In this document: positions 1 through 64,000 of the stretch, in pieces
How positions within the stretch are numbered: the first letter of the stretch is position 1
Layout of the letters: every line of letters starts with the position of its first letter
Assembly: GCA_934339135.1 (NCBI GenBank)
Contig: CAKRHP010000001.1
Location: forward strand, 1-64,000
DNA from: an uncultured Lachnospiraceae bacterium
GTDB lineage: Bacteria > Bacillota > Clostridia > Lachnospirales > Lachnospiraceae
Length of the DNA stretch: 64,000 bases
Direction: 5' to 3'
Notes under the pieces: generated by a model
Databases searched by the model: none
What the model was told of the DNA's origin: nothing
The model's input: only the letters and a program-made list of their open reading frames with translations
Made by a program: the position numbers and the translations under genes

Positions 1-79
1 AATCTTTTTTAAGATGTGATCTACATCTTTTATTTAGAATTTTCAGGGTTGTTTTACTGTTCAATTATCAAGCTTCTCT

Positions 80-213
80 CAAGCGTTTCCGCTTGTTTCT
101 TACTGACTCTTTTCTGCGTCAGCGAGATATATATTATCACGCTTTTTCGAAGTTGTCAACACTTTTTTGAAAGTTTTTTATTTTTCTGCAAACTCTCGTT
201 TTCCAACCGTTTT
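80..213 (-). promoter_or_regulatory. Very strong stable-RNA-type promoter with UP element, probably of an rRNA operon
   Basis: On the minus strand a -35 TTGACA (154-159) and a -10 TAATAT (131-136) are separated by exactly 17 bases. The stretch just upstream of the -35 (about 160-200) is almost pure A/T with A-tracts, like an UP element. Downstream, the transcript would form a CAAGCG/CGCTTG hairpin (80-95) and then run off the window at base 1 without any credible coding frame. Strong promoters of this kind, next to tRNA genes on the same strand, are typical of rRNA operons; the 16S gene itself is not in the window, so that identity is inferred. Confidence 0.62.
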
Positions 214-274
214 GCAGAAAAGATCTCCTGTCCGGAAACCAAAACTTCTCTGTGTCACCAACGACTTTTGAGCG

Positions 275-307
275 TAAAAAAACACAGCATGATATAACTC
301 ACTGTGT
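275..307 (-). terminator. Terminator after the tRNA-Ser pair
   Basis: On the minus strand ACACAG (307-302) pairs with CTGTGT (287-282) and is followed by a run of seven T. It lies directly after tRNA-Ser(GGA) and before the strong promoter at 131-159, so it separates the two transcripts. Confidence 0.65.
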
Positions 308-309
308 AA

Positions 310-398
310 CGGAGAAGGAGGGATTTGAACCCTCGCGCCGCTATTAACGACCTACTCCCTTTCCAGGGGAGCCCCTTCAGCCTCTTGGGTACTTCTCC
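310..398 (-). tRNA. tRNA-Ser(GGA)
   Basis: The minus-strand sequence folds as a class II tRNA: acceptor GGAGAAG paired with CTTCTCC plus discriminator G, a long variable arm, and T-arm GGTTCAAATCC. The anticodon stem CTCCC/GGGAG closes a loop CTGGAAA, giving anticodon GGA for serine UCC/UCU codons. The CCA end is not encoded. It is 100 bases downstream of tRNA-Ser(TGA) on the same strand and probably co-transcribed with it. Confidence 0.95.
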
Positions 399-498
399 AG
401 GCTGATTCAATACACATATTGTAGTATCTGATCATTTCTGACATTACCTTTGTCAGAAAAAAATTGCACGGTATCGATTTGACTCCGGGCAATAATAA

Positions 499-584
499 CG
501 GAGAGGGTGGGATTCGAACCCACGCGCCCTTGCGGACAAACGGTTTTCAAGACCGCCTCGTTATGACCACTTCGATACCTCTCC
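499..584 (-). tRNA. tRNA-Ser(TGA)
   Basis: Class II tRNA on the minus strand: acceptor GGAGAGG paired with CCTCTCC, discriminator G, T-arm GGTTCGAATCC, and a long variable arm. The anticodon loop CTTGAAA gives anticodon TGA, reading serine UCA. The CCA end is not encoded. A promoter at 634-662 sits about 45 bases upstream. Confidence 0.95.
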
Positions 585-633
585 ACATATTCTTTTGTGA
601 CGTTTGCTTGTCTTCCTCAAACGCTGCTTGACA

Positions 634-662
634 AGTATAACACCCGAAGCGGTCCTCGTCAA
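634..662 (-). promoter_or_regulatory. Promoter of the tRNA-Ser pair
   Basis: Minus-strand -35 TTGACG (657-662) and -10 TATACT (634-639) with 17-base spacing, preceded by an A/T-rich stretch. The predicted start at about 627 is 43 bases before tRNA-Ser(TGA). Confidence 0.75.
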
Positions 663-761
663 GTGTTTTTTTTAAATTTTTCAACGTTTTTTCAACGTTT
701 TTTATTTTCATGATATTCCAGAATAATTCCTATCAAGCAGTCTTTCCTCTATAATACCGAA

Positions 762-787
762 AAGAGGATCATATAAATGATCCTCTT
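762..787 (-). terminator. Terminator of the 6S RNA
   Basis: A near-perfect hairpin with arms AAGAGGATCAT and ATGATCCTCTT followed by TT on the minus strand, directly after the 6S RNA candidate. Confidence 0.65.
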
Positions 788-977
788 GCTGTCAAAGAAG
801 CCCAAAATGCCGGTTCCTGAATTTTGAGTCCTAGCATGTGCTAGGTGGGTCACCGCACATATACTTCTGCCGTCCCCGATAATAGGGGCGTGACATCCGT
901 ATATAGATATAGGAATCCCTGTTCAAAAGTGTAGGTTCAAAATATCAGGAGTATCGTACACCCCAGGTGATTTCTTT
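788..977 (-). ncRNA. ssrS: 6S RNA (SsrS)
   Basis: A non-coding stretch of about 190 bases bounded by its own promoter (985-1013) and a hairpin terminator (762-787). The minus-strand transcript has a long closing stem in which TCCTGATATTTTGA near the 5' part pairs with TCAAAATTCAGGA near the 3' part. A strong inner hairpin CCTAGC/GCTAGG and another CGCCCC/GGGGACG lie inside. The pattern GGTGACCCACCTAGC followed by GGACTCAAAATTCAGGA fits my memory of clostridial 6S RNA. 6S RNA binds the housekeeping RNA polymerase by mimicking an open promoter. The assignment rests on pattern recognition; a covariance-model search would settle it. Confidence 0.75.
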
Positions 978-984
978 TATAGAT

Positions 985-1013
985 AGTATACTTAATTTCA
1001 TTTCAAATTACAA
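985..1013 (-). promoter_or_regulatory. Promoter of the 6S RNA
   Basis: Minus-strand -35 TTGTAA (1008-1013), 17-base spacer, -10 TATACT (985-990). Predicted start at about 978, matching the 5' end expected from the 6S closing stem. Confidence 0.65.
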
Positions 1014-1049
1014 CACTTTCTGCAAAGTATTTTTCTATATTATATTTCT

Positions 1050-1799
1050 TTATAGAAAAGTAAGGGACTGGAAGGTGTGATGCAGATAATGATCCAGGTA
1101 GCGTTGCATAAAATCCGCCAGTTCTTTTTCTACTGCATCAGAAACCCGAAAGCTGAAAAGCTTTTCCAGTGATGTTGTCAAAATGAATTGCAATGCATAT
1201 ATCGCATCTCCACTGAGAGCAAATCCCTTTTCTCTACCTGCCGATATGGATCTGTCTGCACATTTTCGGCACAAAAAGCCCCCCCTTGAAAAATATACCC
1301 TGAAATCTCCGTCCTCTTTTCCACAATCCAGACAATGAAACAGCTCCAAAGCTTCCCCCTGAATCTGCATCATACGCATCTCATAAATAGTACGTACCAG
1401 CGGGAGCGATACCTTTCCTCTGGTCAATGCACTGCATGCTACATAAAGCAATAACAACTCCTGTGACGCCTCTATATTTTCTCGGGTAAAATACCTTGCC
1501 AGCTCCGCAAAATAGGATGCATAACATAATATATCAAAGTCATCTGCAATCTCTGAAAAGAATTTCCGGATATGAGCGGACTGCACATTATAGGACGATC
1601 TTCCTTCATATAGATAATATGTGCCAAAGGTAAAAGGAATCGCACAGGCTGACACCTTGCTGTTGATCTTCCGCGCTCCCGTTACAAAGGCAGAGATCCG
1701 CCCCCGCTCCCTGGTCAACAATTCTATTCTTTTGTCATATTCTTTCACCGGAGACGCTGCTAATACCATCCCCGTTACTTCTACCAGCTCCGCTGCCAT
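1050..1799 (-). CDS. recO: DNA repair protein RecO
   Basis: RecO loads RecA onto SSB-coated single-stranded DNA together with RecR and takes part in RecF-pathway recombinational repair. The 249-residue length is normal for the family. The N-terminal OB-fold opens with the typical VTGMVL...KEYDKRIELLTRERG pattern (residues 8-33), and a C4 zinc finger is visible as CLDCG...CRKCA (about residues 155-181). Its start lies inside the upstream small gene (65-base overlap), so translation is probably coupled. The site before the ATG is weak (AGCAGGGACATATT), which fits coupling. Location after era and a YqzL-like gene matches the order known in Bacillus. Confidence 0.95.
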   Translation of the reverse strand: MAAELVEVTGMVLAASPVKEYDKRIELLTRERGRISAFVTGARKINSKVSACAIPFTFGTYYLYEGRSSYNVQSAHIRKFFSEIADDFDILCYASYFAELARYFTRENIEASQELLLLYVACSALTRGKVSLPLVRTIYEMRMMQIQGEALELFHCLDCGKEDGDFRVYFSRGGFLCRKCADRSISAGREKGFALSGDAIYALQFILTTSLEKLFSFRVSDAVEKELADFMQRYLDHYLHHTFQSLTFL

Positions 1800-1941
1800 A
1801 ATATGTCCCTGCTTTTTCTTCTGCTTTATCCTGATCCGGATTATGTTCTGATGTCTTATTGTATTCTGCCCGGCGATAGCTTAAATAATCTTCTATCCTG
1901 CCACTTTCCATAAATTGATCCCATCGGTTCTGTAATTCCAT
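1735..1941 (-). CDS. yqzL: YqzL-like small protein overlapping recO
   Basis: A 68-residue protein beginning MELQNRWDQFMESGRIEDYL, which follows the pattern of the short YqzL family (aromatic/W, F..SG.I..YL near the N-terminus). In Bacillus subtilis yqzL also lies between era and recO; its function is unknown. The first ~45 residues carry the family-like part. The last ~21 residues (GSGAGRSNGDGISSVSGERI region) are the second reading of the recO start, so they are probably not under selection as protein. Its role may be partly to couple recO translation. A ribosome site AAAGGAGAATGG precedes the ATG. Confidence 0.7.
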   Translation of the reverse strand: MELQNRWDQFMESGRIEDYLSYRRAEYNKTSEHNPDQDKAEEKAGTYYGSGAGRSNGDGISSVSGERI

Positions 1942-2037
1942 GTTCCATTCTCCTTTGCTATTGATATGCCATATATCTGTCTGCTTTTAGAATGGCTTAT
2001 TCCTCTGATGGATATACTGGAATCTTATGGTATCAGA

Positions 2038-2739
2038 CTACTTACCCCGATAAACTGCCCGGCGCGGACTTCCATCCTTTAAAAGTTTTTGATATTTTGT
2101 TTTCACTGCCTTCGGCATAATAAAACGAATGCCGGAGGATGTCTTATAAAAAGCATCATCTCCCACATTTTTAAGGTTTTTCCCTTTAAAAGTTACCTTT
2201 TTTAATTTGGTGTCTCCCATAAACGCCCCATAACGGATCTGTTTTACATATCGCCCAACCGTAATGTTTTTGAGCTTCTTGCATCCCTTAAATGCCTCAT
2301 AATCAATCATGGTTACATCATAGTAAAGATCCTGCACACAGATCTTTGCAGGAATAGTGATTGATTTTTTCTGTTTTGCACTGTCGGTGCATCCGATCAA
2401 ATGGGCATATGTCGCCGTATATTCATAGATCAGTCCTTTTTTGGTGATCTTCTGCTCCACCGGTGCGTTCATTACAGACATTGCCGGCTCTTTTGTCGGT
2501 GAAGCGCTCGGTGTCGCTGACACTGATGCTGTTGCCGATGGATTCGGGGATGAAGAGGTCGATGCCGACACAGTTGTCCCCGGTGTTGCTGTCGTCTTCG
2601 ATGTTGCTGTTGCAACAGGCGTAGCAGTAACTGCTGCCATAGTACTCTGAGGCACTCTTGTGATATTTTCAGCTGCGATCACCGCCAAAATAACTCCTGC
2701 GATGCTTCCTATTGCCAAAATGCATTTTTTCTTTTTCAT
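2038..2739 (-). CDS. Secreted or anchored BspA-like leucine-rich-repeat protein
   Basis: A 233-residue protein with a short Lys-rich N-terminus and one hydrophobic segment (residues ~6-22), acting as signal peptide or membrane anchor. Residues ~30-85 are a Thr/Ser/Pro/Ala-rich linker, typical of exported Lachnospiraceae proteins. The C-terminal ~130 residues hold BspA/LRR_5-type repeats (IDYEAFKGCKKLKNITVG, IRYGAFMGDTKLKKVTF, VGDDAFYKTSSGIRFIMP). Such domains usually mediate binding outside the cell. The start chosen is the ATG with AGGAGG at good spacing, not the longer frame reaching into era. It sits between era and yqzL/recO, an odd place for a surface protein; no function is known. Confidence 0.85.
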   Translation of the reverse strand: MKKKKCILAIGSIAGVILAVIAAENITRVPQSTMAAVTATPVATATSKTTATPGTTVSASTSSSPNPSATASVSATPSASPTKEPAMSVMNAPVEQKITKKGLIYEYTATYAHLIGCTDSAKQKKSITIPAKICVQDLYYDVTMIDYEAFKGCKKLKNITVGRYVKQIRYGAFMGDTKLKKVTFKGKNLKNVGDDAFYKTSSGIRFIMPKAVKTKYQKLLKDGSPRRAVYRGK

Positions 2740-2743
2740 ATCG

Positions 2744-3661
2744 TTATTCCTCCTGTCCCTCGGATCGATAACCAAAATTCTTGATCAGGAAATCACTGTC
2801 TCTCCAGTCCTTTTTTACCTTAACCCATAATTTCAGGTTTACTTTGCAGTCCAGAAGCGCCTCAATATCTCTGCGGGCATCTGTCCCGATCTTTTTGAGC
2901 ATGGATCCCTGCTTGCCGATAATAATTCCCTTATGGGAATTGCGTTCACAGACAATCGTGGCATCAATATCGATCAGGGTTCCCCCCGGCCGTTCCTTCA
3001 TGCGGTCAATGGCTACCGCTACTCCATGGGGAATTTCATCGCTGAGGTTGCGCAATGCCTTCTCCCTGATCAGTTCTGATACGATCTGACGTTCCGGCTG
3101 ATCCGTAATGGTATCCTCATCATAATACTGGGGACCAGCCTCCAGATAACGGAACATAGATTCCAGAAGCTCACCGGTGTTCTCTCCCTTCAGGGCGGAA
3201 ACCGGAATGATCTCTGCAAAGTCAGCAATATCCTTATAGGCATCAATAAATGTAAGGATTTCTGCTTTTGCCACCGTGTCAATTTTATTGATTACCAGAA
3301 ACACCGGCGTTTTCACGCTTTTCAGCTGCTCTGCGATATGACGTTCTCCTGCACCGATAAAGGTCGTAGGCTCCACCAGCCAGAGGATCAGATCCACTTC
3401 CCGAAGGGTACGCTCCGCCACAGACACCATATATTCGCCCAGTTTATTTTTTGCCTTGTGGATGCCCGGGGTGTCCAGAAAGATGATCTGCCCTCTCTCA
3501 TCGGTATATACCGTCTGAATCCTGTTACGGGTGGTCTGGGGTTTGTTGGAGGTGATCGCAATCTTCTGTCCGATCATGCGATTCATCAATGTGGATTTGC
3601 CTACATTCGGGCGTCCGATCAAGGTCACAAAACCGGATCGGAATTCTTGTTTTTTAGCCAT
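2744..3661 (-). CDS. era: GTPase Era
   Basis: Era binds the 3' end of 16S rRNA and assists assembly of the 30S ribosomal subunit. The 305-residue protein has G1 GRPNVGKS (17-24), switch region PQTTRNRI, G3 DTPG, G4 NKID and an SAL G5-like motif, followed by a KH RNA-binding domain with GIIIGKQG. Length and order are standard. It starts 15 bases after the M16C peptidase gene with AAGGAG before the ATG, and its stop is 4 bases before the LRR protein start, so these are likely one transcript. Confidence 0.98.
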   Translation of the reverse strand: MAKKQEFRSGFVTLIGRPNVGKSTLMNRMIGQKIAITSNKPQTTRNRIQTVYTDERGQIIFLDTPGIHKAKNKLGEYMVSVAERTLREVDLILWLVEPTTFIGAGERHIAEQLKSVKTPVFLVINKIDTVAKAEILTFIDAYKDIADFAEIIPVSALKGENTGELLESMFRYLEAGPQYYDEDTITDQPERQIVSELIREKALRNLSDEIPHGVAVAIDRMKERPGGTLIDIDATIVCERNSHKGIIIGKQGSMLKKIGTDARRDIEALLDCKVNLKLWVKVKKDWRDSDFLIKNFGYRSEGQEE

Positions 3662-3676
3662 AATTTTCTCCTTGTG

Positions 3677-6640
3677 TTATAAAGTCATCAGCTCATCAAA
3701 AAGCCGGCTCTGTTCTTTGATATGATTTTCGTTACCGATCACGCAGATGTTTCCATGCTCCGCAATTGCCTCTACCATCGCTGCTACCGCTCGGATGTCC
3801 TCCTGCGAGCATGTCAGCACCTGGTCTCTCTCCTGTTGTAAGATCTCCGGCGGAATCTGTGACAGATATATTCCCATGGAACGCTTGCCCTTAGATGCCG
3901 GTGGCTTTGGAGTATCCAGACCGCTGATCGTACCAATGATAGTCTTTAACAGTTCCCGCTCCTCCGTCTCAAAAGAACGAAGATATGCCGCCGCTTTGCG
4001 GTATGCTTCCAGAGTACTTCCCAATCCCGGATCCCGGTATGAAGTAAAGAAGCCTTCTCCATTCCGGATCAGCTGACAGGAAACACCATAAGCTCCTCCC
4101 TTGACACGAACCTCATTCCACAGATATCCAAAATTCAGCAAATGACGTACTACGTCTAATACTCCTTTTTTGATACCGGACATATCATTGCATTTTCCCG
4201 CCAGTGCCACATACTGCACTTCTGCCGGCGTCATGATCGCTTCGTTTTTCTGTCCGGTTTCTCTTGTAAATGGTTTCATTACGTCTTCCGGCCGGTCAAC
4301 ATCTGTTATCTTTTCAAACTGCTCCAGCTTCTTAAGAAATGCCGGTAGTTCCTGATCCAGGGCTTTCAGTCCCTGCTTGTCTGCCGTGCAGGAGATGGTC
4401 ATATTGGCATGCCGGAAAATTTTATGCAGTAATACCTGACATCCCTTCTGCAGTCCTTCCTTTTTCTGATCAAAATGATCATCGAGAGATGCCAGATACT
4501 GATAATAGCCATAACCGCCATACTGTTCTGTCAGCCAATCCGTCTCTGACAAATGAGACATTGCCCGAAGCATTGCCGCCCGATGACCGGCAGACATCAG
4601 GCTCATTTTTTTGCGGGAACGAGCCTCTGCTACAACCTCGCGAAGGTGCTTTTCATCGGCAAAGCTTGTGGTAAACATGATCTCTGCCATAAGCTCCAGA
4701 GCCTCGGAAAGCTTACTGCGAAGCACTTTGGTACTCATCTCAAAACGAACTCTGCAGGCATCCTCCTCACCATACAGACGATAGAAATTTACATCAGCAC
4801 CAATGCCGCCGGTATGGAAATTAATCTCCGTGTCCAGACTGCTGTAGCTGTGGGATGCGGTATCCATATAACCTAACAGCGTCTTCAAAAAGCTCATCTG
4901 AGGCATGTAATCCCGGCAATCATCTACGTCAAACAGCAGATCCAGATAGACAATATCATTGGTATGGATATCATGATGCATCACCGGAATACCACATAAA
5001 GTCTCCTCTTTATTGTAGATTGGGGCAATCTCCTTTCCAATATCTTCTCTGGATAGCATTGGGATCTTTTCCAATACCTCCTTCGGTGACGGCTCCTCCT
5101 GATATGCCTTGAGCGCTTTGGTGTCCTCGATCAACTGCCGGATCTCGTCCTCAGACAGGGATGCCTTATAAGCCGCCAGACGATCCTTTTCCTTCTGCTC
5201 CGCCTCAGCGGCCAGACCCTTTTTCGGCTTCATTTCCACCAGAACGGCATGAGGGTTATCTAACAGATATTCCCTGATCAGCCCCTCATAGTAGCCGGTG
5301 CCTAACTTCGTTCTCAAAAATTCATAGGTGTTCTGGAAGCAAAGGGTATCATATGGCATCTTATCATCATAGAGCCATGTTTTCATGGTATTGAGACCAT
5401 AGATCAGTCCCTTCGGGAACATACCGTAATCCGCTTCCCGCTCTTTAAATTCCATCGCATTGATCGCTGCCTCCAATGCCTTCTGATCCATTCCCTGCTC
5501 CACCTGCTCCTGCAGGGTGCTGCGGATAATATCGTAAAAACGCTGTCTGTCTCCTGCCTTAGCATTCTGTGTGGTCAGTGCAAAATAACTCTGGCGCAGG
5601 ATATCACAGAAATCCACATCAACGTCCGTACCGATTCCGGCATCAAGAAGTGCCTGCTTGAGCGGTGCTCCCGGCATCTCTGCCAGAACATATGCCATAA
5701 TCTCAAACGCCTTGCAGACCTTCACATCAAGGGTTACATCCATTGCCGCTGCAAAGGCATAATATGTCTTTTCGTCGCTGTCCTCATTTTCGGAAACTGC
5801 GTATTCAGTCTCTAACTTCTTCATTTCTCCAAACGGCTGTTGCAGAGGGATAGAGGAATCCAGCTCGATTGCCGGGAAATCCTTTAGATAATGCTGATCC
5901 ATCCACTCCAGTCTCTCCTCGATATCCATATCTCCATACAGATAAATGTAGCTGTTGACCGGATGGTAATAATGACGATGGAAATCCAGATACTCCTCGT
6001 AGGTAAGATCCGGGATATTGGCGGGATCCCCACCGGATTCATTGCCGTAGGTATTATCCGGGAACAGTCCGTTCATCACGAAACGCTCCAGCTTTCCGTC
6101 CGCAGAGGAAAAAGCTCCCTTCATCTCGTTAAACACAACACCATTGTAGGTTACAGGCTCCTCCGGCGAATTCAGCTCATAATGCCAGCCCTCCTGTTTG
6201 AAGATTTCCTCATGCTCATAGATATTTGGATAAAAGACTGCATCCATATAAACATGCATCAGATTCTGAAAATCCTTATCATTGCAGCTTGCTACCGGAT
6301 ATAATGTCTTGTCCGGATATGTGGTGGCATTGAGATAGGTATTTAAGGAACCCTTCACCAATTCCACAAAGGGATCCTTTGCCGGAAATTCTCTGGAACC
6401 GCAAAGCACTGTATGCTCTATAATATGCGGCACACCGGTCGCATCCTTGGGCGGAGTACGGAATCCAATGGAGAATACTTTGTTGTTGTCCTCATTGCTC
6501 AGAAAAAGAACTCTCGCCCCGCTTTTCTTGTGCCGGAGCGCCAGTGCGAAGCTGTCGATCTCCGGAATCGCTGCTGACTGCTCCAGTATATATGCGTCGG
6601 GTATTTTTACCTCTTGTATGTTTTTGATCTTTGATGCCAT
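3677..6640 (-). CDS. M16C metallopeptidase (PreP/Cym1-like insulinase family)
   Basis: A 987-residue zinc peptidase of the M16C group, whose members degrade free peptides inside a closed chamber made by two halves. The inverted zinc motif HxxEH is present as HIIEH at residues 72-76, with a downstream Glu in the VVFNEMKGAFSS region. The rest follows the PreP layout (KDPFVELVKGSLNTYLNA; C-terminal RVKGGAYGV region that forms part of the active site). No signal peptide, so a cytosolic enzyme. Full family length. GGAGG precedes the ATG and a promoter is visible at 6686-6713. It is first in the likely transcript with era, the LRR gene, yqzL and recO. Confidence 0.92.
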   Translation of the reverse strand: MASKIKNIQEVKIPDAYILEQSAAIPEIDSFALALRHKKSGARVLFLSNEDNNKVFSIGFRTPPKDATGVPHIIEHTVLCGSREFPAKDPFVELVKGSLNTYLNATTYPDKTLYPVASCNDKDFQNLMHVYMDAVFYPNIYEHEEIFKQEGWHYELNSPEEPVTYNGVVFNEMKGAFSSADGKLERFVMNGLFPDNTYGNESGGDPANIPDLTYEEYLDFHRHYYHPVNSYIYLYGDMDIEERLEWMDQHYLKDFPAIELDSSIPLQQPFGEMKKLETEYAVSENEDSDEKTYYAFAAAMDVTLDVKVCKAFEIMAYVLAEMPGAPLKQALLDAGIGTDVDVDFCDILRQSYFALTTQNAKAGDRQRFYDIIRSTLQEQVEQGMDQKALEAAINAMEFKEREADYGMFPKGLIYGLNTMKTWLYDDKMPYDTLCFQNTYEFLRTKLGTGYYEGLIREYLLDNPHAVLVEMKPKKGLAAEAEQKEKDRLAAYKASLSEDEIRQLIEDTKALKAYQEEPSPKEVLEKIPMLSREDIGKEIAPIYNKEETLCGIPVMHHDIHTNDIVYLDLLFDVDDCRDYMPQMSFLKTLLGYMDTASHSYSSLDTEINFHTGGIGADVNFYRLYGEEDACRVRFEMSTKVLRSKLSEALELMAEIMFTTSFADEKHLREVVAEARSRKKMSLMSAGHRAAMLRAMSHLSETDWLTEQYGGYGYYQYLASLDDHFDQKKEGLQKGCQVLLHKIFRHANMTISCTADKQGLKALDQELPAFLKKLEQFEKITDVDRPEDVMKPFTRETGQKNEAIMTPAEVQYVALAGKCNDMSGIKKGVLDVVRHLLNFGYLWNEVRVKGGAYGVSCQLIRNGEGFFTSYRDPGLGSTLEAYRKAAAYLRSFETEERELLKTIIGTISGLDTPKPPASKGKRSMGIYLSQIPPEILQQERDQVLTCSQEDIRAVAAMVEAIAEHGNICVIGNENHIKEQSRLFDELMTL

Positions 6641-6685
6641 AAATTAACTAACCTCCATCGATTGCTCTGTATTACAAACTTTCTC

Positions 6686-6713
6686 TTTATATACTATACC
6701 CAAAATCTGTCAA
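6686..6713 (-). promoter_or_regulatory. Promoter for the M16C peptidase-era transcript
   Basis: Minus-strand -35 TTGACA (6708-6713), 16-base spacer, -10 TATAAA (6686-6691), 46 bases upstream of the peptidase ATG. The overlapping TATAGT/TATATA offers alternative -10 choices. Confidence 0.65.
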
Positions 6714-6812
6714 AAAGTAAAACCCTGTCCGAAAAGATTTTTACAGACTGCGGCGTGCCGCCATTGATGCTTTGAATATAAAAAGGGCAAAACGAGCATT
6801 TTTCTATACACT

Positions 6813-6855
6813 AAAAAAGACAGCCTGGCACTTTTACGCAGTACCTGCTGTCTTT
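6813..6855 (-). terminator. Terminator after rhaB
   Basis: On the minus strand a long stem AAAGACAGC...GCTGTCTTTTTT with an inner GGTACT/AGTGCC helix, followed by six T. It starts about 40 bases after the rhamnulokinase stop. Confidence 0.8.
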
Positions 6856-6896
6856 CTATATTTTCTATATACGGTGTCTTCTGATACCGGTTGAGC

Positions 6897-8393
6897 TTAT
6901 TGATATAATTGTTCAAAACGCTGATATGCCTCATCCCACACATCCGTGTCCTGCGGCAGGTATTCTGCGGTATCAAAGGATGCTGCAAGAATATTGCATT
7001 TTTCTTCTCTGGTCCGGTATGCTCCCAGTGCATAAAGCTGTTCCATAATATTGCCAACAGCGGTTGCCTCACTGGCACCTGTGATCACAGGAATCCCCAA
7101 TGCATTGGCGGTAAACTGGTTGAGCACCTGATTCTGTGCACCGCCTCCTACAATGTAAAGCTTTTCTTCCCATGTGATATACGGTCTCAGGCTCTGATAT
7201 ACCTGCCGGTAACGCATGGCAAGACTTTCCAGAACACAGCGGATCAATGCCCCGTCCGTCTGCGGTACCGGCTGACCGGTCTGTTCACAGTACGCCCGGA
7301 TCTTCTCCGGATAATTGCCGGGCTGCATAAAATCGTCCGGGCGGATAAAGCTTTGCAGCGGTTTCTCTGCTGCCGCCATTTCGTTCATCTGTGCAAAACT
7401 GTACTCCTTGCCCTCTCTCTGGAAACTGCGGCGCAGCTCCTGATTGAGCCAGAGTCCTATAATATTAACGGTCGGACGGTATCCTCCATCCCAGGTTCCT
7501 TCATTGGAGATCTTGTCATGAATGACCTGCTCTCCCTCCAGCATGGTTCTGGAAGAAATCCCCATCAGGGACCATGTTCCGCTGGACAGGAAGGTAAACT
7601 CTTCCTCTCTCGCAGGCACGGCAGCAACGGCACAGGCTGTGTCATGGCCTGATACTGACAGGATATGAAGCTTCTCCTGTCCTACCTCTCTGGCAACGTC
7701 CGGTCTGAGCGGTCCCAGATCCTTTCCGGCATAGTCAAGCGGTGCCAGCAGAGACGGATCAATCCCGGCTTTCTCCATCAGCTCCACTGCCCATTTCTTT
7801 TCCTTCATATCCAGAAGCTGTGAGGTGGATGCGATAGAATACTCGCTGTGTACTACTCCCGAAAACAGGTACTCAATCAGATTCGGCATGAACAGGATCT
7901 TATCTGCTGCCTTCATCTGCTCCGGCATCGCCTTCTGCAAATAACACAGCTTATATAATGTATTGTACGCAAGGCTTGCAATACCGGTCTGGGAAAATGC
8001 GTAGCGTTCTCCCTCCTGTACTGCCTTGTCGTGATCCTTCTCCTCCGGTACAAAAGATGCCAGAACAGCGTCCATGTTGTCCTGATCCAGTGCCGCATCC
8101 CGGTAGCTTCCCGGCATGCCGAGAAGATTCCCCTGTGCATCGATCATCCCACAGTCCACGCCCCAGGTATCAAACCCTACACCGGAAAGAGGTTCCTTAC
8201 AAAGGCGCATCCCTTCCTTCATCTCCTCGTAAAGGGAGACGATATTCCAGTATGCCCGCCCGTTTAAAACGGAAAAGTTGTGCGGAAAACGGTGGATCTC
8301 CTCTAAAGTGATCTTCGTACCATCAAAACGAGCCAGCATACCTCTGCCACTGCTGGCTCCCAGATCAAACGCCAATACATTAATCGTATCCAT
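6897..8393 (-). CDS. rhaB: Rhamnulokinase (FGGY family)
   Basis: Phosphorylates L-rhamnulose to L-rhamnulose-1-phosphate in L-rhamnose catabolism. The 498-residue protein starts MDTINVLAFDLGASSGR, the RhaB-type phosphate-1 motif. It carries GFDTWGVDCG, the FLSSGTWSLMG segment, and a C-terminal IVGGGAQN adenosine motif. The start chosen has GGAGG six bases before the ATG; the longer frame adds ten residues without a ribosome site. It stands alone: no rhaA, rhaD, transporter or regulator is adjacent, and a terminator follows. An imperfect 20-base inverted repeat (8455-8474) lies 62 bases upstream and could be an operator. Confidence 0.93.
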   Translation of the reverse strand: MDTINVLAFDLGASSGRGMLARFDGTKITLEEIHRFPHNFSVLNGRAYWNIVSLYEEMKEGMRLCKEPLSGVGFDTWGVDCGMIDAQGNLLGMPGSYRDAALDQDNMDAVLASFVPEEKDHDKAVQEGERYAFSQTGIASLAYNTLYKLCYLQKAMPEQMKAADKILFMPNLIEYLFSGVVHSEYSIASTSQLLDMKEKKWAVELMEKAGIDPSLLAPLDYAGKDLGPLRPDVAREVGQEKLHILSVSGHDTACAVAAVPAREEEFTFLSSGTWSLMGISSRTMLEGEQVIHDKISNEGTWDGGYRPTVNIIGLWLNQELRRSFQREGKEYSFAQMNEMAAAEKPLQSFIRPDDFMQPGNYPEKIRAYCEQTGQPVPQTDGALIRCVLESLAMRYRQVYQSLRPYITWEEKLYIVGGGAQNQVLNQFTANALGIPVITGASEATAVGNIMEQLYALGAYRTREEKCNILAASFDTAEYLPQDTDVWDEAYQRFEQLYQ

Positions 8394-8512
8394 ATCCTTC
8401 CTCCATATATTTCGTTTGTACATACATTTATGTAGATATTATTACTGACTGTATATCACAGATATCTCCGTGATCTCATCATAAGCCGGAACTCCGGATC
8501 AGCAGTGAATTC

Positions 8513-10423
8513 CTAACCGGATATCTGATTCGCTTCCCGCAGATACTGTAAAAATTCCCGTTCCGGTAATGGCTTGGAATAGAAATATCCCTGCAGAAAA
8601 TCTCCCTGCAGCCTTTTAAAGATATCAATATGCTCCTGCGTCTCGATCCCCTCTGAGATAATCCTCTTTCCTTCTGCATGGATCATCGGTACCAGCTGGT
8701 CAAGATATTTATTTTCTCCTCTGCCATAAGACCATACAAGACTCTTATCAATCTTTACAAAATCCACCGGCAGACTCACAATACTGCTGACATTGGAATA
8801 ACCGGTTCCAAAATCATCCAATGCGATCTTGGCTCCCGAGGAACGAAGAGTTTCCAACGTCTCACGTATCTCTTCCTTATCCATAATGCCGCTCTCGGTA
8901 ATCTCCAGATGCATTCTCGACATCGGAATATCGTACTCCCCGGCGATCCGGATCAGATTTTGTGCAAGCTCCTCATAACAACACTGCACCGGGGAAAGAT
9001 TGATATTAATATCATCGATCCCCATGTCAAAGATATGATTCTGCGTTGCAAAAATACACGCCTTACGGTAAATCTGCTCTCCCAATGCGATAATATCACG
9101 ATTCTCCTCCGCTACATGGATGAAAAACTCCGGATTAATGAATTTTTTGTCCTTATCCTTTAACCGGGACAATACTTCAAGAGATGTAACACGCCCCTTT
9201 TCCAGAGAATAGATCGGCTGAAAATAGATCTCAATACTGTTATCCATAACTGCCTGTTCCACCAGTTCCGCCACCTTCTGCTTTTCTTCGGCCGGCTTGA
9301 CCGCATCATGAGTCAGAGGGATCAGCTCGCCTGCCTTGTGATGCCCCTGATGATCTGATCTCGCATAAGCTACCCTCTGCAAGAGCTCATCAACCGATTC
9401 ACAGGCATCCGGAAAATTGACCTCATAAAAACAATACTCATGAACGATCTCTTCTCCATCTATCGTCCAGATCTTTGGCATGACATCCACAAAACGCTGA
9501 TGAACTTCTCTCGTTTCCTTCTCATTTGGAAGCAGGATTGCAAAAGTAGAGGCTGCGATATGATAATAATCCTTATCTCCACACTCCTTCTGCATCAGTT
9601 CAGCCATCGCCGCCTGAATCGCGGTCAGTTTGGAATCCTCGTACATTTCTGTCATCGCATTATAATTGATAATGCGGATGATCAGCACACTGCACTCCTC
9701 CTTGTATGCCATCTTTTCCCGGACCGTTTCCTCAAAACCGTGCATTTTGAAAAAACCGGTCACCTCATCCATAAAATAATCGGAATTTTGCAGGAACAGA
9801 TAGCAGCACAACACCATGATGCTGTTGACCGCGTAAACAAATAAAAAATCAGGAAACAGCGTATATTGAAGAATCTTTGCTGTCACAGTTACCACAGGAA
9901 GGACTATGATCCATTTTTTGATCCTCCCGGATACAAAAGAAACCTTGTGCATCAGGATCAGCGGAACAAATAAATATACAAAACTCAGAGCCGTGACCAG
10001 ATAATACCAGTCATTTTTGTAAAACACTCCCTGTGCATCAAAACGGTAAAGCAGACCGGTAAACGGGGTTGCCACAACCATTATGACCCCAAGAACAAAC
10101 GGAATGCACCAAAACAGTCTGTATTTCCGGATAAAATCCAGCCGACGGAGCAGTTCCATAGCATACATAGAATAATTTACCGAATATACCAGTGAAGATA
10201 TCAGAAAAAGACTCTGTACCAGAACTCCAAGCCACACAGGCACAGGGTGATACGCTACAATTCCACAAAAGACATCCAAAACAGCAGTCACTGCTCCCAG
10301 CACCATCAGCCAGAAAAACAGCCTGCTCCGATAAACACGCAAATGTCTTTGTCGAAAAAATACAAGCGTTGCTCCGATCATAAACATGACTGCTGCAAGC
10401 TCATAATGAACCTGTATCTCCAT
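8513..10423 (-). CDS. Membrane GGDEF-degenerate/EAL protein, likely active c-di-GMP phosphodiesterase
   Basis: A 636-residue protein with six to seven predicted membrane segments in the first ~220 residues, a degenerate GGDEF domain (about 230-370) and a C-terminal EAL domain (about 390-630). The GGDEF signature is replaced by AASTF, so no cyclase activity is expected. The EAL catalytic set looks intact: EVLSR, NINLSP, EITES, DDFGTGYS, KIDKSL, EGIETQE and QGYFYSKPL. It should therefore hydrolyse c-di-GMP at the inner membrane. Its ATG overlaps the stop of the preceding paralogue (TAATG), indicating translational coupling. The first ~200 residues are probably a ligand- or redox-sensing membrane domain; the signal is not evident. 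Confidence 0.9.
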   Translation of the reverse strand: MEIQVHYELAAVMFMIGATLVFFRQRHLRVYRSRLFFWLMVLGAVTAVLDVFCGIVAYHPVPVWLGVLVQSLFLISSLVYSVNYSMYAMELLRRLDFIRKYRLFWCIPFVLGVIMVVATPFTGLLYRFDAQGVFYKNDWYYLVTALSFVYLFVPLILMHKVSFVSGRIKKWIIVLPVVTVTAKILQYTLFPDFLFVYAVNSIMVLCCYLFLQNSDYFMDEVTGFFKMHGFEETVREKMAYKEECSVLIIRIINYNAMTEMYEDSKLTAIQAAMAELMQKECGDKDYYHIAASTFAILLPNEKETREVHQRFVDVMPKIWTIDGEEIVHEYCFYEVNFPDACESVDELLQRVAYARSDHQGHHKAGELIPLTHDAVKPAEEKQKVAELVEQAVMDNSIEIYFQPIYSLEKGRVTSLEVLSRLKDKDKKFINPEFFIHVAEENRDIIALGEQIYRKACIFATQNHIFDMGIDDININLSPVQCCYEELAQNLIRIAGEYDIPMSRMHLEITESGIMDKEEIRETLETLRSSGAKIALDDFGTGYSNVSSIVSLPVDFVKIDKSLVWSYGRGENKYLDQLVPMIHAEGKRIISEGIETQEHIDIFKRLQGDFLQGYFYSKPLPEREFLQYLREANQISG

Positions 10424-12339
10424 TATACTTCCTCCATATACATATGAATCCGCTCCGGTGCCAGTACACCGGCATAATAATTTCCCTGAAGATAAGATAT
10501 ATTGCCAAGTTCCTTTACTTTCCTGTAACGAACCTCATTGTCAATTCCTTCGAGACAGATTTTCCATCCATTGTCCCGCAGCATATTGATCTGATATTTT
10601 AAAACATCACTCTCTCCGGAGCAATACCTTCCTACCATTTTTTCACTGATCTTGACAACATGGAAAGGCATCTTCATAATCCCCTGCAGATTGCAGACAT
10701 TGTCTCCGTAACGATCCAGAACTACAGTAATCCCTTCCCGGATCAGATCATTGATATATTGATCCAGCCGTTCAAAGGGAACGCTCATATCCTCTGTCAT
10801 TTCCAGACATAACCGTTCCAGCGGAAACTCATATTTCCTGGCAAGAAAGCGGTATTCCCGGACCACTGTCTCCGAACTGATATGTAACGGTGTCACATTG
10901 ATGATCAGCTTCTGGAAACCATGCTCCAGAATCCTTTCCTTCATCGCCAGCTCCATAGCACTTTCCAGTGTGATCCTGCCCAGCTCCCGGACATATCCCA
11001 TCTCCTTTGCAACAGCCCAGATCGCTCCTTCCGGAATCGTCTTTCCGTTTTCTCTGCGCATATAGATTCTGGCTTCTATGGCATGTCTCCTGCCTGTGAC
11101 CGCATCCATTACCGGAGAAATACCGATATCGCACCGTTTGTCCTGCATGATTTTTTTCAGCATGCGTCCAATCTGCAGCTCCAGATCAATGTTCCGTCGA
11201 ACCTCTCCTTCATAACGGAGAAGCTGTCTGTCATGAAGCTGGTCCTTCAACATCTTTTTCATGCTGACAACCATTTTATAAAACTCAGACTGATCATATG
11301 CCGCTTCTTCCAAGGTCAGCATGTAAAATCCATAACTGATCGGAATGGATTTATTGTTGATCCGCAGTGTCCCCGGAAGCCTCTGGGAAACTGCCTCATA
11401 AAGAGCAATACTATCCTCTTCTTTCCTCTGTAATACAGCAAAATCAGAGCCGTGAATATGGAACTGATTGTGTCGTCCTCCATACTGCCGCAGAATATCC
11501 CCTATCTCGCCCATAACTCCCACAAGCTCCTCTTCTTCACAAATACTTAATATGTTCAGGTAATTCTGTATTGTGATAAAAAGACAGCTGAATCTCTGGC
11601 GATATTTGAATTTTTCCCGGATCACTTTACGGAAACCTGCTCGGGAAAAACCACCGCTGATCCGGTCCGAATAGCGGTCGAAATTCTGATACAGCAGATA
11701 ACAGACAAAAATCATATATGCTGTTGCATAAAAACTCAAAAGATATGATGTATCCTTCACCAAAACAAACTGCAGCACTACCATAGCATTGTAATATATC
11801 CATAATACCGTACAGACGATCCCCCGATAAACAGCATTGCGGGAACGATCCAGAAATGCTGTCACACAGGCTCCCAGAAAATAAACCGTCACCAGAAGAA
11901 AGTTCAGATTTCCCAACGGTCCCTTATAACAGACTCCCTGGGCATCATAATAAAAAACCAGATGAGTGACAGGACTGGTCACATCCAGAATTGTCATGAT
12001 CAATGCCGGAAGCACCATTTCAATGTTCCGGATGCTTTTCAGAATAATCCTGTGGCCACTGAGTGCATGCCAGTATCGAAAATAATAAACTGCCATCCAG
12101 ATCATAGCAACTCTTGGAACCACGGATTCCAGATTCCACATATAATAACTATCCGGAAACACAAACTCCCGGAATATATTGACAGCAATATCAAGAACAG
12201 AAAAGAACACACCTGCCCGGAGCAGTTGTTCAAAACAGCGGTTCATATACAGATCCAGCCAGTTTTTCTTTTTGTAACTGACCGCGATGACAATCAAAAA
12301 TATCACTGCGATCACTTCATATGCATACTCGCTCGCCAT
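10423..12339 (-). CDS. Membrane GGDEF/EAL paralogue with ruined active sites
   Basis: A 638-residue protein with the same architecture and length as its downstream neighbour: about seven membrane segments, a GGDEF-like domain (HGSDF instead of GGDEF) and an EAL-like domain. Key EAL residues are lost: EARIY replaces EALLR, LDRYGDN replaces DDFGTG, and QGNYYAG replaces QGYxFxKP. NVTP, EMTED, KISEKM and EGID remain. It is thus probably not a phosphodiesterase but a sensor, c-di-GMP receptor or partner subunit. The ATG chosen has GGAGG five bases upstream and gives the same length as the paralogue; the longer frame starts twelve residues earlier. It follows the cyclase gene by 41 bases. Confidence 0.87.
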   Translation of the reverse strand: MASEYAYEVIAVIFLIVIAVSYKKKNWLDLYMNRCFEQLLRAGVFFSVLDIAVNIFREFVFPDSYYMWNLESVVPRVAMIWMAVYYFRYWHALSGHRIILKSIRNIEMVLPALIMTILDVTSPVTHLVFYYDAQGVCYKGPLGNLNFLLVTVYFLGACVTAFLDRSRNAVYRGIVCTVLWIYYNAMVVLQFVLVKDTSYLLSFYATAYMIFVCYLLYQNFDRYSDRISGGFSRAGFRKVIREKFKYRQRFSCLFITIQNYLNILSICEEEELVGVMGEIGDILRQYGGRHNQFHIHGSDFAVLQRKEEDSIALYEAVSQRLPGTLRINNKSIPISYGFYMLTLEEAAYDQSEFYKMVVSMKKMLKDQLHDRQLLRYEGEVRRNIDLELQIGRMLKKIMQDKRCDIGISPVMDAVTGRRHAIEARIYMRRENGKTIPEGAIWAVAKEMGYVRELGRITLESAMELAMKERILEHGFQKLIINVTPLHISSETVVREYRFLARKYEFPLERLCLEMTEDMSVPFERLDQYINDLIREGITVVLDRYGDNVCNLQGIMKMPFHVVKISEKMVGRYCSGESDVLKYQINMLRDNGWKICLEGIDNEVRYRKVKELGNISYLQGNYYAGVLAPERIHMYMEEV

Positions 12340-12380
12340 GTGCTCCTCCATTCCAATACTGCCTGAAATCCTCATTCACT

Positions 12381-13502
12381 CTACTCATCTGCCGCACTAT
12401 GCTGAAACAGGTTATATCTGTCTTTTCCGGAACGTTTGGACAGATATAATGCCTTATCCGCTTTCTGGTAGACAGACATGAAATCCTCTCCGTCCGTCGG
12501 TGCAGATGCAATACCAATACTTGCGGAAACCTCCACCACATGATCCCCATTGGCATATTCTGCCTTGAGACCCTGACAGAGCTGCTCGCCCTTCTGAGTC
12601 ATATATTCTGTAAGATTATCCAGATCAAAAGCATCAAATCCCGCAAATACTGCAAACTCATCTCCGCCCAGACGTCCGATCAGTGCGTTTGACGGGAATA
12701 CCTGCTTAATCTTATCCGCTGTCTCCGTCAGAACACGGTCTCCATATGCATGCCCCAGATTGTCATTGACTTCTTTAAAGTTGTCCAGATCAATCATAAA
12801 GAATACAAGATTTTCACTACCGATGCGGTGCTCCAGCTGTGCAGAAATCCTGCTCTCCATGGTTTTTTTGTTTAGAATTCCCGTCAGGAGATCATTTTCT
12901 GCCATCTCAGTAAGTTCCTTCTCCTGTGTCATCTGGGAGTCAATATTCTCCATGCGCATCACGAAACGTTTATTTTTGCGGTTCTTTTCATGCTTGACAA
13001 GCGTACCGCTCACCGCATACCATGCATAGGTATCATCCAGCCTGTGCAGCAGCAGATCTTTTTTGAAGCACTCCTCTCCACTGTCAAAAAAGCTACGTAT
13101 TTCTGAACGGACCGGAGTTACCTCCTCATTGACCCAGTTGTAAATGTCATAGACCTCCACTCCCATGAAATCCAGCACATCAAAGCCCGTAAAAGAGCCA
13201 ATATCCCCCGTTACGACCAGATGCTGGGGTGAAAAAGTATAGTCCAGCCAGATACTTTCATTGTGCGCTGCAATCAGATCATATCGTTCTTTTTCCTTGT
13301 AGACTTTTTGAAATTGAATCCCCAGAAACGCAACCCCCGCGCAAAGCACAACAACGAACACGATCAAACCTGCGATCACAGGAACAAATATTTCCCTGCC
13401 TGCTGCCGCAGTGATCGGATAAAATAATAGATTTTGCCACATATTGTCCGTCTTCGAATCCTTTCTATATGTGATTTTACGTATTATGTGCCCTCTCCTC
13501 AT
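12381..13502 (-). CDS. Membrane-anchored diguanylate cyclase (GGDEF)
   Basis: Makes c-di-GMP from two GTP. The 373-residue protein has one transmembrane segment (about residues 39-62), a PAS-like sensing region (about 75-190) and a C-terminal GGDEF domain (about 205-365). The domain shows DLLTGILNK, FFMIDLDNFKEVND, and the intact signature RLGGDEFAVF. No RxxD inhibitory site is obvious five residues ahead of the signature (ALIGRLGGDEF). The start is uncertain: the first ATG has a close GAAGGA, and a second ATG twenty residues later lies just before the membrane segment. First gene of the c-di-GMP module; a TATAAT (13601-13606) upstream has no good -35. Confidence 0.9.
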   Translation of the reverse strand: MRRGHIIRKITYRKDSKTDNMWQNLLFYPITAAAGREIFVPVIAGLIVFVVVLCAGVAFLGIQFQKVYKEKERYDLIAAHNESIWLDYTFSPQHLVVTGDIGSFTGFDVLDFMGVEVYDIYNWVNEEVTPVRSEIRSFFDSGEECFKKDLLLHRLDDTYAWYAVSGTLVKHEKNRKNKRFVMRMENIDSQMTQEKELTEMAENDLLTGILNKKTMESRISAQLEHRIGSENLVFFMIDLDNFKEVNDNLGHAYGDRVLTETADKIKQVFPSNALIGRLGGDEFAVFAGFDAFDLDNLTEYMTQKGEQLCQGLKAEYANGDHVVEVSASIGIASAPTDGEDFMSVYQKADKALYLSKRSGKDRYNLFQHSAADE

Positions 13503-13690
13503 ACTTCCTTCTCAAATGAAACCTCATCCACCCGGATTTCCCACAACGTTCCTCCGATCATGTCCATAATATTCCTTATGTGAAATCCGAATTATTATTA
13601 ATTATATCATCCTTCTGTAAAAAAAGAAAGTTTTTCGTGAATTAAATTTCAGTTTGCAAAACCGTCCGTTGACTGCCATATTCCGGCTGT

Positions 13691-14464
13691 TTATTCTGCC
13701 AGTCCTTCCACCATTTCATGGACATAGTCATAAATATGGGAACCTGCATCCCCGCCGTATCTGGCAACAATCTTTACAATAGCGCTTCCCACAATGGCTC
13801 CGTCCGCAATGGAACTGTACTTATGCACCTGCTCTGCGGTGTTGATACCAAATCCTACGGCTGTCGGTGTATCTGTCACCTCTTTGATCAGACCAACGAT
13901 CCTGCCCACATCTGTGGTGATCTCGCTTCGCACTCCGGTTACTCCCATGGAAGATACTACATAGATAAACCCGGTCGCTTCCTTTGCGATCATCTGGATC
14001 CGGTCCTCGGAGGTCGGTGCGATCAGGGAAATAATATCCACATTATGAGCTGCCGCAATACCGGCTAACTCTCCCTTCTCCTCAAATGGCATATCCGGAA
14101 TGATCACGCCATCAATCCCGACTTCCTCGCATCTGGAGCAAAATTTCTCATAGCCATACTTAAACAATGTGTTAAGATATGCCAGAAATACCAGTGGAAT
14201 CTGCGTCTTCTGACGAAGACGTGCCACCATGTCAAACAGCTTATCGGTAGTACACCCTGCCGAAAGTGCCCGGATATTTGCCTCCTGGATCACCGGCCCC
14301 TCTGCGATAGGATCCGAGAATGGGATACCAAGCTCCACGAGTCCTGCTCCTGCCTTTTCCATCTGCAGGACAAACTCCTCTGTTTTATCAAGATTCGGAT
14401 CGCCTGCTGTTATAAATCCGATAAATGCCTTTTTGCCGTCAAATGCGTTATGTATCCTAGTCAT
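13691..14464 (-). CDS. trpA: Tryptophan synthase alpha chain
   Basis: Cleaves indole-3-glycerol phosphate to indole and glyceraldehyde-3-phosphate, passing indole to TrpB. The 257-residue protein has FITAGDP, the catalytic Glu in [11 protein letters not shown], and the phosphate-binding VGFGI region. The start chosen is MTRIHNAF, eight bases inside the end of trpB with a G-rich ribosome site; a longer frame adds 17 unlikely residues. Last gene of the trp operon. Confidence 0.97.
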
Positions 14465-15644
14465 GTAAATCAACCCCCCTGTATCTTGCAATTGCTGCCA
14501 CGTCCTTGTCACCACGTCCTGACAGACAGCAGATAATGATCTGATCCTTTCTCATAGTCGGTGCAAGCTTCATCACATGAGCTACTGCATGGGAGCTCTC
14601 GATGGCTGCGATAATGCCTTCCTCTCTGGCAATATATTCAAATGCCTGCACAGCCTCCTCATCGGTTACCGGCACATACTGTGCTCTGCCGATATCCTTG
14701 AGATACGCATGCTCCGGTCCTACCCCCGGATAATCCAGTCCTGCCGAAATGGAGTATACCGGTGCGATCTGTCCATACTCATCCTGACAGAAATAGGACT
14801 TCATTCCATGGAATACACCCTCTGTACCGGTTGCCATGGTTGCCGCCGTCCTGTCTGTGTCTACGCCAAGACCTGCCGCCTCACAGCCAATGAGTTTCAC
14901 ATCCTCATCCTTGATAAACTCATAAAACATTCCCATGGCATTGCTGCCACCGCCGACACATGCCATCACCACATCCGGAAGCTTTCCCTCCTTTTCCAGG
15001 ATCTGTGCTCTCGCCTCGCGGCTGATGACGCTCTGGAAATCACGGACGATCATCGGGAACGGATGAGGTCCCATAACAGAACCGAGGACATAAAGAGTAT
15101 CATCCACACGGCTGGTCCACTCACGCATGCACTCGTTGACGGCATCCTTCAATGTCATGGTGCCGCTCTCCACCGGGTGAACCTTTGCACCCAGAAGCTC
15201 CATACGATAAACATTGAGCGCCTGACGGATCGTATCCTCCTTGCCCATATAGATCTCACATTCCAGTCCCAGAAGTGCCGCCGCCGTTGCCGTTGCAACA
15301 CCGTGCTGTCCTGCACCGGTCTCCGCAATGATACGGGTCTTGCCCATCTTCTTGGCAAGAAGTGCCTGACCCAGTACGTTATTGATCTTGTGGGAACCGG
15401 TATGATTCAGATCTTCTCTCTTAAAGTAAATCTTGGCTCCTCCCAGATCCTTTGTCATCTTCTCCGCATAATAAAGCAAAGAAGGGCGTCCTGCATACTC
15501 TTTTAACAGTGTGTTTAATTCCTGATTAAACTCCTCATCCTTTTTATAAAACTCGTAGGCATCCTCCAGCTTCTTGATCTCATTCATCAAGGTCTCCGGA
15601 ATATATTGTCCGCCATGGATACCATATCTTCCTTTCTGACTCAT
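14457..15644 (-). CDS. trpB: Tryptophan synthase beta chain
   Basis: PLP enzyme joining indole and serine into tryptophan. The 395-residue TrpB1-type protein shows the PLP lysine motif in [14 protein letters not shown], the GAGQHG motif, the phosphate-binding [10 protein letters not shown] and the C-terminal CLSGRGDKD. Length is normal. GGAGAATGAATT precedes the ATG, and its stop overlaps the trpA start. Confidence 0.98.
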
Positions 15645-15701
15645 AATTCATTCTCCATTTCTTTTATATTTCATACCGTCTTATAACCGGTATCGTTTGT
15701 A

Positions 15702-16490
15702 TTACTCTGCATAGCCGATAAATTTCTTTACCGCTGCCACTCTGTCATCTGCACGCATCATGGTTTCTCCGATCAGCACACCGTTGACGTTATGTTCCAT
15801 GAGCTGACGGATATCTTCCTTTGTTTTGATCCCGCTCTCCGATACAAAAAGTACATCCTCCGGCACACTCTGACGATAGCGGATACTGTTATTAATGTCA
15901 ACGGTAAAGGTATGAAGATCACGGTTATTGACGCCGATCAAACGCGCCCCGATCGTTAAAGCACGATTTACTTCCTCCTGGTCATGTGCTTCCACGAGAG
16001 CTGTCAATCCTAAACTGTCCGCAATATCAAAAAATCGTTTTAATTCCTCGTCCGTCAGGATCGCACAGATCAGAAGAACTGCATCTGCTCCCATAAGCTT
16101 CGCCTCATAGATCATATATTCATCTACCACGAAATCCTTGCGGATAATCGGAAGGCTGACCGCTTTGCGAATTTCCTTCAGATAGGTATCGCTTCCCTGA
16201 AACCAGTACGGCTCTGTCAGTACCGATATGGCACAGGCTCCGCCCTTTTCATAATCTCCGGCAATCTCTACATACGGAAACTCCTCCGCGATCACCCCTT
16301 TGGAAGGGGATGCCTTTTTTACCTCGCAGATAAAGGAAAGTCCCGGAGCCGCAATGGCTTTTTCAAAAGGAAAGCCCGTGTCACTGTTCATCGCCAGAGC
16401 CTTCTCCCTGATCTGATCCAAAGGCTTTTCCTGCTTTAACTGCGCAACACGCTCCTTTGTTTTTGCCGCAATCTCATTTAATATCGTCAT
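15702..16490 (-). CDS. trpC: Indole-3-glycerol phosphate synthase
   Basis: Converts CdRP to indole-3-glycerol phosphate. The 262-residue barrel contains FICEVKKASPSKG, the IIRKDFVVDEY segment, the LVEAHDQEE strand, the GVNNRDL motif and VSESGIKT, all classical. It is a single-domain enzyme without a fused TrpF part. The chosen ATG gives MTILNEIAAKTKERV, the usual family start; the longer frame adds 20 residues. It is followed directly by trpB; trpF, often found between these genes, is absent. Confidence 0.97.
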   Translation of the reverse strand: MTILNEIAAKTKERVAQLKQEKPLDQIREKALAMNSDTGFPFEKAIAAPGLSFICEVKKASPSKGVIAEEFPYVEIAGDYEKGGACAISVLTEPYWFQGSDTYLKEIRKAVSLPIIRKDFVVDEYMIYEAKLMGADAVLLICAILTDEELKRFFDIADSLGLTALVEAHDQEEVNRALTIGARLIGVNNRDLHTFTVDINNSIRYRQSVPEDVLFVSESGIKTKEDIRQLMEHNVNGVLIGETMMRADDRVAAVKKFIGYAE

Positions 16491-16562
16491 AATAATTTCT
16501 GTTCCCTTCCCAGCCCAGAACCTGTGGACTGCCGGCACGTTATGCGCCACTTATATCTCTTT

Positions 16563-17573
16563 CTATGCATTGGTCAGCTCAATAAATGCATCCAGCTGCT
16601 TCAAAGCCTTTCCGCTGTCAATGATCTCTCTTGCCATTTCAATCCCCTGCCCGATAGAAACATTCTCCTTGGAAATATGGAATGCTGCACCTGCATTTAA
16701 TAACACAACATCACGCTTTGGTCCTGTTTCTTTTCCTTCGAAGATGTCTCTGACGATCTGTGCATTGACTGCAGGCTCACCGCCCACCAGATTACTCTTC
16801 TGACAGGTCTTGAAGCCAAACTGCTCCGGTGTGATCTCGTATGTCTTAAAGTCGTCTCCGTCAAATTCACAGACCTTTGTGGGTGCACTTAAGGAAATCT
16901 CATCCATGCTGTCCATACCATAAACAGCCATGCCCTTCTTAACACCGAGGTTATGAAGTACGTGTGCCAGAGGCTCTACGAGATCTGCGCTGTACACACC
17001 ATAAAGCTGCATGGTTGCTCTTGCCGGGTTTGCCAGAGGTCCCAGAAGATTAAACAATGTACGGATACCCATTTCTTTCCGGACAGGTCCCACAAAACGC
17101 ATTGCCGGATGATATTTCTGTGCAAACAGGAAACCGATATTGATCTGTTCCATAACTTCCTTCATCTTGTCTGCGTCTACGTCAATCTTAACGCCGAGTG
17201 CTTCCAGACAGTCTGCTGTTCCACACTTGCTGGATGCGGCACGATTACCGTGCTTTGCCACGGTGACGCCTCCTGCTGATACGATCAGGGAAGCGATCGT
17301 AGAAATATTGATGGTATTGGAGCCGTCTCCGCCGGTTCCTACGATCTCCAGTACATCCTTGTCATTCTCAAAGTGCTCACAGTGATCTCTCAGATATTTT
17401 GCTGCTGTTGTGATCTCGCTGATGGTCTCACCCTTCATGGAGAGTGCGGTCAAAAACGCTGCCTTCTGTGCGTCTGTTGCCTCGCCGGTCATGATCTCTC
17501 CCATCACCTGCTCTACCATGTTGTCATCCAAATCTTCTCTCTTACTTAAGAGTGCGATTGCTTCTTTAATCAT
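16563..17573 (-). CDS. trpD: Anthranilate phosphoribosyltransferase
   Basis: Transfers phosphoribose from PRPP to anthranilate. 336 residues, with the PRPP loop [30 protein letters not shown], and the GPLANPARA motif. The ribosome site GGAGGTGTAAAATC overlaps the end of trpG (4-base gap), supporting one transcript. Confidence 0.98.
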
Positions 17574-17577
17574 GATT

Positions 17578-18144
17578 TTACACCTCCAAAAAGTTTTTCA
17601 ATATTGTTCTGCCCTCCGGTGTCAATATAGACTCCGGATGAAACTGTACGCCATATATATCATAATCTGTATGTTTTACAGCCATGATCTCTCCGTCCTC
17701 TGTCTCAGCGGTCACCTTCAGGGTATCCGGAATCGTTTCCTTTACTGCTGCCAGAGAATGATACCTTGCCACCTCTGTGGTTTCTCCCATGCCTTTAAAG
17801 ATCGGACATGTGTTATCCAGCTTTGTCACAGACATTTTGCCATGCATCAGCTTCTTTGCATAGGAAACGGTTGCCCCAAAGGTTTCACAGATTGCCTGAT
17901 GTCCCAGACATACTCCTAAGATCGGAAGCTTTCCTTTGAAATACCGGATCGCCTCCTCACAGATTCCTGCATCTGCCGGTCTGCCAGGACCAGGCGAAAT
18001 GATCAGATGCGTTGGATGCATCGCCTCCAGTTCCTGTGGGGTATACCGGTCATTGCGCACCACCTTGATGTCCGGCTCCAATTCTCCTATCAACTGATAA
18101 AGATTGTAGGAGAAACTATCGTAATTATCAATAAGTATAATCAT
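17578..18144 (-). CDS. trpG: Anthranilate synthase glutamine amidotransferase component
   Basis: Class I glutamine amidotransferase that feeds ammonia to TrpE. The 188-residue protein opens [14 protein letters not shown] and has the nucleophile elbow GVCLGHQAI, plus VQFHPES carrying the catalytic His and Glu. The frame is separate from trpD (not fused). AGGAGG precedes the ATG, 14 bases after trpE. In related bacteria TrpG may also serve PabB; no pab genes are visible here. Confidence 0.97.
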
Positions 18145-18157
18145 GTTTTAATCCTCC

Positions 18158-19615
18158 TTAATCTAATTCATCGCTTTCATTCACCGCATTCATAACTGCC
18201 CTGGCTTTATTTAAGCACTCGTTATATTCACTCTCTGGAACACTATCTGCCACAATTCCGGCTCCGGAACGGACAAAAACTTTGCCGTTCTTCTTGTAAG
18301 CGATACGGATTGCAATACAGGTATCCAGATTGCCGGTAAAATCAACGTATCCAATGGCTCCCCCATAAATTCCGCGCTTGTTGTTTTCCAGCTCATTGAT
18401 GATCTCCATGGCACGAATCTTCGGTGCACCGGAAAGAGTTCCTGCCGGAAGCACAGCATCCACAGCATCCAGACTGCAGCGATCCTCCCGGATCTGTCCT
18501 GCCACAGTGGAGCCAATGTGCATCACATGAGAATAACGCTCAATGGACATATATTTCTCCACCTTTACCGTACCAAACTGACTGATCTTTCCCAGATCGT
18601 TCCGTCCCAGATCTACCAGCATATTGTGTTCAGCTCTTTCCTTTTCATCAGAAAGAAGGATCCGCTCCAGCTCTTCGTCCTCTTCTTGTGTCTTTCCTCT
18701 CGGCTTCGTTCCGGCTAACGGAAAGGTATGTAAAACGCCGTCCTCCAGCTTTACCAGCGTCTCCGGAGAAGCACCTGCTACCTCCATGTCATCGCTGCTG
18801 AAATAGAACATATAAGGGGATGGGTTAATCGTCCGGAGATGACGGTATGTATTTAACAGACTTCCTTCATAATCGGCCTCCAGACGGTTGGAAAGCACCA
18901 CTTGAAAGATATCACCCTCGTAAATATATTTCTTTGCCTTTTCTACCATGGCACAATACTCTTCCTCGGAGAAAAGCGCCCGGAAATCTGAGGTGATCTT
19001 TCCCGGTTCGATCGGTGTCGGTGTCCCCTCCCGGATCAGTTTGATGATCTCCTCGATCTCTGCGGTGCATCTGGCATATTCTGCTTCAATGTCTTCCATG
19101 CGGGCATTGGCGATCACGATGATCTTCTGACGCAGGTTATCGAAAGCGATCACCTTGTCAAACAGCATCAGATCCACATCCTTAAAGCCCTCTGTGTCCT
19201 CCGCATCCAGATTTAACTTCGGCTCACTGTACTTCACATAATCATAGGAGAAATATCCTACCAGACCACCGGTAAAAGTTGGAAGCCCTTCCACCTTCGG
19301 GCTGGTGTATTCTGCCAGAAGCTCCTTAATTCCCTCTCCCGGATGCTCCACGGTCTTTGTCTTCGTGCTGCCGTTGCGGATCGTCAGCGTGCCGTTCATA
19401 CAGGTAATCTCCATTTTCGGATCGTAACCCAGGAATGTGTATCTGCCCCAGCGCTCCTGATGCTCCACACTTTCCAGCATGTAGCAGTGTCTGCTGACAC
19501 CTTTCAGAATGCGAAGAACCTCGATCGGTGTCCGGATATCCGAAAGGATCTCCTTGCTGATAGGAACTACCTTGTAGCCCTCTCCCAGTTTTTTTGCCTC
19601 GTCTAACGTAATCAT
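18158..19615 (-). CDS. trpE: Anthranilate synthase component I
   Basis: Makes anthranilate from chorismate, the first step of tryptophan synthesis. The 485-residue protein has the feedback-site segment MLESVEHQERWGRYTFLG (like the LLES motif of Trp-inhibited enzymes). It also has the chorismate-binding core with YEGDIFQVV, GASPETLV, PLAGTKPRG, DLGRNDLG and LPAGTLSGAPKIRAM. Two adjacent ATG codons (19618 and 19615) are both possible; the second has better spacing to GAGGTGG. A longer frame would run into the T-box terminator and is rejected. First structural gene of the trp operon. Confidence 0.97.
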   Translation of the reverse strand: MITLDEAKKLGEGYKVVPISKEILSDIRTPIEVLRILKGVSRHCYMLESVEHQERWGRYTFLGYDPKMEITCMNGTLTIRNGSTKTKTVEHPGEGIKELLAEYTSPKVEGLPTFTGGLVGYFSYDYVKYSEPKLNLDAEDTEGFKDVDLMLFDKVIAFDNLRQKIIVIANARMEDIEAEYARCTAEIEEIIKLIREGTPTPIEPGKITSDFRALFSEEEYCAMVEKAKKYIYEGDIFQVVLSNRLEADYEGSLLNTYRHLRTINPSPYMFYFSSDDMEVAGASPETLVKLEDGVLHTFPLAGTKPRGKTQEEDEELERILLSDEKERAEHNMLVDLGRNDLGKISQFGTVKVEKYMSIERYSHVMHIGSTVAGQIREDRCSLDAVDAVLPAGTLSGAPKIRAMEIINELENNKRGIYGGAIGYVDFTGNLDTCIAIRIAYKKNGKVFVRSGAGIVADSVPESEYNECLNKARAVMNAVNESDELD

Positions 19616-19655
19616 CATTCCACCTCTTTCTTTTCGCCCGGCATGGTTTCCTATG

Positions 19656-19950
19656 CATAAAAAAAATCCCTGACTATCACAGATATTGTGATAATCAAGG
19701 ACGGTAAATTCTATCAACCGCGGTGCCACCTTGCTTTATGGTTTCCCACACTCTCAGCGAAATACAATCATATTTCCGGCAACTGACGTATGCCCTCACG
19801 TCACGGAATACTCAGAAGAATCCTTCCTTTGACCATGCCCTCAGTGGTCCATTTAATGAATCGCATTTCCGCAGGTTCTCAGCAATCCCTGCTCTCTGTA
19901 GGCGCGTGCCTCATTTTTATCTCCACTTCAACGGTTTGAAATATTCGATT
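19656..19950 (-). promoter_or_regulatory. Tryptophan T-box leader with terminator
   Basis: A tRNA-sensing leader on the minus strand. The T-box core AAGGTGGCACCGCGG lies at about 19719-19733, and the Stem I AGAGAG element and GCTGAGAACC apical part lie at about 19880-19905. The specifier reads UGG (19851-19849) in the context AAATGGACCACTGAG, so it should bind uncharged tRNA-Trp. A terminator hairpin with TATCACA/TGTGATA and eight T (about 19660-19700) competes with the antiterminator. Uncharged tRNA-Trp would allow read-through into trpEGDCBA. Confidence 0.93.
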
Positions 19951-19957
19951 TGTTTAT

Positions 19958-19985
19958 ATTATACTCCGATTTTCTGATTTGTCAA
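19958..19985 (-). promoter_or_regulatory. Promoter of the trp operon
   Basis: Consensus -35 TTGACA (19980-19985) and -10 TATAAT (19958-19963) with a 16-base spacer, immediately before the Trp T-box leader. Confidence 0.85.
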
Positions 19986-20061
19986 TCACTTTTCCGAGTA
20001 ATTTGATAGAGTACCTGTATTTTCTGCCAACATACTGTTGTGTCCGGGTTTTCCGCCTGTT

Positions 20062-20568
20062 TTAGCGGACACAGGTGGAGATTGCCTCGATCGCCACACT
20101 GCCGCCGCGGACCACCTCGACCCGGTTGACAAATGTCTTTTTAAACAGCTCGATCATATCATTATTATGGGCTTCTGTCTTGACACATTCCACCAGCACG
20201 GTATTCCGGTCATAATCCACGACTTCCATCCCAAAGGTCTGCTCGATCCGGAAGATCTCCTGCTTGTCCTTTTCGCTGCAGCTATGGACCTTGATATATA
20301 ACAGCTCCTTCTTGCGGATCGGAATATCCGTAAAATCAAGAACCTTAATGACCTCCACGCTCCGGTTTAACTGCTTGATGATCTGCTCGAAGGTCAGATC
20401 GTCGCAGGTCAGCCCGATGGTCATTCTTGAAATCGTAGGATCCTCGGTCATTCCCACGGTCAGGGTGTCCAAGTTATAATTTTTACCGGAAAATAATCCG
20501 GACACTTTTGCCAGTACACCGATCTGATTTTCTACATATGCAGAAATCACTCTTTTCTTTGTCTCCAT
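20062..20568 (-). CDS. ilvN: Acetolactate synthase small (regulatory) subunit
   Basis: Regulatory subunit that binds branched-chain amino acids and stimulates IlvB. The 168-residue protein has an N-terminal ACT domain (ISAYVENQIGVLAKVSGLFSGKNYNLDTL) and the C-terminal ALS_ss domain (residues ~85-160), the usual layout. It begins 53 bases after ilvB and ends about 80 bases before the trp promoter. A hairpin TGTGTCCG/CGGACACA (20039-20073) straddles its stop but has no T-run. Confidence 0.97.
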   Translation of the reverse strand: METKKRVISAYVENQIGVLAKVSGLFSGKNYNLDTLTVGMTEDPTISRMTIGLTCDDLTFEQIIKQLNRSVEVIKVLDFTDIPIRKKELLYIKVHSCSEKDKQEIFRIEQTFGMEVVDYDRNTVLVECVKTEAHNNDMIELFKKTFVNRVEVVRGGSVAIEAISTCVR

Positions 20569-20621
20569 ATTTTCACCTCAGCCTTTCCTATCTTATATCT
20601 ATTCGCATCTGGGTCGTATCT

Positions 20622-22343
20622 CTAAATCTCCAGGATCATATTATCCAATGAATTGCCTACCGGTACCATTGGTGCAACATTTGCTTCCCGCTCAATGATG
20701 AACTCTAACAGTGTCGGCGCATTCTTGTGGGAACGGGCAAATTCAAATGCCTTTGGAATATCCTTTTCATCGGTGATCCTCATGCCGTATGCGTCGTAGC
20801 TCTCCGCCAGCTTGACAAAATCCGGGCTGTATTTCGGACATTTTTTATTGGGATCCATACAGTTATGCTGACAGCTTCTGCGATAGGTCAGACAGGTGCA
20901 GGAATATCTCCGGTCAAAAAGCATCTGCTGCCACTGTCTTACATTCCCAAGATATCCGTTATTGAGAACGATCAGCGTCAACGGAATCTCCAGTGCCACT
21001 GCCGTAGCAAACTCCTGAATATTCATCTGCATACCGCCATCTCCGGAAATGGCAAAGACATCTGCATCGGGATTACCGAGCTTTGCTCCGATCGCAGCCG
21101 GGAAGCCGTATCCCATGGTTCCGAGACCTCCGGAGGTCAGAAGCTGGCGATTCCCCTCCAACTCCAGAAACTGTGTGGTCCAAAGCTGGTTTTGCCCTAC
21201 GTCTGTGGCAACGATGGGACGTTTATAATTCTCTGCAATATACTTGATGATCTTCTCCGGAGTCAGTCCTTCGTAACGCTCCATGGTGATCGGATATGTT
21301 TCCTTCCAGCTCTCCAGACGCTCTACCCATGATTCGATCTTTAACGGTGCAGCATACTCCAGAATCTTCTGAATAGCAAGCTTCGCATCCGCTACGATCG
21401 GGACATCTACGACGATATTTTTGGAAATTGAAGCGGAATCAATGTCAATATGAATGATCTTGGCATTCTTGGCAAACTCGCTGATCTTGCCGGTGATACG
21501 GTCGTTGAAACGGGTACCGATGGAGAAGAGCACATCACACTCGCTGACCGCATGGTTCGCTGCATAGCTGCCGTGAATACCGATATTTCCCATATAAAGC
21601 GGGTGACTTGTAGGAATGGCTCCTTTTCCCATGATCGTTGTGATCACCGGTGCACCGGTAAGCTCTACCAACCTTTTCATCTCCTCATTGGCACAAGAAA
21701 TATTGACACCGCCGCCCAACAGGAATAATGGCTTTTTCGCTTTCTTTAATAAAGAAACTGCTTTCTTTACCTGACCCACATGGACGCTTTCGTTTGGCTT
21801 GTATCCACGGATATTTACCTCCTCCGGATACTCCTCATCTCCCATGGCCACCTGGATGTCCTTTGGCAGATCCACCACAACCGGACCCGGTCTTCCGGTT
21901 CTTGCAATATAAAACGCCTCCTTGATGATCCGTCCCAGATCCTCTCTCTTTCGCACCGTCACGGCATATTTGCAGATATTACGGGTGATCCCGACGATAT
22001 CAACCTCCTGGAAGGCATCATTTCCCATGAGCCCCAACGGCACTTGTCCGGTAAAGCAGACTAATGGCACGCTGTCATAGTTGGCTGTCGCAATGCCCGT
22101 CACGAGGTTGGTGGCTCCCGGTCCGCTTGTTACAAGGCAGACACCGACCTTTCCTGTGGATCTGGCATATCCATCTGCTGCATGGATCAATGCCTGTTCG
22201 TGTCTCGGAAGGATCATTTCGATCTCATGCTCATCATAAAGTGCATCAAAAAGATCGACTGCCTGCCCTCCCGGATATGCAAACAGAGTGTCAACGCCTT
22301 CTGCTTTCAGTGCTTTTACAAATAATTCGGTACCTTTGATCAT
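20622..22343 (-). CDS. ilvB: Acetolactate synthase catalytic subunit with a Cys-rich insert
   Basis: ThDP enzyme joining two pyruvates, or pyruvate and 2-oxobutyrate, in valine/leucine and isoleucine synthesis. The 573-residue protein has FAYPGGQAVDLFDAL, the catalytic Glu in LPRHEQA, the FAD-site region, and the ThDP motif GDGGMQMN...NNGYLG. Just after RQWQQMLFDRRYS there is an extra segment with five cysteines, CTCLTYRRSCQHNCMDPNKK followed by C (about 20836-20916). Most IlvB proteins lack it. The start chosen gives MIKGTELFVKALK with AAGGGG seven bases ahead; the longer frame enters the leader. Confidence 0.97.
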   Translation of the reverse strand: MIKGTELFVKALKAEGVDTLFAYPGGQAVDLFDALYDEHEIEMILPRHEQALIHAADGYARSTGKVGVCLVTSGPGATNLVTGIATANYDSVPLVCFTGQVPLGLMGNDAFQEVDIVGITRNICKYAVTVRKREDLGRIIKEAFYIARTGRPGPVVVDLPKDIQVAMGDEEYPEEVNIRGYKPNESVHVGQVKKAVSLLKKAKKPLFLLGGGVNISCANEEMKRLVELTGAPVITTIMGKGAIPTSHPLYMGNIGIHGSYAANHAVSECDVLFSIGTRFNDRITGKISEFAKNAKIIHIDIDSASISKNIVVDVPIVADAKLAIQKILEYAAPLKIESWVERLESWKETYPITMERYEGLTPEKIIKYIAENYKRPIVATDVGQNQLWTTQFLELEGNRQLLTSGGLGTMGYGFPAAIGAKLGNPDADVFAISGDGGMQMNIQEFATAVALEIPLTLIVLNNGYLGNVRQWQQMLFDRRYSCTCLTYRRSCQHNCMDPNKKCPKYSPDFVKLAESYDAYGMRITDEKDIPKAFEFARSHKNAPTLLEFIIEREANVAPMVPVGNSLDNMILEI

Positions 22344-22389
22344 CTTATTGCCCCTTTCTATCTCTTGTCGGAAATCCTCATTTCCCATA

Positions 22390-22745
22390 AAAAAAATCCT
22401 AAGCCTTACGACTTAGGACGAATATACTCCGTGTTACCACCTAACTTCGGGAAGTCTGTCCGAACGGCTGTAAATCTGCCATGGTAAGTCTCCCGCACTC
22501 TGCCGGCACGCAGATATATGATATATCTGATATACCGTTCCCCTGTAACGGTGGGAATCCGTTGGATGCTACTAAGGATATGTTCCCGTTCGTTCCACTG
22601 CTCAAAGGCTACTTCCATACAGTCAGAATAAGAACTTCCACCGGCCGTTCTCTCTCTCCAAATCCAAAAAGTATGTACTCCTCCTCGTCATCGCTTTTCT
22701 AAATCATAAACTTTTAAATGAATCACTGACCTTTAAATCAAATTA
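22390..22745 (-). promoter_or_regulatory. Valine T-box leader of ilvBN
   Basis: Minus-strand leader of about 350 bases. Near the 5' end GACGAGGAGGAGTA and AGAGAG match Stem I. The segment GTATGGAAGTAGCCTTTGAG places GUA (22612-22610) in the specifier position after GAA, so it should sense tRNA-Val. The T-box core is TAGGTGGTAACACGGAG (about 22424-22440). The terminator CCTAAGTC/GGCTTAGG with eight T lies at 22388-22418. The specifier assignment is by position in the Stem I pattern, not by structure calculation. Confidence 0.88.
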
Positions 22746-22751
22746 TAAAAA

Positions 22752-22780
22752 ATGATACTCTTTTTTTCTCCTTATGTCAA
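22752..22780 (-). promoter_or_regulatory. Promoter of ilvBN
   Basis: -35 TTGACA (22775-22780), 17-base spacer, -10 TATCAT (22752-22757) on the minus strand, directly before the T-box leader and 55 bases after the SDR stop codon. Confidence 0.78.
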
Positions 22781-22834
22781 GAAAAATGTTCCTCCAGCAA
22801 ATCCTTCTGCCATCTCCCTCTGGCAGCCTGAATT

Positions 22835-23644
22835 TTATTTTACAAACAGCATCAGAAAATCCACCGGCAAAAACTTCGTCAGGATCCGAAAACCCTTCAT
22901 CAGCGGGCCATACACAGAAACACTGTGCCCATGCTTTGCATCCACCAGTGCCTGATACACCACCTTGTCTGCCCGTGCCATGGTGAGCTTCTTGTACAGC
23001 TTGACGGCCTCATAGGTCTCTGCAATATCAAAAAACTCTGTCTTGACCGGTCCCGGGCATACGGCTGTTACCGTGATGCCTTTTCCGGCAAGCTCTCTGC
23101 CCAATGCTCTGGAAAAGCTCAATACATAGGACTTGCTGGCCGCATAAACCGCAAAGCCCGGCTGCGGCATAAACGCTGCGGAGGATGCCATCTGTATGAT
23201 CTGTCCCTGCTTTGTCATATAAGGAAGTGTGATATGTGTCACTGCGGTGAGTGCCCGGCAGTTGGTATCCACCATACCGGTACAGTCCTCTTCTTTCATC
23301 TTTCCAATCTTTCCAATGATGCCAAAGCCTGCGGCATTGACAAGGATACGAACCCTCGGCTGCTCCTTCTCCAGAGCCTGCTCCAGCGCATCAATGCCCT
23401 CCTGACGGCTCAGATCCAATGCAAGGATCTTCACCCTGCGTCCCAGAAGCTTCTCCTGCAGCTCCTCCAGTCGCTCCTTCCTTCTGGCAATGATCCAGAA
23501 CTCATGAATGCTTGGATAATTCTGTGCGATCTGAACCGCAAACTCCCTGCCCATGCCGGAGGAAGCTCCGGTGATAATTGCTACGTTTCCCTTTTTTCCC
23601 ATATAAATACCCTGATCCTTTCCATTTATTTTCATATTTTTCAT
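22835..23644 (-). CDS. Short-chain dehydrogenase/reductase, substrate unknown
   Basis: A 269-residue classical SDR: cofactor motif TGASSGMG (about residues 25-32), NAAG-type motif as VNAAGFG, catalytic Ser in MASSAAF, and YAASK. The basic residues ARRKERLEEL after the second strand suggest NADP(H). The C-terminus ends in a hydrophobic patch (FLPVDFLMLFVK) that may touch the membrane. It starts two bases after the LTA-synthase-like stop, so the two are co-translated. Start may instead be a Met at position 4 or 15. Its role beside envelope genes is not evident. Confidence 0.88.
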   Translation of the reverse strand: MKNMKINGKDQGIYMGKKGNVAIITGASSGMGREFAVQIAQNYPSIHEFWIIARRKERLEELQEKLLGRRVKILALDLSRQEGIDALEQALEKEQPRVRILVNAAGFGIIGKIGKMKEEDCTGMVDTNCRALTAVTHITLPYMTKQGQIIQMASSAAFMPQPGFAVYAASKSYVLSFSRALGRELAGKGITVTAVCPGPVKTEFFDIAETYEAVKLYKKLTMARADKVVYQALVDAKHGHSVSVYGPLMKGFRILTKFLPVDFLMLFVK

Positions 23645-23645
23645 A

Positions 23646-25499
23646 TTATTTATTTTCCTCTAACTGATAATGCGCATCCTTCCGATGTTCCCCATCAAAA
23701 AGATAATTATACTGCAGTATGCGGTACTCTTTGATCCATTTCTGTATCTCATCATCCGCCTCATCCAGATCATCCCAGCTGTAAAGATTTCCCCGGCGGT
23801 CATAAAAGCCGTTGGCTGTGATGGACGGAATATATTGATACATATCTAACAGAAACTTCTGATAATCTGTCAATTCCAGTCCCGCCGTCTCTGTCATCAA
23901 TGTGGACAGATAGTTAATAGATATCTGCGGAATCTCCGTCTCCTGAATATCATAATTGGCCCAGATCATAAACGGCACCTGATACCGCTTCATGGCATCC
24001 TTCTGAGACAGCTTATCCGGCATTTCTCCCATCACATTCTGATAAAAATAATCTGGCAGATGAGGCTGGTGATCTCCAAACAGTACAATGATCACCGGTT
24101 CCTTTACCTTCTCAAAATAAGTGATCAGCTCTTTTAACGCATCATCTGACATTTTGATCAGGGAAAGGTACTGTTCTGCCTCCGGCTGTAATGTCATACT
24201 TGTTAGTTTTACCGGATTTTCAAAGGTATAATCCGTATCGTCATAAGAACTGTGATTCTGCATCGTCACATTAAAGAGACAAAGGGAACTTCCTGCCTTT
24301 TTCTTTTCATAGAGTGATTCCAGCATTTCGTAGTCGGATGCATCGGAAATATATTTGCGCACCAGCAATGGATTCTTGAAATCATCAATATTCAGAAATT
24401 CATCCATATGAAGAAGAGGATATACCCTGTTCCGATTATAACCGGAGGGGTTATAGGGATGAACCGCCACTGCTTTGTCATAGCCCTCCTGCGTCTTAAT
24501 ATTACTAACTACATTTGGAAGGTAATCCTTAATATACTGCAGGTATGGATTGCCCGGTAGAAACGCCTTGGTACAGCCCGTCAGAAATTCAAACTCAGAA
24601 TTGGCAGTATAGCCGCCATATACCGAGGAATCCGCATATCCACGGATCGTATTCTTTTTCAGGCTGTTAAAAAACGGCAGATATGCCTGATCCGTCTCAA
24701 ACCGTCCCAGTACGCTGAGATCCGAAAAGGACTCATTCATGATCATAATGAGGTTAGGAGACTTTGCAGAACCGGCATGGGATGTCAGCACGCTGTTGGT
24801 GGTAGACGCCTTCCGGTACCGCGACAAGATCTCATCGGCCTTCGCCGGCGAATACCCTTCCGGCTTCTCTACCTTCGCCTGACCGGCATTTGCGGTAACA
24901 TACAGCAAATATCCATAGTCCGACATGCCGATGCTGTGATCCCATGTCAGGTTTGTCACATCACCAAAAAATCCCTGTCCCAGATTGATCCAGACAAAAA
25001 ATGCAACACCTGCAGCAGTACCTGCCACCGATGCAATTACTTTTCGGATGCTTTTTGTGCCTGTATGGCGCGGCGTAACCACCACGCATAATATCAGGAA
25101 AAGGATTCCCAGAACAAGGCCAAGCCACAGCTGCGGAGAACCGTGATATTTGTACTCTCCCGCCACGTTGGCCGCCGTCCTGACAGCATAGATATCCATA
25201 TATACAATGCCGTATCCCCGGAACGCATCCACAAAATAATTGGCCATACCTGATATCAGCACAAATACTCCTGACAGGAGAAATGTCAATCTCAACCACC
25301 GTGTCAATGACACGATGATGAGATTAACCCCCATCAGGAGCATGATATTTTTAATACTATATTCTAATCCAATACTGACAATGTCACCATCCAGAAACGC
25401 CTCAATGATCACATACTCCACAAAGGACAATGCCGCAAACAGGATCGTCTGAAACCAATACTGCCTGCAAAACCTGTCCCAGCCGGTTTCTTCTTTCAT
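23646..25499 (-). CDS. LTA-synthase-like membrane phosphoglycerol transferase (sulfatase fold)
   Basis: A 617-residue protein with five membrane segments in the first ~175 residues and a large extracytoplasmic alkaline-phosphatase-fold domain. Metal and active-site features are visible: IMIMNESFSD (Glu 255), the nucleophile Thr in GGYTANSEFEFLTG (Thr 298), and LFGDHQPHLPDYF. Family members polymerise glycerol-phosphate from phosphatidylglycerol onto lipoteichoic acid or related glycans. Whether this one makes LTA or decorates another polymer cannot be told. It follows htrA by 22 bases and is coupled to the SDR. Confidence 0.9.
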   Translation of the reverse strand: MKEETGWDRFCRQYWFQTILFAALSFVEYVIIEAFLDGDIVSIGLEYSIKNIMLLMGVNLIIVSLTRWLRLTFLLSGVFVLISGMANYFVDAFRGYGIVYMDIYAVRTAANVAGEYKYHGSPQLWLGLVLGILFLILCVVVTPRHTGTKSIRKVIASVAGTAAGVAFFVWINLGQGFFGDVTNLTWDHSIGMSDYGYLLYVTANAGQAKVEKPEGYSPAKADEILSRYRKASTTNSVLTSHAGSAKSPNLIMIMNESFSDLSVLGRFETDQAYLPFFNSLKKNTIRGYADSSVYGGYTANSEFEFLTGCTKAFLPGNPYLQYIKDYLPNVVSNIKTQEGYDKAVAVHPYNPSGYNRNRVYPLLHMDEFLNIDDFKNPLLVRKYISDASDYEMLESLYEKKKAGSSLCLFNVTMQNHSSYDDTDYTFENPVKLTSMTLQPEAEQYLSLIKMSDDALKELITYFEKVKEPVIIVLFGDHQPHLPDYFYQNVMGEMPDKLSQKDAMKRYQVPFMIWANYDIQETEIPQISINYLSTLMTETAGLELTDYQKFLLDMYQYIPSITANGFYDRRGNLYSWDDLDEADDEIQKWIKEYRILQYNYLFDGEHRKDAHYQLEENK

Positions 25500-25521
25500 G
25501 ATCTAATCCCCAATCTATCTG

Positions 25522-27309
25522 TTAGTTTCCAAATCCCGGGAAAAGACTTCCCCAGCCGCCGGAAGAACCATTACCGTCATTCTCTCCGGAGTTGTTACTT
25601 CCATCGGAGCCGTCCCTGGAATTTCCCTGTTCTCCGGAATCGTTGCCGGAACCGTTATTTCCGGAATTGTTATTGGAACTGCTGCCGGAGTTATCTTTTC
25701 CGCTCTGAAGACCATTTAAAGAACCGGAACCCTGCAGTGTCACTTCTACTTCCTTCTCTGCGTAACTGCCGTTATCACTGCGTTTCAGGGTAATCTTTAC
25801 CTTAGTCCCCTTCTTGTAACTGTTGGCTTTCTCTTTCAGGCTTTCAATGGTTGTAACCTTGATACCGTTGATCGCTGTGATAATATCCCCCTGCTTGATG
25901 CCCGCCTTGTCTGCTGCACCATCCTTGGAAACCTCCGCCACATAAACACCCTCCGGCATGTTAAAGTTGGATGCCTCCTCTGTAACCGTCTTGCCGCTGA
26001 TACCAAGATAACCCTTCTGTGCATCGGTGAGAACCTCACGATTCATCAGCTCATCAATGATCGGTGTTGCCTCAGAGATCGGGATAGAATACCCTACTCC
26101 CTCTACAGAAGAAGCCGCAATCTTGGAAGAATTAATACCAATCACCTCTCCCTTCATATTTAACAGAGGTCCGCCACTGTTACCAGGGTTGATCGCGGCA
26201 TCCGTCTGGATAACCTTCATTTTGCTGCTCTTCGCACTTCCATCCTCACTCTGCTCTGTGATCTCTCTGTCCTTTGCACTGACATACCCCACAGTCACAG
26301 ACTGACCATATCCCAGAGCATTTCCAATGGCAACCACCATCTCCCCTACCTTGCTCTCGGAGGAATCTCCCAAAGCAGAGATGCGGATGGAATTTAAAGT
26401 GGATTTCTTCATATCCTTCAATTTCACAGCGATCACCGCCAGATCTGCCGAAGAATCATTGCCCTTTGTCTTGGCATCATATACTTCTTCATCAATAAAC
26501 TGTACGGAAATTGCCTTTGCCCCGTCAACAACATGATTGTTCGTTGCGATCAGGAGCTCTGTATCATTTTTCCCCACAATAAATCCGGTACCGGCACTGA
26601 CCTCATCCTGTCCCTGATAATACTGTCCAAACAGATCATAAGATCCCTCACCCTCTGTGGTGCTGGTAATAGAAACGATGGAAGGCATTGTCTGCTGTGC
26701 AATACCGGACACATCTGCTGTTCCAATTGCCGTACCGGATACGGCACCGGTGTACTTCACATTATCTGTGGTATAAGCAATCTGCTGTCCGCCTGTGATA
26801 TTGACTCCCAGCACCTTGCTGGAAAAATAACATACTCCCTGAAAACAAACAGCGGCAACGATGCCAAACAATACGGCAAGGCCGGCACAGGCAGCAATCT
26901 TCCTGCCACTGAGAAACCCCTTTTTGCCGGATGCTTTGTTTTCCTTCGAAGACTCCGGCTGTCCATAGGTCTGCTGCCGGTCATTTCTCGTCTGCTGTGT
27001 GCCCATGGAAGTCCATCCTTCATTCGCATTTTCAGACTGTTCTGCATGTGGAGTATCTGCCGTTTCCTGCGTCCGCGCCGCCCCATCGGTAGAATTTTGC
27101 GCTGCCCCTGCAGATGCCGCATTGTCACTGGCATGATAGTCTCCGGAGCTGGTAGCCTCCGGCTTGTGATCTCTATAAGAATAGCTGTAAACCGAGCTGT
27201 TCTGCTCTTCCCCGGCCGGTTTTACCGTATCTTCACTCTTTTCCATAGGATTGCCATACTCTCCGGTATACTGATTGGTATCCTGTGTATCCTGATTTTT
27301 CTCTTCCAT
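25522..27309 (-). CDS. Membrane-anchored HtrA/DegP-type serine protease with PDZ domain
   Basis: A quality-control protease acting at the outer face of the membrane. In the 595-residue form, residues 1-130 are a charged, low-complexity cytoplasmic tail and 135-158 a single membrane segment. The trypsin-like domain has His 259 (ATNNHVVDG), Asp 289 (SSADLAVI) and Ser 378 (PGNSGGPLL), followed by a PDZ domain at about 425-520. The last ~60 residues are Gly/Ser/Asn repeats. The ATG chosen has AGG nine bases ahead; the longer frame has no ribosome site. It probably heads a transcript with the LTA-synthase-like gene and the SDR. Confidence 0.93.
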   Translation of the reverse strand: MEEKNQDTQDTNQYTGEYGNPMEKSEDTVKPAGEEQNSSVYSYSYRDHKPEATSSGDYHASDNAASAGAAQNSTDGAARTQETADTPHAEQSENANEGWTSMGTQQTRNDRQQTYGQPESSKENKASGKKGFLSGRKIAACAGLAVLFGIVAAVCFQGVCYFSSKVLGVNITGGQQIAYTTDNVKYTGAVSGTAIGTADVSGIAQQTMPSIVSITSTTEGEGSYDLFGQYYQGQDEVSAGTGFIVGKNDTELLIATNNHVVDGAKAISVQFIDEEVYDAKTKGNDSSADLAVIAVKLKDMKKSTLNSIRISALGDSSESKVGEMVVAIGNALGYGQSVTVGYVSAKDREITEQSEDGSAKSSKMKVIQTDAAINPGNSGGPLLNMKGEVIGINSSKIAASSVEGVGYSIPISEATPIIDELMNREVLTDAQKGYLGISGKTVTEEASNFNMPEGVYVAEVSKDGAADKAGIKQGDIITAINGIKVTTIESLKEKANSYKKGTKVKITLKRSDNGSYAEKEVEVTLQGSGSLNGLQSGKDNSGSSSNNNSGNNGSGNDSGEQGNSRDGSDGSNNSGENDGNGSSGGWGSLFPGFGN

Positions 27310-27449
27310 ATCGTGTAACCTGCCTTTCATTGATTTGAAAGAACCAATCTGTGGTCTTTCTCCCTCCATATCTACTGCATAAGTCTAACAGCGATTTGTG
27401 ACCTACTTGTGAAAAACGAATAAAAATTTTGTTCCTTTTCGAAATAATA

Positions 27450-27478
27450 TTGCGATTTATATCGGAAACTATTATAAT
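27450..27478 (+). promoter_or_regulatory. Promoter of the sugar-transferase/LCP/two-component transcript
   Basis: -35 TTGCGA (27450-27455), 17-base spacer, perfect -10 TATAAT (27473-27478), 37 bases before the GTG start of the sugar transferase. It lies in the gap between divergent htrA and the transferase. Confidence 0.78.
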
Positions 27479-27514
27479 AAGGTGGTTCAAAATCTTTATT
27501 AAGAAGGTGATAAC

Positions 27515-28945
27515 GTGATCAAGGATAACCAAAAACTGTTAAATCTGATGCATGTGATCGTGGATGCGATCATTATTGCTCTTTCCTATATTTTAGCCTG
27601 GAGCCTGCGTTTTGAGGACACCTGGAGTCCTCTGGTACAATGGCGCATTATTCCCGCCCCGATCGGATACATCCGTCCCCGGCAGGATTACATCAACATG
27701 CTTGTATTTTTGGTTCCGTGCTATCTGATTATATATTATTTCTGCAATTTGTACAATCCGAAAAGAACTTCCAGCCGCCGGACGGAGCTTTTTAACCTGA
27801 TCAAGGCCAATCTCCTGGGTGTTATTTATTGTGTGGCTGTTCTTTTCTTTATCAAACAGCAAAACTATGCACGACTGTTTCTTGGTATTTTTGCCATTAT
27901 GAATCTATGTATTGATTTTATTTTCCGTATGACTGTCAACAAAATCCTGCGGAAAATGCGAAAGGCCGGCAAGAATCTGAAACATATCCTGCTGGTGGGC
28001 TACAGCCGTACGGCAGAAGGTTATATTGATCGTCTCCGTATTCATCCGGAATGGGGGTATTTTATACACGGCATCCTGGATGACCATAAAAACACGGAGG
28101 ATTCCTACCGGGGCATTCCCGTCATCGGAAGCATCGCCATGCTGGAAGATCTGCTGAGCACCAATGCCTACGATGAAATTGCCATTACCCTGAGCATTGA
28201 CGAGTTTTCCAAGCTGGAATCCATCGTAACGATCTGTGAGAAGGCCGGCGTTCATACCAAGTTTATTCCGGATTACAACCATGTGATCCCGACTAAGCCA
28301 TATACGGAGGATCTGGATGGACTTCCGATCATCCACGTCCGCCATGTTCCTCTGAGTTCTTCCTTAAATAATGCTGTAAAGCGAACCATCGATGTGATCG
28401 GTTCTCTGTTTGGACTGATCATTTTGGCCATCCCAATGCTGATCGTGGCACTGATCATTAAGATCACCTCACCGGGTCCTCTGATCTTCAAACAGGAACG
28501 CATTGGTCTGCATAATAAGGCATTTCAGATGTACAAGTTCCGTTCCATGAGAGTCCAGGATGCCTCTGAGGAGAAAAAGGCCTGGACCACCAAAAACGAT
28601 CCACGAGTGACACCGATCGGTAAATTTATGCGTAAAACAAATATTGATGAGCTTCCACAGCTTGTCAATGTTCTGCGGGGGGATATGAGTCTGGTGGGTC
28701 CACGTCCGGAACGTCCGTTTTTTGTGAAGAAGTTCCAGGAAGTGATTCCACGTTATATGATCAAACATCAGGTGCGCCCGGGAATGACCGGATGGGCTCA
28801 GGTCAATGGCTATCGTGGAGACACCTCCATCGTAAAACGTATTGAATGTGACCTTTATTATGTAGAAAACTGGACCTTATGGCTTGATTTTAAGATCCTG
28901 TTTCTGACCTTTTTCGGCCGAAGTGTCAACAAAAATGCATATTAA
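27515..28945 (+). CDS. Undecaprenyl-phosphate sugar-1-phosphate transferase (exopolysaccharide initiating enzyme)
   Basis: A 476-residue polyprenyl glycosylphosphotransferase that loads the first sugar-phosphate onto undecaprenyl phosphate. About four membrane helices lie in residues 8-140, then a CoA-binding-like region ([18 protein letters not shown]), another helix ([20 protein letters not shown]) and the C-terminal bacterial sugar transferase domain. Its motifs include [27 protein letters not shown] and [15 protein letters not shown]. It starts with GTG after GAAGGTGATAAC. Probably the first step of a capsule or secondary wall glycan; the remaining pathway genes are not adjacent, although rfb genes lie at the far right. 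Confidence 0.93.
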
Positions 28946-28973
28946 GCGATAATCAGAAAGGCAGGATATCCTT

Positions 28974-30023
28974 ATGGAGAGCTATCGAAACCGTGCCGCC
29001 AAAAACGAGCGGGTCAGAAGAAAAAAGAAACATAAAAAACATGTACGTATTTTTATTTTGATCTTACTGCTTTTGATCATGGCCGGGGTGTTGATGGTGC
29101 TGTCTCTGGTCAATAAAATAGACGAGATCCAGAACCATCCGTTAGAGCATACAACGGTCAACGAAGGACTGGCAGACCGTCACATAAAGGAATATACGAA
29201 CCTGGTTGTGTTCGGTGTCGATTCCCGGGCCAATGCCCTTCACGAAAATACCAGAAGTGATTCCATTATTCTGATCAGCATCAACAACAAAACCCATGAT
29301 GTAAAGCTGACTTCGATCTTCCGGGATACCTACACACGTATTGACGGGCACGGATATACCAAGATCAATCACGCCTATTCCTACGGTGGTCCCGATCTGG
29401 CAGTCAATACCATCAACCAGAACTTCGATCTGAATGTGCAGGACTTTATTACCGTGAATTTCAGCGCACTTTCCAATGTGATCGATGCTCTTGGAGGGAT
29501 CACACTGAATATTCATAAAAATGAATTAAAATGGGTCAATGCTTATGCCCGGGATGTGGCAAAGATCAACAATATGAAATATGAAAAGATTAAAAAGCCG
29601 GGGAAACAGACCGTTAGCGGAGTACAGGCAACCGGATATTGCCGGGTCCGCTATACCAGCGGTGGAGATTTCACCCGTGCCAAACGCCAGCGTGTCGTAT
29701 TAAAGGCGATCATGGCAAAAGCCAAAAAGAGCAATCCCATGAAGCTTTACCGGGTTCTGAACGAAATGCTTCCCCAGATCTATACGAGCCTGACCACACA
29801 GGAAATCCTGCATCTTGGAATGTACCTGCCATTTTATGATATCAAAAACAGCAAGGGCTTCCCTTATAAACTGGATTGCCACAGAGCCTCCGATGGCATT
29901 TATTACGACTTTCCAACGACACTGTCCAGTAATGTTACCAAACTGCACAAAAAGCTGTTTGGCACCGAGGACTACAAGCCAACTAAAACCGTAGAAGAGA
30001 TTACTGCCGGCATGGGATATTGA
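28974..30023 (+). CDS. LCP (LytR-CpsA-Psr) family glycopolymer transferase
   Basis: Members transfer undecaprenyl-linked wall polymers to peptidoglycan. The 349-residue protein has a Lys/Arg-rich N-terminus, one membrane segment (about residues 25-45) and an extracellular LCP domain. Visible motifs are VVFGVDSR, RSDSIILISIN, TSIFRDTYTRI, KINHAYSYGG, LGGITLNI and the Arg-rich GYCRVRYTSGGDFTRAKRQR. It is 28 bases after the sugar transferase, so together they may initiate and attach one surface polysaccharide. Confidence 0.95.
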   Translation: MESYRNRAAKNERVRRKKKHKKHVRIFILILLLLIMAGVLMVLSLVNKIDEIQNHPLEHTTVNEGLADRHIKEYTNLVVFGVDSRANALHENTRSDSIILISINNKTHDVKLTSIFRDTYTRIDGHGYTKINHAYSYGGPDLAVNTINQNFDLNVQDFITVNFSALSNVIDALGGITLNIHKNELKWVNAYARDVAKINNMKYEKIKKPGKQTVSGVQATGYCRVRYTSGGDFTRAKRQRVVLKAIMAKAKKSNPMKLYRVLNEMLPQIYTSLTTQEILHLGMYLPFYDIKNSKGFPYKLDCHRASDGIYYDFPTTLSSNVTKLHKKLFGTEDYKPTKTVEEITAGMGY

Positions 30024-30070
30024 TCCGCTGCCGGCTTTTATACCATCCGGGAAAGGAGTTGACATTTTAT

Positions 30071-31633
30071 ATGAAAATTCGTGGACGACTGATCATTGCT
30101 TTTCTATTTATCACCATATTCCCCCTGGCATTGATCGCACTATGCTACAATACCATCCTGACCAATCAGGCATCCACACTGGAGGATGATTACCAGTCCG
30201 ATATTTCCTCCGAAAATCTTCTTTTAAATCCCATTCACATCCTGTCCACGGCAACCATGACAGATTTCCGGACACTGGTTCACGTAGCAGACACCAATCC
30301 GGATGTGCTGATCCGGCGGGATTATCTGGACAAGGTAAATAATGAACTTTCCAGCCGTTACTCCTTTATTGTTGTATGTAAAGGCAGTCAGGAGTTTTAT
30401 ATCGGAAACAAAAAGGCTTATAACCAGTTAAATCCTCTGCCCGGTTATCGTGGTTTTGAGGAGGGTTACACCGATACTATATCCATTGACAATGGTTATC
30501 TGGTCAAACAAAAGGATTTTAATCTTTCCAACCATGAACATGCGCAGCTTTTTCTGGTCACAGATTATTCGGAAATTCTCCCCCGCTGGAAAAGTCTGAT
30601 CCGGCAGCTTATTTTTTCCGGCTCCCTGATCCTTTTAGGTACTGCCACCCTATTGATCATCTGGCTTTACAGTGGTATAGTACGTCCACTAAATATCCTG
30701 CGTATCGCTACCATGCAGATCGGCGCCGGTAATCTGGACACCCCGGTACGCGTGAATTCCACCGACGAGATTGGAGAGCTTTGCCGGGATTTTGAAGAAA
30801 TGCGGATCCGTTTGAAGGAAATGATCGAAGACCGGATCCGATATGAACAAGATACCCGTGATATGATGAGTAATATGGCACATGATCTGCAGACACCGAT
30901 CACCTCCATCAAAGGATACAGCGAGGGAATCCTTGACAGGGTTGCGAACACACCGGAAAAACAGGAAAAATATCTGCGTACTATCATTTCCAAGGCAAAC
31001 GATATGAGTTATCTGGTGGATCAGCTTTCTGTCTTTTCCAAAGTGGAACAGAATACTCTGCCATATCACTTCATCTCCATTCCACTTCACAGCTATTTCG
31101 AAGACTGCATCGAGGCATTTTCCCTGGACCTCGAAACAAAGCATATTAACATTCATTTCGAAAACTCCTGTCCAGAGGATACCCGGATCCAGGCTGATCC
31201 GGAACAGCTAAAGCGTGTGATCATCAATATTGTAAACAATGCGGTCAAATACCTGAACCGGTCGGACGGAAATATATGGATCCGCCTGAAAGAACAGCCG
31301 GACACACCAAAATCTGCCCCTTTATACCGTCAGTTGAATCCTGATGGAACGGAAAAAGAAACGGAAAACCGCACGCCCGTTCCGGACCGTTTTGTCCAGA
31401 TTGAGATACAGGATGACGGTCCCGGCATTGAACCGGAGGCTCTGCCTCATATATTCCAGCGTTTCTACCGTGCAGATGCATCCCGCAGTTCCTCCAAACG
31501 AGGCAGTGGTCTGGGACTTGCGATCGTCGCCCGGATCATTGCGGACCATGGAGGACGTGTCTGGGCTGACAGCACCCCCGGAGAAGGAACCTGTATTTAT
31601 TTTACCTTAAAGGAAACAAAACATTGTGAATAA
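30071..31633 (+). CDS. Membrane sensor histidine kinase
   Basis: A 520-residue kinase with membrane segments at about 7-27 and 180-200 flanking an extracellular domain, then a HAMP linker. The HisKA domain has the phospho-acceptor His 271 in NMAHDLQTPITSIKGY. The HATPase domain shows the N box NIVNNAVKY, the G1 motif DDGPGIEP, the F box and SKRGSGLGLAIV. The ATG chosen has AAGGAG upstream and begins just before the first helix; the longer frame overlaps the LCP gene end. It sits in one transcript with the sugar transferase and LCP genes, suggesting that it senses the envelope. Confidence 0.94.
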   Translation: MKIRGRLIIAFLFITIFPLALIALCYNTILTNQASTLEDDYQSDISSENLLLNPIHILSTATMTDFRTLVHVADTNPDVLIRRDYLDKVNNELSSRYSFIVVCKGSQEFYIGNKKAYNQLNPLPGYRGFEEGYTDTISIDNGYLVKQKDFNLSNHEHAQLFLVTDYSEILPRWKSLIRQLIFSGSLILLGTATLLIIWLYSGIVRPLNILRIATMQIGAGNLDTPVRVNSTDEIGELCRDFEEMRIRLKEMIEDRIRYEQDTRDMMSNMAHDLQTPITSIKGYSEGILDRVANTPEKQEKYLRTIISKANDMSYLVDQLSVFSKVEQNTLPYHFISIPLHSYFEDCIEAFSLDLETKHINIHFENSCPEDTRIQADPEQLKRVIINIVNNAVKYLNRSDGNIWIRLKEQPDTPKSAPLYRQLNPDGTEKETENRTPVPDRFVQIEIQDDGPGIEPEALPHIFQRFYRADASRSSSKRGSGLGLAIVARIIADHGGRVWADSTPGEGTCIYFTLKETKHCE

Positions 31634-31661
31634 ATCAATTACAAATTGGAGGTACCAAAAT

Positions 31662-32351
31662 ATGGCAAGAATATTAATTATTGAAGATGAAACAGCAATC
31701 GCAGAACTGGAAAAGGATTACCTGGAGCTCAGCGATTTTGAAGTCGTTCTGGAACACGATGGCAGCGGTGGTGCTGCCAGAGCATTGGATGAAGACTTCG
31801 ATCTGATCATTCTGGATCTGATGCTGCCGGGCATGAACGGCTTTGACATCTGTAAACTGATCCGTGAAACAAAAAATACACCGATCATTATGGTTTCTGC
31901 AAAAAGCGAAGACGTTGACAAGATCCACGGTCTGGGACTGGGCGCTGACGATTATATGACAAAGCCTTTCAGCCCCGGCGAACTTGTTGCCAGAGTGAAA
32001 GCACACATCGAACGTTATCAGCGTCTGACCACCAGTGGCATTCCAAGCAATGATACCATCGAGATCCGCGGTCTGAAGATTGACAAAACAGCCCGCCGGG
32101 TCTACGTCAATGGAGAAGAAAAGGCCTTTACCACAAAAGAATTTGACCTTCTGACATTTCTGGCCCAAAATCCAAATCACGTATTTACAAAAGAGGAGCT
32201 TTTCCGGGAAATCTGGGAAATGGAATCCGTAGGAGACATCGCAACGGTTACCGTACACATTAAAAAAATCCGTGAAAAAATAGAAGATTCCTCTTCAAAA
32301 CCACAATACATCGAAACCATCTGGGGTGTCGGATATCGTTTTAAAGTATGA
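31662..32351 (+). CDS. OmpR/PhoB-type response regulator
   Basis: A 229-residue partner of the preceding kinase. The receiver domain begins MARILIIEDE with acidic pocket Glu8/Asp9, the phospho-acceptor Asp 52 in IILDLMLPG, Ser in MVSAKSE and Lys in MTKPFSP. A C-terminal winged-helix DNA-binding domain follows (AFTTKEFDLLTFLAQNPNHV, TVTVHIKKIREKIE, IWGVGYRF). GGAGG nine bases before the ATG. A terminator follows at 32389-32423. Confidence 0.96.
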   Translation: MARILIIEDETAIAELEKDYLELSDFEVVLEHDGSGGAARALDEDFDLIILDLMLPGMNGFDICKLIRETKNTPIIMVSAKSEDVDKIHGLGLGADDYMTKPFSPGELVARVKAHIERYQRLTTSGIPSNDTIEIRGLKIDKTARRVYVNGEEKAFTTKEFDLLTFLAQNPNHVFTKEELFREIWEMESVGDIATVTVHIKKIREKIEDSSSKPQYIETIWGVGYRFKV

Positions 32352-32388
32352 TCATAACAAAGATAATATCTGTCTGAAAAATCCTCTG

Positions 32389-32423
32389 AATCACCGTGAT
32401 ACAGCGGGTATCATGATTTTTTA
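32389..32423 (+). terminator. Terminator after the two-component genes
   Basis: A hairpin with arms AATC and TGATAC pairing with GTATCA and GATT, followed by six T, 38 bases after the response regulator stop. Confidence 0.75.
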
Positions 32424-32503
32424 CATTTTAGAAGTGATTTGTTTACATTTTTTTTACAACTTTATCATTACACGTTCATAAATCATTTCTATAATTGAAA
32501 ATG

Positions 32504-32545
32504 TCAAATGGTTAAACATTTGGCAGTGCTTAAAATTTTTTTCAT
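32504..32545 (-). other. Tiny frame with a strong ribosome site, possible gene remnant
   Basis: On the minus strand AAAGGAGAAGGT stands just before an ATG opening MKKILSTAKCLTI and then a stop. The coding stretch is only 13 codons, 23 bases after the AI-2E permease stop. An 18-base palindrome CAAATG/CATTTG overlaps its end. It could be a leader peptide, a decayed gene start or chance. Confidence 0.25.
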
Positions 32546-32567
32546 ACCTTCTCCTTTAACGGGCTGC

Positions 32568-33659
32568 TTATTCCGGCGGCTCGTTATTTTTTTCTAAAAA
32601 TTGTTCATAAACAGAGCGGATCAATATCACTCCGAAAGGCCCCAAAAGAATTCCCCAGACACCAAACAGACAGACACCCACATAAAGTGCCGCTGTCATA
32701 AAGAACGGCAAAAGCCCCATATGATTTCCCATCAGATGTGCTTCCAGAAGATCTCTGGCGATCACACACAATAAAAAAGCAATAAACAATATGACAGCGG
32801 CATAATAATTTTGTCCAAAGGCTGCATAAACAGCCCACGGTACCAGGATCATCCCACTCCCCAGCACCGGAAATGTGTCAAATACCGCAATACCACATCC
32901 GATCAGGATACTGTAAGGATTACGGATCAAAGCAAGGGAAATACTGCAAATGGTCCATATCACCATAAGAATGATCCCCTGAGACTTCACAAAAGCAAGA
33001 CCGGACTTTTTTAACGTCACCGCCACACGATGCACCGCAGGATAAAAGACACTTTTGCGGTAGATCCGGTGAACCACCTGCATATCTCCGCACAATGCGA
33101 TCATACTGACAACGATGATCAATATCACCGTAAGCAGTCTCGCTGTCCCGGAAAAGCAGACCGATACAATATTTCCTGCATGCTCCGACAAGCGGGAACT
33201 GCTTCCCACAAGAAACGCATCACACCAGGAAGAAATACAGGACCAGCTTTTTCCCGTCGGAAGTCCCAGCCAGGCATCCAGGCAGCCACACAGCCTTCCG
33301 GCATGATGAATATAAAATGCCATAAACTCCCGACGGTATATCGGAAAATTCTGTCCAAAGAGCTTCAGCTGGCGCAAAAGCTGCCAGACTACCGCAAGCA
33401 CTGTTCCAAAAACAGCTCCGAAAAACACAGTCAGCGTTCCCCCATACGCAAGCCATTTTGGAAAATGGCAGCGATGATGCAAAAACCAGATGACAGGAAA
33501 CAGCATTCTCATGAGCAGATATGCCAGAATAAAGGGCAGGAAAAGAATCAACAGATAACGAAATACCAGATATACACATATGGTAATTCCGGTGAGCAAA
33601 CCAAAGCGGCACAGCAGCGGATGCCGCACTTTCAAACCATATGATGGCATTTCCTTCAT
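32568..33659 (-). CDS. AI-2E family (YtvI/PerM-like) membrane permease
   Basis: A 363-residue integral membrane protein of the AI-2E transporter family. It has about eight hydrophobic segments: two close pairs near the N-terminus, a soluble middle, and a C-terminal group with PVLGSGMILVPWAVY and LFGVWGILLGPFGVIL, which are family hallmarks. Members export small molecules or act as Na+/H+ antiporters; the substrate here is unknown. It lies 63 bases after the DUF4129-like gene and may be the last gene of that transcript. Confidence 0.86.
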   Translation of the reverse strand: MKEMPSYGLKVRHPLLCRFGLLTGITICVYLVFRYLLILFLPFILAYLLMRMLFPVIWFLHHRCHFPKWLAYGGTLTVFFGAVFGTVLAVVWQLLRQLKLFGQNFPIYRREFMAFYIHHAGRLCGCLDAWLGLPTGKSWSCISSWCDAFLVGSSSRLSEHAGNIVSVCFSGTARLLTVILIIVVSMIALCGDMQVVHRIYRKSVFYPAVHRVAVTLKKSGLAFVKSQGIILMVIWTICSISLALIRNPYSILIGCGIAVFDTFPVLGSGMILVPWAVYAAFGQNYYAAVILFIAFLLCVIARDLLEAHLMGNHMGLLPFFMTAALYVGVCLFGVWGILLGPFGVILIRSVYEQFLEKNNEPPE

Positions 33660-33722
33660 AACGTTTCCCCGCCTTTCTCATACATTCATACGTTATGTTT
33701 ACTATGCCCCGTTTCTATTTTC

Positions 33723-34817
33723 TTACTCATTCTTTTTCATTTTTTTGACGTCCTGTCTGGTAATGGGACGACGGCTGTACCTGGCCTTTTCGTACACATC
33801 CCTGCGCGGATCCGGGTCTTTTCCTCCCTTTTCCTGCTGCATATCCCGATACAGCTCTCCTGCCGTACGAGACGACGGCACCTTTTGCCTGTAGTAACTC
33901 TTTACCTGTTTTTTAAAGAGATACCGTACCCGCTCCCGGGGATTTCGAAAGAACAAAAGCCCTTTTTCCTCTGTATCCAGTCTCTCCACCACATCCTCCT
34001 TCGTCCCCTTCTTATGAAAAACGGGTCTTTCCCCTTGTGGCGGATCCGTTGGCTCCTGCGAGGTCAGTATCATTTTCACAAAGATGTAAATGATCACCGC
34101 ACCGATTACCGCCAGAAGCAGAATCCCAGCAAGTCCCTGACCATGATCATCATCGATCACTTTCGGAGTACGGGTTACCGACGGCAGCGGTGTACTCTCC
34201 GGAAGCAGCTCTTTCTTTCCGGAAAATTGCTCCAGCAGACGTACGATCCAGCGTACCGCCCCCGTTATATAAATGATCAACATCTTGAAAAAATCCCCCA
34301 CAAAAGAAATAGATATGTCCTGACGCACCAGCACGATCATCAGAAACACAAGGGAAACTGCTAACACCATGATACTGACGACCCTGGTATTACCACGAAA
34401 GATACTCTCCTCCGGTACATTTTTCAATTCTCCGTTCTTCTCCAGATATTCCGTCATCCCCTGAAGAGACAGGCACCAGAAATGACCGGCAATGCATAAT
34501 CCCGCAAGAATGATCCCATAAATACGCAAGAATGTTTCTTCCTGAAAACCTCCATAAAAGAATAAGATCACTGCTTCTGCAAAGACGATCCATTGGATCC
34601 GGTAGACTCCCGAAAAAAAACGTCCCACGGCACGAAGCAGACATTCCAGCACAATGCACACACCCACCAGAATCCCCGCATAAGTAACGGCTCTTCCGGC
34701 AGGCAGTAATGTCTTAAGAAAATAATATATTCCAAGCCATGCCACAATGTGAAGCAGATCTGTGGATACCTCCAGCCAGATCTGCGGCTTGCTTTTGATC
34801 TTCACTTCCCGTTTCAC
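33723..34817 (-). CDS. Membrane protein with DUF4129-like C-terminus
   Basis: A 364-residue protein with about six membrane segments in the first ~190 residues, one more near residues 228-250, and a basic cytosolic tail. The tail contains RERVRYLFKKQVKSYY...RTAGELYRD, resembling the DUF4129 tail of transglutaminase-type membrane proteins. GTG start with GGAGG eight bases ahead, three bases after the DUF58 stop. With MoxR and DUF58 it forms the usual trio, but no transglutaminase core (TgpA) is present. Function unknown; assignment of the tail is by motif only. Confidence 0.7.
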   Translation of the reverse strand: MKREVKIKSKPQIWLEVSTDLLHIVAWLGIYYFLKTLLPAGRAVTYAGILVGVCIVLECLLRAVGRFFSGVYRIQWIVFAEAVILFFYGGFQEETFLRIYGIILAGLCIAGHFWCLSLQGMTEYLEKNGELKNVPEESIFRGNTRVVSIMVLAVSLVFLMIVLVRQDISISFVGDFFKMLIIYITGAVRWIVRLLEQFSGKKELLPESTPLPSVTRTPKVIDDDHGQGLAGILLLAVIGAVIIYIFVKMILTSQEPTDPPQGERPVFHKKGTKEDVVERLDTEEKGLLFFRNPRERVRYLFKKQVKSYYRQKVPSSRTAGELYRDMQQEKGGKDPDPRRDVYEKARYSRRPITRQDVKKMKKNE

Positions 34818-34820
34818 AGG

Positions 34821-35924
34821 CTACACCTCCCAGTACATAAAGCCATCCTGCGGCTTTCCGGCTTCTCCCTCACGACAAAGAATGATTCCATAAACCGCTT
34901 CTTTTTCCGCTCTCATCTCCTCCACCAGACAATACACTCCCTCCGGCTCCTCCGGGGTAATGATCAGATAACATCTCCGGCTCTTTCCATGCTCCTCCGT
35001 CTCCTTCCAAAGAGCTTCCAGACTGCCGCAAAGAGATTCTGTGTCGGCCAGAGCAAGCTGACGGTCCACCAGATGCAGATGCTGTCCGGTATTTCCTGCC
35101 GGACAATACACGGGCTCTCCTGTCAGGATATCTGTCATATTACTGTACAGAGATACCGGAACCCCCTTTGGAAGCAGATCTGCGGCCACAGAGGATGCCA
35201 GGGAGATCGCCATTTCCTGCATTTCTCTTTTGTGTCCCTCATTGCGGCAGCTTCCATCCAACAGAATGCAGATTTCCTGATCGTCGCTTGATTCATACAT
35301 GTTCACCAAAAGCTTTCCACTTTTCGCCGTACTTTTCCAGTTGATCCTCCGCATGCTGTCTGTCGGGCGATACTCCCTCATGCCACGAAACGCAAAGGGA
35401 TCCTCCTCCAGTGTCCGACGCGCCAACTGTTCTCCCTGCATCCGCCGGTACAAAATATCAAACCGGCTCACATCCCGCTTATAGGGATATACATATAAAC
35501 ATGTATTATTGTCTCTGCGTTCCGAGCAGGTGGTGGTATAAAGAAAGTCTCTCGCCAGAATATCAAAGGAATCCAGCTCATAAAATCCCCGACTGGATGG
35601 AATAAACTCTAACGTCCTGGTGATCCTTCTCCGTCCCCCCGCCGCAAAAAGATCTGTACGATAATAATAGTCCGTTACAGAGGCATTTCCGTCCTGCTCA
35701 AACATAAAAGACGCTGAAGTCTTAAATTTCACCTGAAGGGAAGGCAGGGGCATCCTCTTTTCGTTGCAGATGGTTTCCTCCAGAAGACAACGCTCCCCGG
35801 CATTGACGCCTCTCTGACAAAAACGCAGACTTACCGACAGCCCTTTGTTCCAATGCTCCCGAAAATACCGCTTCTCTCCATATAACACCAGCACAGCCAT
35901 GATCACTGCAATGATTAATATCAC
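34821..35924 (-). CDS. DUF58 domain protein
   Basis: A 367-residue protein with an N-terminal membrane segment and the DUF58 signature FRGMREYRPTDSMRRINWKSTAKSGKLLVN region (split here: FRGMREYRPTDSMRRINWKS followed by TAKSGKLLVN) in a von Willebrand A-like domain (ICILLDGSCRN). DUF58 proteins almost always pair with MoxR ATPases and are thought to help fold or assemble envelope complexes. The true start is GTG at 35922-35924, with GAGGTGA four bases ahead and overlapping the end of moxR; the longer ATG frame would overlap moxR by 120 bases. Confidence 0.9.
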   Translation of the reverse strand: MILIIAVIMAVLVLYGEKRYFREHWNKGLSVSLRFCQRGVNAGERCLLEETICNEKRMPLPSLQVKFKTSASFMFEQDGNASVTDYYYRTDLFAAGGRRRITRTLEFIPSSRGFYELDSFDILARDFLYTTTCSERRDNNTCLYVYPYKRDVSRFDILYRRMQGEQLARRTLEEDPFAFRGMREYRPTDSMRRINWKSTAKSGKLLVNMYESSDDQEICILLDGSCRNEGHKREMQEMAISLASSVAADLLPKGVPVSLYSNMTDILTGEPVYCPAGNTGQHLHLVDRQLALADTESLCGSLEALWKETEEHGKSRRCYLIITPEEPEGVYCLVEEMRAEKEAVYGIILCREGEAGKPQDGFMYWEV

Positions 35925-35928
35925 ATTC

Positions 35929-36891
35929 TCACCTCGTCCATTCTTCCGTCGGTGCCGGAGCAGTCTCCAGAATTCCCTGCAAAATCTCCTGCGCCGTGCC
36001 ACCCTGTCCGGTACGATAAGATACAATACGATGTCCCAATACAGGGACACACAGCTCCTTCACATCATCCGGTGTTACATATTCTCTTCCCTGTATCGCC
36101 GCATATGCCTGTACACAATGAAGATAGGACAATGTTCCACGGGGATTCACTCCCATCATCAGTGCAGTATGCTCTCTGGTCGCCTGAACGATCTGTACCA
36201 GATACTTCCGCACCCCTTCACTGACATAGACCCGCCGACATAACTGCTGCATCTGCAGAAGCTCCTCACAGGAACAGACGGGCTTTAACTCCTCTAACGG
36301 ATCCTCGGTCTGATACCGTTCAATGATCATCAGCTCCTCCTGCATCGTAGGATACCCCATGGAAAGCTGCATGGCAAAACGGTCGATCTGCGCCTCCGGC
36401 AAAGGATATGTACCGGTCGTCTCCACCGGATTCTGGGTGGCGATCAGAAAAAACGGCTGTTCCATGGTCCTTGTCACGCCGTCCACCGTCACCTGGCGCT
36501 CCTCCATACACTCCAGCAGACTGGACTGGGTTCTTGGCGTTGCACGGTTGATCTCATCTGCCAGAAGGATATTACAAAAAACAGGTCCCGGTGTAAATTC
36601 AAAAATCCCCTTATCCTGACGAAAAATATTTAACCCGGTCACATCCGATGGCAGCAGATCCGGTGTAAACTGAATCCTGCCAAAGGATGCGTCCAGAGAA
36701 GCGGCAAGCGCCTTCGCAAGCTTGGTCTTTCCCGTTCCCGGCATATCCTCCAGAAGCACATTTCCTCCCGCCAGAAAAGCCGCCATCAGTTTCTGAAACA
36801 CCGCTTCCTTTCCAATGATCACCTTTGATATATTATTTTGGATCGCCATTACCCTTTTGGCAATCTGTGCTGTTTCTATCTGCATATCCAT
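35929..36891 (-). CDS. MoxR-type AAA+ ATPase
   Basis: A 320-residue chaperone-like ATPase. Walker A MPGTGKTKLAKA (about residues 50-61), Walker B LLADEINRA, sensor 1 IATQNP, and the arginine-finger region PLPEAQIDRFAMQ are all present, and the C-terminal lid contains MGVNPRGTLSYLH. The ATG chosen follows GAAAGG by nine bases; a GTG three codons earlier is inside that site. First gene of a set with DUF58 and a DUF4129-like membrane protein. Confidence 0.93.
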   Translation of the reverse strand: MDMQIETAQIAKRVMAIQNNISKVIIGKEAVFQKLMAAFLAGGNVLLEDMPGTGKTKLAKALAASLDASFGRIQFTPDLLPSDVTGLNIFRQDKGIFEFTPGPVFCNILLADEINRATPRTQSSLLECMEERQVTVDGVTRTMEQPFFLIATQNPVETTGTYPLPEAQIDRFAMQLSMGYPTMQEELMIIERYQTEDPLEELKPVCSCEELLQMQQLCRRVYVSEGVRKYLVQIVQATREHTALMMGVNPRGTLSYLHCVQAYAAIQGREYVTPDDVKELCVPVLGHRIVSYRTGQGGTAQEILQGILETAPAPTEEWTR

Positions 36892-37043
36892 GTCTGTCAC
36901 CCTTTCTGTTTATAATATCTGCCCCTCTTTCTCTGTCGCAGACATTTACCGTTTCTTTTTTCATCTTATCACAGAGTAGACCAGTGGGCAAACCGCTTTT
37001 TGCGATCTGCCCCCTGACATCTGATAAATCCGTATTATGTTGT

Positions 37044-39365
37044 TTATTCCACATTTTTTAATGCTTCGTCCATCGGAACCTTCTTGATCCGGCGCATCTG
37101 CATTGCCGCTACCACCAGATAGGAAACGATTGCCAGTATAAAACACTGCACATACGTCTCCGTGGAAATACCAAACGGGATCCATCCACTGTAACCCTTC
37201 ATAAATGCCACAAAGATCAAACGGATCAGTTCTGTGACTAATGCAAAGCTGATGATCACTGCCAGAATAACAACCCAGGATGTTGCAACCAGATAAAGCT
37301 GCCCGATCTCCCGGTCCTCATATCCAAGGATTTTTACCATGGATATGGAGGTGGAATTTCGTTCCAGAATGATCTTTGTCAACAGATACACAACCAGTAT
37401 GAACATAACCACCGCAAAAGCCTCCACAATGGTAAACATATCTCCCATGGATACCTTAAGCTGGTCTGCCATCTTCGTCATATCCTTTTCTGTAATGCAG
37501 TGAAATATTTTGTTATCACTGATATCCGCAATCTTGGAATCGGAGAAATAAGCACAGTAATAATCTTTATCCACATCAAAAACATCCTCATAATAGCTGT
37601 GACTCAGGTACACGCCGATAGTTGTGGGACTATCCAGAATACCTCTGACCTGCAGCTTGATCAGCTTATCCTCATATTGCTCCTTTAACAGGAAGTCATC
37701 CCCATCCTTCAGCTTATATTTTTCTGCCATGCCGCTGGAGATCACAGCCCCCTTTGCCGGCAGCTTCTCCTTGATATAACGGCTGTCATCAAAAATACCA
37801 TACACGGTTGCCGCTTCCTGATTATAACCATCCATATAGGTATTCATGGTGCAGGCAGCAAACTTTTCCGCATCCTTATTAGAAGTCCGGGCATCCCCCT
37901 TGAGCATATACTGATACTTCGCCACCATATGCTCTCTGGATATATTGGAAACATTATTCAACAGTGGTACAAACATCATACCAAACAGCAGGATCGTGGA
38001 AGCCACAAAAACACCAAAGATCAATGTCAGGTAGCTGGATATATTCTGCAGAATGATACGCAGACGGAACCGGTTGAAAAATTTGAAATGCGGCAGCTTT
38101 ACTGCTTTCTTCCTCTTGCGTTTGGTCAGATCACGGCGGATAAACTGCAGCGGGGAAAGCTTCAGCTTGCGGATCAAGGTCACTCCCGTCACCAAAAACA
38201 TCAAAAGGATCGGAATCACCGTCGTCAGTACAAACGCCTGCTGATTCCAGAGTGTCTCATATCTTGGCAGACTATAGCTGGCGTAATAGAGATCGGCGAT
38301 CACGCCTTTCATATAAGTATATCCCAGAACATTTCCTACCAAAGCCGCCACAAGCGTCACAATGATCGGCATGGAAATATAATGGCGGAACAGCTCTCCC
38401 CTGGTATAACCGGAAGCCCGCAGCGTTCCGATCACCGTTGCCTCCTTGGTAATGGTATGGCTGATGGTCACACCAAAGATAAATGCCAGTACCGCGATCA
38501 GGATATAGAGAAATGCCAGCATAGAACCTCTGTCACTTCCCAGATCATCCCCGGCGAAATTCATTGCCTGGTTGGTATAACGAGGCACATAGTCATCAAT
38601 GCCGTTATCCATGTTTAATACTCCAAGCATGGAACCAAGTGCGGTTGCCCCACCACCTTTTCCGGCAGCATCCACGACAGTTTCCAAAAGGTCATCGGAC
38701 CACTTTTTCTCCTCAATATCGTCCGCCGGATCACCGGCATTGTATGTCCATGCGTAATTGTAAGTAAGATTCCGGTCAGAAAGCGACTCAAATTCACTTT
38801 TTGTACCCATTGCCACTCCGAAATTCACAGAATCAAACATCATATCGGAATTGTTCTGAAACATCGTGGTATAGTCAGAAAACGAAACCAGTCCGGATAC
38901 CGTATAATCCTTTCCATCAATGGAAAGGATATCGCCGGTTTTTGTCTTGTTGTTATCGGCAAACATTCTGTCGATGACAATCTCGTTATCTTTCTCAGGA
39001 AGGTTTCCATCCATAATGCAGAGCTGATTGACCTTATCCCTGCTTTCATAGATGCGAAGCGTCTTTTCCTTCTTATCCTTTCCTTTGTAGCTCCGTTCCA
39101 CGTAAAAGTCCGGATAAACCGTCACATCTTCTTTTTCAATTTTATCAATGGCTTGGTCCTTCATCTTCTGCTTCAGATGAAAATGACCATTTTCTACATG
39201 ATATTTTTCATAACGCTGATTGCAGGTCGCGATCATACTGTCACTGGCTACCAGATCACCGGATTCCAGACCGATGGTCATCACCATAAACAGAAAGATC
39301 ACGGCATATTTTCCAAACTCCGTCCGTAATTCCCGCAACAGTCGTTTATTTAATGGATTTTTCAT
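37044..39365 (-). CDS. FtsX-type ABC transporter permease
   Basis: A 773-residue permease with one N-terminal helix (about residues 18-36), a large extracytoplasmic domain, three helices in the middle, a second extracytoplasmic domain (about 490-640) and three C-terminal helices, i.e. a double FtsX/MacB layout. Its stop/start junction with the ATPase gene is TAATG, so the two are coupled. Such pairs export lipids or peptides or confer resistance to antimicrobial peptides. No accessory membrane fusion protein is encoded nearby. Confidence 0.9.
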   Translation of the reverse strand: MKNPLNKRLLRELRTEFGKYAVIFLFMVMTIGLESGDLVASDSMIATCNQRYEKYHVENGHFHLKQKMKDQAIDKIEKEDVTVYPDFYVERSYKGKDKKEKTLRIYESRDKVNQLCIMDGNLPEKDNEIVIDRMFADNNKTKTGDILSIDGKDYTVSGLVSFSDYTTMFQNNSDMMFDSVNFGVAMGTKSEFESLSDRNLTYNYAWTYNAGDPADDIEEKKWSDDLLETVVDAAGKGGGATALGSMLGVLNMDNGIDDYVPRYTNQAMNFAGDDLGSDRGSMLAFLYILIAVLAFIFGVTISHTITKEATVIGTLRASGYTRGELFRHYISMPIIVTLVAALVGNVLGYTYMKGVIADLYYASYSLPRYETLWNQQAFVLTTVIPILLMFLVTGVTLIRKLKLSPLQFIRRDLTKRKRKKAVKLPHFKFFNRFRLRIILQNISSYLTLIFGVFVASTILLFGMMFVPLLNNVSNISREHMVAKYQYMLKGDARTSNKDAEKFAACTMNTYMDGYNQEAATVYGIFDDSRYIKEKLPAKGAVISSGMAEKYKLKDGDDFLLKEQYEDKLIKLQVRGILDSPTTIGVYLSHSYYEDVFDVDKDYYCAYFSDSKIADISDNKIFHCITEKDMTKMADQLKVSMGDMFTIVEAFAVVMFILVVYLLTKIILERNSTSISMVKILGYEDREIGQLYLVATSWVVILAVIISFALVTELIRLIFVAFMKGYSGWIPFGISTETYVQCFILAIVSYLVVAAMQMRRIKKVPMDEALKNVE

Positions 39366-40063
39366 TACCAATCTAACTCCTCTGCTGATATCTTATTTTC
39401 GTTGCGATACGCTTTTCGGATCTTACCATCACGTAGCTTTACAACGGTGTCCGCCATTTCCTTGATGGCATCATTATGCGTTACCATGATCACGGTATTT
39501 CCATATTTCTGATTGACATCCCCGATCAGCTTCAAAATCTCCTTGGATGTGGAATAATCCAAAGCGCCGGTGGGCTCATCACACAGAAGAATATCCGGAT
39601 TTTTCACAAGCGCACGACCGATAGAAGTTCTTTGCTGCTGACCGCCGGAAAGCTGATTGGGAAGCTTATGACGGTGTTCATATAGTCCCAGAGTATGTAA
39701 CAGATCATCAATATTCAGTGGGTTATCAGACAAATAAGCTCCTACCTCTATATTTTCCTTAATATTAAGATTCGGGATCAGGTTGTACATCTGAAAAACA
39801 TACCCCAGATGCTCTCTACGGTATCTTGTCAGACGTTTTTCTGTCATATCCACCATCTTCTCCCCGTCGATGGACACATAACCGGAATCCGGCGAGTCTA
39901 TGCCACCGATGATATTGAGCAGCGTGGATTTACCGGAACCGGATGGCCCCAGCAACACACAGATCTCTCCCCTGTCAACATTGAGATCGATCCCTTTCAG
40001 AACCTGCACTTTACTGTCTCCCTCACCAAAGCTTTTCTTTAGATCACTAATTTCAAGAAACAT
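39365..40063 (-). CDS. ABC transporter ATP-binding protein (LolD/MacB type)
   Basis: A 232-residue ATPase with Walker A LLGPSGSGKST, signature NQLSGGQQQR, Walker B ILLCDEPTGALD and switch His in VTHND. It pairs with the following FtsX-type permease. Two ATG codons four residues apart are possible; the second has GGAG six bases ahead. Upstream is a TATAAT (40124-40129) and, between it and the gene, a GTTAG/CTAAC inverted repeat that looks like a repressor site. Confidence 0.94.
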   Translation of the reverse strand: MFLEISDLKKSFGEGDSKVQVLKGIDLNVDRGEICVLLGPSGSGKSTLLNIIGGIDSPDSGYVSIDGEKMVDMTEKRLTRYRREHLGYVFQMYNLIPNLNIKENIEVGAYLSDNPLNIDDLLHTLGLYEHRHKLPNQLSGGQQQRTSIGRALVKNPDILLCDEPTGALDYSTSKEILKLIGDVNQKYGNTVIMVTHNDAIKEMADTVVKLRDGKIRKAYRNENKISAEELDW

Positions 40064-40098
40064 AATTATCTCCATTCTTTCCTTTGATTGTGTATTGT

Positions 40099-40129
40099 GT
40101 TAGTTCAGGCTAACTTTTATTTTATTATA
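40099..40129 (-). promoter_or_regulatory. Promoter and candidate operator of the ABC exporter
   Basis: Minus-strand -10 TATAAT (40124-40129), with a poor -35 TTTGTA (40147-40152) 17 bases away. Just downstream of the -10 is the inverted repeat GTTAG-6-CTAAC (40099-40114), which would overlap the transcription start region. This arrangement is typical of repressor control such as by a TetR-type regulator; none is encoded beside it. Confidence 0.5.
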
Positions 40130-40216
40130 TCATCCATCTATCGAAATACAAACCTTGTTACTGATAATCATTTTCAATATGGGGGTATGAACAAAAAAAA
40201 TAATTTTTGCTCATTT

Positions 40217-40247
40217 TTAACACAACATTAACATATATTTGTGTTAA
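40217..40247. repeat. Inverted repeat upstream of the GHL10-like gene
   Basis: TTAACACAA (40217-40225) and TTGTGTTAA (40239-40247) are perfect inverse complements separated by 13 A/T-rich bases, 66 bases before the GHL10-like start. It may be an operator for that gene; no recognisable -35 is nearby. Confidence 0.55.
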
Positions 40248-40313
40248 TATAGATATTAGCATTTTCGTAATGATTTATAGTACTACTAAATTTACACAAA
40301 AGGAGTTTTACTG

Positions 40314-41444
40314 ATGACACAGCGTGAATTTCGAAAAAAATCAATGATCATCCTGGGATTATCTGTCCTTTTACTGGTCTGTATGATCTGGGATTCTACC
40401 ATTTTCTCCAATTCCTCCGGAGAAAGCAGTACCGCAAATGCACAGACAAAAACATCCAAAAAGGCTTCTGTCACATCCGGTTCTGCCCTGGTCACAAATG
40501 TACAAGCCGTATGGATCTCTTTTGGGGATTATAAATCTGCCGGCTTATACAACAAATCCCGTTCCGCATTTCAGACGAATGCCGAGAAATATTTTAAAAA
40601 GCTCAAAAAAGACGGGATCAACACCATTTATTTTCATGTGGTCCCGTGCAACGATGCAATTTACCCGAGCAAATATCTGAAATGGAGTTCCTACATGTTT
40701 GAAACGGCTCCGGATTACGATCCTCTGGAGATTTTGGTAAAAACGGCTCACAAACAGGAGATGACATTCCATGCCTGGCTGAATCCTTATCGCAAAAAAA
40801 TGGGAGTTAGTTACAATCCGGGAGCCACTTCCTCCCTGAAGCGGATTCAGCGTATTGTCAAAGAGATTATCCAGAAATATGATGTAGACGGCATTCATTT
40901 TGACGATTATTTTTATCCGGCCAAAGGAAAAGGAGCACAGTTTAACCGTGTCTCCATTGCCAAAAGAAAACAGGTCATCAACAAAATGGTGCGTACCGTT
41001 TATCAGACAGTAAAAGCACAGGATTCCAATATGCTTTTCGGTATCAGTCCGGCTGGAAATATCGAATACGCGGGAAGTCTGGGCTGCGACCTATCCACCT
41101 GGCTTAGTAATGACGGATATATCGATTATATCGTGCCACAGATCTACTGGAGCGACCAGTACCGTCTGGGCGGCAAAGTAACTTCTTTATATACGAAACG
41201 ACTCAATAAATGGATCAAATTGAACAAAAACAATACACCAATGTATATCGGTCTGGCGACCTACCGCGCCGGTACGTACAGCTCCTCCGATCTGGGATGG
41301 AAGCGTAAGAACAATAATCTTGTAACACAGATCAAAAAAGAAAAAGCAGCGGGCTGTGACGGTTTTGTACTGTTTAGTTCCAGTTACATGTACCGCAGCC
41401 GCGCTGCAAAAGAAATGAACAATTACAGAAATTACATCAGATAA
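40314..41444 (+). CDS. Secreted or anchored GHL10-type glycosyl hydrolase-like protein
   Basis: A 376-residue protein with an N-terminal membrane segment (about residues 10-25), a Ser/Thr-rich stretch and a TIM-barrel domain of the GHL10 (DUF187) type. Motifs are VQAVWISFGDY, GINTIYFHVVPC, FHAWLNPYRK, YDVDGIHFDDYFYP (acidic pair in the barrel), GISPAGN and VPQIYWSDQY. Family members act on cell-wall or external glycans. AAAGGAG precedes the ATG. Its stop overlaps that of the HD-domain gene on the other strand by eight bases. Confidence 0.9.
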   Translation: MTQREFRKKSMIILGLSVLLLVCMIWDSTIFSNSSGESSTANAQTKTSKKASVTSGSALVTNVQAVWISFGDYKSAGLYNKSRSAFQTNAEKYFKKLKKDGINTIYFHVVPCNDAIYPSKYLKWSSYMFETAPDYDPLEILVKTAHKQEMTFHAWLNPYRKKMGVSYNPGATSSLKRIQRIVKEIIQKYDVDGIHFDDYFYPAKGKGAQFNRVSIAKRKQVINKMVRTVYQTVKAQDSNMLFGISPAGNIEYAGSLGCDLSTWLSNDGYIDYIVPQIYWSDQYRLGGKVTSLYTKRLNKWIKLNKNNTPMYIGLATYRAGTYSSSDLGWKRKNNNLVTQIKKEKAAGCDGFVLFSSSYMYRSRAAKEMNNYRNYIR

Positions 41445-42042
41445 CCTCGAGTCCATGGATAATGCTTTTGATCTGATATTCTAAAGCAAAGACTGCGGAA
41501 TCGTATTCCGGATATGTTTCTTTTACATATTGGATCAATGGATAAATGTATTTTTTCGTTTCAGTAATATATGCCTGCATGCGTTTTTCCGAAAAGACTC
41601 CCGCCATGGATGAAACATTATGGCAGCGGTCAAAGATCTTCGCAATGCAGGCTTCTTTACTTGCCCGTATCTCTTCCATATAATGCTGCATCACTTGTTC
41701 TTTGGACTCACCCTCTCTGCGTTTCTTGGTAATACAGCATACGCCATGGCGCACATTCCCATTGACATCCAGCTCCTCCGGAGACACCGAACAGTCCTCA
41801 CAGACATCATGAAGAAGCATGACTGCCAGCAGGTCATCCTGCGCAATCCCCAGTGCGATTCCATGCATCGCCAGCATCATGGGGTGAATAATATAGGGTC
41901 TGCCCTCGGTACGTTTCTGGTCGTGATGAAACCGAATGGCAGCATCCAGTGCCACAGCACTCTGCTGCATCTGATGCTCTTTGATATACTCCCGCAAATA
42001 CTGCTCCATATACGCAGCTTCCTCGTCAAACCGTAATCTCAA
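41437..42042 (-). CDS. HD-domain phosphohydrolase (RelA/SpoT-like HD family)
   Basis: A 201-residue protein with an HD metal site: YIIHPMMLAMHGI, then MLLHDVCEDC, and later DRCHNVSS. This resembles the hydrolase half of (p)ppGpp enzymes but without a synthetase, TGS or ACT domain, so it may be a stand-alone nucleotide hydrolase; the substrate is not evident. The start chosen is TTG at 42040-42042, with AGGAGG seven bases ahead and one base after the MATE stop; the longer frame would overlap the MATE gene. Confidence 0.78.
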   Translation of the reverse strand: MRLRFDEEAAYMEQYLREYIKEHQMQQSAVALDAAIRFHHDQKRTEGRPYIIHPMMLAMHGIALGIAQDDLLAVMLLHDVCEDCSVSPEELDVNGNVRHGVCCITKKRREGESKEQVMQHYMEEIRASKEACIAKIFDRCHNVSSMAGVFSEKRMQAYITETKKYIYPLIQYVKETYPEYDSAVFALEYQIKSIIHGLEVI

Positions 42043-42043
42043 A

Positions 42044-43351
42044 TCATTTCCTCCTTTTGCCAAGCTGTGCCAGCATAACCACTACCATAATACACGTCAG
42101 CAGCTCTGCCACCATGAAAGAACTCCAGACTCCTTTCATACCCCAGATCCTGCTCATGATAAACGCACAAAGAATGATCGCCACCACTCCTCTTGAAAAC
42201 GATGCCGCCAGTGCCTGCAATCCACGATCAGACGCGCTGAGATAACCGGTAGCAACTATATTTATTCCCGCAAAAAGAAATCCCGGAAAATAATATCTGA
42301 CTCCATCAAACGCAAGGCTTCGCAAGCCCTCTGATCCTTCACTGTTAAACATGGCGATCAACGTGTTGGTCTCTATTCTGGTAACTACAATAATGACGGC
42401 CGCAATGCCAAGGGCTGTCCAGATCCCGTATCGCAGGATCCTTCGGGCGGAAGACTCGTCCCCCTGTCCGTAATATCGGCTGATCAGCGGCTGGGATCCC
42501 TGCGCCACACCGTTAAACATAGACATGGCTACCAGTGCCAGATTAGCAATGACACCATACGCCGCCACTCCGACATTTCCGGCAATGCCCAAGATCAGAA
42601 AATTAAATGTCGTCGTGGTGACACCCGAAGAAAATTCTCCGATAAAAGCAGAGGTTCCAAGCTGGCATGCCTGCAGCAGACGCTTCGGCGAAGGCCGCCG
42701 CCACAGAAAACGGATCTGATTGTCTTTCCGGAAAAAATGCGTCCCACAGACACAGGAACTGACCACAGGAGAAACGGCTGTTGCCAATGCTGCACCTGCC
42801 ATGCCCATTCCCATTGGAAACATAAATATATAGTCAAAGATAATATTAAAAATACTTCCTGCCAGTGTCGCCGCCATGGCCAGTGATGGTGCCCCATCAT
42901 TTCTTACAAAAGCATTCATTATAAAATTAAGCATAAAACATGGTGCAAATATCAGAAAAATTCTCGCATAGGGAATCCCCAGAGCTGTGATCGAAGCGTC
43001 ACCACCCATTATTTTCAGAACCTGTCCCGGACACAACGCTCCGGCCAGCATAAACGGAATACTTAGAAATAAAACAGAAAAAATGGCATTGGAGAAAAAA
43101 CGGTGACATCCCGAATCCCCCTGTGCCTTTAAAATTGTAAAACGTGTTGCAGACCCCACACCTACCATGGAACCGATGGCATAGATCAGATTATATAACG
43201 GCAGGCAGAGATTTAACACCGTAATTCCATCGGCGCCTGCTGCTTTTGATATATAAAATGTATCTGCCAGAATATATATAGATATTCCAAGCATCCCCAG
43301 TATATTCTGCGAGACAAACTTTATATATTCCTTTCCAAGGCTCTGCGACAT
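42044..43351 (-). CDS. MATE-family efflux transporter
   Basis: A 435-residue membrane protein with about twelve hydrophobic segments in two related halves (ADTFYISKAAGADGITVLNL in the first; VAMSMFNGVAQGSQPLISRYYGQG in the second), the MATE pattern. It should export organic cations or drugs with Na+ or H+ exchange. The C-terminus ends in KRRK. The downstream HD gene starts one base after its stop. Confidence 0.92.
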   Translation of the reverse strand: MSQSLGKEYIKFVSQNILGMLGISIYILADTFYISKAAGADGITVLNLCLPLYNLIYAIGSMVGVGSATRFTILKAQGDSGCHRFFSNAIFSVLFLSIPFMLAGALCPGQVLKIMGGDASITALGIPYARIFLIFAPCFMLNFIMNAFVRNDGAPSLAMAATLAGSIFNIIFDYIFMFPMGMGMAGAALATAVSPVVSSCVCGTHFFRKDNQIRFLWRRPSPKRLLQACQLGTSAFIGEFSSGVTTTTFNFLILGIAGNVGVAAYGVIANLALVAMSMFNGVAQGSQPLISRYYGQGDESSARRILRYGIWTALGIAAVIIVVTRIETNTLIAMFNSEGSEGLRSLAFDGVRYYFPGFLFAGINIVATGYLSASDRGLQALAASFSRGVVAIILCAFIMSRIWGMKGVWSSFMVAELLTCIMVVVMLAQLGKRRK

Positions 43352-43423
43352 TCTATCGTTTCATAATGCTTTCCCTACAAGCATTATTTTCCCCTTCGTT
43401 TTTATAATTAGATTTTAACGATG

Positions 43424-44005
43424 TCACAGAGATAAGTCAACGTTTTTTCCACTTTGAACGGCATCCTGCGCTGTTTTTTCTGCGGAGGAATTGTAGACTG
43501 TCATCTTTCCGGACTGACGAAAGATCTTATTGGCAATGGAACGCAGGGAAACAGAGAGATTCCCCTTAGCGGAAAGAATCTCCTCGATCTTCGCCGGACG
43601 CGCTTCACCGAATTTATCCTCATCCAGGGACAAGCTGCCATTCCCTTTTAATTCAATGCCAATGGAGGCCAGATCATCTTTATTATTTTTGATCATTTTC
43701 GTCATTTTCTTTTTTAGGGAGGTAAGCCGGCTGTCCTGACTATCCTCTGTGGACTCCATCAGATTATTGTAGCTCTTTACAAATGCTTTGGCATTTTGCA
43801 GCACCTCCACACCATGATCACTGTCATACTCCAACGAATTCAGCTTCTCTACCATTCGCTTTACCGCCTTGGCATCCGCAGAAATAATCTTTGCTTTCGG
43901 CTGGGAACCGCGGTAATCGTCCTTAATGACATTCGTATTACCCCGGTATGCATTTCTCATATAATAATTTACGTTGTGGTTTATGGAATAGGATACGGTA
44001 TCCAT
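43424..44005 (-). CDS. Small FliD-like protein
   Basis: A 193-residue protein without signal peptide. Residues ~70-165 resemble the FliD (flagellar hook-associated protein 2) C-terminal domain: FVKSYNNLMES, then DDLASIGIELKGNGSLSLDED. The same pattern occurs in the larger protein at 47186-48469, so the two are diverged relatives. No flagellar gene is close. The ATG chosen follows AGAGGTGA; the GTG three codons before lies in that site. Function unknown. Confidence 0.75.
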   Translation of the reverse strand: MDTVSYSINHNVNYYMRNAYRGNTNVIKDDYRGSQPKAKIISADAKAVKRMVEKLNSLEYDSDHGVEVLQNAKAFVKSYNNLMESTEDSQDSRLTSLKKKMTKMIKNNKDDLASIGIELKGNGSLSLDEDKFGEARPAKIEEILSAKGNLSVSLRSIANKIFRQSGKMTVYNSSAEKTAQDAVQSGKNVDLSL

Positions 44006-44124
44006 GCTCTTCACCTCTCATATATCATCAAACTTTCTTCAGGCATATTCTGTCAATATCACTATTTATTGTATCGGTATAATTCCCTGATTTCTTAAGT
44101 AAATGTCATTTCAGAAACAAATAG

Positions 44125-44175
44125 AAAAAGTGACTGCCGGAAAACCACTTACCCGTTAACCAACAGTCACTTTTT
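44125..44175 (-). terminator. Terminator ending the rpmG-rplA operon
   Basis: A perfect 12-base stem AAAAAGTGACTG/CAGTCACTTTTT with a 27-base loop and T-rich flank, about 50 bases after the rplA stop. It can also work on the plus strand. Confidence 0.85.
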
Positions 44176-44227
44176 ATTTGGGAAACATTTTATCTCATGA
44201 CAAGGTCACTGAGAACTCAAATGTTTA

Positions 44228-44920
44228 TTATGCATACTTTGCTGTATTCAGTTTTACACCAGGTCCCATTGTACTTGCCAATGTAACGCTTCTGAAATAC
44301 TGTCCCTTTGCAGATGCAGGCTTAGCCTTACGGATTGCATCCATAATAGCATTTACATTATCTGCAAGCTGCTCCTCGGAGAAAGAAGCCTTTCCTACAG
44401 CAACATGGATGATGTTCGCCTTATCCAGACGATACTCAACTTTACCAGCCTTGATATCCTCAATAGCCTTTGTAACATCCATTGTAACAGTACCAGCCTT
44501 AGGGTTTGGCATTAAACCACGAGGTCCGAGAACACGACCCAGACGACCTACAACACCCATCATATCCGGTGTAGCTACTACAACATCAAAATCGAACCAT
44601 CCTTCGTTCTGGATCTTAGGAATCAGTTCCTCTCCACCAACGAAATCAGCTCCTGCAGCCTGTGCCTCATCAAGCTTTGCACCCTTTGCAAATACCAGTA
44701 CACGAACAGTCTTACCTGTTCCGTGTGGCAGTACAACTGCACCACGAACCTGCTGATCAGCATGACGTCCATCAACGCCAAGACGGATATGGGCTTCGAT
44801 TGTCTCATCAAACTTTGCAACTGCTGTCTTCTTAATAAGACTTACAGCATCCTCAACTTCATACTGTGTCATCTTATCTACAAGCTTAGCAGCTTCTACA
44901 TATTTTTTTCCCTTTTTCAT
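44228..44920 (-). CDS. rplA: 50S ribosomal protein L1
   Basis: Binds 23S rRNA at the L1 stalk and represses its own mRNA. The 230-residue protein carries the family signature in [20 protein letters not shown] and the C-terminal [26 protein letters not shown] precedes the ATG; a hairpin resembling the L1 binding site lies just upstream (44949-44984). The operon ends after this gene: a terminator follows rather than rplJ and rplL. Confidence 0.99.
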
Positions 44921-44948
44921 ATTATTAACCTCCTAGTGGTAGTAACGG

Positions 44949-44984
44949 CGTGTCTTAATGGCAGTAATCTGCCAGCCTCCCACG
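44949..44984 (-). promoter_or_regulatory. Candidate L1 autoregulatory leader
   Basis: In the gap between rplK and rplA the minus strand forms CGTG GGAGGC TGGCAG ATTA CTGCCA TTAAGA CACG. The perfect inner stem TGGCAG/CTGCCA and outer stem CGTG/CACG flank an asymmetric purine-rich bulge, the shape of the L1 binding site on rRNA and mRNA. It should let L1 shut off its own translation. Confidence 0.55.
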
Positions 44985-45043
44985 ACGTCCAATCTCATAA
45001 CAAGTCTTTTTATGAATCTATATTTATTACATCGAGTTATTTA

Positions 45044-45469
45044 TTAGTCCTCTACAACAACACCCATGCTGCGGCAAGTACCTGCGATCATGCTCATTGC
45101 TGACTCTAAAGAAGCTGCATTCAAGTCAGGCATCTTGGTCTCTGCAATTTCCTGTACCTGAGCCTTGGTAATGGTTGCAACCTTTGTCTTATTAGGTACA
45201 CCAGAACCGGACTGAATCTTACAAGCCTTCTTGATCAATACAGCTGCCGGAGGAGTCTTTGTAATAAAGCTGAAGCTCTTATCCTGATATACAGTGATAA
45301 CAACAGGGATGATCAGATCTCCCTGATTTGCTGTCTTCGCATTGAACTCCTTTGTAAACTGTACGATATTAACTCCATGCTGTCCAAGGGCTGGTCCAAC
45401 AGGCGGTGCTGGAGTTGCCTTTCCGGCAGGAATCTGCAATTTAATATATCCTTCGACTTTCTTAGCCAT
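45044..45469 (-). CDS. rplK: 50S ribosomal protein L11
   Basis: Part of the GTPase-associated centre of the 50S subunit. 141 residues, with [30 protein letters not shown] region (typical [13 protein letters not shown]) and C-terminal [12 protein letters not shown]...[14 protein letters not shown] upstream. The gap to nusG contains a perfect TGACGCA/TGCGTCA hairpin (45496-45511). Confidence 0.99.
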
Positions 45470-45556
45470 TTTCTTTACCTCCTATATATTTTCCCTGACG
45501 CATCTGCGTCAAAAATCACACTCTTTTGTGCGGCATCTGCGAAACAGATGACTTTC

Positions 45557-46090
45557 TCAGACGATCTCCACATCGTTGAAACTAATCTCAACCGGTGTCT
45601 CACGTCCAAACATATCGATGTTAATCGTGACCATACGGTCCTCGTGATTGATCTGGCGAACAATTCCTGTCGTATCTTCCCAGACACCGGATTTTACAAC
45701 CACGGAATCACCAATACTGAACTCACATGCCGGAGCATCAGCCTTCAGTCCCATGCTTGCCATCTCGGCCTCTGTAAGGGGAACCGGTTTGGATCCCGGT
45801 CCGACAAATCCTGTCACACCGCGGGTATTCCGAACAACGTACCATGTATCATCATTTAAATACATATTGATCAGCACGTAAGCCGGAAACATCTTTTTCT
45901 GGACAACCTTTGAGTCATCCTCCTCCCCCTCAGTCACATTCAACATCGGGATAGAAACCTCAAGAATCTGATCCTGCAGATTACGATTCTCTATGGTTTT
46001 TTCGATATCCATCTTTACCTTTTTCTCATATCCGGAATAGGTATGTGCCACATACCAATGCGGCTCTTTATCTGCCATACGATCTGCCAT
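45557..46090 (-). CDS. nusG: Transcription elongation/antitermination factor NusG
   Basis: Binds RNA polymerase and links it to Rho and the ribosome. The 177-residue protein has the NGN domain (HWYVAHTYSGYEKKV, MFPAYVLINMYLNDDTWYVVRNTRGVTGFVG) and a C-terminal KOW domain (FSIGDSVVVKSGVWEDTTGIV). The first five codons contain a repeated ATGGCAGAT, giving two possible starts; the first has AAGGGTGA at good spacing. Confidence 0.98.
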   Translation of the reverse strand: MADRMADKEPHWYVAHTYSGYEKKVKMDIEKTIENRNLQDQILEVSIPMLNVTEGEEDDSKVVQKKMFPAYVLINMYLNDDTWYVVRNTRGVTGFVGPGSKPVPLTEAEMASMGLKADAPACEFSIGDSVVVKSGVWEDTTGIVRQINHEDRMVTINIDMFGRETPVEISFNDVEIV

Positions 46091-46103
46091 ACGTCAATCA
46101 CCC

Positions 46104-46358
46104 TTATCCTATCTGAAGAATTTTATCCAGGCCGGTCTTGATCACAAAGTCTAAAAATGCGATCAGCACTGCCAGAATAATTGTAACGACAATAACTGCT
46201 GTGGACTCCTTCACTACTGTGTTCTTGTCCGGCCAAACGATACGTTTGAATTCGGCTTTCATATTCTGAAAGACACCATTTTTCTTTGCAGCTTTTTCTG
46301 CTTTCTTCTGTGGTTCGTTCTGCTCTTTGATTTCCTCTTTGATCTCAGAATCTCCCAT
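46104..46358 (-). CDS. secE: Preprotein translocase subunit SecE
   Basis: Essential clamp of the SecYEG channel. 84 residues: a charged N-terminus, the amphipathic segment MKAEFKRIVWPDKNTVVKES with the conserved W-P, and one membrane helix. Located between rpmG and nusG as usual. Confidence 0.98.
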   Translation of the reverse strand: MGDSEIKEEIKEQNEPQKKAEKAAKKNGVFQNMKAEFKRIVWPDKNTVVKESTAVIVVTIILAVLIAFLDFVIKTGLDKILQIG

Positions 46359-46385
46359 ATCTCACATTCCTTTCATGCTACGAGA

Positions 46386-46535
46386 CTATTTTGTCTCCTT
46401 GTGTAATGTGTGTCTTCTACAGAATCTGCAATACTTTTTGGTTTCCATTCTGTCAGGATGGTTTCTCTTTTCCTTCGTGGTATCGTAGTTACGCTGCTTG
46501 CATTCTGTACATGCTAAAGTAATCTTTACTCTCAC
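46386..46535 (-). CDS. rpmG: 50S ribosomal protein L33
   Basis: A 49-residue protein, [20 protein letters not shown] at the start, with zinc-type cysteines in CTEC and CRFC and the end [10 protein letters not shown]. It is too short for a 60-residue cut-off, hence easily missed. It starts with GTG (46533-46535) 11 bases after GGAGG. First gene of the secE-nusG-rplKA operon, 71 bases after the -10. Confidence 0.96.
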
Positions 46536-46605
46536 GACACTATTCACCTCCATATTATTTTGTTAAAAAAAGACATAAAAAAAAGACCTGTTACATCGCC
46601 CGCTT

Positions 46606-46634
46606 ATTATATCAAAGTACATGTCTTTCGTCAA
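46606..46634 (-). promoter_or_regulatory. Strong promoter of the rpmG-secE-nusG-rplK-rplA operon
   Basis: -35 TTGACG (46629-46634), 17-base spacer, perfect -10 TATAAT (46606-46611) on the minus strand. Confidence 0.88.
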
Positions 46635-46707
46635 GAGGTGAATTCTATTATTTATCTATTATTTTGCCGGTTGTCCGGCGGAGCATTTCTGCCCGGCGAA
46701 TCTGCGG

Positions 46708-46736
46708 TTGCCTATGTGGAAAGAATCCATTATGAT
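46708..46736 (+). promoter_or_regulatory. Promoter of the NusG domain II protein
   Basis: -35 TTGCCT (46708-46713), 17-base spacer, -10 TATGAT (46731-46736), 48 bases before the ATG. Confidence 0.6.
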
Positions 46737-46783
46737 GGAGGTATATCATCATAGATAATGAATTGTATATGAGGTGACCCATT

Positions 46784-47167
46784 ATGAAAAAACATAAATC
46801 TGTCAAAAATGACATCCTGCTCCTGATCCTTCTCCTGGTGATCGGACTCCTGATCCCTCTGGGGTATCAGCTTTTTCACCGTACAGCTGGAAATACCGTC
46901 ACTATTACCATCGACGGAAAGCTCTGGCATACGCTGCCTCTCTCCTCCGATACCACGATCGATATTCCGGGAGCCGGCGGCACCAATACCCTGCGCATAA
47001 AAAACGGGCAGGCCTCCATTACAGAGGCTGACTGCCCGGATAAGTTATGTGTTCATCAATCCTCCATTCGTCACAACGGAGAAAGTCTCGTCTGTCTCCC
47101 CCACAAGGTCATTGTCAAGGTAACTGCCAATGCTTCCACCGAGGATCTGGACGGAATTGCCAAATAG
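46784..47167 (+). CDS. Membrane-anchored NusG domain II protein
   Basis: A 127-residue protein with one N-terminal membrane segment (about residues 9-30) and an extracytoplasmic NusG_II-type domain: ITIDGKLWHTLPL, then the conserved ADCPDKLCVHQ and LVCLPHKVIVKV. The three conserved cysteines and two His could hold a metal or form a disulfide. Such proteins often accompany FMN/Rnf or extracytoplasmic redox systems; none is seen here. It faces away from the nusG operon. GAGGTGA precedes the ATG. Confidence 0.88.
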   Translation: MKKHKSVKNDILLLILLLVIGLLIPLGYQLFHRTAGNTVTITIDGKLWHTLPLSSDTTIDIPGAGGTNTLRIKNGQASITEADCPDKLCVHQSSIRHNGESLVCLPHKVIVKVTANASTEDLDGIAK

Positions 47168-47185
47168 CTCTGATGCTGTCATAAA

Positions 47186-48469
47186 TTAACAATAATAGTT
47201 AAACAGCATACCGCTATATAATGATGTAATGTATGCATATCCCTTGGGCGGCTTGCCATAATCAGGATAGGATACGATCTTCTTTTCGATATAATCCATC
47301 GGATTCAGCTTGACTTCCTCGTTTTTCCTGCGAAGTCGTCCGTTTAACGGAGAATCCTTTCCCACAAGCTTCTCCATATCTCCATCCACTGCCGCCTGTG
47401 CTGCCAAAGATTCATCCAGCTTCATCCTGCCCTTTTCATCAAAGGTGATCCCGCAGGATTCCAGCTCCGACGTATAAGGCTTTAATAAGTTCTGATATTC
47501 TCTGACCAGTTTCGAATTCTGTCCTGTCTCACTACTGTATGTACTGGTGCTGTCCACCAGCTTATTGTAAGACTTTACAATACCGTAAACGCCCCCGATG
47601 ATCTTGTCGCTGTCCGGAACATAGGATATCTGTGCCGCCTGATCTCCCGGCGCATACATGGACACCTCCAGGGATCTTCCCAGCACAAATGTATTGCTTA
47701 AGGTCTCTTTCGTCTCGCCGTTCCACTCAAAGGAAGCACTGGAAGGACTGGAAACCACTTTGTTCATATTATAATAAGAAACGATTCCTCTGCCGTCTCC
47801 GTTTTCTCCCACGCGGTCCATAAAGGAGAACAGATTTCCTCCATCCGGTGAACCGGTCATATTGGACTCAATGCGCATCATAATCTTGTCTGCGCTTCTG
47901 GATACCGGTGTAGCCGTGAGACCGATCCGTGCTTTGTTGATAAAATCACAAAGCCCCTCGATCACCTCTCTGTTGGTTGCATCCTTCCGTATATTGTACT
48001 GGAAATCATAACTGTCATCACAGACAGACACCCGGAAACGATATGTACCGGCAGAAAGACCTTTCCCTGTCATATAATACTCATTGCCTGCATTGACCTG
48101 TGTGGTTGCCAGACGGTTCACACGGATCAGCGGTTCCTCCGGAAGCTGGCTGTAGTCATCACTGACAATGCGGGTTCCAATCTGTGCCTCATCGGAGGAT
48201 ACTGCCTTTTTCTGTGCAAACACACTGTCCTGCGAATCCTCTGACAGCATAGAAAGCGTATTGCTGAAGGAGATCGCCGCTTCCTTGATGTTCAATGCAT
48301 ACTCCTGCTTTGCCTGAGACAGCCGCACCAGATATACCGGGGAGGACTGCGTCATCTTTACTATATTTTTCATAACGGAGCGCAGTTCAGATGACTTATG
48401 AGTATCATATTTGGTTGCAGGTTTCTGTGCATAGTTACCGACGAAGTAATTGTAAACATTATAATCCAT
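47186..48469 (-). CDS. FliD-like (flagellar hook-associated protein 2-like) protein
   Basis: A 427-residue protein without a signal peptide. The middle resembles flagellin/FliD inner domains (GLSAGTYRFRVSV, then FINKARIGLTATPV). The end resembles the FliD C-terminal domain: GIVKSYNKLVDSTSTYS, then ELESCGITFDEKGRMKLDES. The tail ends in an unusual Tyr/Cys stretch (FNYYC). The ATG chosen has AGGAG ten bases ahead. It shares the last domain with the protein at 43424-44005. True FliD caps flagella; without neighbouring flagellar genes this may be a filament-capping or secreted adhesin-like relative. Confidence 0.78.
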   Translation of the reverse strand: MDYNVYNYFVGNYAQKPATKYDTHKSSELRSVMKNIVKMTQSSPVYLVRLSQAKQEYALNIKEAAISFSNTLSMLSEDSQDSVFAQKKAVSSDEAQIGTRIVSDDYSQLPEEPLIRVNRLATTQVNAGNEYYMTGKGLSAGTYRFRVSVCDDSYDFQYNIRKDATNREVIEGLCDFINKARIGLTATPVSRSADKIMMRIESNMTGSPDGGNLFSFMDRVGENGDGRGIVSYYNMNKVVSSPSSASFEWNGETKETLSNTFVLGRSLEVSMYAPGDQAAQISYVPDSDKIIGGVYGIVKSYNKLVDSTSTYSSETGQNSKLVREYQNLLKPYTSELESCGITFDEKGRMKLDESLAAQAAVDGDMEKLVGKDSPLNGRLRRKNEEVKLNPMDYIEKKIVSYPDYGKPPKGYAYITSLYSGMLFNYYC

Positions 48470-48521
48470 CCAAACCACTCTCCTTTACTAAATTATCAAA
48501 CCACTGTGTCAACAGCACAAC

Positions 48522-49970
48522 TTATTTTACAATTGGTGCATAACGGATGCGGATCGTTGGCAGTGCCTTTAACTCCGTATAATAATTGGTCTGCCAGTCC
48601 TCTCCCTGAGAAGGATCATTCTCTCCGCTGGCAGGCGGTGCAAAGATCTTTAACTCCATATCTGCGGCAGCACCGAGACGATTCTTGAAGAATGCGCTCA
48701 TCATATCCACACATTTAACACCGGGAGCCTTGTAGAACCACTGACCATTGAGCTCCAGCATCAGGTTCATATCTACGGTATCCTCATCGAAATATGCCTC
48801 ACAGAATACCGGATCACTGTCAAAATGAAGCGGAACCGCTACACCGTCTGCATCCTCAGAACCACCCCAGCGAAGAGTTGCAGGAAGTGCAAGCTCCTCT
48901 CCCGTCTCCATGGACGGCTGGAAAAAGTCATCATGGATGATCTCACGATAAGTATCCATCAATGGCTGCTCAATACCAACCTCAGCGTTGTTTGGATCCT
49001 CAATCTCCAGACCGAGACGTCCTCTGTCACGGAACTGGTACAGCGTGAATCCGGAAAGCCATTTCTCCTTGTCTGCCTTGAGCATCTCACAGAAGGACTT
49101 CAGCATATCCGCCTGATCATATGGTCCTGTGACATCTCCATCCGAATTGAACTCAGAAAGCACCATTGGCTTTTTGGTTCCGCCATTAACAAAGGTATAA
49201 CGCTCATAGCTCTTCTTGGCTAATGTATAAATGTCCTCTACCTTACTGCGGGAGAAGGTATCTCCACCTTCCTCAGCCACATCATACGGCCATCCCCAGT
49301 GAAGAGACATATAACGGTCAACAGATACGATATCCGCAGCTCTGGAAGCCTCTGCAAAGATATCCTCCATCTCCATCTTCTCATCATCTACGCTCTTGCA
49401 GCCGTCCAGACAGATGATCGTCTTTACATTCGGAGCCTCTTCACGGATAATCTCGCTGGCATGTGCAAAGAATGCAGCAACCTCCTCATAGCTGGCACGC
49501 TTGTTGAAGGAGAACCAGTTACCCGTTGCCTCATGGTTGATACGAAGCTGTACACGTCCAAAGGTGCGAAGATCCTGACCGATCGCTCTCAAATGCTCAT
49601 CGGAAACCTTCGGATCAATGGTCATAGTCAGAAGAACATCCTGACCATGACGGCGTACGTCGCGCATGCATGTAAAAGGCTCATCATCACGGGTACCATT
49701 GAGTCCGCCCTTATATGTAAAATAATCGTCATATGGGAAATCCCATGCAAACTGAACAGAAGGATCTGCATGAACCACACTGGCACGTCCCGGCCATCCC
49801 TCATCATTTGGATAGTAGCAGTACATCAGGTTGATTGCTCTGTGAGGTCTGCCTAACTTCTGCAGGATATAGTCCTGATCAACATACTCTCCTCTCTCAC
49901 TACCGTCTCCCAGATCAACAGCACACTGTGCCGGTCCCATATGAAGGGACTTTACTTTCAAATCACTCAT
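48522..49970 (-). CDS. Cytosolic clan GH-A-type glycoside hydrolase, possibly GH26-like
   Basis: A 482-residue enzyme with no signal peptide. The first ~340 residues look like a TIM barrel with an acid/base Glu 147 in RINHEATGNWFSF (as in the HExxxxWFW pattern of GH26) and a probable nucleophile Glu 273 in PMVLSEFNSDGD. The substrate may be an imported mannan- or glucan-like oligosaccharide. The last ~110 residues form a separate domain (MNLMLELNGQWFYK...). The family is uncertain; it could be a distant GH5, GH39 or unclassified clan A member. A promoter-like TTGTTT-18-TATAAT lies at 50034-50063. The start ATG has AAAGG 12 bases ahead. Confidence 0.65.
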   Translation of the reverse strand: MSDLKVKSLHMGPAQCAVDLGDGSERGEYVDQDYILQKLGRPHRAINLMYCYYPNDEGWPGRASVVHADPSVQFAWDFPYDDYFTYKGGLNGTRDDEPFTCMRDVRRHGQDVLLTMTIDPKVSDEHLRAIGQDLRTFGRVQLRINHEATGNWFSFNKRASYEEVAAFFAHASEIIREEAPNVKTIICLDGCKSVDDEKMEMEDIFAEASRAADIVSVDRYMSLHWGWPYDVAEEGGDTFSRSKVEDIYTLAKKSYERYTFVNGGTKKPMVLSEFNSDGDVTGPYDQADMLKSFCEMLKADKEKWLSGFTLYQFRDRGRLGLEIEDPNNAEVGIEQPLMDTYREIIHDDFFQPSMETGEELALPATLRWGGSEDADGVAVPLHFDSDPVFCEAYFDEDTVDMNLMLELNGQWFYKAPGVKCVDMMSAFFKNRLGAAADMELKIFAPPASGENDPSQGEDWQTNYYTELKALPTIRIRYAPIVK

Positions 49971-50033
49971 TATAATACCGTACCTTTCTAACACCTGCCC
50001 TGAGACAGATTGTATTTTCTCATTTCATTAAAA

Positions 50034-50063
50034 ATTATACAAATAATGGAGTTTATGAAACAA
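50034..50063 (-). promoter_or_regulatory. Probable promoter of the cytosolic glycosidase
   Basis: Minus-strand -10 TATAAT (50034-50039) and weak -35 TTGTTT (50058-50063) at 18 bases, 64 bases before the ATG. Confidence 0.45.
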
Positions 50064-50125
50064 CCCCATTATCCATTATATTATATTAAAAGAAATGCCT
50101 TTGTGCAACCGATAAATCAAGGTTT

Positions 50126-50260
50126 TCATGCCTTTTCCAGTTTTTTATTAAAATCTTCCAACGGCACCGGCTTTGCATAATAAAATCCCTGTGCAATATC
50201 ACAGCCACAATCCGATAAAAACTCCGCCTGATCCTTTGTCTCAGCCCCCTCTGCCGCGAA
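50126..50260 (-). pseudogene. C-terminal remnant of an EAL-domain gene
   Basis: On the minus strand 45 codons read as the end of an EAL phosphodiesterase: FAAEGAETKDQAEFLSDCGC continuing DIAQGFYYAKPVPLEDF and a normal stop. AEGAET matches the xEGVET loop and GCDIAQGFYYAKP the GCDxxQGYxFxKP motif. Nothing of the domain is found upstream, where the sequence turns A/T-rich (50261-50310). The rest of the gene has been deleted. It is not the end of either EAL gene at 8513-12339, whose sequences differ here. Confidence 0.85.
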
Positions 50261-50331
50261 GGAAATATATGATTAATTATATCATTTATTGTAATAAAAT
50301 GCTATGCCTGTTGATGGAAATTTTCTTTCAC

Positions 50332-50373
50332 AAAAAAATGACATAGTCTTTCCGTCTCTTGAAAAACTATGCC
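50332..50373 (-). terminator. Terminator after the giant secreted protein gene
   Basis: Minus-strand stem GGCATAGT/ACTATGTC with an 18-base loop followed by seven T, about 40 bases past the stop. Confidence 0.7.
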
Positions 50374-50413
50374 ACTTTTCCTTTTGGAATAAGGTCTTAT
50401 GCGTTATGACCAA

Positions 50414-53400
50414 TTACTTCCTGATCGTTACTTTTTTCACTTTGCTATAAGAGCCGTACACGATCCTGCCATTTGTGTCGATCCGGTATGCACATACACG
50501 AATATAATACGTTTTCTTTTTCTTAAGCTTTCGGATAGTCAGCTTATTCTTCTTCGTAAGCTTTCTTCCCGCTTTCTTAAATTTTTTGTTTGTACCATAT
50601 TGCACAAGGTATCCTTCCGCACCCTTCACTGCTTTGATCTGAATCACCAATTTTCCGGATGCCTTGTTCTTTACGGAACCAAGCGCTGCTTTTCCAACGG
50701 AAAGACCGTCGGAAGACGTCATGGTATCTTTCACAGGTTTAGCTGTTGTCCTGGTGTTTGGTGTTTTCGTCGGCTTGGCAGACGGGGTCGCTGTCGCTTT
50801 TGTTCCCGGTGTCTTTGTCGGCTTGGCAGACGGGATTACTGTCGGTCTCGCCCCCGGTGTTTTCGTCGGCTTGGCAGACGGGATTACTGTCGGACTCGCC
50901 CCCGGTGTTTTCGTCGGCTTGGCAGACGGGATTACTGTCGGACTCGCCCCCGGTGTTTTCGTCGGCTCGGCAGACGGGGTTACCGTCGGGCTCGGTCCCG
51001 GTGTTTTTACCGGCTTTTCACTTGGCTTTTCTGTCGGATCTGATACCGGTGTTTTCGTCGGCTCCGGTGTCGCTGTCGGTTCCGCATCCGGCTCCGGCGT
51101 CGGATCAATATTTGGAGTTTCTTCCCCATCCATTTCCTGCTCATCATATGTTACCTCTGCCGAAGCGTCCATGCCGATCTCATAGGTTTTATATTCCTCG
51201 CCATCCAACACAACATTGATCTTCCTGGAATCCGTACCATTGGATATGATAATACTCTTCTCCACCGGTGTCTCATATTGATTGTTCACCCGCAGTGCCG
51301 TGATCGTTCCATCCTCTACTGCCGCAGTGTATGTCAATTGTGTATCATACTGCTTGGAAGGCTTCACAATACTAAACACAGCCGAATTGTCCAACAGATT
51401 CAACTCATCCATCTGCCCCTCTCCGGTATAGGCCACTGCCTTCAGGGATACCGATACGTTATCGGATTCACTGTCAAATTCCGGCTTGTATCCAAACTGT
51501 AAAATATACTCACCACGATTAATCGCTTCCATGGCATCGCCGCCCCGGATCACAATCTGTTTCTTATCTGCGTCAAAGGAAGCAGACTCCGTAACCGGCC
51601 GCACCGTTAATGCCTCCTGATCTGCGGATGTCAGATCCAGACGGATCGTATCATCTGCTGCGAGTGCCTTCGTTCCGGCATTGCTTACAACAGTTTGTAC
51701 AATACGTTCTCCTCCGGATAATACCTCTGTCACTTCCGGACTTCCTACAACAATATCTGCTCCAAGCAAAGTCAGTCGTGCCTCCGCCTTTGCACCATTG
51801 TCGGCAACAAGGTCAAAGTTCTCGTTTTTCAGGGTGTCACCAAGAGTATAACAAAAGCTTACCTGACCCCGTTCTCCGCTTTCCAGATGGATCGGAAGTT
51901 CCGATGCCACCGTAGTAGTTCCCTGTTTTACCGTTACATTATCCATCGCCTTCCGGCCTGCATTGACGAAGGATAATGTTACATTGATGGTACTGTTTTT
52001 CTCAACATTTTGACCAAATGTGTCAGCTGATACCTCCTCAATTGCATCCGTGATCTGTTTCCGGCTGCTGATCAGCCGTACCGGTTTCTCCTCGTCCTGC
52101 GTCTGGGCAAACGGTGTATCCTCCTGCGTATCCTCCGTCTTGTCAACCGCCTGTGCGCAGGCAACCGCGGTGAATTTATCTCCATCTACTGCCACGCTGC
52201 TTCCCGTCAGCATTTCTTCTGCAGCCGCTACACTGTTCAGCGCATATTTCATGGACAGCTTTCCGGCCTGCGGATTCATATATTTCACGTAAGTATGCAT
52301 GGCAGAATCTTCACCGGCTGCCTGCCAGCAAACGGCACTGTCTTTCACCGTGCTGCCTCCTCTGGCAAAATCAAAATTCTCAGAAACTTCTCTGGAATCA
52401 TCTTTCATAGAAATATCATTTGCACTGCCATCCTTCTGATAGCCCTGTACAACCAGATAGGAATCCGTCAGCTCATCCTTTTCGTATTCAGACTGTTTCC
52501 ACGCTGCAAGGAAACTGCCTCCCTGATCACTCACATACTTCACGCGAGGCTGGGTCTCTCCTGCATTATTGCAGGTGATCCGGTTTACACTCTTCTGTAT
52601 CCCATCCTCGATCATATAAGAATAAAGCTCTCTCTCCTGCACCTTTTCACTGGTTCCCATGGCCGCTAATACCATTGCCGTGCCATCATCCCCCAGTGCC
52701 ACATCATACGCCTGTACTCCCTTAATCTCACCACGCTCTAAATATGCCGGGGTACTCCACGCATTTCCGTCGTAATAGCTGTAACACAGTTTCTTCTCGC
52801 CCATCGCATCCTTCTGAAGGGTCTCTGCATCAACCCCCGCAAGGTCATAAGAATCACTCTGCCATACCACGATTGCTTTTCCATCTCTCACAGCCACTTC
52901 CGGTGCCATATCCGCAACCTTATTGTTTGTAAGACATGTGTGCTTTCCGTTGACATACACATGGATCTCGGATGAATTGAAGGTGTCATTTAACTCCTTG
53001 TTATCCACCGATCCATCAGACATCATATCCGGATCATAATCTACGGAATCAAATGTCAGAACGTTTAAATCTCCATCCGCCGCATAATCTACGGAATTTA
53101 TAGTTTCATTTTTCCCTTCTGTTCTCCATGAGGTCAGCTCCTCCGGCTTCGTCCAGTTGCTGCCGGATTTCGTACTGACTGCCGGATTGATGCTTGTAAG
53201 GTCATCCAATGTATCCGAATATGCAAGTCCCATGCTGTCCGCATCCTCTGCAAGTACCGGAGTAATATCCGGATCAATATACTGCGTCCAGTCGATTCCC
53301 CGTTTCTTCATAGAAGAATACTGCACCACCTTACTGGTGCTCACGCTGTTCATATTGGCAAAATCAAGAAGATTCGGTCTCCCGGACGGGAATTTTGCCC

Positions 53401-56400
53401 AATCCTGATAGGTTTTGGCTTTACTGAAGCCGGTTCCGCAGATTCTCTTTTTATAGCGGACGATCAGTCCTTTGTACTCAAAGTTAAGTGCAATATCACC
53501 TGTAAAATTCAGACAGCCGCCATAATAGGTCTTTGTCTGATCCAGATCCTTAAAGGTAATGATACGGTTATCATAACCGACCGATAACTGCCCCTCCGGC
53601 CCGAACTTCAGCTTCACGATCTTTCCATCAAAACCGATACCGCCGCTGGCGCATACATACCCCTGCACTCCAACGATAATATCTGTCACAAAATCATACT
53701 CGCTTGTAATGGTAAGATTGCTGGACTGGAAGTTCATTCCGACAAACTTATCATGATATGCATTCTTTCCACTCAGGAGTGCATCAACACTTACCGAACA
53801 TCCCACTTTAATTCCATAATAGATTGGAACAAAACCGACCACCGTATTATTATTAAATCCAAATTCATATCCAAGGGATCCGGCAATGCCGCCACCGGTA
53901 TAGGTTAACACCCATTTCCCATTGATATAGTCCGCCGTACCAAATGCATAACCGGATATCTTCTTGGTGACATTATTGTCGCGAAGATCGTTGATCGTGT
54001 CCGTTACAACCGAAACCACATGATTTTCATCCAGTCCTGCTGTTCCGATTGCGATCATAAAGGTTTTCTTCATCGGATCTTTTGTGTCCTGATATGCAAT
54101 CTTCATTGGCAATACCTTTGGAAGATCAAAAGAGAAATTACGGTTAATAATCTCCCCTGCTGAGATTGTCGGGGTCTGCACCGAACCACAAAAATTCATC
54201 TCTGTCGGTTTCGCCGGTGTTCCTATATTTGAAACATTGCTCACGGTAAATCCACCCGGCATATCCATAAGTAATGCTCCACTTGCTGCCTTTACCTGAA
54301 ACTGTGGTGTATACTGTCCGGTCTTTGTATTTTTCGTATTGACCTCAAATACCGTTTTCACCCATTCATATTTCATTCCTTCGACCGAGGCATCTGTCTC
54401 AGAAACCGGCTGGATCTCTTTCCCGTTGATCGTCATTGTCAGCGAATGCTTCTGTGATGCCTTAGAATACACATAAATGGTTTTTTTGGCACCTTTATTC
54501 AGAACAAAATTTCGTATAGGTGCACCACCCACATCTTTGATCATCAGAGCGCAGTCTGTATTGACTAAAGTTGCCGATGCTTTCATCATAACCGTTGTTC
54601 CCGTATTTTTCTGAACGCCGCCCCGATAGACCGGATAGCGTACAAGCTGCGCCGCGAACGAATCGTCGTCTGACGCAATCTCCGTCACAACATCTGCATC
54701 GGTAAGCTCTGACACACCACTGTAATCTAATGCGATTGTTTGAGCCTCTACTGCCTTGTCTCTTTTGATCGTTTTGGACACACTGGAGATCACATTTCCC
54801 TCCAGATCAACAATAAATGACCGGATCAATATATTTGTATTTTTGACCTTTCGAAACGAATCGGTCAATGTCAAATTCTGCCGGTATCTGGAAGACACCT
54901 CATAATTATTGATAGGATACGCTCCTGTTCCCTCGCCGCTTTCCATATCTGTAAGAGGTACCGTCAACTGACATGTGCCACAGGTCACACCAATCTCGAC
55001 ATCCGTTGAAGATGGTTTCCAGACGATCGCATCTCCGTTGGAAAGCTGTTTTACTTTTTCTGCTGCACTGTTCGAAACATCCCAGGTAACTTTCTTATCC
55101 GATTCCGTTTTTGCCTCAAAGCTTGCTTTATCACTATCTGACAAATAAGACTTATAATTATCTGAGCTTATCGGTCTGATAATATAAAGCTGGTCCTTGA
55201 GGGTCTTAACATAAACACTGATCCGGTATATCTGGCCACTTGTTTCATCCGTTACGGTCATATATGCAAAACCGTCCGTCTTGCCGGTCATAGTAACCTT
55301 AGACCCCTCCACGGAGCACTCGAGAATACTCTCATCCGAAGACTTAACGCTAAATACGTCCTCCTCGCCTGCACCGCCTTTAATATCCATATAACGGGTC
55401 ATGACTGCCTGATTCAGCACACTGTAAAACGCATCGGCATCATCCGCCGCCTCCAAGGCATCTGAGATCAACGTCTCATTGGAGAGTGTGTATACCTTCG
55501 GAAGCACTGTTCCATTCTCTTCCAGAGAAAGCGGTGATCTGTCTGTCTTCTCCCAGATCGCATACATCGTCAGAGACTGCTCTCCTTCATAACGTGCGCC
55601 GGAAGCATACATCTTGCCGGAGCCATCCTTCCTGGTGTTCCATCCAACAAAGGTGTAACCGCTTCTCTGCGGCTCCTCCATTGTAAGCACAGAATGATAC
55701 AGATCCTCTTTCCGCTGTGTATCCGGCATTCCGGATACTTCATCTGTCGTATTGGCATTATAATTCAGGGCATATTCTCCCTCTAACATTTCCATATCTG
55801 AAAATGTATCCACCGAATCCATCACATCTGCAGTGATCCCATTTGTAACAGCACCGGACCACGCAATATAATCACCCTTTTTGTAACCACGGTTACAGGA
55901 AATATAATATCCAAAGCCATTCTTGCTGACAAACTGTACACCGTTTTCATCATACTTCGTAACCTTTCCCTGACAGATCAGTCCCTCAATGCCATTCTTA
56001 TAGGTCGCTTTCATATACTTTTGGCCACTTGTTGTCAAACACACATTCCCAGAATCACCGACTTTAGAGTAAGCCGGCAAATTTTCAGATGTACCGGCCA
56101 CCACAGGTGTTCCGTCCTTTTCAAACATGAATAACGCAAACGGATACGAAGAATCTCCGCTGTACCGGAATGCAAAATACCGGTCCGTGACCTGTGCTTC
56201 CTTGTACTGATGCCCTGTGGACGCATTCGCTGTTCCCCAGGATGCATCATATGGAAGCCCATTGATCCGATTCGCTGATGTGACATTGTCAAAGAACTGA
56301 TCTTTCCCAAGTTTCACGCGGAAAAGACCGGATTCATAATAGCGTTCCCACACAGCATACAGGGTAAGAACACTGTCTTTTGTATAAACGCCACCCGCCT

Positions 56401-57268
56401 CATAAGAATCTCCTGAACCGTCTTCTTTCGTATTCCAGCCTTTAAAACGATACCCTGTTCGCACCGGTTTCTTCTCCGATAACGTAAGTGCCGTTCCCTG
56501 CTTTTTCACCTGTTCCTCCGGCATATTTCTAACGGAATCCCCGTTCGCCTGGTACATAACCGCATACTCTCCGGAGGTCAGCTGATTGGAGGAATACTTA
56601 TCCATGCCTGCAAGCTCTTCCATCGTCACATCGGTATCTGCATTCACCCATGTGATCTTTTCTCCCACGCCACGCCCCTGATTTCCACTCAGATAGTAAC
56701 CAAAGCCGTTGGAGCTGCTGAAGTACAATCCATTTTCATCTGCCTTGCCCATGGCACAAAGCGCCATGACTCCCTCAATACCATCCGTATACGTATCCTT
56801 CATATACTTTTTCGAAGCGGTTGTCAGACAAACATTATCTGATTTACCAATTTTGGAACTGGCAAGCAGATTTCCGGATCTGCCGGCAACTACCGGTGTT
56901 CCATCATTTTCGTACAGACATAATGCGATCGGATAATCCGAATCGCCGGAGTATTTCAATACAAAATAACGATCCTTCATGATCGTTGTCTTCAACTGAT
57001 GTCCGCCTGACGAATGCGCAATTCCCCAGGATGCATCGTAAGGCAGTGAATTCAGTCTGCTTGTACTCATTACATAATCAAACAGCTGATCAATACCATA
57101 CCGTCCGGCAAATACACCGGTATAATATTCTCCCTCATGCACCACCTGCGTCTCTGCAGAGGCTGTTCCCACCGTAATTCCCTGAAAAGATGTTGACGAA
57201 AAAACCATAGCGATCGTCAGCACACCACAGAAAATACGTTTTCTTACCTTGTGTAGATTCCATTTCAT
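50414..57268 (-). CDS. Giant secreted multidomain protein with InlB-type repeats and Fn3 tail
   Basis: A 2284-residue exported protein. Signal peptide residues 1-38 (cut near GTASA). Residues ~46-308 and ~311-573 are two copies of a unit of about 265 residues: an unrecognised ~170-residue domain (QLFDYVMSTSRLNSLPYDAS; QFFDNVTSANRINGLPYDAS) capped by an InlB B/Listeria-Bacteroides-type repeat (GYRFKGWNTKEDGSG; GYTFVGWNTRKDGSG). The long middle is beta-rich with Ig-like, propeller-like (LYSYMIEDG region) and CARDB-like parts. About residues 2050-2187 are a Thr/Pro/Lys linker with 16-residue repeats, and the last ~97 residues an Fn3-like domain. No LPxTG or SLH anchor is seen. GGAGGGG precedes the ATG. 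Likely an adhesin or matrix/glycan-binding protein. Confidence 0.85.
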   Translation of the reverse strand: MKWNLHKVRKRIFCGVLTIAMVFSSTSFQGITVGTASAETQVVHEGEYYTGVFAGRYGIDQLFDYVMSTSRLNSLPYDASWGIAHSSGGHQLKTTIMKDRYFVLKYSGDSDYPIALCLYENDGTPVVAGRSGNLLASSKIGKSDNVCLTTASKKYMKDTYTDGIEGVMALCAMGKADENGLYFSSSNGFGYYLSGNQGRGVGEKITWVNADTDVTMEELAGMDKYSSNQLTSGEYAVMYQANGDSVRNMPEEQVKKQGTALTLSEKKPVRTGYRFKGWNTKEDGSGDSYEAGGVYTKDSVLTLYAVWERYYESGLFRVKLGKDQFFDNVTSANRINGLPYDASWGTANASTGHQYKEAQVTDRYFAFRYSGDSSYPFALFMFEKDGTPVVAGTSENLPAYSKVGDSGNVCLTTSGQKYMKATYKNGIEGLICQGKVTKYDENGVQFVSKNGFGYYISCNRGYKKGDYIAWSGAVTNGITADVMDSVDTFSDMEMLEGEYALNYNANTTDEVSGMPDTQRKEDLYHSVLTMEEPQRSGYTFVGWNTRKDGSGKMYASGARYEGEQSLTMYAIWEKTDRSPLSLEENGTVLPKVYTLSNETLISDALEAADDADAFYSVLNQAVMTRYMDIKGGAGEEDVFSVKSSDESILECSVEGSKVTMTGKTDGFAYMTVTDETSGQIYRISVYVKTLKDQLYIIRPISSDNYKSYLSDSDKASFEAKTESDKKVTWDVSNSAAEKVKQLSNGDAIVWKPSSTDVEIGVTCGTCQLTVPLTDMESGEGTGAYPINNYEVSSRYRQNLTLTDSFRKVKNTNILIRSFIVDLEGNVISSVSKTIKRDKAVEAQTIALDYSGVSELTDADVVTEIASDDDSFAAQLVRYPVYRGGVQKNTGTTVMMKASATLVNTDCALMIKDVGGAPIRNFVLNKGAKKTIYVYSKASQKHSLTMTINGKEIQPVSETDASVEGMKYEWVKTVFEVNTKNTKTGQYTPQFQVKAASGALLMDMPGGFTVSNVSNIGTPAKPTEMNFCGSVQTPTISAGEIINRNFSFDLPKVLPMKIAYQDTKDPMKKTFMIAIGTAGLDENHVVSVVTDTINDLRDNNVTKKISGYAFGTADYINGKWVLTYTGGGIAGSLGYEFGFNNNTVVGFVPIYYGIKVGCSVSVDALLSGKNAYHDKFVGMNFQSSNLTITSEYDFVTDIIVGVQGYVCASGGIGFDGKIVKLKFGPEGQLSVGYDNRIITFKDLDQTKTYYGGCLNFTGDIALNFEYKGLIVRYKKRICGTGFSKAKTYQDWAKFPSGRPNLLDFANMNSVSTSKVVQYSSMKKRGIDWTQYIDPDITPVLAEDADSMGLAYSDTLDDLTSINPAVSTKSGSNWTKPEELTSWRTEGKNETINSVDYAADGDLNVLTFDSVDYDPDMMSDGSVDNKELNDTFNSSEIHVYVNGKHTCLTNNKVADMAPEVAVRDGKAIVVWQSDSYDLAGVDAETLQKDAMGEKKLCYSYYDGNAWSTPAYLERGEIKGVQAYDVALGDDGTAMVLAAMGTSEKVQERELYSYMIEDGIQKSVNRITCNNAGETQPRVKYVSDQGGSFLAAWKQSEYEKDELTDSYLVVQGYQKDGSANDISMKDDSREVSENFDFARGGSTVKDSAVCWQAAGEDSAMHTYVKYMNPQAGKLSMKYALNSVAAAEEMLTGSSVAVDGDKFTAVACAQAVDKTEDTQEDTPFAQTQDEEKPVRLISSRKQITDAIEEVSADTFGQNVEKNSTINVTLSFVNAGRKAMDNVTVKQGTTTVASELPIHLESGERGQVSFCYTLGDTLKNENFDLVADNGAKAEARLTLLGADIVVGSPEVTEVLSGGERIVQTVVSNAGTKALAADDTIRLDLTSADQEALTVRPVTESASFDADKKQIVIRGGDAMEAINRGEYILQFGYKPEFDSESDNVSVSLKAVAYTGEGQMDELNLLDNSAVFSIVKPSKQYDTQLTYTAAVEDGTITALRVNNQYETPVEKSIIISNGTDSRKINVVLDGEEYKTYEIGMDASAEVTYDEQEMDGEETPNIDPTPEPDAEPTATPEPTKTPVSDPTEKPSEKPVKTPGPSPTVTPSAEPTKTPGASPTVIPSAKPTKTPGASPTVIPSAKPTKTPGARPTVIPSAKPTKTPGTKATATPSAKPTKTPNTRTTAKPVKDTMTSSDGLSVGKAALGSVKNKASGKLVIQIKAVKGAEGYLVQYGTNKKFKKAGRKLTKKNKLTIRKLKKKKTYYIRVCAYRIDTNGRIVYGSYSKVKKVTIRK
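50760..51060 (-). repeat. 48-base tandem repeat coding a Thr/Pro linker
   Basis: Near-identical 48-base units coding PTVIPSAKPTKTPGAS-type 16-residue repeats inside the giant protein gene, about five copies with decaying ends. Units around 50830-50960 are almost identical, so copy number may vary by slippage. Confidence 0.88.
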
Positions 57269-57415
57269 AGAACCCCTCCTTTTCCTGTTTTTCGATAAAT
57301 ATAGGGTTAAAATATATTATATCAGTTTTCGGAGTTGGGGTTTCTAAATAGAGTGAATGGTTAAAATATGGTGTGAATAGCACACCGTTTCAGAAAAAAC
57401 AGATTCCACAAAAAA

Positions 57416-57438
57416 AGAAGCCTTATCTCTAAGACTTC
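57416..57438 (-). terminator. Terminator after tRNA-Leu
   Basis: Minus-strand stem AGAAG(T)CTTA/TAAG(G)CTTCT followed by six T, about 13 bases after the tRNA. Confidence 0.65.
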
Positions 57439-57450
57439 TCTCATCCGCAA

Positions 57451-57534
57451 TGCGGAAGAAGGGACTTGAACCCTCACGTCGTTGCCAACACTAGATCCTT
57501 AGTCTAGCCTGTCTGCCAATTCCAGCACTTCCGC
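57451..57534 (-). tRNA. tRNA-Leu(TAA)
   Basis: Class II tRNA on the minus strand: acceptor GCGGAAG paired with CTTCCGC, discriminator A, long variable arm, T-arm GGTTCAAGTCC. The anticodon stem CTAGA/TCTAG closes loop CTAAGGA, giving anticodon TAA for leucine UUA/UUG. CCA is not encoded. Confidence 0.95.
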
Positions 57535-57698
57535 ATGTTTCGCTCTGCACTTTTGCGCCGCGAACAAATAAAATATTATCACTTGTATTTCTATTTGTCA
57601 ACAGTTTTTTTTAATTTTTGAAATATTTTTTAAAATAATCCCATTTTTGCGACGCATCTGTTACAATAAAACTACTATAGAAAGAGAGGAGGATCTCC

Positions 57699-58880
57699 AT
57701 GAAAAAAGACGGTTATTATTCTTCCGGTCAATTTGCAAGACTCGCCGGGGTTTCTGTCCGTACGATCCGGTATTATGACAAGCAAAATATCTTAAAACCA
57801 TCCTATGTCAATGAAAACGGTGCCCGCTTCTATACAGACCGAGATCTGGCAAGGCTGCAGCAGATCCTTCTTTTAAAGTACCTTGGTTTTTCCCTGGATG
57901 ATATCCGGGAGATCACTGTGGACACAGCGGATTATCATATGATGAAAAACTCTCTGGAGCAACAGCACAAGCTGATCCAGGACCGAATTGAACAGATGCA
58001 GTTGGTAGAAACTGCCATCCGTGATACCGCAGATGCCATCACGAAAGACCACGAGCCGGATTGGAGCCAGATGCTCCGTCTGATACATCTGACCGGTATG
58101 GAAACAAGCCTGAAACGCCAGTATCAGGATTCTACCAATATCACGGCACGTATCAATCTGCATCAGAAATATTCCGTCAATAAACAGGGCTGGTTCCCAT
58201 GGATCTATCAGCAGGCCGGAGTCCGGTCCGATATGCACATCCTGGAACTGGGATGTGGAAATGGTGCTCTCTGGACAGAAAATCTGGACAAACTGCCGGA
58301 GCAGATATCCATCCTGCTTTCCGACACATCCGAAGGCATGCTCCGGGATGTGCGAAGAACCATCGGCGCAGGGGATATCCGATTTTCCTATCGGACCATT
58401 GATTGTGCGGATATTCCATGTGAGGATCATTCCTTTGATCTGGTATTCGCAAACCACGTTTTATTTTACTGTGATGATATCGACCAGGTATGCCGGGAGA
58501 TCCGGCGGGTTCTGAAAAAAGACGGATTGTTTATCTGCAGCACATACGGCTCGCTTCATATGAAGGAGATCAGTCAGCTGGTGCAGGACTTTGATCCCCA
58601 CATTCAGCTTGCCGCAGATAATCTTTACGAGCGTTTTGGGCTGGACAATGGTGCCGGGCTTCTTCACCGCCACTTTACCCAGGTGGATCTGTCCCGTTAT
58701 GAGGACAGTATTTATCTGAAAGAACCAGAACCGTTGATTGATTATATCCTGTCGTGTCATGGAAATCAAAACCAGTATCTGCTGAACCGGTACAAAGATT
58801 TCCGTAATTTTGTCCAGAAAGAAACACAAAAAGGGTTTACCATTACCAAGGATGCAGGCATTTTTCTCTGCCGGGTGTAA
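57699..58880 (+). CDS. MerR-type regulator fused to a SAM methyltransferase
   Basis: A 393-residue fusion. Residues 6-75 form a MerR winged helix (SSGQFARLAGVSVRTIRYYDKQNIL) followed by a coiled coil (about 80-118). Residues ~165-290 form a class I methyltransferase with motif I ILELGCGNGALW (181-192) and FDLVFANHVLFYCDDIDQV. The remainder is alpha-helical. The methyltransferase could be the sensor part (binding SAM or a small molecule) or act on a drug or metabolite. AGAGGAGG precedes the ATG. No target gene is evident other than itself or the downstream cellulase 50 bases later. Confidence 0.88.
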   Translation: MKKDGYYSSGQFARLAGVSVRTIRYYDKQNILKPSYVNENGARFYTDRDLARLQQILLLKYLGFSLDDIREITVDTADYHMMKNSLEQQHKLIQDRIEQMQLVETAIRDTADAITKDHEPDWSQMLRLIHLTGMETSLKRQYQDSTNITARINLHQKYSVNKQGWFPWIYQQAGVRSDMHILELGCGNGALWTENLDKLPEQISILLSDTSEGMLRDVRRTIGAGDIRFSYRTIDCADIPCEDHSFDLVFANHVLFYCDDIDQVCREIRRVLKKDGLFICSTYGSLHMKEISQLVQDFDPHIQLAADNLYERFGLDNGAGLLHRHFTQVDLSRYEDSIYLKEPEPLIDYILSCHGNQNQYLLNRYKDFRNFVQKETQKGFTITKDAGIFLCRV

Positions 58881-58929
58881 GAAACAAACGTAACTGTCAA
58901 CCAACCACACATTTACAGAGAGGATCTTT

Positions 58930-61437
58930 ATGAGAAAAAATTACAAATCAATTTCCTGTCTGCTGACGGCAGCTCTGATTCTGACCGCAGCTCCGTTCCA
59001 TGCAGACGCACTTACAAAACCAAAACTGAACAAGAAAAAACTCACCATGAGGGTCGGCCAGAAAAAGAAACTGGCCATCAAAAACAAAAAAGCGTCCCAG
59101 ATCAAAAAGATCAAATTTACCGTCAAAAAGAAAAATATAGCACGGGTCAATAAAAAAGGCGTCGTAACCGCTTTGAACGAAGGAAACACGAAGCTGGTCT
59201 GTAAAGTGACCTTAAAAAACAAAAAAACATATAAGCTCAACTGTAAAATCACAGTGAAAGAGGCAGAAAGCACTGTCTCCACGGCAACACCGGGAGCCTC
59301 CGCTGTTGCCGGCACTCCTGCAGCAAGTACGGCCGCCTCTGTAAAACCGGGTTCTCCGTCTATGAAACCGACCGTTTCCGGCACTCCGGATACTTCCAAG
59401 GCTCCGGCTGACACGGCAAAGCCTGACAACACTCCGGATACTTCCAAGACCCCGGCTGACACGGCAAAGCCTGACAACACTCCGGATACTTCCAAGACCC
59501 CGGCCGACACGGCAAAGCCTGTCAAAACTCCGGCAGCTTCCAAGGCTCCGGCTGACACGGCAAAGCCTGTCAACACTCCGGCGGCTTCCAAGGCTCCGGC
59601 TGATACCGCAAAGCCTGACAACACTCCGGCCGCTTCCAATACTCCGGCTGGCACCGCAAAGCCTGACAACACTCCGGATACTTCCAAGACTCCGGCGGAC
59701 ACCGCAAAGCCTGACAACACTCCGGATACTTCCAAGACTCCGGCGGACACCGCAAAGCCTGACAACACTCCGGTGGCTTCTAAAACTCCGGCATCTACCG
59801 ACACGCCGGATACACCAGGTACACCGTCTCCTTCTTTCCAGGGACCACATCTGTCTGCCAATGGCATTTTGACCTCCGATAATGGCGTGATGCGTACCGG
59901 AATAGATGCCTATGACATTGTAAAGGAAATGGGTGCCGGCACAAACCTTGGCAATACTTTGGAGTCCTGTGGTACGTGGATCGGCACCTCCAGCACTTCC
60001 AATTACGAAACCGCATGGGGACAGCCTGTCACCACGCAGGAAATGATCGATGGGATGAAGGCCGCCGGCTTTGACTCCATTCGTATTCCGGTTGCATGGA
60101 GCAATATGATGGCAGACGACGGAACCTACACCATCAACGAAAAGTATTTTAACCGTGTAGAGACCGTGTTAAACTATGCGTTAAATGCAGATATGTATGT
60201 CATTATCAACATCCACTTTGACAGTGGCTGGTGGGCACGCTTTGGTTCTAAAACGGAGCAGGAACGCAAGGATGCCATGACAAAATATAAAACGATGTGG
60301 ACTCAGATTGCCAATCGTTTTCAGGAATACTCCGACCGTCTGATCTTTGAGTCCGCCAACGAAGAATTGGGTACCCGTTTAAACAGCACCGATGATTACA
60401 AAGGCTCCGGTTATTACGCAAAGGATGATCTGGATTCCCTTTATAAGCTGACAAACGAGATCAACCAGACCTTCGTGGATATCGTTCGTTCGACCGGTGG
60501 CAACAATGCCAGGCGTTTCCTTCTGATCGCCGGTTACGATACCGATATCTCAAAGACCTGTGATCTGAGATACAAAATGCCGTCGGATACGATTGATTCC
60601 CATCTAATGGTTTCCATCCATTATTATTCTCCTGCCACCTACTGTATTGCAGATAATCCGAATAACTCCTGGGGATATAAGGAAAGCTGGGGAACTGATG
60701 AAGATATCAAAACACTTCAGAGCGAGCTGTCCCAGATGCGTATCTCTTTCATTAATAAAGGGTATCCTGTTATCATTGGAGAATATGGTGTAACAGATAC
60801 AAAGATCAGTGAAAATAATTTTGTACGTAAAAAAGGCCGCGATCTGTTCTTCCGTACCGTCTGCGAATACGCATTAGACAACAATATGTGTCCGGTACTC
60901 TGGGACTGCAGTCAGGTTTTTGACCGCAGAAGCCTCACCATAACAAACGAGGCAGAAAAAGCATTATATACAGAAATGAATGAAAAGGCACATAATTCCA
61001 AGCTGGTAAAACCTTCCATTTCTGATGGCTGTTACCACTGGACAGGCACCGTCGCAAACAGTAACTGGAGTGCTTCAAGTGCATCTGCAAGCGATCCAAA
61101 CTCCACATTTACCATTTCCACAACCGGCGGCTGCTTTACCATCTCCGGCATTGACTGGTCCGACTTCAAACATCCGGTTTTAAAGCTGACCTGCAAAGAG
61201 AGCTCCGGATCTGCCCTGTTCCGTCTGGCAAACCAGGTCGATACCAGCAACCAGTACTGGCATCATCTTTATGACAACGGCACCGGTGTCATATCCGAAA
61301 AAAACATTTCCTCCGGAAGTACCATTTCCATTAATATTCCGCTGGATGATATGACATCAACCCAGAACCTGTATTTTGCACTGGTAAACAGCTCTGATTT
61401 CAATGGAACCATTTCGATCGAAGTCGTGGAAAACTAA
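58930..61437 (+). CDS. Secreted GH5 endoglucanase-like enzyme with Ig-like domain and repeat linker
   Basis: An 835-residue exported enzyme. Signal peptide residues 1-27 (…FHADA). Residues ~28-112 are a Lys-rich Big_2-like Ig domain, ~115-295 a Thr/Pro/Ala linker with 16-residue repeats, ~300-690 a GH5 barrel and ~695-835 a beta-rich C-terminal domain likely binding carbohydrate. The catalytic acid is Glu 478 (LIFESANEEL) and the nucleophile Glu 618 (VIIGEYGV). FDSIRIPVAWS is typical of GH5. It probably cuts beta-1,4-glucans or related hemicellulose outside the cell. No cell-wall sorting signal is present; the very basic Ig domain may bind the wall. AGAGAGGATC lies before the ATG. Confidence 0.9.
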   Translation: MRKNYKSISCLLTAALILTAAPFHADALTKPKLNKKKLTMRVGQKKKLAIKNKKASQIKKIKFTVKKKNIARVNKKGVVTALNEGNTKLVCKVTLKNKKTYKLNCKITVKEAESTVSTATPGASAVAGTPAASTAASVKPGSPSMKPTVSGTPDTSKAPADTAKPDNTPDTSKTPADTAKPDNTPDTSKTPADTAKPVKTPAASKAPADTAKPVNTPAASKAPADTAKPDNTPAASNTPAGTAKPDNTPDTSKTPADTAKPDNTPDTSKTPADTAKPDNTPVASKTPASTDTPDTPGTPSPSFQGPHLSANGILTSDNGVMRTGIDAYDIVKEMGAGTNLGNTLESCGTWIGTSSTSNYETAWGQPVTTQEMIDGMKAAGFDSIRIPVAWSNMMADDGTYTINEKYFNRVETVLNYALNADMYVIINIHFDSGWWARFGSKTEQERKDAMTKYKTMWTQIANRFQEYSDRLIFESANEELGTRLNSTDDYKGSGYYAKDDLDSLYKLTNEINQTFVDIVRSTGGNNARRFLLIAGYDTDISKTCDLRYKMPSDTIDSHLMVSIHYYSPATYCIADNPNNSWGYKESWGTDEDIKTLQSELSQMRISFINKGYPVIIGEYGVTDTKISENNFVRKKGRDLFFRTVCEYALDNNMCPVLWDCSQVFDRRSLTITNEAEKALYTEMNEKAHNSKLVKPSISDGCYHWTGTVANSNWSASSASASDPNSTFTISTTGGCFTISGIDWSDFKHPVLKLTCKESSGSALFRLANQVDTSNQYWHHLYDNGTGVISEKNISSGSTISINIPLDDMTSTQNLYFALVNSSDFNGTISIEVVEN
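59389..59812 (+). repeat. 48-base tandem repeat coding a Thr/Pro/Ala linker
   Basis: About eight and a half copies of a 48-base unit coding DTSKTPADTAKPDNTP-like 16-residue repeats in the GH5 gene. Neighbouring copies (59405-59500 and 59665-59760) are nearly identical, suggesting recent duplication. Confidence 0.92.
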
Positions 61438-61538
61438 TCCTCCCCCTCCGAAAAGGACGGTAACGTATTCACTTTTCACAAGAATTGATTCTTTTCGCGG
61501 TGAAATTTACAGCAATGTGACAATTTTATAAAAAGAGC

Positions 61539-61569
61539 TTGAAGGTGACGTAACGTCACCTTCTATACT
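61539..61569 (+). promoter_or_regulatory. rfb promoter region with a perfect 23-base palindrome
   Basis: GAAGGTGACGT-A-ACGTCACCTTC (61541-61563) is a perfect inverted repeat. It overlaps a possible -35 TTGAAG (61539-61544) and fills the 19-base gap to a possible -10 TATACT (61564-61569). No T-run follows, so it is more likely an operator than a terminator. It lies 97 bases before the rfbA start. Confidence 0.55.
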
Positions 61570-61665
61570 ATACTCAGAAACAAAAAAATAACGCTTACTT
61601 CTATTGGGACTTACACAAATGTAACAAATCACAAAACTGAAAAACAACGAAAGGAGATTACCACT

Positions 61666-62562
61666 ATGAAAGGTATTATCTTAGCCGGTGGATCCGGCAC
61701 AAGACTTTATCCGCTGACCATGGTTACGTCAAAGCAGCTTCTGCCGATCTATGACAAACCAATGATCTATTATCCTTTAGCTGTACTGATGAATGCCGGG
61801 ATCCGTGAGATCCTGATCATTTCCACTCCGCAGGACACTCCTCGTTTCAAGGAGCTTTTAGGAGACGGACATCAGTTTGGAATCGAGCTGACCTATGAGG
61901 TTCAGCCAAGTCCGGACGGACTGGCACAGGCTTTTATTATCGGTGAGGAATTCATCGGCAACGATACCGTTGCTATGGTTCTCGGCGACAACATCTTCTC
62001 CGGCCACGGACTGAAAAAACGTCTGACGGCTGCTGTAAAAAACGCAGAGTCCGGAAAGGGCGCTACGGTATTCGGTTATTATGTAGATGATCCGGAACGT
62101 TTCGGTATTGTCGAGTTCGACCAGGACGGCAAGGCGATCTCCATCGAGGAGAAACCGGAGAAGCCAAAAAGCAATTACTGTGTCACAGGTCTTTATTTCT
62201 ATGATAACCGCGTGGTTCAGTACGCAAAGGATCTCAAGCCAAGTGCCAGAGGCGAGCTGGAGATCACGGATCTGAACCGAGTTTATCTGGAGAAAGGCGA
62301 CCTGAACGTAGAGCTTCTGGGACAGGGATTTACCTGGCTGGATACCGGTACACACGAGAGTCTCGTCGAGGCAACCAATTTCGTAAAGACGATCGAGTCA
62401 CACCAGCACCGCAAGATCGCGTGTCTGGAGGAGATCGCATATCTGAGCGGATGGATCACAAAGGAAGATGTGCTGAAAGCATATGAACCACTGAAAAAGA
62501 ACCAGTACGGCCAGTATCTGATGGATGTTCTGGATGGCAAGTACATGGATGTTCTTCATTAA
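61666..62562 (+). CDS. rfbA: Glucose-1-phosphate thymidylyltransferase
   Basis: Makes dTDP-glucose from dTTP and glucose-1-phosphate, the first step to dTDP-L-rhamnose. 298 residues, with [18 protein letters not shown], the metal-binding VLGDNIFSG, and the [20 protein letters not shown] segment. AAAGGAGATTACCACT precedes the ATG. First of the rfb set. Confidence 0.98.
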
Positions 62563-62645
62563 AAATTATTTTGACCACAATGCAGCAAAGGGAGTCTTTT
62601 CATCCCTCAAACCAATTTATATATTACAGATCAAGGAGAAAAATT

Positions 62646-63665
62646 ATGACTATTATCGTAACCGGCGGTGCCGGATTCATTGGAAGTAACTTTGTGTTTC
62701 ACATGCTGGACAAATATCCGGACTATCGTATCGTCTGTCTGGACTGCCTGACCTACGCCGGAAACCTTTCCACACTGGCACCGGTTATGGACAACCCGAA
62801 CTTCCGTTTTGTAAAGGAAGATATCACAGACCGTGAGGCTGTTTACAAATTATTCGAGGAGGAGCATCCGGACATCGTTGTAAACTTCGCTGCTGAGAGC
62901 CACGTAGACCGTTCCATTGAGACTCCGGAGGTATTCCTTCAGACAAATATCATGGGAACTGCCGTACTCATGGATGCATGCCGTAAATACGGTATCACCC
63001 GTTATCATCAGGTATCTACCGACGAGGTATATGGTGATCTTCCACTGGACAGACCGGACCTGTTCTTTACCGAGGAAACTCCGATCCACACCAGCAGTCC
63101 ATACAGCTCATCCAAAGCCGGCGCTGACCTTCTGGTACTGGCATACCACAGAACCTACGGGCTGCCTGTTACCATCAGCCGCTGCTCAAACAACTACGGA
63201 CCATATCACTTCCCGGAGAAGCTGATCCCTCTGATGATCGCAAATGCACTGAATGATAAGCCGCTTCCTGTTTACGGTACCGGCGAAAATGTCCGCGACT
63301 GGCTGTATGTGGAGGATCACTGCAAGGCCATCGACCTGATCATCCACAAGGGACGTGTCGGCGAAGTATACAATATCGGCGGCCACAACGAGATGACAAA
63401 TATTGATATCGTAAAGATCATCTGTAAGGAGCTTGGCAAGCCGGAGAGCCTGATCACCTATGTATCTGACCGTAAGGGACACGATATGCGTTATGCGATC
63501 GATCCAACCAAGATCCACAATGAGCTGGGATGGCTTCCGGAGACAAAATTCGCAGATGGTATCAAGAAGACCATCAAATGGTATCTTGACAATAAAGAGT
63601 GGTGGGAGACCATCATTTCCGGAGAGTACCAGAATTATTATGAGAAAATGTATGGAAATCGCTAA
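62646..63665 (+). CDS. rfbB: dTDP-glucose 4,6-dehydratase
   Basis: Second enzyme of dTDP-rhamnose synthesis, an extended SDR with NAD. The 339-residue protein has VTGGAGFIGSNF, the HVDRSIETP region, the catalytic STDEVYGDL and YSSSKAGAD (Tyr-x3-Lys). The ATG chosen follows AAGGAG by seven bases; the longer frame starts in the gap after rfbA. 83 bases separate it from rfbA. Confidence 0.98.
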   Translation: MTIIVTGGAGFIGSNFVFHMLDKYPDYRIVCLDCLTYAGNLSTLAPVMDNPNFRFVKEDITDREAVYKLFEEEHPDIVVNFAAESHVDRSIETPEVFLQTNIMGTAVLMDACRKYGITRYHQVSTDEVYGDLPLDRPDLFFTEETPIHTSSPYSSSKAGADLLVLAYHRTYGLPVTISRCSNNYGPYHFPEKLIPLMIANALNDKPLPVYGTGENVRDWLYVEDHCKAIDLIIHKGRVGEVYNIGGHNEMTNIDIVKIICKELGKPESLITYVSDRKGHDMRYAIDPTKIHNELGWLPETKFADGIKKTIKWYLDNKEWWETIISGEYQNYYEKMYGNR

Positions 63666-63681
63666 AAGAGGTTAAGAAATT

Positions 63682-64000
63682 ATGAAAATATTAGTGACCG
63701 GCGTTGCCGGACAATTAGGCCATGATGTCATGAATGAGCTTGCCAAAAGAGGCCACGAGGGCATCGGAAGCGATCTTGCGCCAAAGTACAGCGGCACCGC
63801 AGACGGCTCTTATGTGACTACCGCAGACTATGTGTCCATGGACATTACGGACCGTGCTTCTGTCGCAGAAACTTTGTTAAAGATCAATCCGGATGCGGTC
63901 ATTCACTGCGCCGCCTGGACTGCTGTTGATGCTGCAGAGGACGAGGACAAAAAGGATACGGTTTATGCAGTCAACGCAACAGGCACGGAAAATATTGCCG
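63682..64000 (+). CDS. rfbD: dTDP-4-dehydrorhamnose reductase (cut by window end)
   Basis: Last reduction step to dTDP-L-rhamnose. The first 106 codons are present: MKILVTGVAGQLGHDVMNEL (NAD(P)-binding), then VSMDITDRASV and VIHCAAWTAVDAAEDE, which are characteristic of RfbD. It starts 16 bases after rfbB with AGAGG ahead and stays open to base 64000. The epimerase rfbC is not in the window. Confidence 0.93.
   Translation, partial: MKILVTGVAGQLGHDVMNELAKRGHEGIGSDLAPKYSGTADGSYVTTADYVSMDITDRASVAETLLKINPDAVIHCAAWTAVDAAEDEDKKDTVYAVNATGTENIA

What the first reader, a model, noticed from the sequence alone, without database searches (positions are those of the whole stretch)
50414..57268. 2284-residue secreted protein with a duplicated unknown domain
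Two ~265-residue units at the N-terminus each pair an unrecognised ~170-residue domain with an InlB B-type repeat, followed by a long beta-rich region, a repeat linker and an Fn3 tail. The PYDASWG, DRYF.xYSGDS, GTPVVAG and NGFGYY motifs recur in both copies and could define a new ligand-binding domain.
Basis: partly seen in the sequence, partly recalled or inferred. Interest (0 to 1): 0.7.

Follow-up and report, generated by a model that had tools for sequence, protein, structure and literature searches.

The report
New paired domain on surface protein
A bacterium of gut type carries a very long, apparently secreted protein whose outer end holds two copies of a small domain that matches no known family or solved structure we could find, and which probably grips something outside the cell.

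Summary
ORF 50414-57268(-) encodes a 2284-residue, apparently secreted protein with two copies of a ~185-residue domain (residues 49-233, 312-497), each followed by an InlB B-repeat (50% identity over 264 aa, E 3e-91). On 21 copies no Pfam or NCBIfam match is better than E 0.0034, and no PDB sequence is a significant match. AlphaFold2 predicts the domain well (pLDDT 92.6, pTM 0.91), yet Foldseek finds no PDB or viral match (best E 0.77 and 0.97): a candidate new fold, not a proven one. It is rare: besides the two genomes used as centres, the genome searches found one carrier, G887, among 392 of the order. In two architectures with SLH anchors the domain sits at the end away from the anchor. 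In the window's family it is N-terminal, opposite a tail that ends 39 of 42 ORFs examined. The rest is spacer, a long-stranded region, a beta-propeller and a Pro/Thr linker. Best explanation: a wall-tethered rod presenting a paired recognition tip. The ligand is unknown; glycan or mucin binding was not tested.

The parts
50414..57268 (-). 2284-aa apparently secreted multidomain protein, whole gene
57275..57280 (-). AGGAGG ribosome-binding site
   Evidence: read
57155..57268 (-). signal-peptide-like N-terminus, residues 1-38 (cleavage site by eye)
   Evidence: by eye; residues 1-45 show 39% mean pairwise identity among the eight family members
56570..57124 (-). first copy of the new domain (d1), residues 49-233
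   Evidence: AlphaFold2 pLDDT 92.6, pTM 0.91
56351..56566 (-). first InlB B-repeat (PF09479), residues 235-306
55778..56335 (-). second copy of the new domain (d2), residues 312-497
55547..55777 (-). second InlB B-repeat, residues 498-574
54239..55531 (-). spacer of Ig/Big-like character, residues 580-1010
   Evidence: 46-55% mean pairwise identity; nature inferred: no Pfam hit here in the window protein above cut-off; in relative P0005 residues 634-684 just pass the cut-off of T2SS-T3SS_pil_N (23.3 against 23 bits) and MG2 is sub-threshold
53369..54151 (-). long-stranded beta region, residues 1040-1300; shared with giant surface proteins of other architecture
   Evidence: low-confidence model
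52043..53293 (-). beta-propeller, residues 1326-1742
51134..52036 (-). CARDB/Ig-like region, residues 1745-2045 (name recalled, no Pfam hit)
   Evidence: part shared with P0046, E 1e-7
50699..51133 (-). Pro/Thr/Lys linker, residues 2046-2190, partly coded by 48-bp tandem repeats
50417..50698 (-). basic Fn3-like C-terminal tail, residues 2191-2284; probable wall-retention module (inferred)

Best explanation
A surface-displayed rod with a paired recognition tip. The signal peptide exports the protein, and the basic Fn3-like tail holds it at the cell wall (inferred). The Pro/Thr linker spans the wall, and the CARDB-like, propeller, long-strand and Ig-like parts form the shaft. The N-terminal pair of new domains, alternating with InlB B-repeats, sits farthest out and binds a target outside the cell, most likely a glycan, glycoprotein or other surface. 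Two copies would give avidity or two related specificities. Shown: the duplication, the layout, the domain's position, the absence of a match to known families, a confident predicted fold without a structural match. Inferred: export, anchoring, the extended shape, the binding function and the target.
For: (1) Placement: in both architectures with an identified anchor the domain is at the opposite end. G887 has the domain at the N-terminus and three SLH stretches at the C-terminal end; L002 and P0028 have SLH at the N-terminal end and the domain at the C-terminus. In the window family it is N-terminal, opposite a tail that ends within 15 residues of the stop in 39 of 42 ORFs examined. (2) It lies beside InlB B-repeats in all three. 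(3) The proteins share the domain and InlB repeats but not the shaft: profiles of the window family's other regions find no significant match in P0028 or L002. The domain thus behaves as a mobile module. (4) d1 and d2 each form one supported clade (99/99 and 98/96), so both copies were kept through the family's spread; they are among the better conserved parts (69% and 65%, against 46-55% for the spacer and 71% for the long-stranded region).
Against: No binding site was identified: conserved positions are not enriched in loops (24 of 44, against 108 of 191 overall, Fisher p 0.86). The window protein has no SLH domain and no C-terminal LPXTG-like signal, so its wall attachment is inference, and 2 of the 42 ORFs carry the tail module internally. 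The propeller does not argue for glycans: lectins and glycosidases rank high, but Sec12, S9 peptidases and integrin propellers lie within a few Z units of them, and the best match is the enzyme CylK. Conserved polar residues could equally be catalytic. P0028's C-terminus may be cut by its contig. No expression, localisation or binding data exist here.
Confidence: 0.5

Rival explanations
1. The new domain is an enzyme working on an external polymer, presented on a stalk.
For: Nearly invariant polar and aromatic residues D78, S80, W81, S87, H90, Q91, D109, N145, Y160, N187; a secreted GH5-containing protein is coded nearby.
Against: The histidine is replaced in one d1 copy (P0003; 19 of 20 rows keep it). 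Matches to enzyme families are single-member and weak: phosphoglycerate mutase E 0.0034, crotonyl-CoA reductase 0.0089, a beta-lactamase 0.19, a chitinase chain at E 0.4. Side-chain geometry could not be inspected.
Confidence: 0.2
2. The domain is a structural or self-associating unit, linking neighbouring rods or the cell's own wall polymers into a surface layer.
For: SLH proteins among the carriers; alternation with InlB repeats.
Against: Rare and patchy: apart from the centre genomes themselves, 0 of 396 (one chance match set aside), 1 of 391 and 0 of 390 genomes. At or next to a protein end in the carriers read, unlike a repeated layer unit.
Confidence: 0.17
3. d1/d2 is a highly diverged copy of a known fold (a small beta-barrel such as a PH/EVH1-like or OB-like domain; fold names recalled) that Foldseek misses. 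This concerns fold, not function, so it can hold together with the others.
Confidence: 0.4

Closest known systems
Listeria internalin B and other InlB B-repeat (Flg_new, PF09479) surface proteins
   Same: InlB B-repeats beside a candidate recognition module on an exported Gram-positive protein; PDB B-repeat 2y5p matches at E 0.0021
   Different: No leucine-rich repeat and no GW family among Pfam hits to E 10; the adjoining domain is in no family found; no C-terminal LPXTG-like signal
SLH-anchored surface proteins P0028, L002 and G887 (SLH confirmed)
   Same: Carry the same domain next to InlB repeats
   Different: One copy, not two; SLH anchor; P0028 and L002 have unrelated middle regions
Giant surface proteins P0046 (SLH), L012 and L013 (RPKTG tail, by eye)
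   Same: Share the long-stranded region; P0046 also shares the propeller and CARDB-like region
   Different: No new domain found in P0046 or in the genomes of L012 and L013 (no match); different N-termini
Beta-propellers of lectins and glycosidases (PLL, CV39L, BT3686) and of other proteins (CylK, Sec12, S9 peptidases)
   Different: Sequence identity about 7-13%; sugar-binding or catalytic residues not tested; this is not the duplicated domain

Membership tests
InlB B-repeat (Flg_new, PF09479) | Score above the curated cut-off | tested here: met
   81 bits against 27, two stretches
Internalin family | Leucine-rich repeat domain | tested here: not met
   No LRR family among Pfam hits to E 10
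Any Pfam or NCBIfam family for the duplicated domain | Match at E 0.001 or better in any copy | tested here: not met
   21 of 21 copies scanned in each library at E up to 1; best Pfam E 0.07, best NCBIfam E 0.0034, both from single members; no family matched more than 4 of 21. Curated cut-offs are shown for the first member only (13.1 bits against 200)
Known PDB folds for the duplicated domain | Significant structural match | tested here: inconclusive
SLH-anchored proteins | SLH domain in the window protein | tested here: not met
   Not among Pfam hits to E 10; present in P0028, L002 and G887
Sortase substrates | C-terminal LPXTG-like motif, hydrophobic stretch, basic end | tested here: not met
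   The only match to [LNI]P.[TAS][GAS] is NPQAG at residue 1665; the most hydrophobic window after residue 60 is at 1143, not at the C-terminus
Beta-propeller proteins (residues 1326-1742) | Propeller fold | tested here: met
Lectin or sialidase propellers (residues 1326-1742) | Sugar-binding or catalytic residues | not tested

The most novel reading that the evidence does not exclude
The duplicated unit is a previously undescribed fold: a mobile recognition domain that Bacillota repeatedly place at the outermost tip of otherwise unrelated wall-anchored proteins. In one lineage it was duplicated once and both copies were retained, giving a bivalent or dual-specificity tip on a 2200-residue rod.
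Probability: 0.4. Interest if true: 0.7.

Novelty: new variant of a known kind. Interest (0 to 1): 0.5.

Why it matters
A confidently predicted domain without a match in the sequence families or solved structures searched is uncommon, and its steady position at the anchor-distal end gives a clear, testable guess at what it is for. If it binds host or dietary glycans it would name a new way in which bacteria of this group hold on to their surroundings. The C-terminal tail that recurs across the family would help to predict which secreted enzymes of these bacteria stay on the cell.

Tried and rejected
Viral and phage origin: no relative of the domain confirmed in IMG/VR, though only through two short patterns; the one phage record hit covers query residues that correspond to the InlB repeat. 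Plasmids: no match. First genome-contig scan with the whole protein: four pattern matches, no relative. The second, with the domain, found two loci; its patterns would miss a real member such as G887 (which reads NDFGYYIAG), so it is a lower bound.

G035 match at E 5.9e-4: dropped from the count, because both ORFs of at least 200 aa there are of other kinds, the longer resembling by eye a solute-binding protein. Common origin of the middle of P0028/L002 with the window's long-stranded region: not supported (HMM E 0.18 and 0.64, hhalign E 0.37). Loop enrichment of conserved residues: negative. Propeller as evidence for glycan binding: withdrawn, since non-glycan propellers score alike; for this the best explanation was lowered from 0.55 to 0.5. 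Island insertion at the adjacent tRNA-Leu: no second copy of its 3' end in the window. Third homologue search with residues 1011-1315 found only the same eight proteins, while genome searches found more. The model of residues 1014-1742 gave a good propeller but a poor long-stranded part, so no fold is claimed for the latter. Structural searches that found nothing for the duplicated domain. Paper searches: no listed title concerns this protein or domain (one search listed 15 of 25); I saw passages of PMC10076258 and of the others only the search listings.

Full report
What is there. The reported ORF is real: window 50414-57268 on the minus strand, 2284 residues, with AGGAGG before its ATG. Pfam finds two InlB B-repeats (PF09479), a sub-threshold Fn3 tail and a sub-threshold RdfA match (E 0.0037) that I take for chance. 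The new domain covers residues 49-233 and 312-497.

Relatives. A search of 5.8 billion proteins, limited to lengths of 0.55-1.75 times the query and to the 7993 candidates sharing most words, lists 81 proteins including the window's own. A profile of the 16 family copies finds the domain in nine of these 81: the window protein, seven relatives at 52-82% identity with the same layout, and P0028, with one copy near its C-terminus (165 bits). The other 72 do not contain it; nearly all carry InlB repeats by their Pfam column. A domain-length search (102-325 aa) adds 12 proteins, which read as fragments of the same kinds. The scan of genome contigs (84,980 species by the tool's description) with two short patterns gave two loci: an orthologue in Lachnoclostridium sp. 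UBA2905 (L001, genome G001) and a 1994-residue SLH protein in a Tissierellales bacterium (L002, genome G002).

Rarity. Six-frame genome searches each contain their own centre genome as a hit. Family of G001: the tally is 2 of 397, one being G001 itself and one (G035, E 5.9e-4) judged a chance match. Genus of G001: 1 of 10, itself. Order of G001: 2 of 392, itself and G887. Class of G002: 1 of 391, itself. Family of G002: 1 of 8, itself. The genomes are samples of larger groups.

A known family? 21 collected copies were scanned one by one against Pfam and NCBIfam: the best matches are E 0.07 and E 0.0034, each from a single member, and no family matches more than 4 of 21. Profiles of 7 and of 21 sequences find no significant PDB sequence (best E 0.32 and 0.4). 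PHROGs has nothing at these residues.

History. A tree of 22 copies puts the nine d1 and the nine d2 each in one clade (99/99 and 98/96). Mean identity among the eight family members is 69% within d1, 65% within d2 and 43% between them. So the domain was most likely duplicated once, before the family spread, and both copies have been kept.

Where the domain sits. G887 has a signal-peptide-like start, the domain and an InlB repeat at the N-terminal end and three SLH stretches at the C-terminal end; the gene is in two overlapping frames, read apart. L002 and P0028 have SLH at the N-terminal end and the domain at the C-terminal end; P0028 may be cut short by its contig. In the window family the domain is N-terminal and a basic Fn3-like tail (29 Lys/Arg, 2 Asp/Glu in 94 residues) is C-terminal. 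Thus in both architectures with an identified anchor the domain is at the far end, and the third fits if the tail is the anchor.

The tail. It matches 11 places in G001 and occurs in 26 of 100 genomes of that family, up to 24 times in one. I examined the 41 loci returned, not all matches; one of them, L015, is the orthologue of the window protein itself. In 39 of 42 ORFs the module ends within 15 residues of the stop. In one it ends 17 residues before the stop. In the other two (L032, L050) it is internal, with at least 500 and 410 residues after it. The window protein lacks SLH and a C-terminal sortase-type signal, so a wall-retention role for the tail is plausible, but inferred.

How it most likely works. 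A wall-held rod carries a pair of recognition domains at its outer end. This rests on position, module sharing and retention of both copies. Against it: no binding site could be shown, conserved positions are not concentrated in loops, the propeller says nothing specific about sugars, and no ligand was testable. An enzyme, a structural unit and a hidden known fold remain open; the last concerns fold, not function, so the confidences do not sum to one.

Novelty and verdict. The protein belongs to a known kind, the multidomain wall-tethered protein with InlB repeats; the duplicated domain is a new family and possibly a new fold. The paper searches made listed no title on it, in a library that lacks most subscription journals.

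Noticed in passing
window 50414-50725 (-) and loci L015-L055: The basic Fn3-like tail recurs in 26 of 100 genomes of the family of L001, up to 24 matches per genome; in 39 of 42 ORFs examined it ends within 15 residues of the stop, in two it is internal. Some carriers look by eye like glycosidases. A candidate general wall-retention domain.
   Followed up: partly
window 50126-50245 (-): Just downstream of the gene lies a remnant of about 38 residues of the C-terminus of an EAL domain (Pfam E 2.3e-5, 24.3 bits, below the cut-off of 31.3) with no gene attached: a trace of a lost gene.
   Followed up: partly
window 57450-57535 (-): A tRNA-Leu gene lies directly upstream on the same strand; no second copy of its 3' end was found in the window. 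The neighbours differ from those of the orthologue in L001 (by eye).
   Followed up: partly
window 43424-44014 and 47186-48478 (-): Two ORFs resembling the C-terminus of the flagellar cap protein FliD (27.9 bits against 25.4; and 19.1 bits, sub-threshold) flank genes that look by eye like rplA, rplK and nusG.
   Followed up: no
window 58930-61437 (+): GH5 cellulase-type protein with a basic Big_2-like N-terminus (sub-threshold) and a Pro/Thr linker of 8.6 copies of a 48-bp repeat, the same period as in the linker of the 2284-residue protein.
   Followed up: no
window 48522-49994 (-): 490-residue protein that looks glycosidase-like by eye but has no Pfam match above cut-off, no NCBIfam match and no PDB sequence match at E 0.1.
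   Followed up: partly
L012 2454-13082 (-), P0046, L013 1875-7199 (-): Giant surface proteins share the long-stranded region under different ends: SLH (P0046), RPKTG-type (L013) and Fn3/Big-like tail (L012), the last two by eye.
   Followed up: partly
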